A stretch of 51,841 bases of DNA from Pollutimonas nitritireducens (GTDB lineage Bacteria > Pseudomonadota > Gammaproteobacteria > Burkholderiales > Burkholderiaceae_B). Where the stretch lies: positions 1-51,841 of the forward strand of contig NZ_PDNV01000016.1 in the NCBI RefSeq assembly GCF_002849615.1. The letters are read 5' to 3'. Of the stretch, positions 1-51,841 are shown piece by piece. The position numbers and the translations under genes are program-made. The notes below the pieces were generated by a model. That model did no database searches. It worked only from the letters and a program-made list of their open reading frames with translations, and had not been told where the DNA came from. Numbering within the stretch: the first letter of the stretch is position 1; the number at the start of each line of letters is the position of its first letter.

Positions 1-151
1 TCTCTAAGTGGTTGATTACAAACTCCACTTTGGCACATTGATGCCGTTGATGCGAGGCCCTCTTTACGTCTGCTTTCCTTCTTAGGCCTCGTCACTCACT
101 TGAGGTGGGAGGCGTCCATACCATCTCCTGCGTTGGTTAAATCAACAGTGA
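1..151. other. Left-edge non-coding stretch
   Basis: This stretch lies downstream of the first minus-strand gene. All frames are interrupted within about 25 codons and I recognise no protein remnant, RNA or clear terminator in it. Confidence 0.4.
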
Positions 152-586
152 TCAATGTTCGGCGTCGTTGGCTTTGTTACCCGCACGCTCGTCCAGCACT
201 TTCTTAGCAACTTTGAATCCGTCGACCGCGGCGGGCATACCGCAATAGCAAGCCGCCTGGAGCAAGATTTCCTGCAGCTCTTCTTTGGTCCACCCATTGT
301 TGAGGGCCCCGTTGATATGTAGGGCGAGCTCGTTGGGCCGTCCAAGTGCGATCAGCACGCTTATTGTGACCAGACTACGGTGCTTCAAATCCAAACCGGG
401 CCGTCCCCACACGGCGCCCCAGGCCAGGCCGGTCACGGCATCCTGCAAAGGCTGAAGGAAATCGTCGTCGGAAGCGTTGCGGATGCTTCGATCGACATAC
501 GCGTCACCTAGCGTCTGGCGCCGATTGCGATGTCCGAGTTCAACAACTTCTGGCGTGATAGGTTGGAATTTTTTCTTGTCTGACAT
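152..586 (-). CDS. Carboxymuconolactone decarboxylase family protein (PcaC-like)
   Basis: A 144-residue protein made almost entirely of one CMD domain (about residues 35-125). It has the PcaC-type segment WGRPGLDLKHRSL, then GALNNGWTKEELQEILLQ and an ACYCGMPAA stretch. PcaC opens 4-carboxymuconolactone in the protocatechuate branch, but many stand-alone members act on other substrates, so only the family is certain. The start has a good ribosome site (CTGGAGA). It is the last gene of the minus-strand unit that begins with the Bug receptor, 105 bases after the SDR gene, so the substrate is probably an intermediate of that pathway. A paralogue of the same size lies at 38386-38805. Confidence 0.85.
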   Translation of the reverse strand: MSDKKKFQPITPEVVELGHRNRRQTLGDAYVDRSIRNASDDDFLQPLQDAVTGLAWGAVWGRPGLDLKHRSLVTISVLIALGRPNELALHINGALNNGWTKEELQEILLQAACYCGMPAAVDGFKVAKKVLDERAGNKANDAEH

Positions 587-691
587 TGCATCTCCAGTTT
601 TTTAAGTGAGCGGGGCCTGCAAGCCTGCAAGCAGGCTCCCGAATAGAATTGAATACGTAGTGATAAACCGGGCTCGCCCGGCCTGGCGTCT

Positions 692-1501
692 TCAGCGAAC
701 GATGTTCACCAGGGCGCCACCATCCACCGGAAGCTCTACACCGGTTATGAATCCTGCTTCGTCGGACGCGAGAAATAACGCGGCGTTAGCGACATCCCAC
801 GCCGTACCCATTCTGGAACGCAGCGGAACCCTGGCGTCTCGTTCAGCCGCCACTTGCTCCCGCGGTTTCCCAAATGCCGTAGCCCGCGTATCGACCGCCA
901 TCGGTGTGTCGAGGAGGCCTGGTAGCAAAGTATTGGCACGGATTCCATACTGCGCATTTTCGATAGCCAGCTGCTTGGTGTAGGCGACCATGGCCGCCTT
1001 CGTTGCCTTGTAGGCAACCCAGGGATAGCGCTGCCATGCGGAAACGGACGAGACCGTCAGTATTACGCCGCTTTCCTGGCGGCGCATGATGGGCAATACA
1101 TGCTTGCATGCCATCACACAGCCTCGCAAATTGACCTGGGTGATGAAGTCGAATGCTTCCTCCGTGATCTCGGTTGCGCTGGCGTCGTTGCCAGACACGC
1201 TTACCCCTACGTTGTAGTGCAGGATGTCGATACGTCCCCAACGCCGGTCCGCTTCCGCAATTGCTGCGGCCAGATCCGCTTCCTTGCGTACATCTGCGGC
1301 ATATGGCTCGATCTCGACCGCGCCGTATTCCGATTTGGCAATACGACACGTTTCTTCAGCAGACTCCAGCGAACGATCCACGGCCAGGATGCGCGCGCCT
1401 TCCTGTGCAAAGCGCAGGACAGTGGCCCGACCGTTTCCTACACCCGAACCCGGGCTTTGCCCGGCGCCGATGATGACGGCGATCTTATCCTTGAGTCTCA
1501 T
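692..1501 (-). CDS. SDR family NAD(P)-dependent oxidoreductase
   Basis: A 269-residue short-chain dehydrogenase. The Rossmann glycine motif is of the extended kind (GAGQSPGSGVGNGRA, residues 12-26), a loop seen in one SDR subgroup, not the compact TGxxxGIG. NVG replaces NAG near residue 98. The catalytic residues are present: Ser151/152, Tyr164 and Lys168 in VAYKATK. The C-terminus (ELPVDGGALV) is classical. The start codon overlaps the stop of the preceding dehydrogenase by one base (TAATG), so the two are translationally coupled. It probably oxidises or reduces a hydroxy or keto intermediate in the same pathway; the substrate is unknown. Confidence 0.9.
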   Translation of the reverse strand: MRLKDKIAVIIGAGQSPGSGVGNGRATVLRFAQEGARILAVDRSLESAEETCRIAKSEYGAVEIEPYAADVRKEADLAAAIAEADRRWGRIDILHYNVGVSVSGNDASATEITEEAFDFITQVNLRGCVMACKHVLPIMRRQESGVILTVSSVSAWQRYPWVAYKATKAAMVAYTKQLAIENAQYGIRANTLLPGLLDTPMAVDTRATAFGKPREQVAAERDARVPLRSRMGTAWDVANAALFLASDEAGFITGVELPVDGGALVNIVR

Positions 1502-2439
1502 TACACTCCTTCCCTTTTACCCGGAATGGCCGGGGCTTCACGCCCTCTCACTTCCGTTCCGGCCCAACGCTCCATGTATTGAATCAGTGCACTGAAGTCG
1601 AGATCAGCTCCGCCCTGGGTGATGGCGTATTCCCAGAGCTGGCGCGTGTTCTGGCCTACCCACATGGGTACGCCCAGCGCCTGTGCCTCCTCAAGCCCAA
1701 GCGACACGTCCTTGTGGATGGTGCGTATCGTGGCCCCGTAGTCGAAGCTGCGCGGGAGGACTGCCTTCGGAATTTTGTCGGTGGTCGCGCTGTTACGGCC
1801 CGTGCTCGCGTTGATGACTTCCACCATCTTGTCCGCATCCAATCCTGCTTTCGCGCCGAGCACCAATGCCTCATAAGCCGAAGTCATGTTGGCGGCCGAG
1901 ATCAGGTTATTGACCAGCTTCATCATTTGCGCCATGCCAGGCTCGTCACCGATGGTGAAGACTTTATCGGAAATTACCGCAAGCTGGGATTGGACCTGCG
2001 CGCGGGCCCGCTCCGGACCAGACACCATGATGGCAAGGGTGCCGGCGTCTGCGCCCTTGGGGCCGCCGCTAATCGGGGCGTCCAGTACGACTACGCCGGA
2101 TTCCTGGAGATGCTGTGCAATATCGAGCACTGCCATCCTGCCTATCGTCGACATCTCGATATAGATTTCCAAGGCTTGGCCGCCCGCGACGCCGTCCTTC
2201 CCATACGCCACGCGCTTGCTGATATTGCTATCAGGCAGACATGCGTAAACCACATTGGCGACATCGGCCACCTGACGGGCCGAGGCATGCGCAATGGCGC
2301 CCAGCTCCACAAGCGCATTCATCCGTGCCTGGTCTGGATCATAGACATGGAGCTCGATACCGCTTCGCGCGAGTCGGCGCGCGATCGCAGAGCCCATGGC
2401 GCCGAGCCCAATAAAGCCAACAATGTCGGAATTGCTCAT
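1501..2439 (-). CDS. NAD(P)-dependent beta-hydroxyacid dehydrogenase (3-hydroxyisobutyrate dehydrogenase family)
   Basis: About 312 residues from the internal ATG at 2439, which is preceded by GAGGACGAG; a longer frame from 2496 adds 19 unlikely residues. The N-terminal Rossmann motif is VGFIGLGAMGSAIARRL. The substrate loop is DAPISGGPKGADAGTLA, and the catalytic lysine sits in MMKLVNNLISAANM. These are hallmarks of the family that includes 3-hydroxyisobutyrate, tartronate semialdehyde and 6-phosphogluconate-like dehydrogenases. It is the second gene of the Bug-dehydrogenase-SDR-CMD unit. A truncated paralogue lies at 34785-35072 in front of another SDR, so the dehydrogenase-SDR pairing recurs. 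Substrate unknown. Confidence 0.9.
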   Translation of the reverse strand: MSNSDIVGFIGLGAMGSAIARRLARSGIELHVYDPDQARMNALVELGAIAHASARQVADVANVVYACLPDSNISKRVAYGKDGVAGGQALEIYIEMSTIGRMAVLDIAQHLQESGVVVLDAPISGGPKGADAGTLAIMVSGPERARAQVQSQLAVISDKVFTIGDEPGMAQMMKLVNNLISAANMTSAYEALVLGAKAGLDADKMVEVINASTGRNSATTDKIPKAVLPRSFDYGATIRTIHKDVSLGLEEAQALGVPMWVGQNTRQLWEYAITQGGADLDFSALIQYMERWAGTEVRGREAPAIPGKREGV

Positions 2440-2540
2440 CTCGTCCTCATGATTGATACCCGTGCGGGGGCGCTGGAAAGCCGTCAATGCCCCCACCTTC
2501 TTCAGTTTTCAGGTGAATCCCAGGTTGCACTTCTGCGCTT

Positions 2541-3509
2541 CTACATGTCCAGCGTCGCAAGCTGCTGCTTGAGATCTTTGTAATCTGCTCGGAACATGGC
2601 GTCGAATTCCGAGGCCGAACCGCTTTGCGTCACCATGCCCTGCTGCGCGAGGACGCTTTGGAACGCCGGGTTCTGCAGTGCCTTGTTCACGGCGGAATTG
2701 ATCTGCTGCACGATGTCCTGAGGCACGCCTTTAGGACCAAACAGGCCGTACCAAGTCACAACGTTAAAGTCGGGATAGCCTTGCTCGGAAATGGTTGGGA
2801 CATCAGGGAATGCCGCAACGCGCTCTTTCGATGACACGGCGAGTGGCACGGCGCGCTTCCCTTCCAGGAAGGATTTTGCCGATCCGATCGATCCGCCGAC
2901 CAACTCGACATGGCCACCCACCATATCGCTGAGCGCGGGATTGGAGCCCTTGTAGGGCACATGCACCATCCCCGCGCCAGCCTTGTCCTTAAGCATTGCC
3001 AACAGCAGGTGTGACATGCTGCCCTGTCCCGATGTACCGAAGCGCAGCGCTTCCGGGTCTTGTCTGGCAGTGTCGAGAACCTGCTTGATGTTCTTGTACT
3101 TGGAGTCGGCGCCGGAGACGATGATCATCGGCGAATCAGCCACGTGAACGATAGCGGTGAAATCCTCCAGCGCATTGAAGCTTACAGCGTCCTGCAGCAG
3201 GGGGGTGATGACGATGTTCTCGCGCAGCGCGAGGATAACCTCATGCCCGTCTGGTGTGCCGCGCGATATCGAAGACAGCGCAATAGCCCCATTACCGCCC
3301 GGGCGATTCTCGACCACAATGTTCCAGCCGGCGGATTTAGTCAGTTGATCCGCAAGCTGACGGGCAAGTATGTCTGTACCGCCTCCTGGGCTGAATGGAA
3401 CGATAAGGCGGATGGGCTTGGTTGGAAAGGCGCTGGCCGCCGAGGCCGAGGCCGCGAGTGTCAGTGCAGAGCAAAAGAAAGCCGCGGCTTTCAGGGCGCG
3501 AGTGATCAT
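2541..3509 (-). CDS. Bug family (TctC-like) periplasmic substrate-binding receptor
   Basis: A 322-residue secreted protein. Residues 1-28 form a Sec signal peptide ending near SAASA. The mature N-terminus has the Bug signature FPTKPIRLIVPFSPGGGTD, and VHVPYKGSNPALSDMVGGH lies in the ligand-binding half. Bug receptors deliver carboxylates and small aromatics to tripartite tricarboxylate transporters, but no tctA or tctB is in the window, so its membrane partner must be elsewhere. The start has a strong ribosome site (CGGAGGA). It opens the minus-strand catabolic unit, under a promoter carrying a LacI-type palindrome. Confidence 0.92.
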   Translation of the reverse strand: MITRALKAAAFFCSALTLAASASAASAFPTKPIRLIVPFSPGGGTDILARQLADQLTKSAGWNIVVENRPGGNGAIALSSISRGTPDGHEVILALRENIVITPLLQDAVSFNALEDFTAIVHVADSPMIIVSGADSKYKNIKQVLDTARQDPEALRFGTSGQGSMSHLLLAMLKDKAGAGMVHVPYKGSNPALSDMVGGHVELVGGSIGSAKSFLEGKRAVPLAVSSKERVAAFPDVPTISEQGYPDFNVVTWYGLFGPKGVPQDIVQQINSAVNKALQNPAFQSVLAQQGMVTQSGSASEFDAMFRADYKDLKQQLATLDM

Positions 3510-3531
3510 GTGTCCTCCGAAGTTCTATAAA

Positions 3532-3545
3532 TTGAAACGTTTCAA
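3532..3545. promoter_or_regulatory. LacI-type operator palindrome, TTGAAACGTTTCAA
   Basis: A perfect 14-base palindrome between the Bug start codon and its -10 element, roughly +7 to +20 of the predicted transcript. It shares the 12-base core TGAAACGTTTCA with a second site at 4661-4674. The central CG with A/T-rich arms is typical of LacI/GalR-family operators. The LacI gene at 7371-8450 is the obvious candidate repressor (inference). Confidence 0.75.
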
Positions 3546-3558
3546 CGCTCCTGCGGAA

Positions 3559-3587
3559 ATTATAGAAACTTTATGACCAACTGGCCA
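3559..3587 (-). promoter_or_regulatory. Predicted sigma-70 promoter of the Bug-dehydrogenase-SDR-CMD unit
   Basis: On the minus strand, TGGCCA (3582-3587) and a perfect TATAAT (3559-3564) are separated by 17 bases. The expected start is near 3552, which puts the palindrome at 3532-3545 just downstream, a usual repression position. Confidence 0.55.
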
Positions 3588-3646
3588 TGTACAATTTTTC
3601 ATAGAAGCTTTGCTGCTTAAGCATAGCTGACAACTGGAGCCATACT

Positions 3647-4582
3647 GTGAGCGGACGGGCAGAAGAGATCGAGATTTTTGTCAAGGTTTACGACAGCAAC
3701 AGCCTATCAACCGCGGCCGGAGTCAGTGGATGCACGCCATCTGCCGTGAGCCGCATCGTGAAGCGCCTGGAGGATAGGCTAGGCGTACAACTGTTTTACC
3801 GAAATTCGCGCAGCGTTCGACCCACGGCTGAAGGAGAGATTTTCTACCAACACTGCGTCGACATACTTAAATCGCTGGATACAGCAGAAGCGGCGGTATC
3901 GGGCAGCGCAGACCTTGCAGGTGTATTGCGCGTCAATACCCTGCCAACGTTCGCCAAGTATCAGTTGGCCCCGCTCATGCCCGAATTCCATGCCCTCTAT
4001 CCGCGGCTGCGTGTGGAGTTCATCCTTGGCGCCCGGCCGGCGGATCTTCTTGCCCAAGGGATTGACGTTGCGGTTTATAGCGGGCCTCAGCCCGATTCCA
4101 GCCTGGTTGCGCGCCCACTTACCACGACGCGATGGGTGCTCGTCGCCTCTCCTGGGTACCTTGCCGCACACGGTACGCCGGGCACACCTGATGACCTGCC
4201 TAACCACCATTGCCTGAATTTCAGCTTTCCAACGGGTTGGAATACATGGCATTTCAGCAAAACTGACCGACGCACATTTCATCCGCAAGCCATCATGTCT
4301 TCCGATCAAGGCGACATGCTGCTCGCCCTTTCACTGGCCGACATGGGCATCGTGCGGCTCGCCGAATATCACGTCTACGGACACCTGCGCGAGGGCCGTC
4401 TGGTGCAGGTACTCCGGTCGCACGCCGCCACTGACGAAGAGCCAATCTACCTGCTCTACCGCTCTCGGGACAACCTCAGTCCCCGCGTGAAGGCCTGGAT
4501 CGATTTCCTGAAGGATAAGTTCGGCGGACGCCCTTCCTGGACGCAAACAATCAGCGCGAACGACCAGGCCGACTCCATCTGA
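3647..4582 (+). CDS. LysR family transcriptional regulator
   Basis: A 311-residue LysR regulator with a GTG start, preceded by CTGGAGC. The N-terminal winged helix-turn-helix (about residues 15-60) contains LSTAAGVSGCTPSAVSRIVK and LGVQLFYRNSRSVRPTAEG. The periplasmic-binding-like effector domain follows from about residue 90. It is transcribed divergently from the Bug gene and in line with the aldehyde dehydrogenase, so it may control either or both, alongside the LacI-type regulator. The effector is unknown, probably the substrate or an intermediate of the neighbouring pathway. Confidence 0.92.
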   Translation: MSGRAEEIEIFVKVYDSNSLSTAAGVSGCTPSAVSRIVKRLEDRLGVQLFYRNSRSVRPTAEGEIFYQHCVDILKSLDTAEAAVSGSADLAGVLRVNTLPTFAKYQLAPLMPEFHALYPRLRVEFILGARPADLLAQGIDVAVYSGPQPDSSLVARPLTTTRWVLVASPGYLAAHGTPGTPDDLPNHHCLNFSFPTGWNTWHFSKTDRRTFHPQAIMSSDQGDMLLALSLADMGIVRLAEYHVYGHLREGRLVQVLRSHAATDEEPIYLLYRSRDNLSPRVKAWIDFLKDKFGGRPSWTQTISANDQADSI

Positions 4583-4633
4583 AGCCACCCAAGGACGTCC
4601 GGTTTCACGCCGTTATGGTAGCGACTGTCATGA

Positions 4634-4662
4634 TTGCAAGGCTGCCCATTCCTGTGCATAAT
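4634..4662 (+). promoter_or_regulatory. Predicted sigma-70 promoter of the ALDH-ADH-LacI unit
   Basis: TTGCAA (4634-4639), a 17-base spacer and CATAAT (4657-4662) form a good sigma-70 promoter. The -10 hexamer overlaps the palindrome at 4661-4674, so a bound repressor would block polymerase. Confidence 0.6.
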
Positions 4663-4674
4663 GAAACGTTTCAT
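4661..4674. promoter_or_regulatory. LacI-type operator palindrome, ATGAAACGTTTCAT
   Basis: A perfect 14-base palindrome over the end of the -10 element and the transcription start of the aldehyde dehydrogenase unit. It has the same TGAAACGTTTCA core as the site at 3532-3545. The last gene of the unit it controls encodes a LacI-family protein, which suggests negative autoregulation. Confidence 0.75.
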
Positions 4675-4715
4675 CAACTTCCCTTGCGTACTCACTTATA
4701 ACATCCGGAGAAAAG

Positions 4716-6164
4716 ATGGCTGAGAAACACAGCGACAACGAATGGAATGTCCCCACCGGCTCCCTGGTCAATGGCAATTGGTTGACGTCAACTGAAACGG
4801 TCGCAGTCCTGGACAAGTACACGGGCAAAGAAGTCGCCCGGGTGAGCGCCGCCGATCAGCACATGGTTAGCACTGCGGTGCGCTGCGCCAAGCAAGCCGT
4901 CGACAGGGGTGCCCCCCCTCCTCATGACCGGGGCCAGGTCTTGCGACGCGCCGCGCAATTGCTGGAAGAACATCGATCCCGGTTTGCCGGCGCCATGGTG
5001 GCGGAAGCCGGATTCGTTACTGCCGATGCGCACGGAGAAATTGATCGGGCCATGGTGACGCTGAATCTCTCGGCTGAAGAGGCGACCCGTCTTGTTGGTG
5101 ACGTCGTACCGTTCGCTGCCAGTCCAGGTGCACATGAGCGCATTGGATTCACCATGCGTTTTCCAATCGGTGTGGTGTGCGCCATTACGCCATTCAACTC
5201 TCCGCTCAACACCGTGCTACATAAAGTCGCACCTGCTTATGGAGCGGGAAACGCAGTCGTTTTGAAGCCGTCCGCGTACACGCCCCTGACGTCCGCCCTT
5301 CTTGCCGAGATCCTGTTGGAGGCCGGAATGCCGGCCGGGTTCCTGTCTGTGCTCCAGGGAGAGGGGGATACGGTAGGCGACTGGCTACTCAAAGAGCAGG
5401 ATATTGCGTTCTATACATTCACTGGAAGCACCCGTGTTGGCCGCATCATCCAGTCGGCTGCAGGCTTGCGGCGCACTCAGATGGAATTGGGCAGCATTGC
5501 CAGCACCATCGTATGCGCCGATGCGGACCTGGACCGTGCCATCCCCAAGATCGCCAACGCGACGTTTCGCAAAGCGGGACAAGTCTGCACATCGGTGCAA
5601 CGGCTTTATGTGGAACGCTCCATCGCCAACGAAGTGGCCGAACGCCTGGTGGCCGCGGCGGCAGGGCTGCCCGCGGGCGACCCACGCTCGCCGGCTACGC
5701 GAGTTGGCCCGCTCATCACCGAAGACGCTGCAATCCGTACTGAGCAATGGATCGTCCAGGCTCGTGACGCCGGCGCCCGTGTCCTATGCGGCGGGGAACG
5801 CGAGCGTTCCGTGGTGCAGCCGGCCGTGTTGACGAATCTGCCAGAAGAGGCCAACGCCTGGTGCAAGGAGGCGTTCGCACCCCTGGTCGCCATCCAGGCT
5901 TTCGATAATTTCGATGATGCACTTCGCAGCGCCAACTCGACTCCTTATGGCCTCTCCGCAGGGGTGTTCACGAAGGATATCAATCGCTCGCTGAAAGCCG
6001 CAAAAACGCTACGTTTTGGCACAGTCCAGATCAACGAAACCTCCAGCGCGCGATCAGATGTCATGCCTTTCGGCGGCGTGAAGGATAGCGGCTTCGGCAA
6101 GGAAGGACCGTGGCACGCGATGCGTGAAATGACTGAAGAAAGACTGGTCATCTTCAACCCGTAG
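4716..6164 (+). CDS. Aldehyde dehydrogenase family protein
   Basis: A 482-residue NAD(P)-dependent aldehyde dehydrogenase. Visible landmarks are the catalytic-domain entry ITPFNSPLN, the cofactor lysine in VVLKPSAYTPL, the turn FTGSTRVGR, the general base Glu257 (MELGS) and the nucleophile Cys291 (GQVCTS); the 34-residue spacing between the last two is normal for the family. MELGSIAST replaces the common LELGGKSP. It oxidises an aldehyde to a carboxylate, probably the product of the iron alcohol dehydrogenase 14 bases downstream. First gene of the plus unit, with a LacI-type operator in its promoter. Confidence 0.93.
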   Translation: MAEKHSDNEWNVPTGSLVNGNWLTSTETVAVLDKYTGKEVARVSAADQHMVSTAVRCAKQAVDRGAPPPHDRGQVLRRAAQLLEEHRSRFAGAMVAEAGFVTADAHGEIDRAMVTLNLSAEEATRLVGDVVPFAASPGAHERIGFTMRFPIGVVCAITPFNSPLNTVLHKVAPAYGAGNAVVLKPSAYTPLTSALLAEILLEAGMPAGFLSVLQGEGDTVGDWLLKEQDIAFYTFTGSTRVGRIIQSAAGLRRTQMELGSIASTIVCADADLDRAIPKIANATFRKAGQVCTSVQRLYVERSIANEVAERLVAAAAGLPAGDPRSPATRVGPLITEDAAIRTEQWIVQARDAGARVLCGGERERSVVQPAVLTNLPEEANAWCKEAFAPLVAIQAFDNFDDALRSANSTPYGLSAGVFTKDINRSLKAAKTLRFGTVQINETSSARSDVMPFGGVKDSGFGKEGPWHAMREMTEERLVIFNP

Positions 6165-6178
6165 TCGCGAGAAATATC

Positions 6179-7342
6179 ATGCAAATACCCCAAATGAGCC
6201 CTTTCCTTTGCCCCACGACCATACACATGGGCGTGGGCAGCTATATAAAAGTCGCAGACTCGCTTCGCCAGTGGGAGGCCAAGCGGCTAATGATCCTGCT
6301 CGACGGCGCGCTGGTGGATACGCCGTTTTATACCGACGTCAAGCGTCTGCTCGAGCAAGAGGTCGATCAGTTCAGTGTATTCACTGACATCGAGCCCGAT
6401 CCCAGTGCAAACACCGTTGAGAAAGCATACAACCAGTGCCGGGAAAGCGGCGCGACCGCGCTCCTGGCCATCGGTGGCGGCAGCACAATGGATGTCGCCA
6501 AAGCGGTCGGCATTCTCGCCACGAACGGTGGCCGCATTCACGACTACGAAGGCATCGAGAAGTTTCATACACGCCCTCTCCCGCTGATCGCCATACCAAC
6601 GACGGCCGGGACGGGTTCCGAAGTATCGGGCTCTTGCGTCATCACGGACACCGAGAAAAACCTGAAGATGTCCATCCGGCATGCGTCACTCAACCCTGCC
6701 GACGTTGCCATTCTGGATCCGCTGGCTCTGCGGACAGTACCGGCACATGTGGCAGCCCATTCAGGTCTCGATGCCTTCGTACATGCCTTCGAGTCCTATG
6801 TGTCGCGCCTTGCAAACCCTTTCACTGATGCCATCAATTTGCACGCGCTCCAACTCATCTCGGGCAATATTCGACAATTTGTGGCCAATCGGAATAACCT
6901 CGATGCCGGACTGAACATGCTTTGCGGCTCAGCATTGGCTGGCATGGCGTTCGGCTTGACGGGACTGGGCAATGTGCATTGCATGGCCAGGTTCGTGGGC
7001 GCCTACTTCCACCTATCACACGGACTTTCGAATGCGTTGTGCCTGCCTCATGTCGCCGCCTTCAACATGCCGGCCAACCCGACAAAGTTCGCACGCGTTG
7101 CCCAGGCGATGGGAGAGCACACAGAAGGGTTACCGGAGCTGCATGCGGCGCGGCGCGCGGTGGACGCGATCAGCGCTTTATGTTCCGATCTGGGCATTCC
7201 TGGAAGGCTCAGGGATGCCGCGGTCACGGCCGACAAACTGGACGAGATGGCGGCACTGTGCGTTCAGGCGAACTACAATCGATGGAATCCTCGGGACACG
7301 TCCAAACGCGACTTCCAGGAGCTTTTCCACCGCGCTTATTGA
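6179..7342 (+). CDS. Iron-containing alcohol dehydrogenase
   Basis: A 387-residue group III (iron-dependent) alcohol dehydrogenase or maleylacetate-reductase-type enzyme. The nucleotide-binding stretch is AIGGGSTMDVAKAVG, followed by PTTAGTGSEVSG. The metal ligands are expected in GLDAFVHAFESY (Asp and His) and in NVHCMARF and HLSHGLSNALCLPH (His). The family ranges from 1,3-propanediol and lactaldehyde dehydrogenases to maleylacetate reductase, so the substrate cannot be fixed. It lies 14 bases after the aldehyde dehydrogenase, suggesting an alcohol-aldehyde-acid sequence. A second ATG lies six codons in; the first was kept. Confidence 0.9.
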   Translation: MQIPQMSPFLCPTTIHMGVGSYIKVADSLRQWEAKRLMILLDGALVDTPFYTDVKRLLEQEVDQFSVFTDIEPDPSANTVEKAYNQCRESGATALLAIGGGSTMDVAKAVGILATNGGRIHDYEGIEKFHTRPLPLIAIPTTAGTGSEVSGSCVITDTEKNLKMSIRHASLNPADVAILDPLALRTVPAHVAAHSGLDAFVHAFESYVSRLANPFTDAINLHALQLISGNIRQFVANRNNLDAGLNMLCGSALAGMAFGLTGLGNVHCMARFVGAYFHLSHGLSNALCLPHVAAFNMPANPTKFARVAQAMGEHTEGLPELHAARRAVDAISALCSDLGIPGRLRDAAVTADKLDEMAALCVQANYNRWNPRDTSKRDFQELFHRAY

Positions 7343-7370
7343 TTCCCGGCGCACAACCTGAGACCATTCA

Positions 7371-8450
7371 GTGAAAACGCCGAAGAACGACCATACCGAC
7401 GCAAGCCCGCGCAAATCGACCACGGGTCCAGGTCGCCCCAAACGCGTGACGGCCAACGATGTCGCGCGCGAAGCGGGCGTGGCGGTGGGTACAGTGTCGC
7501 GCGTCGTGAACGGCGCGCCCACCGTAACTGAAACGGTGCGAAACCGGGTACTCCAGGCCATACAAAAGCTTGGGTGGGCACCTGATATCGCAGCACAAGG
7601 AATGCGAGGGATGCCCGCCCGCATGATCGGCTTCGTTTTCTCTGACATACGCAACCCGCTCTATTCCCATATGGTGAAGGGGGCTGAAGACGCGCTTAGC
7701 GAAAAAGGCTACATGCTTGTCGTCGCGAGCAGCGATGGGCTTCCAGAACGTGAAGTAGCACTCATCCAACTGTTTAGCGGCCGGCGGGCCGATGGAATGC
7801 TGTTGACCGTCGAGGAAGAAACCAGCGTGGCCTTACAGCGCGCGATTCAGCGGGCGGGAATTCCCTTCGTAATGGTGGAACGAGAGCTGTCTTTGCCCAT
7901 CGACACGGTGGGTGCCGCGCATCGGCAGGGTACCTATCAAGCGGCGCAGTATCTTCTCAGTATCGGCCATAGCCGCATTGCCTTGCTGAGCGGGGGACGC
8001 CACAATCGCGTAGGGCGAGACCGCCTTGCGGGTTTTTTACAGGCGCATGACGAAGCAGGAATACCGGTTGACCCGACGCTATTGCGTTTGGAGAGCTTCG
8101 CTGCCGAATATGGGTTTCGCGAGACCCAATCGCTTATCGGCCTGGCGAAACGGCCTACCGCGATCATTTCTGCAGGCCGACATCTCCTGGGCAGTGTGCT
8201 CGAAGCAATCCGCCTGAAGGGGCTGAATATTCCGGGCGATATCAGCTTGATAGCATCCAACGATACCGAACTGGCTCGTCTGGCGACGCCCCCCATCACC
8301 GTTATTCGCTACGATACCTACGCCCTCGGCCGGGAAGCCGCACTGCAGTTGCTTCGACGTATCAGCGGTGAAGCATCGCCAGAGCCGGTACGGATCGAAA
8401 TCCCCACAGAGTTTGTATTACGGCAATCTTGTGTGCCGTTTGGGCGGTAA
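7371..8450 (+). CDS. LacI family transcriptional regulator
   Basis: A 359-residue LacI/GalR-type repressor with a GTG start. The helix-turn-helix and hinge region is near residues 24-70: VTANDVAREAGVAVGTVSRV, then VVNGAPTVTETVRNRV. The remainder is a periplasmic-binding-like effector domain with the usual IGFVFSDIRNPLYSHMVKG opening. About 23 charged residues precede the helix-turn-helix. It is the last gene of the ALDH-ADH unit. Identical-core palindromes lie at that unit's promoter and at the divergent Bug unit, so it probably represses both. The inducer is unknown. Confidence 0.93.
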   Translation: MKTPKNDHTDASPRKSTTGPGRPKRVTANDVAREAGVAVGTVSRVVNGAPTVTETVRNRVLQAIQKLGWAPDIAAQGMRGMPARMIGFVFSDIRNPLYSHMVKGAEDALSEKGYMLVVASSDGLPEREVALIQLFSGRRADGMLLTVEEETSVALQRAIQRAGIPFVMVERELSLPIDTVGAAHRQGTYQAAQYLLSIGHSRIALLSGGRHNRVGRDRLAGFLQAHDEAGIPVDPTLLRLESFAAEYGFRETQSLIGLAKRPTAIISAGRHLLGSVLEAIRLKGLNIPGDISLIASNDTELARLATPPITVIRYDTYALGREAALQLLRRISGEASPEPVRIEIPTEFVLRQSCVPFGR

Positions 8451-8583
8451 ATCCCGCTAGTTTGCAGATTCGATACCCTCGGCGATCACCGCTATGCCTC
8501 GCCGATGCCTAACCGCGCGGCTGTATAAGAGTAATGCAGCGGCGTCTGGCAGGAGTCTTGGCTGGCGCATTGGCTACTTGAGT
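8451..8583. other. Intergenic gap between convergent genes
   Basis: This gap separates the LacI gene from the end of the first Liv operon. I see no strong hairpin with a T-run and no coding remnant. Confidence 0.4.
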
Positions 8584-9474
8584 CTATCGAATAGCCGGCA
8601 CCCTTCGCATAAACCGGTACTCGCGCCCGAAGCCTTCCGGCTTGTAGATGAGCAGTAGAATCAACCCCAAGCCGATCAGAATCAAACGCAAGGCGGCCAG
8701 CTGATGGGGTGCAAGCCAAGAAATATAGTCATCCAGGAAACGGGTGCCCTCGATCATCAGCACAACCGTCATGCTGCTGACCAGCACACCGCGATGGCTT
8801 CCCCGACCGGCCAGGATCACCAGCATGAACGCAGACGCCGTCATCGCCACATTGAACTGCGTAGGGTCAATGTACTGATAGTAGAAAGCGTGAAGGCAGC
8901 CTGCAACGCCCAGCGCAGCGCCACCCAAGGCAAAGAGCCGCAGCCGGGTGCCCAGCACATTCTTGCCCAAGGTTTCCGCAACCAAAGGATCATCCCGCAA
9001 CGCTCTGGCGGTACGACCCAATGGCGAGCGCGAGATGGTCTCGAACACGGCAAACACCAGGCCCAGGCCGGCCAAAGCCAACACCAGCATGCCGATGTCA
9101 CTCGGCAGAGGCCGTGGAATGCCAGGAATGCCAATACTCCCACGGGTGAGCCACTGTTCATTGTTTACGATGAGCTTTACGCTCTCTGCAAAAGCCAGCG
9201 TCACGATGGCAAAGTAGTCGTCGTCCAGTCGCACGGAAATAAGGCTGACCAGCGCACAAACAACCGTAGTCAGCACGACCGATGCAATAACGGCCTGCCA
9301 CGGCGCCCAGCCCAGTTGCGTCGTAAGCAATGCGCAGGCATAGGCACCGACCATGTAGAAGCCAAACAGGCCAAAGTTCACCAGTCCTGTCATACCCCAC
9401 TGAATGTTCAGAGCCAGCCCGACCACGCCAGCAATGACGGCGAGGGTGACCAGGGAAAGTAAATAAATAGTCAT
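8584..9474 (-). CDS. livM-like: Branched-chain amino acid-type ABC transporter permease, LivM family
   Basis: A 296-residue hydrophobic protein with about eight membrane segments. It has the LivM/LivH-type cytoplasmic loop around SPLGRTARALRDDPLVAETL, which couples to the ATPases. It ends in the family-typical LLLIYKPEGFGREYRFM. The ribosome site is AAGGGAAACGTC. Last gene of the minus-strand operon receptor-LivG-LivF-LivH-LivM. Liv-type systems in this order of bacteria carry amino acids, amides, urea or aromatic acids, so the substrate is open. Confidence 0.92.
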   Translation of the reverse strand: MTIYLLSLVTLAVIAGVVGLALNIQWGMTGLVNFGLFGFYMVGAYACALLTTQLGWAPWQAVIASVVLTTVVCALVSLISVRLDDDYFAIVTLAFAESVKLIVNNEQWLTRGSIGIPGIPRPLPSDIGMLVLALAGLGLVFAVFETISRSPLGRTARALRDDPLVAETLGKNVLGTRLRLFALGGAALGVAGCLHAFYYQYIDPTQFNVAMTASAFMLVILAGRGSHRGVLVSSMTVVLMIEGTRFLDDYISWLAPHQLAALRLILIGLGLILLLIYKPEGFGREYRFMRRVPAIR

Positions 9475-9490
9475 GACGTTTCCCTTGTAC

Positions 9491-10351
9491 TTATTTGGTC
9501 AGCCACTTGGTACCGAACAGCCCAGCAGGCCGTAGCACCAACAGCAAGCTCATGACCACGAAGGCCACCAAACTCCGGTAATGTGACGGCAGCACAAGTG
9601 TTGCAACTTCGGACAGAACCCCCATGACAAGTGCGCCGGGAATCGCAGCCAGAGGATGCGTCAAGCCGCCCAGGATGGCCGCAGCGAAGGCCGGCAAGGC
9701 ATACAACCAGCCCATTTGCGGATCTATTGTGGCGTCCAGGCCAATGAGCGTGCCCGCCAAGGCGGCCAGCACACCCGCCACAAACCAGGTGATGGTGATC
9801 ACATACTGGCGCGACACGCCCCGCGTCGCGGCCAGAGGTGCATTGTCTGCGATGGCACGCATCGCACGCCCCATGCTGCTGCGCCGGAAGATGACCCACA
9901 CGATGAACAGTGCTACCGCGCAAACCACCAACGCCTGCACCTGCTCCACATTGATGCGCAGCCCAGACCAGCGCCAGGGACGCGATAGCGCGACGTCATA
10001 GCCCACCGGAGTGTTGCCAGCAATGAATCGCACGATATTTTCGAGAATGAAAGACACCCCCATGGATGCCACCATCAACGTGACGGCAGAACGTTCCCTT
10101 AAGCGGCGAAAGACCAGCAGATCCACCGTTACAGCCACCAGCCCGGTCGAAACCGCCCCCAGCACGCCAGAAACAAGGAGCGGCAATCCGAGCACCACAT
10201 TGAACGTATAGACCAGATAGGCACCTACCGTGATCATGGCGCCGATGGCGAAATTGGCGAAGCGCAGAACACTGAAGGTAAGGGCAACAGCCAATGCAGG
10301 CAGCGCGACAAGCATGCCGGTGACAAGACCGTTGAAAAGTATCTGCATCAT
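9491..10351 (-). CDS. livH-like: Branched-chain amino acid-type ABC transporter permease, LivH family
   Basis: A 286-residue inner-membrane permease starting MMQILFNGLVTGMLVALPAL. It has the LivH motif SVLRFANFAIGAMITVGAYL and the coupling loop SSMGRAMRAIADNAPLAATR. The C-terminus LLVLRPAGLFGTKW is typical. It sits between the LivF-like ATPase (7 bases upstream) and the LivM-like permease (16 bases downstream) and should form the heterodimeric pore with the latter. Two ATG codons begin the frame; the first is used. Confidence 0.92.
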   Translation of the reverse strand: MMQILFNGLVTGMLVALPALAVALTFSVLRFANFAIGAMITVGAYLVYTFNVVLGLPLLVSGVLGAVSTGLVAVTVDLLVFRRLRERSAVTLMVASMGVSFILENIVRFIAGNTPVGYDVALSRPWRWSGLRINVEQVQALVVCAVALFIVWVIFRRSSMGRAMRAIADNAPLAATRGVSRQYVITITWFVAGVLAALAGTLIGLDATIDPQMGWLYALPAFAAAILGGLTHPLAAIPGALVMGVLSEVATLVLPSHYRSLVAFVVMSLLLVLRPAGLFGTKWLTK

Positions 10352-10358
10352 GATGGTG

Positions 10359-11123
10359 TCAGGTGTTTAGGTCCAGTGCTTGGGCCTGTACGGACTCGCG
10401 ATCGAGTCCCAGGAAGATTTCGGCCAGCGTGTCGTCGGCAGCTAGTTCGGCGGCCGGCGCCACATGCCTGACGCGGCCCATGACCAGGACGAGACCCTGG
10501 TCAGCCACGCTCAGTCCCAGCTGTACGTTCTGCTCGATCATCAGCAGCGTCAGGCCTGTCTGGCGGATACGGCGAATGATTTCGAACAGCAGCCCGGCGT
10601 TCCTCGGTGACAGGCCGGCAGAAGGTTCGTCCAGCACCAGCAAGCCGGGCTCGAGCATCATGGCGGAAGCAACGGCCACCATCTGGCGTTGACCGCCGCT
10701 CAAGAGTCCGGCGGACGTCTTCAGATGGGGAAGAATTTCAGGAAACAAGGCCAGAATTTCATCCAGCTTGCTGGATAGTTGCAGGCCGGTCCGACGGATG
10801 GGATGAAACTCCCAACCAAGGCGCAGATTTTCGTACACGCTCATGTTGCGAAACACATTGGCTTCCTGCGGCACGTAAGCCAGGCCAAGCCGCATGCGCG
10901 CAGGCGCATCCGAGTGGGTAACCATGGTGCTGCCAAGCTGAATACTACCTTCCATCGCGGGAATGAGGCCAACGATAGCCTTGAGCAAGGTGGATTTGCC
11001 CGAGCCGTTAGGGCCCACGATGGTCAGGGCACCGCCTGCGGCAACGTCAAGATCGACGCCGTGAAGGATGTGCTTGCCGCCATAACCCGCTTTCAAACCA
11101 CGAACCATCAGGCTAGCGCTCAC
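10359..11123 (-). CDS. livF-like: Liv-type ABC transporter ATP-binding protein, LivF family
   Basis: A 254-residue ATPase with Walker A GPNGSGKSTLLKA, signature LSGGQRQMVAVA and Walker B LLVLDEPSAGLSP, and the LivF-type AYVPQEANVFRNMSVYENL around the Q-loop. GTG start; the GTGA overlap with the LivG-like stop codon indicates translational coupling. It pairs with the LivG-like ATPase to energise the two permeases. Confidence 0.94.
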   Translation of the reverse strand: MSASLMVRGLKAGYGGKHILHGVDLDVAAGGALTIVGPNGSGKSTLLKAIVGLIPAMEGSIQLGSTMVTHSDAPARMRLGLAYVPQEANVFRNMSVYENLRLGWEFHPIRRTGLQLSSKLDEILALFPEILPHLKTSAGLLSGGQRQMVAVASAMMLEPGLLVLDEPSAGLSPRNAGLLFEIIRRIRQTGLTLLMIEQNVQLGLSVADQGLVLVMGRVRHVAPAAELAADDTLAEIFLGLDRESVQAQALDLNT

Positions 11124-11908
11124 AGCGTCACTCCCAGGTAAGCATCCTGGACCCGCCGGTCCGCGGTCACTTCCGCGAAGGTGCCTTCAGTCAGCACGCG
11201 CCCGTCGGCCAGCACATAAACTTTATCGCACAGCGCGGCGATCAAATCCATGTTGTGCTCGACGATCGCAAATGTCCGCCCTTCACCACGTAGCTCGATG
11301 ATGAACGCAACCAGTTCGTCCATCAGCGCGGGATTGACGCCCGCCGCTGGCTCATCCAACAAGATGATGGGTGCCTCCATCATCAGCGCCCGGCATAGTT
11401 CCAACAATTTCTTTTGCCCCCCGGACAGGCTGGCCGCGGACTCATTGGCCAGCCGAAGTAAACGCGTGCGTTCGAGCAAGGCCAGCGCATGGTCCACGGC
11501 CTCGTCTTCCGCTCTCCGAATGGCACGGCGGTCTGTGAAAACTCGCCACAGCGATTCGCCCGGGTTATCCGGCCCCGCAACCATCAGATTCTCCAGTACC
11601 GTCAGGCTATCCAGTTCCCGGGCAAGCTGAAATGTGCGAGCAATGCCGCCGCGCGCCCGCTGATGCATGGACAGTCGCGTAATATCCCGGTCTCCCAAAT
11701 GCACCGTGCCACCGTCCGGCGCCACGCTGCCGGCCAGCACATTGAACAACGACGATTTTCCGGCGCCATTCGGTCCTACGATGCCAGTGATCTGACCAGG
11801 TTCCACGCGCAAAGAAACCTGATGAAGCACTTGGAAGCCATCGTAGGACAGTGCGATATTATTCGCGCTGAGGGCCCGGCCGGGTTCGCCGGTTTGACCG
11901 TGGATCAC
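11120..11908 (-). CDS. livG-like: Liv-type ABC transporter ATP-binding protein, LivG family
   Basis: A 262-residue ATPase with Walker A GPNGAGKSSLFNV, LivG-type Q-loop segment ARTFQLARELDSLTVLENL, signature LSGGQKKLLELCRAL and Walker B IILLDEPAAGVNP. The canonical signature contrasts with the second LivG in this window (16380-17096). GTG start in a four-base GTGA overlap with the stop of the receptor gene. It works as a heterodimer with the adjacent LivF-like protein. Confidence 0.94.
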   Translation of the reverse strand: MIHGQTGEPGRALSANNIALSYDGFQVLHQVSLRVEPGQITGIVGPNGAGKSSLFNVLAGSVAPDGGTVHLGDRDITRLSMHQRARGGIARTFQLARELDSLTVLENLMVAGPDNPGESLWRVFTDRRAIRRAEDEAVDHALALLERTRLLRLANESAASLSGGQKKLLELCRALMMEAPIILLDEPAAGVNPALMDELVAFIIELRGEGRTFAIVEHNMDLIAALCDKVYVLADGRVLTEGTFAEVTADRRVQDAYLGVTL

Positions 11909-13146
11909 TGTATGAGGCCCTTCAGCTGATTGGCTCCGTCCTTGATGATGAAATGACCATAAGTACGGTGTAGCTGATCACCCGTGGGCTGAAATTCAAA
12001 ATCCGCACCTGCGCCGCTATAGGCGATGTTCTTGCCTTCGCGCAGCGCCTTCAGCCCCGCCACCGGATTCTCGACCGAGTCACCAGGGCTATTGACTACG
12101 TCCAAGATGGACTTCGTGAATTCCGCAGGGTCGGCACTGCCCGATTTCTCAATAGCCAGCGCAATGACGGCGACCTGATCCCATACGTTGGAGGGGAAAA
12201 TGGCCAGCGTATTCTCAGGAATGCCCGTATGCTGCGCAAAGGTCTTGTAGGCAGTGGATGATGCAGGCGGTATCGACTGGATGTGATTAATGCCTTCTGC
12301 GACGTCTGCACCCACGTTCTTGACGAAGGCACCTTCCGCGTCCGCGGCTGAAGAATTCGAGTAAATCCGGCTGGTGAATCCGCTACGGTAGACTTCGCGG
12401 GCAATGGCAGAAAGCTCTGGCAGATAGCTGGGCAGGAACACGGCATTTGGTTCCTTCGAGAACACTTTCTCTACTTCGGCCCGATACGAAGACTGCCCAG
12501 GGTTGTAATACACAACGTCCAGAATCTTGCCGCCCTGCTTCTTGAACTCCTCTACAAATGGATCGACCATGATGGCCCAGGCTGGCGCCTGCTGTGCGAG
12601 CACGGACGCCGTACGCGCTCCGTTCTGGTAGGCGGCGCGCGCGAACACGGCGCCCCAATCGCTGCCGCGCGCCTGGAAGCGCCACACCAGTCCTCGATTA
12701 TCACCCTGGGTGACCTCATCGCCCGTACCGGTGACCAAAATGGGAACATTGCGCTCCAGCGTCAGGGGTCGCACTGCCAGTGCAACAGAACTGCTCCAGA
12801 GGCCGCCGATGGCGACGACCTTATTCACGTCGAGCAGTTTGCGCGCCGACGCCACACCTGCCGTGGGATTCGTTTCGCTGTCAGCGGCCACGATCTCGAT
12901 CTTGCGACCGTTGAGGACACCGCCGGCCTCCGTGTTGATGAATTCGGCCGCCTTCCTGGCTGCTTCGATCATGCCCGGCCCATAGGCGCCACCGGCGCCA
13001 CTCAATGGTGCAAGTATGCCAATACGGATGGGCTCACCTTCTTGTGCTATTGCATGCACGGGAAATACACCGGTCGCCAGACCCGTTACGATTGAGAAAG
13101 CCCCAAGGACGACGGTGCGGCGACCGCGATTGAAGATGCTGGACAT
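11905..13146 (-). CDS. Liv-type ABC transporter periplasmic substrate-binding protein
   Basis: About 413 residues from the ATG at 13146; the frame can be opened further to 13272, but those 42 residues are not signal-like. The N-terminus MSSIFNRGRRTVVLGAF followed by a hydrophobic stretch to AIAQEGEPIRIG is a signal peptide. The receptor body opens with RIGILAPLSGAGGAYGPGM and has GGLWSSSVALAVRPL, typical of type I periplasmic-binding folds (ANF/LivJ-like). It lies 54 bases downstream of an AhpD-like gene and overlaps livG. The ligand is unknown. Confidence 0.92.
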   Translation of the reverse strand: MSSIFNRGRRTVVLGAFSIVTGLATGVFPVHAIAQEGEPIRIGILAPLSGAGGAYGPGMIEAARKAAEFINTEAGGVLNGRKIEIVAADSETNPTAGVASARKLLDVNKVVAIGGLWSSSVALAVRPLTLERNVPILVTGTGDEVTQGDNRGLVWRFQARGSDWGAVFARAAYQNGARTASVLAQQAPAWAIMVDPFVEEFKKQGGKILDVVYYNPGQSSYRAEVEKVFSKEPNAVFLPSYLPELSAIAREVYRSGFTSRIYSNSSAADAEGAFVKNVGADVAEGINHIQSIPPASSTAYKTFAQHTGIPENTLAIFPSNVWDQVAVIALAIEKSGSADPAEFTKSILDVVNSPGDSVENPVAGLKALREGKNIAYSGAGADFEFQPTGDQLHRTYGHFIIKDGANQLKGLIQ

Positions 13147-13199
13147 GTTTTTATTACTCTCTGTGTGCGGTCGAGCTGCGTTTGATATAAAGGCTGAAA

Positions 13200-13745
13200 T
13201 TAGGTGGCGTGTGCAATAGTGCTGCTTTCGCCAATCTGCAAAGCCTGATTGAAACGGTTGAAGAAACCGCACAGCGTGATGCGCAAGGTAAGTTCCACGA
13301 TCTGCGATTCGGTGAATACCTCACGCAGCCGGTCGAACAACGATTCCGGAAGCCGCTCCGCGGACTCAGTAACGGCAGCGGCATACTCAACCACCAGCTT
13401 GTCGGTATCAGACAAAGGCGCCGATACCGTGCCATCAATCAGTTGTTGGGGATCGTCGATGGTCAGCCCCTCGACCTGTAGCCGCGGCGTATGGCCTTCC
13501 ACACAATAATGGCACCGGTTCAGATGCGAGGCGACGATGATGGCCAGCTCCACGTGCCGCTGCGAAATACCTGAGCGCGCCTTCAGCGTCATCAGCATTC
13601 CAAACAGATGTTCGGCCGCCGGCTCTACGTGTGCCAAGACCTGGAACTGTTCTGCGAAGTGGTCGCTGCCCAGGGTGTAGCGGGGGAATAGATCTTGGAG
13701 CTTGGAGCCCAAAGTCTCAATGGGGGGTACGGAAACACGTGGCAT
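13200..13745 (-). CDS. Carboxymuconolactone decarboxylase / AhpD-like family protein
   Basis: About 181 residues from the ATG at 13745 (MPRVSVPPIETLG); a longer frame reaches 13802. The key segment ASHLNRCHYCVEGHTPRLQ has the CxxC plus distal His of AhpD-type peroxidase-related CMD proteins, unlike the CMD proteins at 152 and 38386, which lack a CxxC. Members of this type reduce peroxides or have unknown roles. It is the first gene of the operon that continues with the ABC receptor and transporter, an unusual pairing. Confidence 0.8.
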   Translation of the reverse strand: MPRVSVPPIETLGSKLQDLFPRYTLGSDHFAEQFQVLAHVEPAAEHLFGMLMTLKARSGISQRHVELAIIVASHLNRCHYCVEGHTPRLQVEGLTIDDPQQLIDGTVSAPLSDTDKLVVEYAAAVTESAERLPESLFDRLREVFTESQIVELTLRITLCGFFNRFNQALQIGESSTIAHAT

Positions 13746-13812
13746 GGCTGACTCTACTGAATATGCGGGAAGGGTTTGCGCCTGAAGGACTGAAAGGGGC
13801 ATTCAAAGCAAA

Positions 13813-13830
13813 GGGGCCGCAAGCGGCCCC
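13813..13830 (-). terminator. GC-rich hairpin, possible terminator
   Basis: GGGGCCGC and GCGGCCCC form an 8-base-pair perfect stem with a two-base loop. Read on the minus strand it is followed by TTTGCTTTG, a weak T-rich tail. It could end transcription from the amidase direction before the AhpD-ABC operon starts. Confidence 0.4.
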
Positions 13831-14007
13831 GTGAACTGGAAATAAGCGTCAAAGCTATCGGCGCCGAACACATAACTGCATTTTATATAGCAACCGAAAT
13901 ACCATCCAATACCGTATATGAATAACCTTATATGCGCACGTTATTTATCTTTCGTTTAACTCTGCGCCGGGTTGACTATTGCATGGCGATGGACATGCTC
14001 CGGTTGG

Positions 14008-14160
14008 TCAGCGTGCGCGGCCATATGGCAAGTAGCCGATCTCATCGATGATCAACAGACGCGGGCCCGTGATGGCCCGATGGAAGCACTATTCTAGCGG
14101 CTCCTGCTTCTGTGCGGTGGCCAGTTGCAGCACCAAATCGGCGGCGTCGACGGAGTTGAA
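14008..14160 (-). pseudogene. istB: Fragment of IS21-family istB (transposition helper ATPase)
   Basis: In one minus-strand frame the translation gives VDAADLVLQLATAQKQEPLE, a stop, then TGPRLLIIDEIGYLPYGRAR and a second stop. IstB proteins of IS21-type elements have a matching AADL(M/V)LQLATA block and the Walker B motif LLIIDEIGYLP. Only about 50 codons survive, with an in-frame stop. No istA, terminal repeats or target duplication are recognisable nearby. It marks an old insertion that was largely deleted, next to the amidase 3' end. Confidence 0.75.
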
Positions 14161-14204
14161 CTAAAGTCCGTCGATTTCGTCGCTGTTCTTTTCTGATCTA
14201 TCCT

Positions 14205-15587
14205 CTAGCCCGCAAAAACCTTTTCAATCTCCACCGCGATTTCCAGCAGCTTCAAGTCTGTATCAGGTGCGCCCATCAATTGGTAGCCGATAGGCAGGCC
14301 GTCGACCGGCAGCGGCAGCGAGATCGAACATAGGCCCAGGTGGTTCGCCGGCTGCGTGTTCTGGGTCATGCCCAGCGCGAGTTGCATCCCTTTCTCGGGA
14401 TCTTCGAGGTCGGAAATCAGCGGCGCAAAGTCGGCCGTCGTGGGACTAACCCAGGCATCGTAGCCGATGAACCTTTCTTCAACGGCGGCGCGGCTCTTTG
14501 TCCGTTTGTCTTCCAGAGCAAGGAACGTGTATGCCTTGACATCGAGGCCAGACTCGACGCGCTTTGCAATCACCGGATCCATCAGATGCTTTTGTGCCAG
14601 GAAGTTTTCCATGCCCAATACAGACAGCAAGGATGACGGCATGGATACCGGAAAATAGCCGGCGCGCTCAGGCGCCTCGGGCACTACGATGTCTTCCAGC
14701 AGACATCCCTGCGCCTTTAACTGCTCGTTGGCGACCAGGAAGGCTTCGCTGATCTTTGGGTTTAGGTTGTCGCCAAAGTGATTTTGCGGGACGCCGAGAC
14801 ACAATCGGTCAAGACGGGCGCCGGAGCGGCGAGGCTGGTAACCGCAGCCGAATAGAACCGAGGATATCGTTTTGAAAGCCAGCAGAGCGTCCTTTGCCGA
14901 CCGGGTGAGTAGCCCGATTGAGTCAACGCGCGGGTCCAGTGGAAATGCGCCGTCGGTGGGCCATAGCCCGGCGGTCGTCTTCAGTCCGAAGACCCCGTTG
15001 AAAGCGGCTGGTACGCGAACTGATCCCCCCGAATCGGAGCCAATGGCGAAGGCGCACAGCCCTGCAGCCATAGCCACGCCCGAGCCGGAGCTCGAGCCGC
15101 CCGGAGCCCGCTGATTTTCCATATCGGTGGGATTCCACGGTGTTCCGCGGGGCGCTGAATGACCAGTGATGCCCAGGCACAGCTCCACTGCTTTGGTCTG
15201 CCCAAGCAATACGCATCCCGCCTTTCGGAGGGCCTTGATGAACGTGGCCTCCTCGAAGCCCAGAATATCGGGAAGCTCCATGTTGGAGCCTACATGGGGC
15301 CGCGGCATGTGCGAGATCAAAAACACGTCCTTGATCGCGACAGGCACACCCATCAAAGGTCCCAAATCGGTTCCTGATTTGATCAGAAGGTCCATTGCGC
15401 GCGCGGTCGCGAGGGCGCTCTCAGCAGCGACAGACTCATAGGCCTGCAGCTTGGAGTCGAGTTTTTCGATGCGTTCCAGATAGATTTTTGTGACCTCTTC
15501 CGAAGTCACTTTTCCTGCACGGAAGTCTTTGGCAAAGCCTTCCAAACCACTCTCACTGAATGGGTCCAACGGTAAATCCTTCATCAC
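14205..15587 (-). CDS. Amidase (amidase signature family)
   Basis: A 460-residue amidase-signature hydrolase. The Ser-cisSer-Lys triad is visible: Lys86 in VPVAIKDVF, the cis-serine in GGSSSGSG (163-170) and the nucleophile Ser189 in SDSGGSVRVPAA. Such enzymes hydrolyse amides to carboxylate and ammonia in the cytoplasm, or serve as ureide or aryl-acyl amidases. It starts at the first of two ATG codons behind GGAGAG. It follows the LivF-like gene by 61 bases in the operon of the second Liv ABC transporter, so it may process the imported compound. Next to it lies the decayed istB fragment. Confidence 0.92.
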   Translation of the reverse strand: MMKDLPLDPFSESGLEGFAKDFRAGKVTSEEVTKIYLERIEKLDSKLQAYESVAAESALATARAMDLLIKSGTDLGPLMGVPVAIKDVFLISHMPRPHVGSNMELPDILGFEEATFIKALRKAGCVLLGQTKAVELCLGITGHSAPRGTPWNPTDMENQRAPGGSSSGSGVAMAAGLCAFAIGSDSGGSVRVPAAFNGVFGLKTTAGLWPTDGAFPLDPRVDSIGLLTRSAKDALLAFKTISSVLFGCGYQPRRSGARLDRLCLGVPQNHFGDNLNPKISEAFLVANEQLKAQGCLLEDIVVPEAPERAGYFPVSMPSSLLSVLGMENFLAQKHLMDPVIAKRVESGLDVKAYTFLALEDKRTKSRAAVEERFIGYDAWVSPTTADFAPLISDLEDPEKGMQLALGMTQNTQPANHLGLCSISLPLPVDGLPIGYQLMGAPDTDLKLLEIAVEIEKVFAG

Positions 15588-15612
15588 TGCTCTCCGGACG
15601 AGTATTCGATTG

Positions 15613-15623
15613 CATACAGTATG
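15613..15623. promoter_or_regulatory. Short palindrome CATACAGTATG upstream of the amidase
   Basis: An 11-base palindrome with one central base in the 61-base gap between the LivF-like gene and the amidase. It resembles a half-turn-spaced operator but has no second copy that I found, so a chance occurrence is possible. Confidence 0.25.
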
Positions 15624-15648
15624 TGTTCACGGACGAACTTAGGGTCGC

Positions 15649-16374
15649 TCATAGACCCAGATACGCCTTCCTGATCATGGGGTGGCCCTCCAACTCGGAC
15701 GACGGCCCTTGTAGCACCAATCGGCCGTTTTCCAACACGTAGGTGCGGTCACTAAACTGGAGCACCTGCTTGATATTTTGCTCGACGAGTAAAACCGGAA
15801 AGCCCAAATCTGCTACTTGGCGTATTGCCTGCATAACCTGCTTTACATACAGGGGAGACAAGCCGAGGCTGGGCTCGTCCATGATAAGCAGGTCCGGCTC
15901 GAGCATCAGGGCACGGCCGATAGCGACCATCTGCTGCTGTCCGCCCGAGAGCGCACCTGCTTCTGTCTGTGCAAACTTCTTGACGTCGGGAAACAACGAA
16001 AAGACCTTCTCGAGATTCCGCTCGCGGTTGGCGCGCAGACGCGGCAGGTAGCTGCCAAGCAGGATGTTGTCCTTTACCGTCAGATTTGGAAATAACTGGC
16101 GGCCCATTGGCACATGCGCTAATCCCCGCTCTGCCATCTGGTGTGGCTCGAGTCCCGATATTTCTTCGCCCTTGAAAAGGATGCGGCCCTTCCAAGGCTT
16201 TATCATGCCGGACACTGCACGCAATATGGTTGATTTACCGCTGCCGTTACCGCCGACCAGACCCACTAACTCTTTCTTTCTGACCTCCAGGGAAACGTCG
16301 AAAACGACTTGGAGAGTGCTGTATCCGAGGTCGACGCCCTCGACCTTCAATACGACTTCATCAACACTGTTCAT
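15649..16374 (-). CDS. livF-like: Liv-type ABC transporter ATP-binding protein, LivF family
   Basis: A 241-residue ATPase with Walker A GGNGSGKSTILRA, signature LSGGQQQMVAIGRAL and Walker B LLIMDEPSLGLSP. Its segment AHVPMGRQLFPNLTVKDNI is LivF-like. It lies five bases after the LivG-like gene and is followed by the amidase. It pairs with that LivG-like protein, whose own signature motif is degenerate, so this subunit provides the only canonical LSGGQ in the complex. Confidence 0.94.
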   Translation of the reverse strand: MNSVDEVVLKVEGVDLGYSTLQVVFDVSLEVRKKELVGLVGGNGSGKSTILRAVSGMIKPWKGRILFKGEEISGLEPHQMAERGLAHVPMGRQLFPNLTVKDNILLGSYLPRLRANRERNLEKVFSLFPDVKKFAQTEAGALSGGQQQMVAIGRALMLEPDLLIMDEPSLGLSPLYVKQVMQAIRQVADLGFPVLLVEQNIKQVLQFSDRTYVLENGRLVLQGPSSELEGHPMIRKAYLGL

Positions 16375-16379
16375 ATTAT

Positions 16380-17096
16380 TTAGTCCGTTCCCAGATAAGC
16401 CTCGATGACCCGCTCATCGTTAATGACGTCAGAGGCCGATCCTTCCGCAATTTTGTTTCCACTGGCCAGAACGATAACGTGGTCGGCAAGCTGAATAATA
16501 GCTTCCATGATGTGCTCCACCATGACGATGGACATCCCCGTAGCAGTCAGCGTGCGAAGAAACTCGATCATTTCCTTCAGGGCCGGCGGGTTCAGCCCGG
16601 CCATGATTTCGTCCAGGAATAGAACTTTGGGTTCGAGGGCGAGCGCCTTGGCCAGTTCCAGACGCCGTAGCCTTGCAAGATTCAGGTCGGAAGAAAGCTG
16701 ATTCGCCCGATCCTGCAGCCCGACTTTCTCGAGCGCGGACATGGCTACCTCCTCAGCGTCCTTGCGTTTCGGGTTTTTCAGAAATGCCGCGACCAATACG
16801 TTCTCGAGCACGGTCAGATCCTCGTAAGGCCTCTCCGTTTGGAAGGTGCGCCCCATTCCGCTGCGAGTCCGGACATATGGGGGAACATTCGTGACGTCTT
16901 GACCGAGGAAAGTCACATTGCCCGATCTAACGGGAGCAAACCCGGTGATTGCATTGAACAACGTCGATTTCCCGGCCCCGTTCGGGCCGATCAATCCAAG
17001 CACCTGGCCTTTTTCAAGGGACAGGGAAACATCGTTCACGGCGATCAGCCCACCATATTGGACTTTGATGCTGTCTGCTTTAAGCACGATTTGCAT
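16380..17096 (-). CDS. livG-like: Liv-type ABC transporter ATP-binding protein, LivG family, with atypical signature motif
   Basis: About 238 residues from the ATG at 17096, preceded by CAGGAGAAAGT; the frame extends to 17123. Walker A is GPNGAGKSTLFNA and the Q-loop area has GMGRTFQTERPYEDLTVLEN. The ABC signature reads LNLARLRRLELAKAL where LSGGQ or LSYGQ is usual, and Walker B is followed by DEIMAGLNPP, not DEPxxGL. This looks like a recognised LivG subgroup with a consensus near LTLADRKRLELARAL (from memory), so it is probably functional as the asymmetric partner of the LivF-like protein. It overlaps the LivM-like gene by 17 bases. Confidence 0.92.
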   Translation of the reverse strand: MQIVLKADSIKVQYGGLIAVNDVSLSLEKGQVLGLIGPNGAGKSTLFNAITGFAPVRSGNVTFLGQDVTNVPPYVRTRSGMGRTFQTERPYEDLTVLENVLVAAFLKNPKRKDAEEVAMSALEKVGLQDRANQLSSDLNLARLRRLELAKALALEPKVLFLDEIMAGLNPPALKEMIEFLRTLTATGMSIVMVEHIMEAIIQLADHVIVLASGNKIAEGSASDVINDERVIEAYLGTD

Positions 17097-18027
17097 ACTT
17101 TCTCCTGACCAGCTTATGCACATACTCTCCGACTATTCCGCGTGGCAGCACAAGAATGACGATCAAAATCAACACGCCATAGACCAACAAATTGGCTTGG
17201 GCGAAGGCGGTTCTGAATACTTCTCCGGAAACCACGAGCAGAACAGCGCCGACGGCCGGCCCCCAAATCGTGCCTCGCCCGCCAATGATCACGGTCAGTG
17301 CGATCTGAATGGACAACAGCAAATTGAAGATAATGTGCGGCTCGATAAACGACAGGAAGATGCCATAGATGCCGCCGCCCACGGCTGTCAGGACTCCCGA
17401 CAGGACGAACGCCTTCAGCTTGATCACGGTCGGGTCGATACCCGCCGCCATCGCCGCTTCTTCGTTGTCCCTCACCGCCTTGAGCTGATAGCCGAACCGC
17501 CTCGTTGATATAAGTATCGTGATGGCAATGGTGATCGCTGCATAGACCAGCGCCATATAATATTGTGTCGTCTTGTCGAACAAGTCGATCCCGAAAGGCT
17601 CTGGCAAGGTTTCGATGAACACGCCGGAAGCACCGCCAGTAAGCCACCCTTCATTGATTGCCACCAACCGCATGATCTCGGCAATGGCAATCGTCGACAG
17701 GCTGAAATACGGACCATGCAGGCCAAACGTGAGCTTTCCCCAGATGACGGCAAGAATCCCCGCGACAGCCATTGCAATTAACATCGACCACCACGGAGCA
17801 AAGCCAAATTGCGAAGCACCAATGGCGACGATGTAAGCGCCCAGGCCGACGAAACTGGCGTGTCCCAGACTCAGCTGGCCGGCCCACCCGCCCAGCAGGT
17901 TCCACGAGGTTGCCCATCCGGTGAAAAGCAGCACCGATATTCCGACCGTTATATAGGCCGAGAGCGTTAGCGGATAGAGGGCGGCAAGGACGACCATCAC
18001 CGCCAGAAACAGCATATGCTTGCTCAT
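17080..18027 (-). CDS. livM-like: Branched-chain amino acid-type ABC transporter permease, LivM family
   Basis: A 315-residue permease starting MSKHMLFLAVMVVLAALYPL with about nine hydrophobic segments. LivM landmarks are GLLGGWAGQLSLGHASFVGL-like sequence near residue 47 and the coupling loop STRRFGYQLKAVRDNEEAAM. Its start overlaps the LivH-like stop by four bases (ATGA), and its end overlaps the LivG-like start. Third gene of the receptor-LivH-LivM-LivG-LivF-amidase operon. Confidence 0.93.
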   Translation of the reverse strand: MSKHMLFLAVMVVLAALYPLTLSAYITVGISVLLFTGWATSWNLLGGWAGQLSLGHASFVGLGAYIVAIGASQFGFAPWWSMLIAMAVAGILAVIWGKLTFGLHGPYFSLSTIAIAEIMRLVAINEGWLTGGASGVFIETLPEPFGIDLFDKTTQYYMALVYAAITIAITILISTRRFGYQLKAVRDNEEAAMAAGIDPTVIKLKAFVLSGVLTAVGGGIYGIFLSFIEPHIIFNLLLSIQIALTVIIGGRGTIWGPAVGAVLLVVSGEVFRTAFAQANLLVYGVLILIVILVLPRGIVGEYVHKLVRRKYANRA

Positions 18028-18908
18028 ACTCTTTTCACCGATTTACCAAAAAGCCCTTCGGGCTTGACCAGCAACACGACGACGAAGACCAGAAGGCCGT
18101 AGGCATCACGATATGCGGAATCCAAATACGAAGCGCCCATCACTTCGACCACACCAAGCAGCAATCCGCCAATAATGGCGGCACCGATATTTCCGAGTCC
18201 GCCCAATACGGTCACGACAAAAGCCTTGAGCGTAAATAGCGCGCCGGTGGTGACCGGTGAGGCGAATAGCAAGGGAATCAGCGACACGCCGGCAGTCACC
18301 GCGAGCGCCATACCCAGCCCGAAAACGATGGCCTGGATCTTCTTCGTATTGATTCCTACCAATTCAGCACCCAGACGGTTCTCGGCCGTCGCCTTGATGG
18401 CGCGACCCACTTCTGTTTTATTCAGCAGCAGATACAAGGCGGCAATCACGCCGAGCGTGGCGAGTCCTGCATAGAGAAGGACGACCGAAATCCGGATCTC
18501 GCCCAGCTTGAGCGTACTGGCTGCATACGGCATATTCACCGACTTGGGTTCGCCGCCGAACACCAGCAGCAGCAGGTTCCCAATGACCAGCGAGACACCG
18601 AGCGTCGCCAACATCATGGTTTCGGGCTTGGCATCGATAACCCGTGTCAGGACGAACTTCTGTATCAGCGCGCCAACGATGAAGCCCAATGGAATGGCAA
18701 GTACCAGGGTCAGGTAGGGGTCCCACCCCAATGCGCCATTGAGCACGACGGCGAAGTACATACCGAGCACCACAAAGTCGCCGTGGGCGAAATTGATGGT
18801 TCGCATGACACCAAAAACCAGGGTGAGCCCGACGCCGATCAAGGCGTAGACGGCTCCTATCAGCACCCCGTTGGAGAGGTTCTGAAAGAATGAAACGTAG
18901 TCAAACAT
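18024..18908 (-). CDS. livH-like: Branched-chain amino acid-type ABC transporter permease, LivH family
   Basis: About 294 residues from the ATG at 18908 (MFDYVSFFQNLSNGVLIGAV); the longer frame to 18998 adds a hydrophilic, unlikely N-terminus. Typical features are GVMRTINFAHGDFVVLGMYF, the coupling loop TEVGRAIKATAENRLGAEL and the C-terminus VVLLVKPEGLFGKSVKRV. It forms the membrane channel with the LivM-like protein. It lies 112 bases downstream of the receptor gene. Confidence 0.92.
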   Translation of the reverse strand: MFDYVSFFQNLSNGVLIGAVYALIGVGLTLVFGVMRTINFAHGDFVVLGMYFAVVLNGALGWDPYLTLVLAIPLGFIVGALIQKFVLTRVIDAKPETMMLATLGVSLVIGNLLLLVFGGEPKSVNMPYAASTLKLGEIRISVVLLYAGLATLGVIAALYLLLNKTEVGRAIKATAENRLGAELVGINTKKIQAIVFGLGMALAVTAGVSLIPLLFASPVTTGALFTLKAFVVTVLGGLGNIGAAIIGGLLLGVVEVMGASYLDSAYRDAYGLLVFVVVLLVKPEGLFGKSVKRV

Positions 18909-19020
18909 GGAAGACCTTTGGTCAACGAGAGCGGACCGACAGTATTTCGAACGGCACTCGTCAAAAAATCGGGTGCGCATGCCGGCGCGGGCCGACATGC
19001 GTTTCGGGTTTCAGATGCCG

Positions 19021-20202
19021 TCAGTTGGAAAGCTTCGCTGCCTGCGATGCAAGATTTTCAGGGAACACGGTCACGTGCTTTCCATCCTGGATCTGGATGA
19101 TGACGCTCTTGATCGGGTTCTGGCCCTTGAAGCCGTCGAAGCTCTCGAAGGTGACATCGGTTACCGGCGTCTTGAGATTCGTCTTCGCAAGTGCGTCACG
19201 CACCTTCTCGCGGTCCAGGGACCCTGCGCGGCGCAGGGCATCGGCCGCGACCGTCAGGGCCAGGTAGCCCTCGGCCTCGTAGAACGAGGGTTCTTCCTTG
19301 GCCTTGGCTTTCAGGCGCTCATAGAGCTGTGGTGTGCCTTCGTATTTGACGTCAGGGCTCCAGCTCACGGCCGACACGATGTTTTCGGACTGGTCGCCAA
19401 CCTGCTGAATGAAACTGATCATCGACGAGGCCGTGTCGATGGCCACGACTTTGGCATTCAGGCCGACTTCCTTGATCTGGCGGGCAATGGCAATGCCGTC
19501 GTCAGCATAAGAGCTCGTCAACAGAATGTCCGGGCTGGACGTACGGAACTTGTTAAGTATGGGACGGAAATCCGTGGTGCCCTGGTCGTAAGCCTGCTTC
19601 CCGACCACCTCGTAACCACGCTTCTCTGCCTGTCGGACGCCCTCTTCACTGACTGAGGTCGGCCATGCGCCATTGCCGTACATCACAGCAATCTTCTTAA
19701 GCTCCGGGTGCTTTTGGCGCAGGTTGTCGAAATAGTTGAAGTAGGCGTTGGCGACGATAGTGGAATTGTGCTTCGCACGGAAGACCCAATCCGAGCCCGG
19801 CTTGGTGATGGAGTCGTCGGCGCTACCCAGCACGATGAGGGGAAGTTTCTGACGAGTGGCAACTTTGGACAGCGGGCCGGTGATGCCGGAGGCGTAAGAG
19901 CCGATGACCAGTGGAACGTCTTGCTTGTTCAACGATTCCAGCGCCGCCAGCGCACTCTGTGCCTCGGAACGATCGTCCTGCGTAATGAGTTCCAGCTTCT
20001 GGCCATTGATCCCGCCGTCTGCGTTGATTTCTTCCAAGGCGACCAGCATACCGGTGTTGTATCGCGAACCGAATGCGGCGAAGTTACCGGATAGGCTATT
20101 AATGACGCCAACTTTCACCTGCGCCACCGCAGGCATCGAAAAAGCCGATGCAGTCAACGCTGCCACAAGGCTGGCTTTCAGGAACTTAACTTTTATTTTC
20201 AT
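19021..20202 (-). CDS. Liv-type ABC transporter periplasmic substrate-binding protein
   Basis: About 393 residues from the ATG at 20202, which has TTGGAG upstream; the TTG at 20214 lies inside that ribosome site. Residues 1-27 (MKIKVKFLKASLVAALTASA to AVAQ) are a Sec signal peptide. The mature protein opens KVGVINSLSGNFAAFGSRYN and has VPLVIGSYASGITGPLSKVA, typical of LivJ-like receptors. First gene of the operon ending in the amidase, transcribed divergently from the IclR gene. Confidence 0.93.
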   Translation of the reverse strand: MKIKVKFLKASLVAALTASAFSMPAVAQVKVGVINSLSGNFAAFGSRYNTGMLVALEEINADGGINGQKLELITQDDRSEAQSALAALESLNKQDVPLVIGSYASGITGPLSKVATRQKLPLIVLGSADDSITKPGSDWVFRAKHNSTIVANAYFNYFDNLRQKHPELKKIAVMYGNGAWPTSVSEEGVRQAEKRGYEVVGKQAYDQGTTDFRPILNKFRTSSPDILLTSSYADDGIAIARQIKEVGLNAKVVAIDTASSMISFIQQVGDQSENIVSAVSWSPDVKYEGTPQLYERLKAKAKEEPSFYEAEGYLALTVAADALRRAGSLDREKVRDALAKTNLKTPVTDVTFESFDGFKGQNPIKSVIIQIQDGKHVTVFPENLASQAAKLSN

Positions 20203-20324
20203 TGCAGTCTCCAATCAATCGAAAAAAATACATCCCTTACGGGTGGGGCACTTTCTTGAAGCGTCAAGGCTCCCCGCCCGCACAGCGACAACAACCGGCG
20301 TTACTCAAGTAGGTCCCGAGCCGT

Positions 20325-20339
20325 TGTAGTATATCTACA
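20325..20339. promoter_or_regulatory. Candidate IclR operator TGTAG-N5-CTACA
   Basis: An inverted repeat with five-base arms in the 151-base divergent region, 15 bases before the first ATG of the IclR gene. It is placed where binding would affect both the regulator and the ABC receptor operon. Its assignment to the IclR protein rests on position only. Confidence 0.4.
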
Positions 20340-20353
20340 TTTGATTCCAGTCA

Positions 20354-21175
20354 ATGGACACTAACAGAGGCCGATTCCGAATGATGGAACAAACTAGAAT
20401 TGAGACTCCGTCAACTGTAGCGGCGCTCACTCGGGGCCTAGAAATTCTCCGGTGCTTCTCGGCCCGTGAACCCCGAATGTCCAACAGCGAGTTGGCAAGG
20501 CTTACCGGGCTACCCAAATCAACGGTATCCCGGCTTACCAAGACATTGGTCGACCATGGATACTTACGGCATGATGCACGCAAAAGGCAGTATTCCGTCG
20601 GCCCGTCGGTGCTCGCCCTCGGTTACTCTGCGCTGTCCAACCTTCGCGTCGCAGATATCGCTCGGCAGCACATGCAAGCGCTCGCAGAGTCGACTGGCGC
20701 CCTGATTTCACTGGCCACCAGAGACCGCCTCTCCATGCTGTATATCGAGGCCTGTTCCAGCGATACCCTCCTCACCCTGCGCATGGGCCGCGGCATTCGC
20801 ATGCCCATCATGAGCACATCGATCGGCAGGGCGTTCCTCGCGGCCCTGCCCGAGAAAGAGCGTGAATATCTGGTGGCGTCGCTGAAACAGAAGAACGAAC
20901 CCGTTGTGGGCTCAAAGGAACTGGAAGCACTGGCAAAGGAGATCAAGCGATACCAAGAAGATGGTATTTGCCTGTCGATAGGAGAGTGGAATGCCGACGT
21001 CAACGCAGCCGCCACCGCCATACGATGGGAGGGCGGAAGCGAGCTGGTCATAATTTCGGTTAGCGGCCCGTCCTTCATCATTACGGAAAATCTTTTAATG
21101 AACGCACTAGTTCCCCGACTGAAGCAGTTGGCGCAGCACATTTCCAAGCAGCTCTCGTCATTCGGTTCGTTTTAA
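20354..21175 (+). CDS. IclR family transcriptional regulator
   Basis: A 273-residue IclR regulator. The N-terminal winged helix-turn-helix (about residues 25-75) includes RMSNSELARLTGLPKSTVSR and LTKTLVDHGYLR. The effector-binding domain follows, with SIGRAFLAALPEKEREYLVA. Other in-frame ATG codons occur ten residues in. Divergent from the ABC receptor-LivHMGF-amidase operon, it is the likely local regulator. It is also upstream of the flavin-reductase gene, 363 bases away. Confidence 0.92.
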   Translation: MDTNRGRFRMMEQTRIETPSTVAALTRGLEILRCFSAREPRMSNSELARLTGLPKSTVSRLTKTLVDHGYLRHDARKRQYSVGPSVLALGYSALSNLRVADIARQHMQALAESTGALISLATRDRLSMLYIEACSSDTLLTLRMGRGIRMPIMSTSIGRAFLAALPEKEREYLVASLKQKNEPVVGSKELEALAKEIKRYQEDGICLSIGEWNADVNAAATAIRWEGGSELVIISVSGPSFIITENLLMNALVPRLKQLAQHISKQLSSFGSF

Positions 21176-21538
21176 TGAAACTCCTGCACTCAAGCGAGCC
21201 GCGCGTTTGTACCGGTACAAAGCGCCGCGACGCTTGGTACCGAGCTTTATCAAGCACGTGTGTGCGAGACAATGGCGACAAAAATCACCAGATCCGGATC
21301 CGGATGCCTATGCCCCCGTATCCCGCTAACGCGAGGGCTCAAATTCGGACTTGACCAAGCTGCGCGGAATGAATCGAACCGGGTTTTGCATTCTAAACAT
21401 CCTCAAGCAGCTTCACCCCCATACCAGCAGTCGTTCCCCCCATCTTTCTTAATCTTCGCGACGATGTTATAGTTCAAAGGTCATAAGTATGGCTTTATTA
21501 CCTATAGATAGCCTTTTATACGACCTACAGGGGTGCGG
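21176..21538. other. Intergenic region with two perfect palindromes
   Basis: This region has no convincing gene. It contains TTTGTACCGGTACAAA (21206-21221) and ATCCGGATCCGGAT (21292-21305), followed by an AT-rich stretch before the flavin reductase with possible but weak sigma-70 elements (TTCAAA at 21473, TATTAC at 21496, 17-base spacing). Confidence 0.5.
21206..21221. promoter_or_regulatory. Perfect 16-base palindrome TTTGTACCGGTACAAA
   Basis: This fully symmetric site lies 30 bases after the IclR stop codon and about 320 bases before the flavin reductase. A related partial sequence, TTGGTACCGAG, lies at about 21234-21244. It may be an operator or a hairpin. No regulator can be assigned. 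Confidence 0.4.
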
Positions 21539-22153
21539 ATGTTCTTTGATATTAACGGGCTTAGCGGCAAAAACGCCTATAAGCTAATGGCCAGCATCGT
21601 GCTACCCCGCCCTATTGCGTGGGTAGTGACCATGAAAGAAGACGGCGAGTTGAATGCTGCACCGTTTTCTTTTTTCAACGTCTTGTCGGGTGATCCACCT
21701 GTGGTGGCCCTGGGTATCGGTCATCGCGGCGCGGTCAAAAAAGACACACGCCTGAACATTGAGCGCACGGGCGAGTTCGTGGCCAATCTGGTTTCCGAAC
21801 CCATGGCCGAAGCCATGAATATCACGGCCGTCGAATATGCGTATCACGTGAACGAAATTGACCAGGCCAAACTGGAGACCACAAGCTCGGTAAAGGTGGC
21901 AACACCTCGCATCGTCGGCGCGCCCGTTGCGTTGGAATGCCGTCTGTGGAAGGAAGTGGACATCGACGGACGCCGGTCGATTTTCCTCGCGCATGTCGAA
22001 GGGGTGCATGTAGCGGACGATGCGGTGATCGATGCCGACAAATGCTATGTGGACGGCTTCAAGCTGGATCTGATCGGACGCCTCCATGGTGCCGGATGGT
22101 ATGTCCGAGCCGATAAGGGTTTCCAGATTGTGCGTTTACCTAATCCCGAATAG
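21539..22153 (+). CDS. Flavin reductase family protein (FMN-binding split barrel)
   Basis: About 204 residues from the ATG at 21539, which follows ACAGGGGTGCGG; the GTG two codons earlier is part of that context. The flavin reductase-like domain covers most of the chain, with LPRPIAWVVTMKEDGELNAA, PFSFFNVLSGDPPVVALGIG and the DTRLNIERTGEFVANLV segment. Related proteins supply reduced flavin to two-component monooxygenases or use bound FMN themselves; no partner oxygenase is in the window. First gene of a plus-strand series that continues with GST, CMD, hydrolase and acyl-CoA dehydrogenase. Confidence 0.9.
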   Translation: MFFDINGLSGKNAYKLMASIVLPRPIAWVVTMKEDGELNAAPFSFFNVLSGDPPVVALGIGHRGAVKKDTRLNIERTGEFVANLVSEPMAEAMNITAVEYAYHVNEIDQAKLETTSSVKVATPRIVGAPVALECRLWKEVDIDGRRSIFLAHVEGVHVADDAVIDADKCYVDGFKLDLIGRLHGAGWYVRADKGFQIVRLPNPE

Positions 22154-22229
22154 TTGCGGTCCGTTTCCGGGCGCCGCTTGCGCATAGGGACTGACAATCC
22201 ACATTAACTTTTGAAAGCGAGTCTACGTT

Positions 22230-22847
22230 ATGAAACTGCATTGGTCGCCCCGTTCGCCATTCGTGCGAAAAGTCATGATAGTGCTGCATGAAACCGGCCA
22301 AACCGAAAGTGTCGAGTTGGTGCGTACACCCGTCGCCATGTCAGAGCCCAACCTGGGTCTAATCCGCGACAATCCCCTAATCAAATTGCCGACCCTGATG
22401 CTGGACGACGGGTATGCCCTGTACGATTCGCGCGTTATCTGTGAATACCTTGCCCAGCGCGCCAATAGCGAGCTTTTTCCCTTCGACACCGAAAAACGCC
22501 TGAAGGCACTGCGCCAGCAAGCGTTGGGCGACGGCTTCATGGACGCTCTGCTTTTATTCCGCCAGGAACGCAATAAACCGCAAGCCCAGCAAACGCGAGC
22601 CTGGCTGGACTCCTTCACATTGAAGGTCGACGCCGTCCTCGCCGACCTGGACGCAGCGTTCGAGAAGGAGCCGCAGCCGGATTTCGATATCGGCTCCATC
22701 ACGATCGGATGTTCCTTGTCGTATATGGACTACCGTTTTGATGACTGGAACTGGCGCGAGAAAGCACCGCATGTCGCAATCTGGCATCGCGACGTGTTCG
22801 AGACCCGCCCTTCCGTCGTAAACACGCTGCCGACAGATGGCGCATAA
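22230..22847 (+). CDS. Glutathione S-transferase family protein
   Basis: A 205-residue protein with an N-terminal thioredoxin-like domain beginning MKLHWSPRSPFVRKVMIVLH, the cis-proline and glutathione-contact region NPLIKLPTLMLDDG, then ALYDSRVICEYL. The C-terminal helical domain starts near residue 88. Such proteins in catabolic clusters isomerise or dehalogenate intermediates or detoxify electrophiles. It lies 76 bases after the flavin reductase and 62 bases before the CMD-family gene, all on the same strand, so it is probably part of one pathway. Confidence 0.9.
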   Translation: MKLHWSPRSPFVRKVMIVLHETGQTESVELVRTPVAMSEPNLGLIRDNPLIKLPTLMLDDGYALYDSRVICEYLAQRANSELFPFDTEKRLKALRQQALGDGFMDALLLFRQERNKPQAQQTRAWLDSFTLKVDAVLADLDAAFEKEPQPDFDIGSITIGCSLSYMDYRFDDWNWREKAPHVAIWHRDVFETRPSVVNTLPTDGA

Positions 22848-22909
22848 GTGCCGTCACTCCGCTATATCGCCGTACTACCGGCCAACATTTATTTTTCGTG
22901 GAAACCCCT

Positions 22910-23527
22910 ATGAGCCGGATCCCCCTACCCACCGTTGAATCAATGACCCCAGAGCAAAGGGTCGTTTATGACAACATCATAAGCGGCCCACGGGGAAGGT
23001 TGGTGGGTCCACTGCGGGCCGTCCTCCATAACCCCGAGCTCGCAGATCGGTGGCAGCGCCTGGGCGAGATCTTGCGCTTTGGCACTATTTTCCCACCCAA
23101 ACTCAATGAGCTCGCCATATTAGTTACGGCTCGTCGGTGGAATAGCCAGATCGAGTGGTATATCCATGCACAGGCCGCTGAAAAAGCGGGTTTGCACCCA
23201 GAGGTGATCCAGGCGCTCAAAGACGGCCAGGTACCGCCGTTTACTGACGACGCCGAGACCATCGTCTATGAATACGCACGTCAGATACAGCAGCATGGCA
23301 CCGTGGACGAGGCGGTATACGCCCGTGCTGTCGCACTGTGGGGTGCGGTGGGTGTAGTCGAGCTTACGGCAGTTATTGGCTACTACACCATGGTGTCCAT
23401 GACGTTGAACGCACACGAGATCCCAATGCCGGACGAGGCGCCGGACCCATTGATTGCACCCGTCGTAGCGGGTTCGCCAGCTCTGTCGACCATGCCCAAA
23501 GCCACTTTGAAGGAACCTGTAGCATGA
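22910..23527 (+). CDS. Carboxymuconolactone decarboxylase family protein
   Basis: About 205 residues from the ATG at 22910 (MSRIPLPTVESMTPEQR); a GTG four codons earlier is possible. The CMD domain includes LNELAILVTARRWNSQIEWY and IHAQAAEKAGLHPEVIQALK; it has no CxxC. Closest in shape to the roughly 190-200 residue CMD proteins found beside aromatic and gallate catabolism genes. Its stop overlaps the start of the next gene by four bases (ATGA), so it is translationally coupled to the amidohydrolase. Confidence 0.85.
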   Translation: MSRIPLPTVESMTPEQRVVYDNIISGPRGRLVGPLRAVLHNPELADRWQRLGEILRFGTIFPPKLNELAILVTARRWNSQIEWYIHAQAAEKAGLHPEVIQALKDGQVPPFTDDAETIVYEYARQIQQHGTVDEAVYARAVALWGAVGVVELTAVIGYYTMVSMTLNAHEIPMPDEAPDPLIAPVVAGSPALSTMPKATLKEPVA

Positions 23528-24432
23528 CGCAAAAAGGATACATTCCCGAAGTACTGGACACGCCGCGCATGCCGCGCGCTCCCCGCGTGGAGCTGCCCCA
23601 GAATAGCTGCGACACTCATTGCCATGTTTTTGGCCCCTACGAGCAGTATCCCCTGCAACAGCCCTCGAGTTATGCGCCTCCCGATGCGCCTGCACCGCGT
23701 TACCTGCAAATGCTTGATACGGTCGGCATGACGCGCGGCGTCCTGGTTCAACCGGCGCCGTACGGAACGGACTCTTCAGCCTTGGTCGATGCGATCGCCG
23801 TGCGTAAGCATGCCTTGCGCGGCGTCGCCGTGGCGTCCGCGGATGCGTCGGTGGACGAGCTCCAACGTCTGCACAAGGCCGGCATAAGAGGCTTGCGCTT
23901 CGTCGAAGCGCGCGATCCTAAAGGCAATCTCTTCGCGGGCAGCGTGGGCTTCGAAACAATCGACATACTGGCGCCGGCCATGAGGCAGGCCGGTCTGCAC
24001 GTGCAGATGTGGGGCCCTTACGATACCTACCTGAACCATCTGGAACGCCTGGCCGATCTTGATCTTCCTTTGGTGATTGATCATATGGCGAGCTTGGTTC
24101 CGGCACGCGGCGTCGAAGACCCGATCTTCAAGCTTGTGTGCAAGCTTCTGAAACGCGGCAAGCTCTGGATGAAGCTATCTGTTTGTCGAGTCTCGCGCAA
24201 TTCCCCCGACTATGCCGATGTGCGGCCCTTCCACGATGCCTTGCTCTCGGCCAATGTCGACCGTCTTCTATGGGGGTCGGACTGGCCCTATGTGCGGATG
24301 GGCGAGTCCGCGCCCGATGTAGGCGAATTGGTGGAGTTGGCTTATGAGTGGATGGGCGATGAGCAGACGCGGAAGAAGATCTGGGTCGATAACCCCCAGA
24401 TGCTTTATGGATTTGAATCGACTCGAGGATAA
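23524..24432 (+). CDS. Amidohydrolase family protein, 2-pyrone-4,6-dicarboxylate hydrolase (LigI)-like
   Basis: A 302-residue TIM-barrel hydrolase from the ATG at 23524. It has the HxH metal site in CDTHCHVFGP, a central His in LVIDHMASL and the conserved Asp in WGSDWPYVRMG. The flanking RGVLVQPAPYGTDSSALVDA resembles LigI and related lactone or pyrone hydrolases. Pairing with a CMD-family gene recalls lignin-derived aromatic pathways, but the exact substrate is not shown. The much longer frame from 23338 is out of context because it runs inside the CMD gene. Confidence 0.88.
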   Translation: MTQKGYIPEVLDTPRMPRAPRVELPQNSCDTHCHVFGPYEQYPLQQPSSYAPPDAPAPRYLQMLDTVGMTRGVLVQPAPYGTDSSALVDAIAVRKHALRGVAVASADASVDELQRLHKAGIRGLRFVEARDPKGNLFAGSVGFETIDILAPAMRQAGLHVQMWGPYDTYLNHLERLADLDLPLVIDHMASLVPARGVEDPIFKLVCKLLKRGKLWMKLSVCRVSRNSPDYADVRPFHDALLSANVDRLLWGSDWPYVRMGESAPDVGELVELAYEWMGDEQTRKKIWVDNPQMLYGFESTRG

Positions 24433-24434
24433 TA

Positions 24435-26798
24435 ATGTCGTTTGATGAAGCAGAAACCCAAGCATTTAAAGACAGCGCACGCGACTTTCTGACGCGCGAA
24501 AATCAGGGCGAGCGCATGCGCCGCATGGTGTCCACGCAACAATCGCTGGACCGTGAATTTTGGGGGAAAATCGCTGAAGCAGGTTGGCCGGCTATTCTCA
24601 TACCCGAAGAGCAAGGAGGTTTGGGCCTTGGAATGACCGAGATGACGGCAATCGCCGAGGAGTTCGGGCGCGCGTATATTGGGGACCCGATCATACCAGT
24701 GGCTGTGCAGGCAGCTTCCTTGTTGACGGAGTTGCCCGGAAGCGATCTGCGCAACGAATTGCTCGAAGGCATCGCGAGCGGCTCCCTTGTTGTGGGAACT
24801 GCTTGGCAGCACCGACTCGGCCAGATCGAACCCGAGTGCAAGCACGACGCCGTGCGCCAGGGCGACGTGCTTGCACTGGATGCCGAGTTTGTCGCAGCCT
24901 CGCCCGCTGTCGGGGCCGATGGCTGGCTGGTCTTGGTTGGCGTGGGTGAGCAGCCGGTACTGCTGTGGGTGCCCGCATCGCAAGCAGGAGTGCAAGCTCA
25001 GCGCTACGAGCGGGTGGACGCCTCCAATATGGGTGCACTATCGCTACAAGGCTGTCGCATTCCCGCGCAGAATATTCTGGGCACCGCAGACGACGTCTTG
25101 CGCGCAATTCGCACATCTCTGGATCGGGCGCGCATTGCACAGGCCGCCCAATTGCTTGGTGTGGCGCGGCAATCGTTCGACAGTACACTGGAATACATGA
25201 ATGTGCGGGTGCAGTTCGGCAAGCCGATAGGCAGTTTCCAGAGCCTTCAGCACCGAATGGTAGACGCGTATATTCAGATTCAGCTTCTGGACTACGCCAT
25301 CTGGCAAGCCCTTGGGCTGGTAGAGCAGGACCAAACAGCATTGCCCATGCAGGCCAGCCGGCTCAAGCTCAGAGCCGAACACGCAGCAGGACTGGTGACC
25401 CGCCTCGCAGTACAGATGCATGGCGGCATGGGTTACTCAGATGAGTCCGACATTGGCTTGGGCTTGAAGCGGGCAATGGGCTTGGCTAGCGAACTGGGCA
25501 ACGCACGATCGCATAAAAAGCGGTACTTTTCCCTGATTGATCAGGCCAGACAAGGCCGGCGCGATGATCAGGAGTTGCCGGCAGACAGCACGCACAACCC
25601 TGCCGGCACTCAACAGTTTCCCAAGACAGCAGACTGGGATGAGATGCCGGAAGACGTGTTTCGGCAGATGCTGCGCTCCTTCTTCAAGGTGCATTATCCG
25701 GAGCATCTGCGCCATAAGGCGTCCCGCCTGCATTGGCATCAGATCAAAGACTGGTACAAAACACTGTCCGATCAGAAGTGGATTGCGCCCGCTTGGCCAA
25801 AGGATTACGGCGGCATGGCGCTGTCTCCCGACAAAATGATTGCTTACATCGAAGAGCAGGAACGCTATGGTGTAGGGCGTCCGCCCGACCAGGGTCTCGT
25901 CATGCTGGGGCCAATTCTGTTTCGCTTTGGAACACCAGAGCAAAAGGCCAAATACTTGCCGCCGATTCTGTCCGGCGAGCACGTATGGGCGCAAGGTTAT
26001 TCAGAACCCAACGCGGGATCGGATCTGGCTTCGCTAAGTTGTGCAGCGGTTCTCGAGGGCGAATACTTCATCGTCAATGGCCAAAAGACGTGGTCCACGC
26101 TGGCCCAGGACGCTACCCACATGTTCATGCTGGTGCGTACTGATAAAACGGTCAAAAAGCAGGCCGGTATTAGCTTTTTACTGGTGGATCTCGCGACGCC
26201 CGGCATCGTAGTGCGTCCGATCAAGACGATTGCGGGCGACGAGGAATACTGCGAAATCTTCTTTGATAACGTCAAGGTGCCACGCGAAAACCTGGTTGGC
26301 GAAGTCAATCAGGGCTGGACCATTTCCAAGGCACTGTTGGGCTTTGAGCGCCTGTTCTCGGGTAGCCCCAAACACTCGCAGAACACCATGGGGATCATCG
26401 AAAAGATTGCCGCTCAGACAGGCCTGTTCGAGGACGAGGCATTTGCTGCGGACTATGCTCAGTTGCACTGTGATGTTGCGGACTTGTCGGCGGCATATGC
26501 GGCGTTCTCGGAAATCGTACGTCGCAACGAGCCCTTGCCGGCCAATGTGTCGTTATTAAAGATATGGGCTACCGAGACGCATGAGCGCGCCTCCTTGCTT
26601 CTACTCGAAGCAGCACAAGAGCATGCGGCGAGTGCTGGTTTTAACACTTACGCCGGCCCGAATGCGCACACGGATGCAATCACGGTCGAAGACGTGCAGA
26701 TGCCGCTGTATAACGCCGCAGCAGCCAAGATTTTCAGTGGAACCAATGAAATCCAACGCAATATCCTCGCCAAAATGGTGTTGAATTTGCCTACTTAA
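24435..26798 (+). CDS. Fused double-domain acyl-CoA dehydrogenase
   Basis: A 787-residue protein carrying two acyl-CoA dehydrogenase units in one chain, about residues 1-370 and 400-787; ordinary members are about 380-400 residues. Unit one has the motif GGLGLGMTEMTAIAEEFGRA and ends with MHGGMGYSDESDIG, without an SGTNEIQR-type terminus. Unit two has GYSEPNAGSDLASL (FAD and substrate side), NGQKTWSTLAQDATHM and the closing IFSGTNEIQRNILAKMV. A linker rich in polar residues (about 365-395) joins them. Fused forms such as FadE34 of actinobacteria combine subunits that are otherwise separate heteromer partners. It would introduce a double bond into an acyl-CoA. It starts two bases after the hydrolase. 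Confidence 0.92.
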   Translation: MSFDEAETQAFKDSARDFLTRENQGERMRRMVSTQQSLDREFWGKIAEAGWPAILIPEEQGGLGLGMTEMTAIAEEFGRAYIGDPIIPVAVQAASLLTELPGSDLRNELLEGIASGSLVVGTAWQHRLGQIEPECKHDAVRQGDVLALDAEFVAASPAVGADGWLVLVGVGEQPVLLWVPASQAGVQAQRYERVDASNMGALSLQGCRIPAQNILGTADDVLRAIRTSLDRARIAQAAQLLGVARQSFDSTLEYMNVRVQFGKPIGSFQSLQHRMVDAYIQIQLLDYAIWQALGLVEQDQTALPMQASRLKLRAEHAAGLVTRLAVQMHGGMGYSDESDIGLGLKRAMGLASELGNARSHKKRYFSLIDQARQGRRDDQELPADSTHNPAGTQQFPKTADWDEMPEDVFRQMLRSFFKVHYPEHLRHKASRLHWHQIKDWYKTLSDQKWIAPAWPKDYGGMALSPDKMIAYIEEQERYGVGRPPDQGLVMLGPILFRFGTPEQKAKYLPPILSGEHVWAQGYSEPNAGSDLASLSCAAVLEGEYFIVNGQKTWSTLAQDATHMFMLVRTDKTVKKQAGISFLLVDLATPGIVVRPIKTIAGDEEYCEIFFDNVKVPRENLVGEVNQGWTISKALLGFERLFSGSPKHSQNTMGIIEKIAAQTGLFEDEAFAADYAQLHCDVADLSAAYAAFSEIVRRNEPLPANVSLLKIWATETHERASLLLLEAAQEHAASAGFNTYAGPNAHTDAITVEDVQMPLYNAAAAKIFSGTNEIQRNILAKMVLNLPT

Positions 26799-26890
26799 CG
26801 CGGCAACACGATACGGCGGTGATCCGTGGCGGCACGACCAATATCGCCGTCGGGATCGTTGCCACGATATGACACTTCTCAGGAGCAGCA
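26799..26890. promoter_or_regulatory. Intergenic gap with imperfect GC-rich dyad
   Basis: This 92-base gap contains complementary segments (GGCAAC with GTTGCC, and ACGGCG with CGCCGT) that could fold into an imperfect stem. It has no T-run, so it may be an attenuator, a processing site or nothing. Confidence 0.2.
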
Positions 26891-28114
26891 ATGGCGCAAA
26901 GCCTTTCACATATTAGAGTTCTAGACTTGAGCCGCGTATTTTCCGGGCCATGGACTGGCCAGATGCTGGCCGACCTGGGCGCGGATGTCATCAAGGTCGA
27001 ACGGCCGGGCCGCGGCGACGATGTACGCCAGCAGGGTTACCGGGCCAAGGACGAACAGGGGAACGAAACGGCCGAGACCTCATCGTTTTTGGCGATGAAC
27101 CGTGGCAAGCGGTCAGTGTCCATCAATATGTCCACCCCAGAGGGCCAGAACCTTATCAAGGAGCTCGTCAAACAAAGCGATGTTCTGATCGAAAACTTCA
27201 AGGCGGGCGACTTGGTGCGCTACGGGCTGGACTATGAGTCGCTGAAGCAACTCAACCCACGCCTGATTTACTGTTCTATCACTGGGTTTGGTCAGTCTGG
27301 CCCTTATAGCCACCGTCCAGGCTACGACCCCATCTTCCAGTCCATGAGCGGCTTGATGAGCATGACGGGCAATCCCCCCGATCAACCCGGCGGCGGACCA
27401 CAGAAAGTGGGCTACGCTGTGTCAGACCTGACGGCCGGCTTTTACGCCATTATCGGTATCCTCGCCGCACTCAATCACCGCGACGCTATATCCGGTGAGG
27501 GCCAGTACATCGATATTGCGCTGTTTGATGCGCAGCTTGCGTCCATTGGCCATATTGCCATGAACTATTTGATTTCTGGCATTGTTCCGCAACGCATGGG
27601 GACTGCCTCCCCCATTACCTGCCCGTATCAGGCGTTCGAGTGTACGGACGGGCACTTGATGATCGCCGTAGGAAACGACTCACAATTCAGGCAGTTCGTC
27701 GAGCTGCTGGGTTTGCCCGAACTGGCCGATGATCCGCGCTTTACGATCAATCGGTTGCGCGCGCAAAATCAAAAAGTGCTTATCCCCATGCTCGAGGGCG
27801 TCATCAAAACTAATACCGTCAAGTATTGGCAAGAACGACTGGATGCTATGAACGTGCCTTGCGGCCCGATCAATGATTTCAGTCAGGTATTTGAGGATCC
27901 ACAACTCCAACATCGCAATATGCTGATTCACATAGAGCATTCGACCGTCGGCCAAATCCCACAAATCGCCAATCCGCTGAAGATGTCGGCGACGCCGGTT
28001 AGTTACAACCGCCCGCCGCCTACGTTAAGCCAGCATACGGATGAGGTCCTGGGTGAGCTTCTTGGACTCGACCCAGCCGCAATAGCCGACCTGAAAGCCC
28101 GCGGCATCACCTAG
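26891..28114 (+). CDS. CaiB/BaiF family CoA-transferase
   Basis: A 407-residue class III CoA-transferase. It opens with HIRVLDLSRVFSGPWTGQML, has ADVIKVERPGRGDD in the nucleotide-binding region and the catalytic Asp179 in YAVSDLTAGFYA, where the carboxylate forms an enzyme-CoA anhydride or thioester. PGGGPQKVGY precedes it. It would activate an organic acid using a CoA thioester donor such as succinyl-CoA. It is the last gene of the flavin-reductase-to-CoA-transferase series, and a paralogue lies at 29939-31168. Confidence 0.93.
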   Translation: MAQSLSHIRVLDLSRVFSGPWTGQMLADLGADVIKVERPGRGDDVRQQGYRAKDEQGNETAETSSFLAMNRGKRSVSINMSTPEGQNLIKELVKQSDVLIENFKAGDLVRYGLDYESLKQLNPRLIYCSITGFGQSGPYSHRPGYDPIFQSMSGLMSMTGNPPDQPGGGPQKVGYAVSDLTAGFYAIIGILAALNHRDAISGEGQYIDIALFDAQLASIGHIAMNYLISGIVPQRMGTASPITCPYQAFECTDGHLMIAVGNDSQFRQFVELLGLPELADDPRFTINRLRAQNQKVLIPMLEGVIKTNTVKYWQERLDAMNVPCGPINDFSQVFEDPQLQHRNMLIHIEHSTVGQIPQIANPLKMSATPVSYNRPPPTLSQHTDEVLGELLGLDPAAIADLKARGIT

Positions 28115-28124
28115 CGTACGTGTT

Positions 28125-28155
28125 GCGGTCTCCCCGGCATCTCCGGGGAGACCGC
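28125..28155. terminator. Hairpin between convergent genes
   Basis: GCGGTCTCCCCGG and CCGGGGAGACCGC form a 13-base-pair perfect stem with loop CATCT. It sits in the 49-base gap between the convergent CoA-transferase and MaoC genes. There is no T-run on either side, but position and strength suggest a bidirectional terminator. Confidence 0.6.
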
Positions 28156-28163
28156 GTGATCGT

Positions 28164-28619
28164 TCAATCGTAAATCAGCAGCAGCATATCAGTGACCAGG
28201 GCGGGCCGCTCTTTGCCCTCGATCTCGAACGTATCTTCGAACGTGAAGAGCGTGCCGCCTTTGGATGGTTCCGCCTTCAGCAATTTCTGATGTAAGCGCA
28301 CCCGCGAACCCATCGAAACCGGCGCGGTGAATCGTAAATGGTTGATGCCATAGTTCAGGCCTTTTCCTCGCTTGCGGATCTTGAAGATATCTTTGGCAAG
28401 CAGCGGGATCAGCGACAAGATGAAGAACCCATGAGCGATCGTCTTGCCATCGGGCATTTCCGTCTTTGCACGCTCGACATCAATATGCACCCAGTGATTG
28501 TCGCCGGTCAGTTGCGTGAAGTTTTTAATATGTCGTTGGGTCACGGTGAACCAACTACTGCTTCCCAGGACCTGACCGGCATGCTGGGCCAGGTCCTGGG
28601 GTGTTTCCACTTCCAGCAT
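28164..28619 (-). CDS. MaoC family dehydratase (R-specific enoyl-CoA hydratase-like)
   Basis: A 151-residue hot-dog fold protein. The hydratase motif LTGDNHWVHIDVERA carries the catalytic Asp40 and His45. It starts behind AAGGAAC. MaoC-type enzymes add water to trans-2-enoyl-CoA, giving (R)-3-hydroxyacyl-CoA. It is transcribed with the Bug receptor upstream (33-base gap), opposite to the acyl-CoA dehydrogenase and CoA-transferase genes. It fits as the hydration step after the fused dehydrogenase, though an enoyl-CoA hydratase at 31202 could do the same. Confidence 0.92.
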   Translation of the reverse strand: MLEVETPQDLAQHAGQVLGSSSWFTVTQRHIKNFTQLTGDNHWVHIDVERAKTEMPDGKTIAHGFFILSLIPLLAKDIFKIRKRGKGLNYGINHLRFTAPVSMGSRVRLHQKLLKAEPSKGGTLFTFEDTFEIEGKERPALVTDMLLLIYD

Positions 28620-28652
28620 GATGTTCCTTAGTATGAGCTACGGTAGCGACGT

Positions 28653-29687
28653 TTAGTCGCCGATACGCACGCCGGTCGTATTGACTATGGTTTCCCATTT
28701 TTTACGGTCTGCGGCAACGAACTTTTTGACTTCCTCCAGCGACATCAGTACGGGTGGCAGATACCCCTGAGCTTTAAGCGTCGTCTTGGCCTTGTCCTGT
28801 TGCAGAAAGGTGTTCATGGCTTCATTCAGCTTCTGCAAGATTTTGGGATCTGTAGCGGACGGAGCAATAAGCAGGTTCCAGATCTCGATGTTGAAATCTT
28901 TGTAGCCGGATTCGATAACGGTTGGCACATCGGGAAGTTGGGGGTAGCGCTGGCCACTGGTTACGGCCAAGTATTTCATCTTGCCGCTTGCAACCTGTGC
29001 AGCGGCCGCCGGACCGGTAAGAATGCCCACTTCGAGTTGACCGCCCAGCATATCGGTCGTAAGCGGCGAGTCGCCTCGGTAAGCTACATGCACAATATCG
29101 ATGCTGGCCAGATCCTTGAAGTATTCAAAGGCCAGGTGTCCCGGTGTACCGGCGCCCGAAGTTCCGTAGGACAATTTGCCTGGCTTGGATTTGGCCAGTT
29201 CCACGAGATCGGCCAGGCTATTGACCGGCAAGTCGGCTTTGACCGCAACCACGAGCGGCAGCGAGCCGATGTTGCCGATTGGAATGAGGTCGTTGACCGG
29301 ATCGTAAGGAACTTGCATGCCGATCAGCTTTGCAATGATGGTGGAGCCTACTGGCCCGATCCCCAGTGTGTAACCGTCGGCCTTTGCGCGAGTAACGGAA
29401 GCCGTTCCAATCGTGCCGGCGGCGCCGGATTTATTCTCTACCACGAAGGTTTGCTTCATGATGCCGCTAAGGCTCTCTGACATGATGCGCGAGGCCGTAT
29501 CCGTCGAGCCACCAGGCGGGAACGGCACGATTACCCGGATGGGTTTGCCGGGATATTCCTGCGCCATGGCTGGACCGTGACCAAAAATCGAAACAGCGGC
29601 GATCAAAGCAGCAGTGCCGCCCAAGAAATGGCGTCGCTGCAAACGGGCGTCTGGTCGATTCAATATGTGGCTATCGGGCTGTCTCAT
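28653..29687 (-). CDS. Bug family periplasmic receptor with a twin-arginine-like signal
   Basis: A 344-residue secreted receptor. The N-terminus has RRHFLGG followed by a hydrophobic run ending AMAQ near residue 43, which resembles a Tat signal, not a plain Sec one. The mature part starts EYPGKPIRVIVPFPPGGSTD, with VAYRGDSPLTTDMLGGQLEV later. It is expressed with the MaoC gene from a strong predicted promoter (29798-29826), divergently from a CoA-transferase. It probably imports the acid that this CoA-dependent block degrades. The transporter membrane subunits are not in the window. Confidence 0.92.
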   Translation of the reverse strand: MRQPDSHILNRPDARLQRRHFLGGTAALIAAVSIFGHGPAMAQEYPGKPIRVIVPFPPGGSTDTASRIMSESLSGIMKQTFVVENKSGAAGTIGTASVTRAKADGYTLGIGPVGSTIIAKLIGMQVPYDPVNDLIPIGNIGSLPLVVAVKADLPVNSLADLVELAKSKPGKLSYGTSGAGTPGHLAFEYFKDLASIDIVHVAYRGDSPLTTDMLGGQLEVGILTGPAAAAQVASGKMKYLAVTSGQRYPQLPDVPTVIESGYKDFNIEIWNLLIAPSATDPKILQKLNEAMNTFLQQDKAKTTLKAQGYLPPVLMSLEEVKKFVAADRKKWETIVNTTGVRIGD

Positions 29688-29797
29688 AACGACTCTCTGG
29701 AATGGAAGTGGATGGAATGCAGCTGGAATGTAGCCGCGGCGTCACTGTGAGACACGGCGCAAACGAGCAAGGCCGAATAAAGTGAGGCCATTCGCTC

Positions 29798-29826
29798 ATC
29801 CTAGGTGAAACCGACTTTAATGTCAA
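29798..29826 (-). promoter_or_regulatory. Predicted strong sigma-70 promoter of the Bug-MaoC unit
   Basis: On the minus strand TTGACA (29821-29826), a 17-base spacer and TAGGAT (29798-29803) make a near-consensus promoter. The -35 hexamer overlaps the inverted repeat at 29822-29843, so the site looks regulated. Confidence 0.65.
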
Positions 29827-29843
29827 TAACTCGTATTATTGAC
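29822..29843. promoter_or_regulatory. Candidate operator GTCAATAA-N6-TTATTGAC
   Basis: A perfect inverted repeat with 8-base arms in the divergent region between the Bug-MaoC unit and the CoA-transferase/enoyl-CoA hydratase unit. It overlaps the -35 of the minus-strand promoter. The GntR/UTRA protein encoded at 32066 is the nearest candidate to bind it (inference). Confidence 0.6.
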
Positions 29844-29938
29844 CTATATGGGCTACACTTCTGGTCTATATGGTTGTGCCTACGGACGAGCCTTCGGCCT
29901 CCATGATGATGGCCATCCACCGCTATTTGGAGAATGAA

Positions 29939-31168
29939 ATGAGCAAGAAGAGCGGTCCACTATCGCACCTGCGCATCCTGGATCTTAGTCGCATCATGGC
30001 GGCGCCATGGGCCTCGCAACTGCTGGCGGACATGGGTGCAACCGTGATCAAGGTCGAACGACCCAAGGTCGGCGACGATACGCGTGCATGGGGCCCTCCC
30101 TTCCTGAAAGACGCGGATGGCAATAATACGGCAGAAGCGGGTTACTACTTGGCCGTCAATCGTGGCAAGCAGTCTGTAACCGTGGCGCTGGACACCGCAG
30201 AGGGTCAGCAAATCATCAAGGATCTGGCCTTGCAGTGCGACATCGTGCTTGAGAACTTTAAGACCGGCGCCCTCGCCAAGTATGGGTTGGACTATGAAAG
30301 CCTGAAGCAAATCAACCCTCGCATCATCTATTGCTCTGTTACCGGCTTTGGCCAAACGGGGCCCCGCAAGGGCGAGGCCGCGTATGATTTTTTGATTCAG
30401 GCCATGGGCGGGCTGATGAGCATCACGGGCGAACGGGATGACAAACCCGGCGGCGGTCCGCAAAAAGTTGGCATTCCAATTGTGGACCTGATGACTGGCA
30501 TGTATACCGCGGTGGGCGTTCTGGCCGCCGTAGCGCGCCGCGACCAGACCGGCGAAGGCGAGTATATCGATATCGGCATGCTGGATGTGCAGACGGCGGT
30601 ATTGTCCAACCAGGCCATGAATCATCTGATTTCGGGTAACACCCCCAAACGTGGCGGCAATGCTCATCCCAATATCCAGCCACAGGACGTCTATTCCTGC
30701 GTCGACGGCGATGTGATTCTGGCGGTAGGGAACGACGGCCAGTTCGTGAAGCTGTGCGATGTATTGGAAAGACCGGAACTCGCTCAAGACGCACGCTTTG
30801 CCGTGAACGCTCAGCGCGCCAGAAATGTAGGCGAACTGACTGACATCCTGCAGGGCGAGTTCGCGCGACGGACACGTAGTGATCTGGTGGCAAAGCTGGG
30901 CGCGGCGGGCGTGCCGTGCGGCCCCATCAACAGTATCCCTGAAGTGTTTCGTGAGCCGCAGGTACTGCATCGGCAGATGTTATTGACATTACCCCACCCG
31001 ACAGGAGTCGACCTACCCCAGGTCGCCTGCCCTATCAAGTTCACTAACAACCCACTCAGTTATGACATCCCGCCGCCCTTGCTGGGCCAGCAGTCGGTGC
31101 AGGTATTGCAGGAACTGGGCTACAGCCCCGAGCGCATCCAAGCATTAATGGACGCAGGCATTGTATGA
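29939..31168 (+). CDS. CaiB/BaiF family CoA-transferase
   Basis: About 409 residues from the ATG at 29939 (MSKKSGPLSHLRILDLSRIM), which is preceded by TTGGAG; a longer frame opens at 29870. It has ATVIKVERPKVGDDTRAWGP, the glycine-rich PGGGPQKVGI and the catalytic Asp183 in IVDLMTGMYTAVGV. It is clearly related to the protein at 26891-28114 (shared blocks LENFK, YGLDYESLKQ, ILAVGNDGQF-like), so one may be specific for the substrate and one for a later intermediate, or they may be redundant. Followed by enoyl-CoA hydratase and the GntR regulator. Confidence 0.93.
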   Translation: MSKKSGPLSHLRILDLSRIMAAPWASQLLADMGATVIKVERPKVGDDTRAWGPPFLKDADGNNTAEAGYYLAVNRGKQSVTVALDTAEGQQIIKDLALQCDIVLENFKTGALAKYGLDYESLKQINPRIIYCSVTGFGQTGPRKGEAAYDFLIQAMGGLMSITGERDDKPGGGPQKVGIPIVDLMTGMYTAVGVLAAVARRDQTGEGEYIDIGMLDVQTAVLSNQAMNHLISGNTPKRGGNAHPNIQPQDVYSCVDGDVILAVGNDGQFVKLCDVLERPELAQDARFAVNAQRARNVGELTDILQGEFARRTRSDLVAKLGAAGVPCGPINSIPEVFREPQVLHRQMLLTLPHPTGVDLPQVACPIKFTNNPLSYDIPPPLLGQQSVQVLQELGYSPERIQALMDAGIV

Positions 31169-31201
31169 AGACGGCTAAACTGAAGCAATTAAGGACCCAG
31201 A

Positions 31202-31966
31202 ATGACTGAACTTTATCTCGAGACATTCGACAAGATAGCAGTGGTAACGCTGGACGCTCCGCCCGTGAACGCCTTGACGCTGGCACGCTATGCCGCCATC
31301 GGCCACATGTTCGACTCCATCAACGACATGAAAGACATCAACGTTGTGATCTTTACGGCCAAGGGCAGTAAGGCGTTTTGCGCCGGTCTGGAGTTGCGTG
31401 AGTTCTTGGCAGCCACGCCTGAAGAAGATCCTGAGCGCGCCGAAGTGGTTCGGGCAACTTTTAAATCCATACGTCACTGCAAGGTTCCTGTCATCGCCGC
31501 CGTGAATGGGCCGGCCCTGGGCGCCGGCAGCGTACTGGCCAGCACCAGCGACATCCGGATCGCGTCCGAAAAGGCCACATTCTCCATGCCCGAAATCAAT
31601 GTCGGCCGTTGTGGGGGTGGCGCTCATACGGGGCGCTTGGTGTCCCAAGGCATGCTACGGCTCATGGCTTTCACCGGAGAGCAGATGAGCGCCTGGGAGG
31701 CACATCGAGTGGGCTTCGTGGAGCGCGTAGTCCCGCCGCGCCTGTTGATGCCGACGGCTATGGACCTGGCACAAGTCATTGCCGCGAAGAGCCGCATTGG
31801 TCTGGTGACCATGAAAGAGGCACTTAATCGTATCGAGGATGTGCCGGTCGACGAAGGCTACGAGGTCGAGCAGTATTACAGCACGAAGCTTATGCTGACC
31901 GAAGACGCACGTGAGGCGACGCGCGCTGTAGTGGAAAAACGCGCACCGGTCTTCAAGGGGCGGTAA
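31202..31966 (+). CDS. Enoyl-CoA hydratase/isomerase family protein
   Basis: A 254-residue crotonase-fold protein. The oxyanion-hole segments are KAFCAGLELREFL and VNGPALGAGSVLAS, then STSDIRIASEKATFSMPEIN. Members hydrate, isomerise, cleave or decarboxylate acyl-CoA, so the reaction cannot be fixed from these motifs. It lies 33 bases after the CoA-transferase gene behind AAGGACC-like sequence, and the GntR regulator follows 99 bases later. It belongs to the same CoA-thioester pathway as the dehydrogenase and MaoC protein. Confidence 0.92.
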   Translation: MTELYLETFDKIAVVTLDAPPVNALTLARYAAIGHMFDSINDMKDINVVIFTAKGSKAFCAGLELREFLAATPEEDPERAEVVRATFKSIRHCKVPVIAAVNGPALGAGSVLASTSDIRIASEKATFSMPEINVGRCGGGAHTGRLVSQGMLRLMAFTGEQMSAWEAHRVGFVERVVPPRLLMPTAMDLAQVIAAKSRIGLVTMKEALNRIEDVPVDEGYEVEQYYSTKLMLTEDAREATRAVVEKRAPVFKGR

Positions 31967-32065
31967 CGCACGACCAATTGGTACACTCCTGGGTTTTGAC
32001 CTGCAGGCCTCCCGGTTTAACGGAAAGCTTCAACCAGCGCGCCGCATTTTCCGGATAACAGCATC

Positions 32066-32824
32066 ATGGTTACGACTAGCAAACAAAAAAATCCCTCCAG
32101 GGGCATCGACTTCAGCCGCAGTGCGGCTGCGCGTTATGTGCAGCTGGCTAGCCTATTCAGGCGCCGCGTCGAGTCCGGTCAATGGCCGGTCGGCGAGCAG
32201 ATACCAACCGTCGATAATCTAGCTGAAGAATGCAGCGTGGCCCGTGCCACCGTGCGTCAGGCCTTGACGCTGCTGGAAAAAGAGAACCTTATTGCGCGCT
32301 ACCGCGCTAAGGGCACTTTCGTTATTGGCAAGCCGCAGGAGCAGTTTTGGTGCGAAGTCGCTTCAAACTGGGACGGGCAGCTGATCGCCCCGGAAGGCGT
32401 GAGCATCGAAGTGCTGGCAGCCCGTGATCGACGTACTCCCGCCACCGCCGACCCTAGCCTGGGCGAGATGGCCAAAAGTTATCAATATTGGCGCCGGCGC
32501 CACTGGCGTAATGGCAAGCCCTATTACCTCGGCGAAGTCTATATCGACGAGACAATCTGCAAGCGCATTCCTGCCAAGGCATTCGAAACTAAGACGTCCA
32601 TGCGAATCTTGCGTGAACTCCCGGGCCTGGAAATCGTGGCAGCGCATCAGACGCTCACTCTGGGTTCGGCTGACCCCGAGATAGCAGAACAACTCCAACT
32701 GCCGCTAAACGCCCCGGTAGCGCATGTGCATCGTTCTGCAGTCGACCGCAACGGCACTATCGTGTTCATCGGCGACGGCATCTACCGCGGAGATGTGGTA
32801 CGGCTGGATATCAAATTGAAGTGA
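32066..32824 (+). CDS. GntR family transcriptional regulator, HutC/UTRA type
   Basis: A 252-residue regulator. The winged helix (about residues 30-95) contains GEQIPTVDNLAEECSVARAT and VRQALTLLEKENLIARYRAK. The C-terminal part (about 110-245) is a UTRA ligand-binding domain ending GDVVRLDIKLK. UTRA regulators sense a small catabolite and usually repress the adjoining operon. A short palindrome, ACCAATTGGT (31973-31982), lies upstream, and the inverted repeat at 29822-29843 controls the neighbouring divergent units. Confidence 0.92.
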   Translation: MVTTSKQKNPSRGIDFSRSAAARYVQLASLFRRRVESGQWPVGEQIPTVDNLAEECSVARATVRQALTLLEKENLIARYRAKGTFVIGKPQEQFWCEVASNWDGQLIAPEGVSIEVLAARDRRTPATADPSLGEMAKSYQYWRRRHWRNGKPYYLGEVYIDETICKRIPAKAFETKTSMRILRELPGLEIVAAHQTLTLGSADPEIAEQLQLPLNAPVAHVHRSAVDRNGTIVFIGDGIYRGDVVRLDIKLK

Positions 32825-32891
32825 TCAGAGCCAGCTACGCTGTCAATGAGCTAGATTTTCCTGTTGACTACAGGCCGAGCGCACGTACCCC

Positions 32892-33026
32892 TTAACAGTT
32901 CCCCTTCTTCGCCTGTCCGGGCGGACAGAAACCGCCATTTCTGTTGTCATGTGGATGGCTGTTGGGGTAGACCACGCATCCCGATAAGACGCTCATTACC
33001 AAAACAAGTAAAACCAGTCGTTTCAT
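32892..33026 (-). CDS. Small putative lipoprotein
   Basis: A 44-residue frame starting ATG at 33026. Residues 1-16 form a short lipoprotein signal (MKRLVLLVLVMSVLSG) with a lipobox LSGC at Cys17. The mature part is polar and Asn/His-rich and ends with FCPPGQAKKGNC. Small lipoproteins with this cysteine-proline-glycine ending occur in Pseudomonas and Burkholderiales (from memory), which supports a real gene despite its size. The function is unknown. The ribosome site is weak (GGGCGTCACA). It is isolated from the catabolic operons. Confidence 0.75.
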   Translation of the reverse strand: MKRLVLLVLVMSVLSGCVVYPNSHPHDNRNGGFCPPGQAKKGNC

Positions 33027-33876
33027 TGTGACGCCCAAACGTTGTGAGAGGCGTGATTCTAACGACTTGCCACTTTCACTGTCTTACCAGACGTAACATA
33101 GTTCCGACGCTACTAACCGGTTGGACAGAAGCTTGTCGCGAGTCTGAAGCCTTTGGCGAGATCGTCGCTTTTCTGAAGCCGCCGATGCCATGTATTGGGT
33201 GCATTCTTTGTCGGGTAACCTGACCTCGCAGAGCCGGCGCAAGCCGGTGGCCGAGCTCGACGCAAGACTTGAAGTATGTGAGTCAAAGCTGGGATCGACG
33301 GTCTTTAGTTCAGTTTTTTAAAGGGCAGCACTCGAAATCCGGCCGTCGACAGACTTTCCTTCAGCTTTTCGAAAAGTCGCTCCCGGGGAAAGCGTCGACC
33401 GACTTTATTTCTAGTCTCCAAAACTGAAGGCTGGAAATAAAGTCGGTCCGAAACTGTCGTTGCAACTCTTTGATTACTATGAATTTTCCAAAAGACCGAA
33501 AATACGATTAAACCTGTCCGAACGGACAAATTAATGCTAATACTGCATTGAATTTGAACAAAAGTCTGTCCGACCGTGATTTAGAACGATAAATTTTCTT
33601 TTATCGGCGAAGGATGTCGGCGCACTATTGTTTTTAGTCACCAAAGACTCTAATACCTGTGGGCATCGCAACGAGCCGACGGTCAAGTGCTTGGGAAAGC
33701 ACATTCAGTTCAACCCCGGCGCAAGATCAGGCACGACAAGTTACCCTGCCCAAGCCCCATAACATTGCGTGACCTGCGGCGGAGCCAGCGTGTTATGAGT
33801 TCTTCATTGCTTTAAACGAATCCATCTGAACCTTGGCAATGTTAAGAACCGCACCGCCTACGCGACGGCGTACTAT
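33027..33876. other. Gene-poor region with dyads and unrecognised short frames
   Basis: No intact gene is supported. A roughly 55-codon plus-strand frame at about 33153-33320 (containing AMYWVHSLSGNLTSQSRRK) and a 74-codon minus frame at 33305-33529 match nothing I know. AT content rises, and several dyad-symmetric elements cluster at 33365-33600. It is likely a decayed or horizontally acquired scar. Confidence 0.5.
33397..33448. repeat. 15-base perfect inverted repeat
   Basis: GACCGACTTTATTTC (33397-33411) and GAAATAAAGTCGGTC (33434-33448) are separated by 22 bases. As RNA this would be a 15-base-pair stem. Nearby are the palindrome CTTTTCGAAAAG (33365-33376) and TGTCCG-AA-CGGACA (33515-33528). 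It could be a transposon-end relic, a transcriptional terminator or a structured RNA. Confidence 0.6.
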
Positions 33877-34600
33877 TCAAAGCCGGACTGCGCCAGCTTC
33901 AAATCCCATTATGTCCGCAAAGCGTTTACGATGTTCGGACAAAACCTCCGGATTAATCAAACGCGGCGCCACCAAATCATTGAATGTGTCCACCACTGTT
34001 CGGCGGCGTAGCGGCCATTGTATTTAGGGCCTCCTTGGAAACTCCCGTCGTGTGCGGCGTTGCGATTACCGCGTTGGTTTTAAGAAGCACGTTGTTTAGA
34101 ACAGGCGATTCTTCCAAGAATACGCCCACGCCCAAAATCTGTCGCTCGTGCAATGCTCCGGCCAGCGCCTGTTCATCATGGATGCCCCCGCGCGCTGTAC
34201 TCAAAAAATATGCAGCGGGCTTCATGGTGGCGAGCTCACGTGCGGAAAACATGTTCAGCGTTTGCTGAGTGCGGGGGCAATGCACGGATACGGTGGCAGC
34301 CTGCCTAATAAGCTAGTCGAACTCAACTTTCCCGGCACCGCGCTCCGCGCTTTGAGCATCCGAATATAGGGGTCGAATGCAATGACTTCGCTGCACTGAT
34401 CCATTTGGGTTCCGATCTGCCCTAGCCCCTACGATCCCCACAGCTTTACCATGCAGATCCCCCCGCCCAATCGAATCGATTCAAACCGGGATTCTGTTGA
34501 ACGGCCTTTTCAGCAATGACAACTGATCGAAACGCTTTCTGCCCATAGCATGTCACCAAACGTCCCAATTGCTCTTCTAGAGGACACTTGTGTGTTTGTG
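33877..34600 (-). pseudogene. Frameshifted D-isomer-specific 2-hydroxyacid dehydrogenase
   Basis: Minus-strand translation in successive frames gives LHGKAVGIVG, then GLGQIGTQM followed by VIAFDPY (NAD-binding GxGxxG), then VHCPRTQQTLNMFSARELA, AYFLSTARGG, PHTTGVSKEALNTMAA, and finally VDTFNDLVAPRLINPEVLSE with a stop at 33877. Together these reproduce the C-terminal two-thirds of a phosphoglycerate-dehydrogenase-like enzyme, broken by at least three frameshifts. The N-terminal third is not recognisable. It adjoins the sigma-54 promoter region of the next unit. Confidence 0.85.
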
Positions 34601-34681
34601 GGAATAGTTTCGAAGGCATAGCGTAACGGCTGAACCATGACGAGACGACTGTGACGCTGCAAGGCAATTGCTTATTTTGAC

Positions 34682-34697
34682 TGGCATGAAATTTGCT
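34682..34697 (+). promoter_or_regulatory. Sigma-54 promoter TGGCATG-N4-TTGCT
   Basis: It matches the -24/-12 consensus (TGGCACG-N4-TTGCW) at all but one position. It lies 88 bases before the truncated dehydrogenase, so it should start the transcript covering SDR, Bug, MmgE/PrpD and CMD. The repeats GGCAATTG (34663-34670) and CAATTGCC (34706-34713) flank it. A sigma-54-dependent activator must be encoded elsewhere. Confidence 0.75.
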
Positions 34698-34784
34698 TAA
34701 ATTATCAATTGCCGCCAGTAGGTATGGGTATACGGTCTAAGTGCGATTCGAAGACAACGATTTTTCCAGGATAAGGAGGGTCTC

Positions 34785-35072
34785 TTGCCAAACGAACGAC
34801 CGATTGGATTTGTTGGAGCCGGGGTCATGGGGTTACCCATGATCTTGCGGCTGCTGGAAGACGGTCGCCAGATGATTGTGCACGATAAGGCAGTGACGGC
34901 GTTTACAGCCCTTGATGGATATGGCGCGCTTATCGTTGAAAGCCCACAGCACGTCGCGGACTTTGCCTCCATTGTCTTTACTAGCTTGCCCGATGCGCAA
35001 GCGTTAAAAGAAGCGGTACTTGGCGTCAATGGGGTCGTGCAAGTGATCAGATATCGGAGAAATAATGAATAG
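34785..35072 (+). pseudogene. Truncated 3-hydroxyisobutyrate dehydrogenase family protein
   Basis: A 95-residue frame with a TTG start behind a strong ribosome site (AAGGAGG). It has the Rossmann motif IGFVGAGVMGLPMILRL and follows the family to about residue 85 (FTSLPDAQALKEAVLGVNGV), where homology ends. The last ten residues come from the leader of the next gene. Family members are about 290-310 residues, so the substrate loop, catalytic lysine and helical domain are missing, apparently by deletion. The intact paralogue is at 1501-2439, also next to an SDR. The peptide may still be translated, but it cannot be a working dehydrogenase. Confidence 0.85.
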
Positions 35073-35829
35073 CAATTTGCGGGGAAAGGTCGCTTTAATC
35101 ACCGGAGGGTCCAAAGGCATAGGGTTTGCCATTGCCCAAGCGCTGGCCTCCCATGGGTGCGCGTTACGCCTAGTAGGTCGGGACATGGCATCGCTGGAAG
35201 AGGCGCAACGAGCCATCACTAAAGAACATGCTGTGGAAGTCTTACTGCGATCCGAGGACCTATCATTGCCAGAGCGCGCTACCGCTCTCGGAGAAGCTTT
35301 CCCGGAAACGGATATTTTGGTTAATTGCGCCGGCGCAATAGCTCGCGGCAGTCTTATGGAGATCGATCCGGACATGTTCCGCACGTCATTCAACGGAAAG
35401 GTCATGTCAACCATTATGTTATCGCGGGCGCTCTATCCTCATATGTGTCAGCGTAAAGCCGGCGTCATTCTGAATATCATCGGGATTGCCGGGGAAAAAC
35501 TTAATCCAAAATCCATAGGCACGACTACAGCAAATGCTGCCTTAATTGCCTTTACCAAAGCTTTGGGTGCGGAAAGCGTAGATTACGGGGTCAGGGTCGT
35601 GGGTATAAACCCGGGCCTAATCCGTACAGGTCGGACGGCCGGGCTGCTCAACCCAATATCCGAGCAAGACCGCGCAGCGTATTCCACCTTACTAAAGAAT
35701 CTACCTTATGGGCGCATGGGTGAGCCTCATGAGGTGGCGGACGTGGCGGTGTTCCTGATCTCGGATGCAGCAAAGTACATCAGCGGCGAAGTCGTGTCTG
35801 TTGATGCCGGCTCACGTTACCGCACATAA
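35065..35829 (+). CDS. SDR family oxidoreductase with atypical active site
   Basis: A 254-residue SDR-fold protein. The cofactor motif LITGGSKGIGFAIAQAL and NCAG at 87-90 are normal. In the catalytic region the chain reads GVILNIIGIAGEKLN and then GTTTANAALIAFTKAL, so the usual Ser and the Tyr and Lys of YxxxK are replaced. The end SGEVVSVDAGSRYR is classical. A divergent SDR subgroup with this NIIG...NAAL pattern exists in proteobacteria (from memory), so it is unlikely to be a sequencing error. It overlaps the truncated dehydrogenase by eight bases and uses a ribosome site inside it (GGAGAAATA). Confidence 0.88.
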   Translation: MNSNLRGKVALITGGSKGIGFAIAQALASHGCALRLVGRDMASLEEAQRAITKEHAVEVLLRSEDLSLPERATALGEAFPETDILVNCAGAIARGSLMEIDPDMFRTSFNGKVMSTIMLSRALYPHMCQRKAGVILNIIGIAGEKLNPKSIGTTTANAALIAFTKALGAESVDYGVRVVGINPGLIRTGRTAGLLNPISEQDRAAYSTLLKNLPYGRMGEPHEVADVAVFLISDAAKYISGEVVSVDAGSRYRT

Positions 35830-35915
35830 CTTCTCTATGCCGCAGGCCGACCCCGCTGACAGTGGCTTGATATTTTTGCTTGAAACCAGCTGTATATACC
35901 TATAACGGAGATGTC

Positions 35916-36887
35916 ATGAAAATAATTTCAACATTAATTGCCGCAGCGCTTTCCTTGGCCGCGCCTCAAGCGGTCTATTCCGCCGAGTCGTACCCCGACA
36001 AGCCGCTAAGAATAATTGTGCCCTTGGCGCCTGGGGGCACGACAGACACTTTGTCACGCTATCTCGCACAAGCGCTGAGCCAAGCCTTCGGGCAACCGGT
36101 CATTGTTGAGAACAAGCCGGGCGCCAATAACATAATTGGCACCGAGCACCTAGCCAAATCGGCTCCAGACGGGTACACCATGGGAATGCTAATCAGTACG
36201 CACACCATTAATCCGCATACCATCAAGTCCCTGCCATATGATTCTCGCAAGGATTTCACCCCGTTGGCGTTGATTGCCAAGATGCCCGGCATCATGACGG
36301 TCAATCCCAACGTGCCCGCTACCACTGTGCAGGAACTGATTACTCTAGCAAAGACCAAGCCAGGCACGCTGGCATATGGGCAGCCAGGAGGACTTTCTTC
36401 CGGCCACCTGTCGATGGAGTATTTCAACAAAATGGCCGGCGTGGACATTCTTAGTGTTCCATACAAAGGTGGCGGCCCCGCTGTAGTGGATGTGGTTGCC
36501 GGCCATATCCAGGTATTGATCAATAGTCCCACTGCCACCTTACCGTTTGTAAAAAATGGCAAGCTGCGGGCACTTGCCACGACCGGCGCCACACGTCCAG
36601 CTGCGCTTGCAGATATTCCGACGTTGGCTGAGTCGGGCCTTCCAGGATTCGAAACCTATGAGTGGTATGGGCTCTTTTTCCCAGCGAAGACGCCGCCTAA
36701 GCTTGTGAACCGTATGCATGCAGAAATAATGAAAATCATGGCCACGCCTGAAATGCAGAAACGCATCTTGGATATAGGCGCAGAATCCAGTACCGACACG
36801 CCCGAGCAGTTCGCGAAATTTGTCGCCTCCGAGGATGAGCAATGGGGACGCCTAGTTGAGATGCTTGGCCTAAAGCCAGCCCCGTAG
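35916..36887 (+). CDS. Bug family periplasmic substrate-binding receptor
   Basis: About 323 residues from the ATG at 35916, which has AACGGAGATGTC in front; a TTG 12 codons earlier gives an implausible leader. The signal peptide is about 24 residues (MKIISTLIAAALSLAAPQAV to SAES). The mature protein has YPDKPLRIIVPLAPGGTTDT and VPYKGGGPAVVDVVAGHIQV. It is the third gene of the sigma-54 unit, 86 bases after the SDR, and followed 42 bases later by MmgE/PrpD, so its ligand is probably the substrate for that unit. Confidence 0.92.
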   Translation: MKIISTLIAAALSLAAPQAVYSAESYPDKPLRIIVPLAPGGTTDTLSRYLAQALSQAFGQPVIVENKPGANNIIGTEHLAKSAPDGYTMGMLISTHTINPHTIKSLPYDSRKDFTPLALIAKMPGIMTVNPNVPATTVQELITLAKTKPGTLAYGQPGGLSSGHLSMEYFNKMAGVDILSVPYKGGGPAVVDVVAGHIQVLINSPTATLPFVKNGKLRALATTGATRPAALADIPTLAESGLPGFETYEWYGLFFPAKTPPKLVNRMHAEIMKIMATPEMQKRILDIGAESSTDTPEQFAKFVASEDEQWGRLVEMLGLKPAP

Positions 36888-36929
36888 TTCCTGGCATTTA
36901 ATGGCCACGAGGAAAGGGAAGGCAGGTTA

Positions 36930-38324
36930 ATGAGTATTGGCGATACGTGTGTCAACGAAGCAATCAGTGCCGCGCTGACGCAGTTTGTCGCCGCCACTCG
37001 CTGGGACGCAATCCCGGCGCCGGTGAGGCATGAATCCAAGCGGGCATTACTGAACTTTTTCGCCGTATCTATGGCGGGATGCAGGGATCCCGCCATCGTG
37101 ATCGCCGCTCGCGTCTTCGGAGAGTTCTCTGCGAACCAACAGGCCGGAGTAATCGGCAGGAGTGAACGGACTGACATACTGAACGCTTCGGCCCTCAACG
37201 CCATGAGCGCGAATGTCTTCGACTTTGACGACACTCACATACCAACGATTATTCACCCGACCGCTCCAATCGCGCCCGTCGTTTTTGCTCTGGCTGAACG
37301 CGCAACCATACCGGGCCGCGAGCTTTTGACGGCTTATATATTGGGCGTCGAGGTCGCTTGCCGGATCGGCAACTCTATTTCTCCCAGCCACTATGCGCGC
37401 GGCTGGCATATCACATCCACCTGCGGAATCTTCGGATCTGCCATGGCGGCAGGCAAGGCCCTTGGGCTTGATGCATCAGGCCTATGCTGGGCATTGGGCC
37501 ACGCGTCAAGCCAAGCCTCGGGGTTGGTTGAAACCATAGGAACCATGGCCAAAAGTGCAGGTGTGGGAGCGGCCGCCCGCAATGGCTTGCTCTCGGCCTT
37601 ATTAGCCCAGCAAGGCTTCACAGGACCCGACTTCCCGTTGGAAGGCGAGCGAGGTTTCTTGACCGTCATGGGTGAGATACCTGATACGGCAAGCGTCGTC
37701 TCCGGCCTCGGAGACCGATGGGAAATTCTCCGGAATACCTATAAACCGTACCCATGTGGCGTGGTGCTGAACCCGGTCATCGAAGGATGCCTATACCTAT
37801 CTTGCAACTCCAATGTTACGGCAGATGAGCTCGCCGCAGTGACAGAAATTGAAATCACGGCGCACCCATTACTGCGAGAACGAGCAGACCGTCCCGGACC
37901 GCGCTCCGGGCGCGAGGCTCAGGTTAGCGCTCAGCATGCAGTCGCCGTGTCGCTTCTCTATAGAAAGGCGGGGCTCGCACAGTTTTCGGATGACGCGGCT
38001 GCAGATCCCGCCGTGCGCACGCTCGGCAAGAAGGTCAGGTTCGTCGACGATCCCCGCGTTCCACTGGCAGCGGCAAGGCTGCGGATACTGCGACCAAATG
38101 CCCCGGCGATTACAACGACCATTGAAGTGGCCCGCGGCTCGGTGGACAAGCCTATGACCGATAAAGAGCTTGAAGATAAATTGCGCGAGATATGTCGGAA
38201 TATCCCCGACGGCTACGACCCCGAACCTCTTATTGCTGCCGTATGGTCATTAGATGAAACGAACGATGCTGGCGCATTAATGGCCTTAACCCATCGCATT
38301 CGAGGAAGTATTCACGACGCGTAA
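36930..38324 (+). CDS. MmgE/PrpD family protein
   Basis: A 464-residue member of the 2-methylcitrate dehydratase/cis-aconitate decarboxylase superfamily. Landmarks are LNAMSANVFDFDDTHIPTII, the glycine-rich ALGHASSQASGLVETIGTM and KPYPCGVVLNPVIEGCLY near residue 270. Family members dehydrate or decarboxylate tricarboxylates, or act on unknown substrates; the isolated form here is not with prpBC, so it is unlikely to serve the methylcitrate cycle. It starts behind GGAAGGCAGG. Its neighbours are a Bug receptor and a CMD-family gene. Confidence 0.9.
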   Translation: MSIGDTCVNEAISAALTQFVAATRWDAIPAPVRHESKRALLNFFAVSMAGCRDPAIVIAARVFGEFSANQQAGVIGRSERTDILNASALNAMSANVFDFDDTHIPTIIHPTAPIAPVVFALAERATIPGRELLTAYILGVEVACRIGNSISPSHYARGWHITSTCGIFGSAMAAGKALGLDASGLCWALGHASSQASGLVETIGTMAKSAGVGAAARNGLLSALLAQQGFTGPDFPLEGERGFLTVMGEIPDTASVVSGLGDRWEILRNTYKPYPCGVVLNPVIEGCLYLSCNSNVTADELAAVTEIEITAHPLLRERADRPGPRSGREAQVSAQHAVAVSLLYRKAGLAQFSDDAAADPAVRTLGKKVRFVDDPRVPLAAARLRILRPNAPAITTTIEVARGSVDKPMTDKELEDKLREICRNIPDGYDPEPLIAAVWSLDETNDAGALMALTHRIRGSIHDA

Positions 38325-38385
38325 TTCCGCTCGTTTAAGGGCACTTCTTTCCTGTTAACGTCAATTATCACCCATGGAGTTTTAC

Positions 38386-38805
38386 ATGACCACACGCGAC
38401 GAGTTCACATCAGAGTTGTTTATGAAAGGCCTTAAAATTCGCGAAGAGGTCCTCGGCGTCGACCATGTCAGAAAATCTCTGGATTCAGCCACTGACTTTT
38501 CTGCACCGATACAGAAATTCGTAACGGAGCTATGCTGGGGACAAATTTGGTCCCGGCCAGGGCTCGATCGCCGCACCCGCAGCATCATCAATCTTTCCAT
38601 ACTTTCCGCCCTCAACCTACCAAACGAAGTGCGCCTCCACGTTCGTGGCGCCTTGAATAATGGCCTCAGTCAAGAAGAAATCATGGAGATTTTGCTGCAG
38701 GTCGCCGTCTATTGCGGCGTGCCCGCTACCCTCGAAAGCACAAAAGTAGTGGTGGAGGTTCTGGAAGAGGTAGCCGCCAAGGCAAAGCAAAACGCCGCAC
38801 CATAA
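38386..38805 (+). CDS. Carboxymuconolactone decarboxylase family protein (PcaC-like)
   Basis: About 139 residues from the ATG at 38386, placed 8 bases after TGGAG; the ATG at 38374 overlaps that site. The domain has WSRPGLDRRTRSIINLSILS, GALNNGLSQEEIMEILLQVA and VYCGVPATLES. It is paralogous to the protein at 152-586, which ends a similar unit, and lacks a CxxC redox motif. It is the last gene of the sigma-54 transcript before a 439-base gap. Confidence 0.88.
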   Translation: MTTRDEFTSELFMKGLKIREEVLGVDHVRKSLDSATDFSAPIQKFVTELCWGQIWSRPGLDRRTRSIINLSILSALNLPNEVRLHVRGALNNGLSQEEIMEILLQVAVYCGVPATLESTKVVVEVLEEVAAKAKQNAAP

Positions 38806-39244
38806 ATCTGACTTCTTAAAGCCTTTCTACGTGCACATGAGCGCCGGATCAGTGGCTTATATAACTTTCGAATTTGGGCCTCTAAGTGGGAAGGCTGGAC
38901 ACAAGCTTCAGGATGGATAAGCCGGTAGTTCGCCATGACGGCGACACCACCTCCATCCAATGAACAATATCTATGGTCGCGTAGCACGTTCCTTCCTCCG
39001 ATTCTTCCTCTAGGCACACTGGCAAAGTGCACAAATTGAAGACACCGAAGACATGAATTGGCCTTTCTCAGATCAGAAACTTAACTCGCCCTGCGACGCA
39101 GTACGGGATTTTCCTGCCTACCCCAACGCAATAACCCCATAAGTAATTAAACGGCACTTGGCACGAGCTTTGCTTAACTCATCATTAACCCCATTCATTA
39201 AGGCATAGCATATGCAATTGCCTGCTCTCTGACAGAAGGAAAAT
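38806..39244. other. Intergenic region before the enoyl-CoA hydratase
   Basis: This 439-base region has no supported gene in any frame. It carries the sigma-54 promoter at 39159-39174 and a CAATTGCC element at 39215-39222. The upstream 350 bases may hold activator sites. Confidence 0.55.
39159..39174 (+). promoter_or_regulatory. Sigma-54 promoter TGGCACG-N4-TTGCT
   Basis: A full match to the -24/-12 consensus. The start is expected near 39185, about 60 bases before the enoyl-CoA hydratase. It shares the CAATTGCC element (39215-39222) with the promoter at 34682, suggesting the same activator. Confidence 0.8.
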
Positions 39245-40054
39245 ATGACTGACCGCTACGCTCGTTACGAAAGACTCTCATTCGACCGACCTGGTCCCAA
39301 GGTTCTGCGCATCACCATGCGCTCGCCTTTAAAGATGGGCGCCATGGATGCCACGATGCATCGAGAAGTGTCAGAGATATGGCGCGATGTCGACGCCGAC
39401 GACAGCGTAAACGTCATCATTTTCACAGGTGACGGCAAGACTTTTTCGGCGGGTGGAGACCTGAAGCATGAGCGCAAAGTTTGCGATGACTATGCGCTCA
39501 GGATGCGCGCAATGAAAGAGTCACGAGACCTTGTCACAAATATGCTCGACTGCCGCAAACCCATCGTCACGGCGGCCAGAGGCTGGGCAGTGGGCGCCGG
39601 GTTGGCCACCGTACTGCTGGCAGATGTATCCATCGTCGCAAAGGACGCCAAGTTCTCAGACGGTCATCTAAAGATTGGTGTCGCCGCAGGAGATCACGCG
39701 GCGATCATCTGGCCGATTCTGTGCGGCATGGCCAAGGCAAAGTATTACCTCCTGACCGCCGAAACATTCACTGGTGAAGAAGCCGAACGCATGAATCTGG
39801 TTTCCCTTGCATTGCCCGACGAAGAGGTGGAAGCCCGCGCCGTCGAAATCGCCAACCGTCTGGCCAAGGGAGCGCCTGCGGCCCAACGATGGACCAAAAT
39901 GATGCTGAACCACTGGATCAAACAGGCTCAACCCATTTTCGATGCCTCGCTGGCATTTGAGTTCACCGGATTTGCGGGCCCTGAGGGCATAGAGGGAATT
40001 GATGCCTTTCTTGAAAAACGCAGTCCCAACTTCGACCCAGACTGCCCATTCTAA
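39245..40054 (+). CDS. Enoyl-CoA hydratase/isomerase family protein
   Basis: A 269-residue crotonase-fold protein behind AGAAGGAAAAT. The oxyanion-hole regions are [15 protein letters not shown] and [20 protein letters not shown], followed by [20 protein letters not shown]. Substrate and reaction type are not defined. It is the first gene after the second sigma-54 promoter; the orphan ABC receptor follows 173 bases later. It is not closely similar to the crotonase at 31202. Confidence 0.92.
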
Positions 40055-40227
40055 CGACTGGCGATTCCCCCATCAGGCCTCTTTGACCGATATCCAGACC
40101 GCTGGCTGCAACATAAACTGACGACGGAAATTTACAACTGACAGGCTCCGGGCAGAGCTAGGGAGCACTGTCGCTCGCAGAAACTGCCTCACGCAGACAT
40201 TCATCACAAACCCAAAGGAGAGAGACT

Positions 40228-41442
40228 ATGAAAAAACCTACACTCTTGAAGATCACGGCATTCATGCTGGGAGCATTATGTGCCAGTGTCACCGTCCAGG
40301 CGCAGGACAAGGGCCCATTTCGCATCGGCGCTATTGTAGATATGACCGGTGTGTATTCCGCTCACGGCGGCCCCGGCGGGGTCCAGGCCGTAAAGATGGC
40401 AGTTGAAGACTTCGGCGGCGAAATTCTCGGTCGTAAGATAGAAGTTCTTTCAGCCGACTATCAGAATAAACTGGACGTCACTGCCGCACGAGCCCGAGAA
40501 TGGTACGACCGGGACGGCGTGAGCATGATTATTGAATCAACTGATTCAGCCTCTGCGATCGCGCTGCAGAAGCTTGGCAAAGAGAAAAAGAGGCTGACTA
40601 TCTTTGCTGGCTCAGCATCGTCATCCCTGACCAATGAAAACTGTTCTCCTTATGGCATTCACTATGTCTATGATACCTATGCCCTCGCCCATGGGACGGG
40701 GGCCGCCGTAACGCAGAATGGAGGAGATTCCTGGTTTTTCATCACCGCCGATTACGCTTTCGGGCATGCGCTTGAACGCGATACCAGCGCGGTGGTAAAA
40801 GAAAACAATGGCAAGATTCTCGGCAACGTTCGCGCTCCGCTAAATACCGCTGATTTTTCCTCGTATCTACTTCAGGCGCAGGCGTCCGGTGCCAAGGTGA
40901 TAGGGCTGGCCAATGCAGGTACCGATACCCAGACCGCCGTGCGCCAGGCATCGGAGTTTGGCATCACGCAAGGTGGTCAGCAACTGGCCACCCTGCTGGT
41001 GTTTCTCCATGATGTGAAGGGCATGGGATTGCAGGCCGCACAGGGGTTGCAATTTACCACCGGCTTTTATTGGGATCGCAACGATGAAACCCGTGCCTTC
41101 TCCAAGCGCTTCTATGACCGCCACAACGGCATGCCTTCCATGGTACAGGCTGGCATGTATTCGGCCACGATGCATTATCTGAATGCCGTCAAGTCGGCAG
41201 GCACGGACGACGCCGAAGCTGTAGCCGAACAAATGAAAAAAACGCCGATTGACGACTTCTATACCGATAATGGCAAGATACGTGCCGACGGGCGCATGGT
41301 CTACGACATGTTCCTGGCGGAAGCCAAAAAGCCATCGGAATCCACAGGCCCGTGGGATCTGCTGAAGATCAATTCTGTTATTCCAGCAGATAAAGCATGG
41401 CGCCCTCTGTCAGAAAGCGCCTGCCCGCTGGTCAAGAAGTAA
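40228..41442 (+). CDS. Orphan Liv-type ABC transporter substrate-binding protein
   Basis: A 404-residue receptor with a strong ribosome site (AAAGGAGAGA). Residues 1-25 (MKKPTLLKITAFMLGALCAS to VQAQ) are a Sec signal peptide. The body starts FRIGAIVDMTGVYSAHGGPG and contains EILGRKIEVLSADYQNK, typical of type I receptors for amino acids, amides or aromatic acids. No permease or ATPase gene follows, so it either borrows one of the two Liv transporters upstream or works with a distant one. A strong hairpin follows 34 bases after the stop. Confidence 0.92.
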   Translation: MKKPTLLKITAFMLGALCASVTVQAQDKGPFRIGAIVDMTGVYSAHGGPGGVQAVKMAVEDFGGEILGRKIEVLSADYQNKLDVTAARAREWYDRDGVSMIIESTDSASAIALQKLGKEKKRLTIFAGSASSSLTNENCSPYGIHYVYDTYALAHGTGAAVTQNGGDSWFFITADYAFGHALERDTSAVVKENNGKILGNVRAPLNTADFSSYLLQAQASGAKVIGLANAGTDTQTAVRQASEFGITQGGQQLATLLVFLHDVKGMGLQAAQGLQFTTGFYWDRNDETRAFSKRFYDRHNGMPSMVQAGMYSATMHYLNAVKSAGTDDAEAVAEQMKKTPIDDFYTDNGKIRADGRMVYDMFLAEAKKPSESTGPWDLLKINSVIPADKAWRPLSESACPLVKK

Positions 41443-41475
41443 GGCCTTTAACGTACGCAAAGAAGGTTTGGCAAA

Positions 41476-41506
41476 AAGATCGCCGACGCAAAACGTCGGC
41501 GATCTT
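41476..41506. terminator. Bidirectional rho-independent-like terminator
   Basis: AAGATCGCCGACG and CGTCGGCGATCTT form a 13-base-pair perfect stem with a five-base loop. On the minus strand it is followed by TTTTTGCC, a good U-tract. On the plus strand the tail is TTGCTTCC. It lies between the convergent receptor (40228-41442) and racemase-like gene (41592-42293). Confidence 0.8.
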
Positions 41507-41591
41507 GCTTCCAGCAGACGGGAGACGGGAGACGTGCTCGGCCTCAATGAAAGCGGCGAACCACAACCGCTGCAACCATGCCCCCCTCACA

Positions 41592-42293
41592 TTAGATATC
41601 GCGTAGCAACTTTCCATAGCCATGGATGGCGTCCGTCTCACCGATCATTTGCAGTGCGGCCCATATGCTGACTTGCGTTGTCGACAGGACCGGTTTTCCC
41701 AGCTCTTGTTCGAGTTGCTCTATCACGCCCATGGTCTTCCAGTTGGTGCAGGCGAGCACGATGGCTTCGGCGTCCGGACGATCGATTTCGCGGGCCAGCT
41801 CGAGCGCGCTGTTATCATCCAGTCGACCAACGGCAAGGTTGTCGACCATGCCCAAGCCCTTTGCGTGAACTACCTCGATGCCACTGGCTTCCAGGAATTC
41901 CTTTGCAATTCCATTGACGCGATCGTCGTAAGCGGCGCCTAGCGCTACCCGCGATATACCGAGCATGCCGAGCGCCTTGACCAAGGCCGTCGACGTGGTG
42001 GTTGCCGGCTTGCCCGAGGCACGCTCTATGCGCTGAGTCACCTCAAGATCGTAACCCAGGCCTTTAAGAAAACTGGGCGCCGTTGCGCCCAGCACAATGA
42101 CATCTACATCGGCGCTGGCTAGATTGCGAGCCTGGACCTCGATGTCGCGCACGACATTCTCGATGGAATCGGTAGCGATCTGCGTCAGATACAGTCGAGC
42201 CACATGCAAGGTGACATGCGGCGGCAACGCACGATAAAACTCTGGTTCGATGGTGGTGTTTGAAGATGGGACGAACAGACCAATACGGCTCAT
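41592..42293 (-). CDS. Asp/Glu racemase superfamily protein, arylmalonate decarboxylase/maleate isomerase-like
   Basis: A 233-residue protein starting MSRIGLFVPSSNTTIEPEFY, a maleate-isomerase-type opening. Superfamily members use two catalytic cysteines. Here the first position is Ala70 (LGATAPSF) and only Cys182 (LACTNWKTM) remains. Arylmalonate decarboxylase likewise keeps only the C-terminal cysteine and has similar MSTAV and RRVALATAY blocks, echoed here by TSTALVKALG and SRVALGAAYDD (from memory). A decarboxylase or one-cysteine isomerase is therefore possible. It lies nine bases after the FAD protein and ends at the bidirectional terminator. Confidence 0.85.
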   Translation of the reverse strand: MSRIGLFVPSSNTTIEPEFYRALPPHVTLHVARLYLTQIATDSIENVVRDIEVQARNLASADVDVIVLGATAPSFLKGLGYDLEVTQRIERASGKPATTTSTALVKALGMLGISRVALGAAYDDRVNGIAKEFLEASGIEVVHAKGLGMVDNLAVGRLDDNSALELAREIDRPDAEAIVLACTNWKTMGVIEQLEQELGKPVLSTTQVSIWAALQMIGETDAIHGYGKLLRDI

Positions 42294-42302
42294 TTTGAAT
42301 AC

Positions 42303-43835
42303 TCACTCAGATGGATTAAAAGCAGAAATCGTTGCAGGCGACTGCGCGGCATTGCGGCCAGCGATGCGGCCCGACACGAAGGCCCAGGCCAGGTGGTGCC
42401 CGTGGCCCTCGAGCAGCAACCCGCCCTGCCCTGCAGAACCTGCCGCGTACAAACCGGGGATAGGATGGTCATCCGCGCCCAAGACCTCGAGTTGCTCGCT
42501 GACCGCCAGACCTCCATCCGTAAACACCACGTAACTCTTGACGGGACCGAGGGCACAATAGCGCCCGCTGCCTAAAGCAGGTCGGCCACCGCGATCCGTT
42601 GAGTTGTTGTACGCATCGATGGACTCACGCAATTCTGGCGAGGGAACGCCCATACTATCGGCAAGGCCTTGCAATGTGCTTGCGCGATGAAAGATGTCTG
42701 GCCGGTTACGCTGATAGTCTTTCAGGTAGGCATACGCCACGCCGGGTGCGGTCGATACGAAGAACGGCCATTGTTCGAATTGGCTGGCGATCGCCTCGTC
42801 CATGACTATCCACGCCACTTTTTCCGGCTGAAGCGCAACATCGGCTGCCGGCTTACCCAGTTCGTTGGTGAATCGATGCCCCAGCTTGTTGATCAAGATG
42901 CCCCCCTGGCGCAGCAGGTCGGGAGAAGGACCCAGCGCCGTGGTCAGAAAGCTCATCAAAAAGGGGCGCAGCACCGCTTGTGGAAGATGTCCCATGGACC
43001 AGGCAATCATCCGGGCGACGAAGCGAGATGGCGGCAAGCGCTGTACCAGATTACGGCGAGAGGGAGGGATGAACCGCATGATCGGCCCACGGACAATATC
43101 GCCGTTGAGCACTCGAGCACCGATGGCCAACGCCATTCTATGGCCGTCACCCGTCGCTGTTGGATTTACCGGGTCTACCGGCACAACCGACTCTGACGCA
43201 AGGCTACGCTTCAGGTCCGCCGCGCCGCTATAGTCACCAGAAGTCAATACCACGCCGTGCCTTGCCAGGAATGAACTCTTGAGGCCATCAGGCCCAACGG
43301 CCTCCACACCGACGACACGGCCGTCCACGACAATAAAGTTGCTGGACTTCGTACCGACGACGATCTCTACGCCTAAAGCCTTGCAGTGGCGCGTCAAATG
43401 GTAGGCAAACGAGGTTGAGTTCGGCACGACATTGTGCATGCGCGCCACACGATGCGGAGGCTCCTCTTCGGGGCCAACGAAGACAACGCCCAAGTCCATC
43501 AGCCACTGAAGCATCTCGCTGCTATTGTCGACGAGAATCCGCCGCAGCCTCAGGTTATCGCGCGGGGCCAATTCACCCGCATGCAGGGCCAGGTCTTCGA
43601 AATGGGCGTCTGCATTGTCTCGGATACCCGCGACTCGCTGATGCGGCGTGTCGGCGGCCGTGACTGAACCCACGGACCAAGACGTCGACCCACCCGGCTT
43701 GGGATTCTTCTCGAGCACCACGACATGACGACCCAGCTTCGCGGCCTCGTACGCTGCAGCCAACCCCGCGCCGCCAGCTCCGATGACCAGGATATCAGAC
43801 ACGGTAACCGTCATGCGAACTCCGTTCTTCGACAT
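42303..43835 (-). CDS. FAD-dependent oxidoreductase (fumarate reductase/3-ketosteroid dehydrogenase-like)
   Basis: A 510-residue flavoprotein. The N-terminal FAD motif is LVIGAGGAGLAAAYEAAKLG followed by VVLEKNPKPGGST. The C-terminal FAD-contact segment is GLYAAGSAGQGGLLLEGHGH and then LAWAFVSGRIAGRNA. This is the FAD_binding_2 fold shared by fumarate reductases, tricarballylate dehydrogenase and ketosteroid delta-1-dehydrogenases; the active-site residues cannot be assigned by eye. A second ATG eight codons in is a possible start. The gene is nine bases before the racemase-like gene, a pairing repeated at 48236-50731. Confidence 0.9.
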   Translation of the reverse strand: MSKNGVRMTVTVSDILVIGAGGAGLAAAYEAAKLGRHVVVLEKNPKPGGSTSWSVGSVTAADTPHQRVAGIRDNADAHFEDLALHAGELAPRDNLRLRRILVDNSSEMLQWLMDLGVVFVGPEEEPPHRVARMHNVVPNSTSFAYHLTRHCKALGVEIVVGTKSSNFIVVDGRVVGVEAVGPDGLKSSFLARHGVVLTSGDYSGAADLKRSLASESVVPVDPVNPTATGDGHRMALAIGARVLNGDIVRGPIMRFIPPSRRNLVQRLPPSRFVARMIAWSMGHLPQAVLRPFLMSFLTTALGPSPDLLRQGGILINKLGHRFTNELGKPAADVALQPEKVAWIVMDEAIASQFEQWPFFVSTAPGVAYAYLKDYQRNRPDIFHRASTLQGLADSMGVPSPELRESIDAYNNSTDRGGRPALGSGRYCALGPVKSYVVFTDGGLAVSEQLEVLGADDHPIPGLYAAGSAGQGGLLLEGHGHHLAWAFVSGRIAGRNAAQSPATISAFNPSE

Positions 43836-43954
43836 ACTTTAAGTTCCTTGCGATGCGATGTGCAGGCGCGGACTAGCCGTCACCAGTATCGCCAGTGTGT
43901 ATGCTTCCGTCGCCAGGGGCAATTTGGAATTGACAAAGCAATGCTTTGTGATTC

Positions 43955-44857
43955 CTAAATCTGCAAAATAAAGTCGATCAACTCGCGGGCGAAGGTACGC
44001 AGTTCAGACTGCTTTCGGACGCAGATACGGAGCTCACGAGTGGCCCACTCGTCCCGCAACTGCACGATCGCAATGCGTGATAACCGCGCAAGCCGGCGCG
44101 CCGCCATCTCGGGAAGCACGCCAATACCGACACCAGCTTCAACCATGCGGCACATCGCATCGTAGCTGGAGACCTGAATGCGCTTATGCATAGCGCGACC
44201 TAGCAATTCCACTTCTTGCTGCAGATACGAGTAGCTGGCGCTGCGAGAATCCAGGCTAATAAACTCATAGTCGAGTGCGTCGGCGAAATGGACGGACTCC
44301 ACCTCCGCCAGCGGATGATTTTGCGGCGCCACGATGACCATCTGGTCTTTCTTATAAGGGAGGGTCTCGAGTCCGTCTGCCGCGACACGGGCCGAGATGA
44401 CACCGATGTCGGCGACTCCCTCGAGCACGGCATGCACGATCTCTGCACTCAACCTTTCCTGCAAGTCGACGGTGATGGCCGGGTTCGTCTCGAAGAACCG
44501 AGCCAAAACCTCGGGAAGGAACTCGCAGATTGCGGTGGCATTGGCAAACAGACGCACATGGCCGCGGACACCCTGGGAAAAGGGCTGGATTTCGTTTTGT
44601 AGCTGCTCGATCTCGTCAAGGACGCGTAGCGCATGTACCAGCAGCACTTCACCCGCCCGTGTAGACGAAACGCCCCGCTTGTTCCGATAAAGAAGCTGGA
44701 CGCCAAGCCGCTCTTCGAGGCTTTTGATACGTAGGCTAGCCGCCGCAACCGACAGGAACACCTTCTCGGCACCTTTGGTGAAACTGTTGCTTTCTGCCAC
44801 CATGACGAAAAGTCTGAGGTCGACCAGGTCGAAACGCGGGATATTCGTGGTTGCCAT
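43955..44857 (-). CDS. LysR family transcriptional regulator
   Basis: A 300-residue LysR protein. The helix-turn-helix (about residues 18-62) contains NSFTKGAEKVFLSVAAASLR and LGVQLLYRNKRGVSSTRAGE. The effector domain begins near residue 90. It is co-directional with all genes from 51712 to 41592, not divergent as LysR genes often are, and lies 119 bases before the FAD protein and 54 bases after a small dimeric-barrel-like gene. It probably regulates this cluster. Confidence 0.92.
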   Translation of the reverse strand: MATTNIPRFDLVDLRLFVMVAESNSFTKGAEKVFLSVAAASLRIKSLEERLGVQLLYRNKRGVSSTRAGEVLLVHALRVLDEIEQLQNEIQPFSQGVRGHVRLFANATAICEFLPEVLARFFETNPAITVDLQERLSAEIVHAVLEGVADIGVISARVAADGLETLPYKKDQMVIVAPQNHPLAEVESVHFADALDYEFISLDSRSASYSYLQQEVELLGRAMHKRIQVSSYDAMCRMVEAGVGIGVLPEMAARRLARLSRIAIVQLRDEWATRELRICVRKQSELRTFARELIDFILQI

Positions 44858-44911
44858 GCCCGCAAGCTTAACTGATACCTACGGCTTCGGGTACTGGGAA
44901 AAGAAAAATTG

Positions 44912-45583
44912 CTACACGGCGTACATCAGATCGTATAGGCCGACTTCGGCGTCGCTCAGCCCAAGCACCTTGCCATCCGGCCAGCAGCGTAATAACTTGC
45001 CTGCTGTCTCCGCATAATCGCCCCGTGTAGCTTCGACCAGCAGTACCCAATGTGCCCGGGCGTCGTCGCTACCCGACTTGCGATGCCCGTCGTGGATCTC
45101 GCGAAATTCGGGTGCCTGCTGCAGCAAATGTATCGCCACAATGCCATGTAGCGCTGCAAGCGCAGGAATGATCTCGTCGGTGACCGCCAGCGCGACTGCC
45201 TCGTCCGAAATGTTCGCCGTATCAGTCCTGAAGCGCAACGACAGCATCAGGCCACCTTCGCCTCGACCCGAGCTATGACGAACCTTGAAAGTATCGCGCA
45301 CGACGTTGTGAAACATGGCACGCATGCGGATATCCGTGGCTTCAACATTGCGCTGCAGGCGCAGATAGCCATCGGACACCAGGTCCTCGGGTTCTTGCAC
45401 TTCGTACAGCGCCAGCGTTGCGGGCTGAGCATCTTGCACGCCCTGAAAACGTCTGACGCGGCGCCAGCCCGGCACGGCAATACGGTCGGCAATATGCCTG
45501 TTTATGTACCAATCATCGCATTCATCTCGCACGGCCGGATCAATATCGATCCAGAGTGCCAATACTGCCTTGCCTTGCATCAT
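44912..45583 (-). CDS. Uncharacterised protein, EthD/dimeric alpha-beta barrel-like
   Basis: About 223 residues from the ATG at 45583, seven bases after AGGA; a GTG at 45601 is a less likely start. I recognise no named family. The N-terminus ALWIDIDPAVRDECDDWYIN, then RHIADRIAVPGWRRVRRFQG, has the pattern of small ferredoxin-like dimeric barrels (EthD-like), in which a D/E-W-Y...H element precedes a strand ending in R-R-F. A second such half may follow near LSLRFRTDTANISDEA. A related protein is at 46657-47154, on the other side of the PRISE-like gene, so the three form a set. Confidence 0.65.
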   Translation of the reverse strand: MMQGKAVLALWIDIDPAVRDECDDWYINRHIADRIAVPGWRRVRRFQGVQDAQPATLALYEVQEPEDLVSDGYLRLQRNVEATDIRMRAMFHNVVRDTFKVRHSSGRGEGGLMLSLRFRTDTANISDEAVALAVTDEIIPALAALHGIVAIHLLQQAPEFREIHDGHRKSGSDDARAHWVLLVEATRGDYAETAGKLLRCWPDGKVLGLSDAEVGLYDLMYAV

Positions 45584-45597
45584 GATTCTTTCCTGGA

Positions 45598-46647
45598 TCA
45601 CGGAATGATTTTATGGCTGCGGTAGAAGTCGAAGCTGTCTCGCCACATCTGCCGGGTGTCAATACTCTCGGTAAGCCCGTGCTCCCTGGCCTTGTCCATG
45701 GAAGAGACGACATCCCATTCCGGGGAGAAAACATAGTCGCCGTAGGCCCATTGCGCGACGGTCGACAATTCGGAAGGACGCAAGCCATGCAGGGATACCA
45801 TATCGCACCATATGTCGCTATGGCTCTCTGGAAAACGTGCAAGCCGCTCGGGCTCGGGGTCGCCGCAGGCCATGTCGAAGTAATCGGCGATGGCGGGCCA
45901 CAATGCGCTCCAGCGTTCTGCGTCCCCGTTCACCACATTGAACGCCTGATTGGCGCAGGTCCGATCGGTGATCATCCATTCGATGGAGCGCGCGAGCATT
46001 GGCAGCCAGGTAAATTGCGTTCTCGACTTGAACGCGAGCTGGGTTCCGGGAAACCGCAGCGGAAGGCCGAGCTCCTTGAGCATGGAGGCATAGATGGCGA
46101 CCAGTAGCGTAATGCTGCGAGGTTCGTCAAGAACCAGATCACAGAAGGTGTGAGGACGTGAAATACTCCAGTCCCATGCCTGTCCACCCTGCTGCTGAAT
46201 CAGGAAGTCCTGCTGCGCGTAGTAGAAAACCGGACGCGGCGAGCGCGGGGCATTTTCGCGATAGGGAACCGGGCCAGGCCCAGCATTGTGTCCGTAATAC
46301 TTGGTGCCATGCACAACATGGATATGGCGCAGATCAGGTCGATCCTTGACCGCCGTCAGCAAATTGGACAGCATCTGCAAATTGATGTCGACCGATTCAA
46401 GTTCTCCACCCGCGTGGTCATAGCGCGCGGCATACACAACATGCGTCACGCCCTGCATACCTCCCAGCTTGCGGCGACAGTCTTCCGCATCAAGCAAGTC
46501 GACAGCAAGCATAGGACACGGCACGTGCTGTTGCACACGACGCGACAGCCCGACCAGATCCCAGCCGCTACGGTCCATCACATGACGCGCGACGGAGGCG
46601 CCGATCTGACCCGTCGCCCCCGCGATCAAAACAAGATTCTGAGCCAT
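45598..46647 (-). CDS. PRISE-like NAD(P)-dependent enone reductase (extended SDR)
   Basis: A 349-residue extended SDR. The cofactor motif is LVLIAGATGQIGASVARHVM near residue 6. VVHGTKYYGHNAGPGPVPYR is the PRISE-type active-site block, with Lys116 in the position of the catalytic lysine and Tyr142/Tyr143 in FYYAQQDFLI in place of the catalytic tyrosine. The family includes progesterone 5-beta-reductase and iridoid synthase, which reduce enone C=C bonds. Bacterial members are largely uncharacterised. It lies between two small dimeric-barrel-like genes (gaps of 14 and 9 bases), a tight operon. Confidence 0.85.
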   Translation of the reverse strand: MAQNLVLIAGATGQIGASVARHVMDRSGWDLVGLSRRVQQHVPCPMLAVDLLDAEDCRRKLGGMQGVTHVVYAARYDHAGGELESVDINLQMLSNLLTAVKDRPDLRHIHVVHGTKYYGHNAGPGPVPYRENAPRSPRPVFYYAQQDFLIQQQGGQAWDWSISRPHTFCDLVLDEPRSITLLVAIYASMLKELGLPLRFPGTQLAFKSRTQFTWLPMLARSIEWMITDRTCANQAFNVVNGDAERWSALWPAIADYFDMACGDPEPERLARFPESHSDIWCDMVSLHGLRPSELSTVAQWAYGDYVFSPEWDVVSSMDKAREHGLTESIDTRQMWRDSFDFYRSHKIIP

Positions 46648-46656
46648 GGAAGGTCG

Positions 46657-47154
46657 CTATGGTGTGAAAGGTTTATAGACTGCCACCCCGGCTTCATGCG
46701 CCAAGGCCTCATCCGCTCCTGGCGGCACGACCGCAATGCCGCGATACGGGGTGGATCGATCCAGGCCGACGGATATCAACCACGTAAAGCCGACATCACC
46801 CAGCACGAGATCGGGCGTATCGCGATCGACCACCCACAGAGCACGATCGGCCGGAACCTCTGGCGCCACTGACATGCCTTCGAAAAGATTACGGCAATAG
46901 AAAGCCCTGTCGATCAACGGCAGCCACTCGCCCATCCCACGAATCTTCTGGTAGTACGGATCCTCGAAGACCGCAATAGCCTCCACGGAATACATGGCTA
47001 GCGAAGGCGGACAACCCTCGCTTTCAGACTTGAATCGCCGTGCCGAATGGATGCCGTCGACCGTTTCCATGATGCGCAAGTGCTCGACGTACCATTCATC
47101 CCACTCGGCTTCCCGAGTACGATCGAGCAATCCGCTCTGACTCATAAAAATCAT
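46657..47154 (-). CDS. Uncharacterised protein, EthD/dimeric alpha-beta barrel-like
   Basis: A 165-residue protein, start behind a G-rich ribosome site (GCAGGGGGG). The segment REAEWDEWYVEHLRIMETVD followed by GIHSARRFKSESEG resembles the protein at 44912-45583 (DECDDWYINRH...GWRRVRRF), so both probably share a dimeric alpha-beta barrel fold. It has no signal peptide and no known catalytic motif. It precedes the PRISE-like gene by nine bases. The function is unknown; lactone, enone or ring-opening chemistry is possible by context only. Confidence 0.65.
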   Translation of the reverse strand: MIFMSQSGLLDRTREAEWDEWYVEHLRIMETVDGIHSARRFKSESEGCPPSLAMYSVEAIAVFEDPYYQKIRGMGEWLPLIDRAFYCRNLFEGMSVAPEVPADRALWVVDRDTPDLVLGDVGFTWLISVGLDRSTPYRGIAVVPPGADEALAHEAGVAVYKPFTP

Positions 47155-47205
47155 TCAATACCCCCCTGCACCGCGGAAAGAGAACCGGAACGCTGATGGC
47201 GACGT

Positions 47206-48177
47206 TCAATTGATTTGCAGCCCGGTTTGCTTAACGATGGGCCCCCACTTGTCGAGCTCGCTCTGTATCTGTTTCGAAAAGTCTTCGGGCTTGCCCCCTA
47301 TGGGCTCGTAGCCGATTGCAAGCAGACGCTTGCGCATATCCGGATCGGCCAGCACCTCGTTAAAGGCCTTGTTCAAGCGGGCAATAGCTTCGGGTGGTGT
47401 GCCGGCTGGCGCAAGCACGCCATTCCACGAGGTGACATCGTAGCCAGGCACACCGGACTCGGAGATGGTGGGTATGTCGGGCAGGCTGATCGAGCGCGCC
47501 CCACTAGTGGTTGCAATAGCACGCAGCTTTCCTGCCTTGATGTTGGCCAAAAGCGTCGAAGGCTCGCCAAAGACCATGTCCACTTCTCCGCTAAGCACCG
47601 CCATTGCAGCGGGGCCGCCCCCTTTGTAAGGCACGTGCATCAGCTTGATGCCTGCCATGTTGGTGAACAACTCGCCTGCCAGATGATTGATGGCACCATT
47701 ACCGCTGGACGCGAACTTCAGCTTTCCAGGCGACGCCTTCGCCAGGGCAATCAGGTCTTTGACGCTGTGCGCCTGAACCGATGCATTGACAACCAATAGC
47801 TGTGGCACCGATGTCAGGAAAATCACGGGAGCAAAGTCGCCCTGTTCGAACGGCATCGTCTTGTAGATGTGCGGATTGATCGAATGCGTCCCGGAATAAG
47901 CAAAAACCATGGTGTACCCATCCGGCTTCGCATCGGCTGCCGCGCGGGCGCCAATATTGCCGCCCGCTCCACCCTGGTTGAAGATAATGACCGGTTGTCC
48001 CAATTTCTCTGAAACCTTTTCACTGAACAAACGCGCTACCACATCCGCACCGCCGCCCACCGGCCATGGAACGATCCATTTGATAGGACGGTCAGGGTAG
48101 CCTTGGGCCATCACCGAGGGGGCGATTACCGCGGCCGCCAGAAGCAGCAACAAATTATTCCAGATTTTTTTCATCAT
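47206..48177 (-). CDS. Bug family periplasmic substrate-binding receptor
   Basis: A 323-residue receptor with a Sec signal of about 24 residues ending VMAQ. The mature N-terminus is GYPDRPIKWIVPWPVGGGAD, and VPYKGGGPAAMAVLSGEVDM is in the binding domain. The start follows AAGGAGACAT. It lies between the maleate-isomerase-like gene and the PRISE block. Together with the receptor at 50744 it gives this cluster two Bug proteins, but no TctA/TctB. Confidence 0.92.
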   Translation of the reverse strand: MMKKIWNNLLLLLAAAVIAPSVMAQGYPDRPIKWIVPWPVGGGADVVARLFSEKVSEKLGQPVIIFNQGGAGGNIGARAAADAKPDGYTMVFAYSGTHSINPHIYKTMPFEQGDFAPVIFLTSVPQLLVVNASVQAHSVKDLIALAKASPGKLKFASSGNGAINHLAGELFTNMAGIKLMHVPYKGGGPAAMAVLSGEVDMVFGEPSTLLANIKAGKLRAIATTSGARSISLPDIPTISESGVPGYDVTSWNGVLAPAGTPPEAIARLNKAFNEVLADPDMRKRLLAIGYEPIGGKPEDFSKQIQSELDKWGPIVKQTGLQIN

Positions 48178-48235
48178 ATGTCTCCTTTATATCTGCAGAT
48201 GCAGAAGAACAAACTTCCGCGGGGCCACTACTTAT

Positions 48236-48973
48236 TTATGTGTGTTGAATAGGACTGGAAAGGCTGCGCAGCAAGCGGCCGCTGTCTACGATGCCTGGAT
48301 CTATATGCATCAAGTCAAAGGCTTGCCAAGCGGAAGCTTGAACGGCGCTGTAAACGGGTTTGCCCAGGTCCCGTTCGAGCATATCGATGACTTCTAGAGC
48401 ACGCAGCTGGGTGCACGAAATGAACACGGCTTCGGAATCAGGCATGATAGTTTCTTTGACTTTCTGATAAATTTCTTCTGGAAGGATCTTGGCGTGGTCG
48501 AACATGTCGAGCATATCGAAGGTCGATAGCTTGCCGACCTCAATGCCGTGCAGCTTCAAGAAGTCTTTCAATCGGGCATTGGTCACGTCTACATAAGGCG
48601 TGACGATATCGACTTTTTTATGGCCGCCCGCATTTAGTCCAGCGACCATGGCGCCTGCGGTCGTTACGGTTGGCGCGCCTGTTATCGTTGTCAGCTCTTC
48701 GCAGATGCGCGCGTTCCATTCGGGCCCTTCGAAAAAGCTGCCGCTCGTGCAGCCGTACACCACCACATCGGGCTCGATCATGGCTATTTCTTCTGCTGCC
48801 TTCTTGCTCGCGTTTTCCATGCTGCGCAGTTCATCGGGCGTACCCTGTCGGCCGCCCGCGATCCGGGCAACGTGAACTGAAACACCCTCGGGCGCGATTT
48901 TCCAGAACTCTGTTTCCATCGTGGTGTTGATAGAAGGTACTAACAGACCAATCCTTCCTCGCCATCCGTACAT
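48236..48973 (-). CDS. Asp/Glu racemase superfamily protein, maleate isomerase-like
   Basis: About 245 residues from the ATG at 48973, behind AAAAGGAAGACTA; the frame can open earlier at 49015. It starts GRIGLLVPSINTTMETEFWK. Both catalytic cysteines of maleate cis-trans isomerase-type enzymes are present: Cys75 in VYGCTSGSFFEG and Cys187 in FISCTQLRALEV. It may isomerise or racemise an unsaturated diacid or hydantoin-like compound. Its relative at 41592-42293 has lost the first cysteine. It follows the FAD protein by 51 bases. Confidence 0.9.
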   Translation of the reverse strand: MYGWRGRIGLLVPSINTTMETEFWKIAPEGVSVHVARIAGGRQGTPDELRSMENASKKAAEEIAMIEPDVVVYGCTSGSFFEGPEWNARICEELTTITGAPTVTTAGAMVAGLNAGGHKKVDIVTPYVDVTNARLKDFLKLHGIEVGKLSTFDMLDMFDHAKILPEEIYQKVKETIMPDSEAVFISCTQLRALEVIDMLERDLGKPVYSAVQASAWQAFDLMHIDPGIVDSGRLLRSLSSPIQHT

Positions 48974-49024
48974 TAGTCTTCCTTTTAAAAAGTAGAAATG
49001 GGCGGCTCGGCCCACGGGGACCCG

Positions 49025-50731
49025 CTATTCGGGCATCAAGAATTCCGTCACCAGCTTCACGAGTTCGGCTACGCCGAGCACGACGACCAGAGCGACGACC
49101 GCAAGCACCAGCGCAATCGGCAACACAAACCACGAAAGCAAATTCCATCCCAACGAAACCACGATTGCCGCAACGGTTGCACCCGCCATAAGCCCGATAG
49201 CCTTGTCATGGCGCACCACCATATTCAGGACCGGAAAACGGGCCAAGCCATGGACCTGTTCCTCCCGATTCGGATCGGAGTGGCCAACCTGGCCTCTGTC
49301 ATTACCGTCGCTGGAAAACGACTTGCCCTCTAACGTGGCCACCCGCTCGGCGGCCAACAGGCCGAAACATCCCGCCTTGATCAGGCCCCCGATGTACGTT
49401 GAACGCTTGCCACCTTCAAGGCCGCCCGTCGTCGCGCCTGCGGCAAAGAGTCCCGGTATCGGCTGCCCGCTTCTGTCCAGGACTTCCGCGTGTTCATTGA
49501 TGTCGATGCCGCCCATCGTGTAGGTAATACCCGGGCAGATCGGAATTGCCATCAAGGGCAGATGGCGAACGGCATAGGGTTGGGTCTGCTCGGACCTCGG
49601 GATGTCCAGCTCCTGCAACGTGCCCGCATCCAGGGCGCGGTTGTAAGAGTCCAGCGTCTGCGCAAGGGCGGCGGCGGGAACATCCATCTTCTGCGCCAGC
49701 TCCGCCACGGAATCGGCGCGCAAAATCGTTCCACCCGCCCGTTCCAGCAGCGGATTGGCCGGAATGCGAGCCGTGGTCCCGGGCCCGTTCCAGATCGACG
49801 CGTCGAACACGGCGAAGAGCCTGTCGACGCAGGGCTGCGAGGCCAATTCATTGGCCAGGCTCACCCCCGTCCTGCCCTCGTCGACGCAGCGGCGGCCAGA
49901 ACCATCCACGACGATACCCGCCGTGGCTATGGCGTCGACCTCAGGGTAAGGCCATACCTGGTCGTTATGTTTCGCGTCGCTGCACAACAGGTGGCCGTAG
50001 AAGCGGCTGCAGTCGGTGAGCGCCGCGCCGGCTGCCTGGGCCATCTGAAGGCCGTCGCCATGACCGGTGCTTGCGCCGCGTTGAAACAACGCGTCGAAGC
50101 GTGGCGTAATGTATTGCTCAACCAATAAGCGGTTTGCTTGAAAACCGCCATCAGCCAGCACGCAATGTGTAGCGCGCCATTCTTTCGGCTGGCCGTCACA
50201 CTCACCGCGAGCCCCTACACAACGTCCATCCTCGATCAGAAGGCCCTTGACACGCGCCTTCAGCTGCAGCTTGCCGCCCATCTCGCCGAGCGTTCTCGCC
50301 AACTGGCGCAGCATCACGTCCGGCCCGCGCTTCTTCCAGTCGACGCCGGCACGCAAGGCCCGCGGCGGCGACATGCACCAACGATAGCCTTCCTGCGGAT
50401 TGAAACGCATGAATTTCCCGCCCTCCCCCTGGAGCCAGGAGATCAGCCGGGCACCCGTCTGCGCAAGAGCGCGTGCCAGCTCAGGCTTGGCTTCACCGCC
50501 GGTCAACCGGGCGATGATGTCGACGAGTTCCTGCGCGGGTCGGTAAGGATCATGGAAACCAATATGCAGGATGCCCCCCGATTGCCGTGAGTTGCAGGGA
50601 TAATCCTCGCCGTCACCTTGCTCCAGCACCAGCGGACGCAAACCCAGTTGCGCGGCGCGGACGCCGGCGGTAAGCCCGGCCAAGCCGCCTCCGACGATGA
50701 TCAAGTCGGGAAGAAAAAAATCCTTACTCAT
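49025..50731 (-). CDS. FAD-dependent oxidoreductase with C-terminal membrane segments
   Basis: A 568-residue flavoprotein of the fumarate reductase/tricarballylate dehydrogenase type. The FAD motif is LIIVGGGLAGLTAGVRAAQL followed by VLEQGDGEDYPCNSRQSGG. ITYTMGGIDINEHAEVLDRS and GLFAAGATTGGLEGGKRST are the C-terminal catalytic and FAD-contact parts, and the enzyme domain ends near residue 480. Residues about 511-558 hold two strongly hydrophobic stretches (AIGLMAGATVAAIVVSLGW and then VLPIALVLAVVALVVVLGVA), not usual in this soluble family. They would anchor the enzyme in the inner membrane and might pass electrons to quinone (inference). Confidence 0.88.
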   Translation of the reverse strand: MSKDFFLPDLIIVGGGLAGLTAGVRAAQLGLRPLVLEQGDGEDYPCNSRQSGGILHIGFHDPYRPAQELVDIIARLTGGEAKPELARALAQTGARLISWLQGEGGKFMRFNPQEGYRWCMSPPRALRAGVDWKKRGPDVMLRQLARTLGEMGGKLQLKARVKGLLIEDGRCVGARGECDGQPKEWRATHCVLADGGFQANRLLVEQYITPRFDALFQRGASTGHGDGLQMAQAAGAALTDCSRFYGHLLCSDAKHNDQVWPYPEVDAIATAGIVVDGSGRRCVDEGRTGVSLANELASQPCVDRLFAVFDASIWNGPGTTARIPANPLLERAGGTILRADSVAELAQKMDVPAAALAQTLDSYNRALDAGTLQELDIPRSEQTQPYAVRHLPLMAIPICPGITYTMGGIDINEHAEVLDRSGQPIPGLFAAGATTGGLEGGKRSTYIGGLIKAGCFGLLAAERVATLEGKSFSSDGNDRGQVGHSDPNREEQVHGLARFPVLNMVVRHDKAIGLMAGATVAAIVVSLGWNLLSWFVLPIALVLAVVALVVVLGVAELVKLVTEFLMPE

Positions 50732-50743
50732 TTGGTAGCGCCA

Positions 50744-51712
50744 TCACAATTGCAGATTCGACACCTTAGCCATGCGCTTGATGTTCTCCGCATCCTTGAC
50801 CATGAAGTCCAGCCATTCCTTGGAAGAACCCGGCATGATCTCCATACCCTGGCTTTCGATGGATGCCTGAATCGTTGGATCTTGCAAGGCTTGCTGGGTG
50901 ACATCATTCAGCTTCTGAACGATATCTGCGGGAACGCCTTTCGGACCAACAAAGCCGAACCAGCACAGGAAGTCAAAATCCTTGTAGCCGAGCTCTTCGA
51001 AGGTCGGAATATCCGGAAGGATCTTCGACCTTTCCGATCCACTGACTGCCAGCGCTCTGACCTTACCGGCTTTTAGCATCGTCAATGCGGACGGCAAGGT
51101 GGGAAAGTTAGCGTCAACCTGACCCGAGGCGGTCGCGACAACACTAGGACCTGCCCCTTTGAAAGGGACATGAAGCAACTTTATGCCCGCCAAAGTATTG
51201 AAGTACTCGCCGCAGAGCTGAGTCGTCCCCGCGACGCCGTCCGACCCGTAACTGAGTCCGTCTCCTTTCTCCCGGGCCAGCTTTACGAATTCGGCGACGT
51301 TTTTGACCGGCAGCGAATTATTGACCAGCATGACCACAGGGGTTTTGGTAACTGCGGCAATAGGGGTGCAGACGTCGACGGGGTCGTAGTTAAAGTCCGA
51401 TTTCAGAATGGAGTGAATGAAGGCGCCACTGGCATTCATCAGGATGGTGTAGCCATCCGACGCGGCACGCTCAACCTGACCCGCCGCCAGCGTGCCGGCC
51501 GCACCTGGCTTGTTTTCCACAACAATGGGTTGCCCAAAGGCGCTGGACATTCTCGTCGAGACGATACGCGCTGTCACATCGGTTCCGCCACCCGGTGAAA
51601 ATCCTACAAGCACTGACAAGGGGCGCGTCGGATAGCCCTGAGCGAACAGAATCCGGGGACCTGCAGCGGCGAGCCCTGCCGTCGCCATCATGAAGTGTCT
51701 ACGAGTTATCAA
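50744..51712 (-). CDS. Bug family periplasmic receptor with twin-arginine-like signal
   Basis: The frame runs to a TTG at 51745, but that start would place the ribosome site (AAAGGAGG, 51732-51739) inside the gene. A TTG at 51712 gives a neat N-terminus, LITRRHFMMATAGLAAAGPR, resembling a Tat signal ending FAQ near residue 25; it is 18 bases past the ribosome site, so the start is uncertain. The mature part begins GYPTRPLSVLVGFSPGGGTD and has VPFKGAGPSVVATASGQVDA. First complete gene of the minus-strand cluster, 12 bases before the membrane-anchored flavoprotein. Confidence 0.88.
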   Translation of the reverse strand: MITRRHFMMATAGLAAAGPRILFAQGYPTRPLSVLVGFSPGGGTDVTARIVSTRMSSAFGQPIVVENKPGAAGTLAAGQVERAASDGYTILMNASGAFIHSILKSDFNYDPVDVCTPIAAVTKTPVVMLVNNSLPVKNVAEFVKLAREKGDGLSYGSDGVAGTTQLCGEYFNTLAGIKLLHVPFKGAGPSVVATASGQVDANFPTLPSALTMLKAGKVRALAVSGSERSKILPDIPTFEELGYKDFDFLCWFGFVGPKGVPADIVQKLNDVTQQALQDPTIQASIESQGMEIMPGSSKEWLDFMVKDAENIKRMAKVSNLQL

Positions 51713-51766
51713 TTTTGTCTTATATGGACGCCTCCTTTGTGGCAATCGAATTTTTGAAATGTGTGG

Positions 51767-51841
51767 CTAGGCGAGAACGGTTGCAGTCTTATATCCGGCC
51801 TGTTTGCGCAGTAACGGATAGACCGACTGCTGGCCCTGATG
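51767..51841 (-). CDS. Possible C-terminus of an upstream gene, cut by the window edge
   Basis: One minus-strand frame is open from the window edge for 24 codons and ends HQGQQSVYPLLRKQAGYKTA, then TVLA and TAG (51767-51769). The composition is protein-like, but the stretch is too short to name a family. Confidence 0.4.
   Translation of the reverse strand, partial: HQGQQSVYPLLRKQAGYKTATVLA

Follow-up and report, generated by a model that had tools for sequence, protein, structure and literature searches.

A single-cysteine clade of the arylmalonate decarboxylase/maleate isomerase family is tied to FAD dehydrogenases in Pollutimonas nitritireducens and other genomes

A 51,841-nt stretch of Pollutimonas nitritireducens DNA (NZ_PDNV01000016.1; hereafter the window) encodes two enzymes of the Asp/Glu racemase superfamily, isoA and isoB, and two FAD-binding flavoproteins, fadA and fadB. 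The host belongs to the Bordetella family. A preliminary description read these genes as a duplicated module in which each isomerase is linked to its own flavoprotein, one pair isomerizing and the other decarboxylating. At issue is whether the four genes form two parallel modules or one gene set. They lie among the following features.

41592..42293, minus strand: isoA, 233 aa, Asp/Glu racemase superfamily (Pfam Amdase), with Ala70 and the single Cys182
42303..43835, minus strand: fadA, FAD_binding_2 flavoprotein, 510 aa, with an invariant HGHH (478-481)
43955..44857, minus strand: LysR-type regulator, 88% identical to its counterpart in locus L047
44912..45586, minus strand: ethd2, small protein, EthD-like by eye only, present also in L047 and L053
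45598..46647, minus strand: prise, PRISE-like Rossmann protein (PF22917), recurrent in the cluster
46657..47154, minus strand: ethd1, small protein, EthD-like by eye only; 14/22 isoB loci have it within 5 kb
47206..48177, minus strand: bug2, Bug/TctC-type periplasmic binding protein, recurrent in the cluster
48236..48973, minus strand: isoB, 245 aa, Asp/Glu racemase superfamily (Pfam Amdase), with Cys75 and Cys187
49025..50731, minus strand: fadB, FAD_binding_2 flavoprotein, 568 aa, whose C-terminal tail is hydrophobic
50744..51745, minus strand: bug3, a further Bug/TctC-type binding protein, lying upstream of fadB and 78% identical in L047

Both pairs are found where the preliminary description placed them, in the same order and on the same strand, and each is transcribed flavoprotein first: fadA then isoA, 9 bp apart, and fadB then isoB. 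The most likely isoB start is ATG 48973, preceded by AAGGAAG and 51 bp after fadB; a GTG at 49015 is the less likely start. Neither ethd1 nor ethd2 matches a Pfam family at E 0.001 or at E 1. By inspection, we take bug2 and bug3 to be of the Bug/TctC type.

Active-site residues and ancestry of the two isomerases

Both enzymes match Pfam PF17645 (Amdase), isoA with 145 bits and isoB with 114.4 bits. The cysteine contrast first described for the two enzymes was confirmed: isoB has Cys75, Cys91 and Cys187, whereas isoA has only Cys182, and its Ala70 aligns with isoB Cys75 and with Gly74 of arylmalonate decarboxylase (AMDase). A 91-row tree places isoA in a clade of 30 rows and isoB in one of 22 (support 100/99 each), separated by other members of the family; the branch parting the two sides has support of 94/86, and several long branches are unsure, that of AMDase among them. 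The isoA-clade rows have Ala at the first site in 29/30 cases and Cys at the second in 28/30, and all 22 isoB-clade rows have both cysteines. Because the Ala/Cys and Cys/Cys patterns are kept across the rows of the clades, the residue contrast is not due to chance. isoA is a member of a distinct Ala/Cys clade of the arylmalonate decarboxylase/maleate isomerase family.

Loss of the first catalytic cysteine throughout this clade, and of the second in two rows, would fit an isoA that is noncatalytic here and either associates with isoB or a flavoprotein as a subunit or regulates one of them. We regard this as improbable, as Cys182, Asn12, Asn152 and other residues are invariant across the 28 core isoA rows, as expected of an active site. 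The two rows without the cysteine, L170 and L171, are long-branch rows, and L171 has lost both active-site residues. Since L170 adjoins a relative of fadB despite lacking the cysteine, the thiol may be dispensable in some cases.

The two units do not represent a duplication, as had been proposed, because isoA and isoB share only 34% identity and fadA and fadB 24% (over 417 alignment positions), the isomerases fall in separate clades, and each gene has much closer relatives elsewhere. Thus, in Bordetella sp. BOR01 (L047), identities to the window's genes are 84% for isoA, 88% for isoB, 86% for fadA and 78% for fadB.

Gene neighborhoods of isoA and isoB

For the isoA clade, 19 matches at 46% identity or more were combined with public loci L048-L059; one contig was shared, leaving 30 distinct loci outside the window. 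The search for the gene pair in other genomes, suggested at the outset, shows that the link between isoA-clade enzymes and an FAD protein recurs: a FAD_binding_2 gene lies within 5 kb in 24/30 loci, and in 16 of the 18 with full 5-kb flanks. The partner is fadA-like in 13 loci and fadB-like in 11; among the former, fadB is also present in L130, and L052 has another relative, at 29%. Among 27 comparison loci of other Amdase-family genes, chosen by hand, only two have such a gene within 5 kb (2/22 with full flanks), and one of these two adjoins an isoA-clade gene. Fisher tests of the isoA clade against the other family members gave p values of about 2e-8 and 3e-7, treating as independent many loci that come from related genomes and are not.

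Six isoA loci have no flavoprotein within 5 kb. In three of them (L048, L054 and L055), the contig stops next to isoB. In L169, isoA lies on a short contig, and fadB, ethd1 and prise are found on another contig of the genome (L168). L087 (genome G193) and L171 (G820) have full flanks and count against our preferred explanation, set out below; for L087, fadA, ethd1, prise and bug2 lie on another contig (L150). The link is kept in same-strand, divergent and convergent layouts, and its retention in all three orientations favors a functional tie. The association is also seen from the flavoprotein side: in genomes with fadA at 61% identity or more, isoA or isoB lies within 5 kb in 8/9 cases, window included, compared with 2/29 among relatives of fadA with 44-57% identity (p about 8e-6). 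That the Ala/Cys clade of isoA is tied to flavoproteins, conserved next to FAD dehydrogenases, is the best-supported claim of this analysis. Among the papers listed by an open-access literature search, none describes a pairing of a racemase-family enzyme with a flavoprotein, in agreement with the initial remark that no such system had been described.

A scan of public genome contigs for isoA yielded 16 loci, 13 of which (L047-L059) carry isoA at 62-84% identity. isoB lies directly beside isoA, on the same strand and 44-240 bp away, in 9 of these 13. The nine tandem loci have at most one detected flavoprotein each: fadA and ethd1 follow in 6/9, an NMT1-type binding protein (PF13379) comes after isoB in 4/9, a bug2 relative lies further on in 4/9, and the contig ends soon after isoB in L048, L054 and L055. 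isoB itself has a flavoprotein within 5 kb in 9/22 loci (4/9 with full flanks); the other 13 have none, several being cut by contig ends. Where isoB has a flavoprotein neighbor in other genomes it may be fadA, as in L082 and L084. These tandem layouts and swapped partners speak against the original proposal of two separate modules, one for isomerization and one for decarboxylation, with a flavoprotein dedicated to each. The layout that suggested it, with both pairs side by side, was seen at only two loci, the window and Bordetella sp. BOR01, and we consider this reading very improbable.

A search of 349 genomes of the order found isoB at 73-78% identity in 12 genomes other than the window's own (E no higher than 1e-60, with up to seven candidates scored in the genomes listed). 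Eleven of these also have isoA (58-65%), which speaks against two separate modules and would also be expected if isoA were a noncatalytic partner, and 11 have a fadB relative (48-50%). Several observations count against a single gene set. fadA at 61% or more is present in only 3/12, and neither isoA nor fadB was found in isoB genome G828, which is 88% complete. Conversely, five genomes (G127, G143, G172, G193 and G050) have isoA-clade genes at 46-50% and isoB matches no better than 38%. isoB is therefore not always part of the set, and its absence there also argues against a subunit or regulatory role of isoA toward isoB. In five genomes of one family (f194; L076-L079 and L081), three of them with loci cut by contig ends, the 5 kb on either side of isoB contain neither isoA nor a flavoprotein nor ethd1; of the set, only Bug-type genes are found there. 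The best-supported claim places isoA and the FAD dehydrogenases within one gene set, often together with isoB, the PRISE-like protein and the two small proteins.

A proposed role in organic-acid breakdown

We propose, with a probability of roughly 55%, that the four genes form one organic-acid breakdown set rather than two parallel modules, in which isoA would carry out a one-sided proton transfer beside an FAD dehydrogenase and isoB would be a two-base partner. Since isoA has only the second thiol, neither the covalent adduct of maleate isomerase nor two-thiol racemization is expected of it. Cys182 should instead serve to protonate or deprotonate the alpha-carbon from a single face. Most likely, isoA would act on a carboxylic or dicarboxylic acid by a double-bond shift, tautomerization or decarboxylative protonation, and would either supply or take over the substrate of the FAD dehydrogenase (fadA or fadB), a member of the ketosteroid-dehydrogenase/fumarate-reductase family. 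isoB, with both thiols, may act in this pathway as a two-base racemase or as a cis-trans isomerase, and uptake of the acid is probably helped by the Bug-type receptors. The partner genes, comprising the FAD proteins, the PRISE-like protein, the two small proteins and the receptors, provide a ready set for finding the substrate.

Comparison with known enzymes

Both flavoproteins share Pfam family FAD_binding_2 with flavocytochrome c3 fumarate reductase, urocanate reductase and ketosteroid/cyclohexanone dehydrogenases, and a model of fadA shares their fold. The curated NCBIfam cut-offs compared here are not reached: flavocytochrome c (TIGR01813, cut-off 285.45) gives 159 bits for fadA and 161.1 for fadB, and tricarballylate dehydrogenase TcuA (NF006130, cut-off 369) gives 137.5 and 186.6 bits, respectively. 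In alignments, the place of the catalytic Arg402 of fumarate reductase is empty in fadA and taken by Gly in fadB. Likeness of the isomerases to EutA of ectoine utilization (TIGR02990) is at the family level, with 131 bits for isoB and 110.5 for isoA, far below the cut-off of 318.

Maleate cis-trans isomerases (NicE, 4fq7; Nocardia, 2xec/2xed) share the fold and the N-terminal PSSN stretch with the window's enzymes. isoA has in common with them the second Cys and the Asn at AMDase position 156, in the DNxxV stretch, but has Ala70 in place of their nucleophilic first Cys. isoB shares both cysteines (Cys75 and Cys187), but its CTSGS stands in place of the CLVAI or CLVAV of maleate isomerases, and position 156 is Met rather than Asn. 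The Asn residues of the PSSN and DNxxV stretches, which presumably bind a carboxylate in maleate isomerases, correspond to N12 and N152 in isoA; isoB keeps the first as N16. Asn in the DNxxV stretch also occurs in other family rows, e.g., L060, L094, L099, L109 and L110.

AMDase (EC 4.1.1.76; 3dg9/3dtv) is a much engineered biocatalyst. isoA shares its fold, and AMDase chains are the best isoA matches in a PDB sequence search (E 3e-26). AMDase likewise has only the second Cys (C188, aligned with isoA Cys182), its first site is occupied by a small residue, Gly74 rather than Ala, and its Thr75 and Tyr126 are present in isoA. When the 12 criteria in Table 4 of PMC4996985 are applied with similar residues allowed, by our own judgment of similarity, isoA departs from seven (P15, Y48, S76, V156, G189 and both stereo motifs). 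P14P15, T75S76, G189, Y48 and V156 read PS, TA, T, I and N in isoA, and LMGTSLSF and ILLSCGGL read LGATAPSF and IVLACTNW; L40 and Y126 are identical, and V43 and M159 are matched by the similar residues I and V. The Asn in place of V156 is found in 30/30 isoA-clade rows, and the NCBIfam AMDase model (NF052327, cut-off 225) gives 136.9 bits for isoA and 105 for isoB. Departing from 7/12 criteria and having Asn at both maleate-isomerase Asn places, isoA should not be filed as an arylmalonate decarboxylase, to which it had been likened.

These similarities leave a true AMDase-like decarboxylase as a tentative alternative that we consider unlikely: isoA would decarboxylate its substrate and then protonate the enediolate through its single Cys, and isoB would racemize the product to the enantiomer oxidized by the FAD dehydrogenase. 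The isoA-isoB tandems agree with such a division of labor, as does the epimerizing activity of AMDase G74C, which has two catalytic cysteines, reported in PMC12576825. The departures listed above, including hydrophobic-pocket residues Y48 and V156, and the five genomes with isoA-clade genes and no close isoB weigh against it. More doubtful still is a natural decarboxylase-racemase couple, in which isoA would form one enantiomer from a substituted malonate, isoB would invert it and the FAD dehydrogenase would desaturate it; such a couple would give AMDase-type chemistry a physiological role.

Orphan Bug-type receptors lie near AMDase genes (PMC4996985), as they do near isoA, and the neighbors that PMC4996985 reports in its accessible part are MR/MLE and transporter genes, flavoproteins not being among them. 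That 2016 article gives the natural substrate of AMDase as unidentified. The single-thiol clade tied to FAD dehydrogenases offers a testable genetic handle on the role of AMDase-type chemistry.

Conservation and spread of the isomerase genes

The two-cysteine enzyme isoB (window 48236–48973) is strikingly conserved, with 144 of 245 residues invariant across 22 aligned sequences, whereas only 48 of 233 residues are invariant across 28 sequences for isoA, its single-cysteine counterpart; this difference is partly a matter of sampling, because the isoA alignment spans more distant relatives. Second isoA-like copies that have lost the catalytic cysteine are found at two loci in other genomes, L170 (7316–8011; 52%) and L171 (6777–7460; 50%), the former lying 88 bp from a relative of the flavoprotein fadB. 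Within the genus of the window, isoA had no match in three of the four genomes listed (threshold E 1e-10), and the one match, in the fourth, was only 32%. The isoA gene set thus looks accessory in this genus.

Flavoproteins and other genes of the window

Among 29 relatives of the flavoprotein fadA (44–57%; L131–L149, L151–L158), 17 lie no more than 5 kb from another FAD_binding_2 gene; tandem arrangement is therefore common for flavoproteins of this type. The C-terminal part of fadB (window 49028–49300) ends in a hydrophobic tail, which was seen in 3 of 17 aligned sequences (the window, L047, and L172), a count in which several other sequences could not be judged because they comprised the matched part only. 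This tail is possibly a membrane anchor. Two small proteins (window 44912–45586 and 46657–47154) recur in the cluster, and neither matched a Pfam family, even at E 1. One further frame was noted by eye:

24435–26798, a 787-aa frame resembling a pair of acyl-CoA dehydrogenase halves carried by a single gene

Loss of the first cysteine in the Amdase family

A separate Gly/Cys group exists within the Amdase family, comprising L028, L033, L103, and L104 (L028 and L103 represent one gene). Its members carry the motifs FGGTSASF and SCTNFRT but lack the PP motif of arylmalonate decarboxylase, which indicates that loss of the first cysteine extends beyond arylmalonate decarboxylase and isoA.
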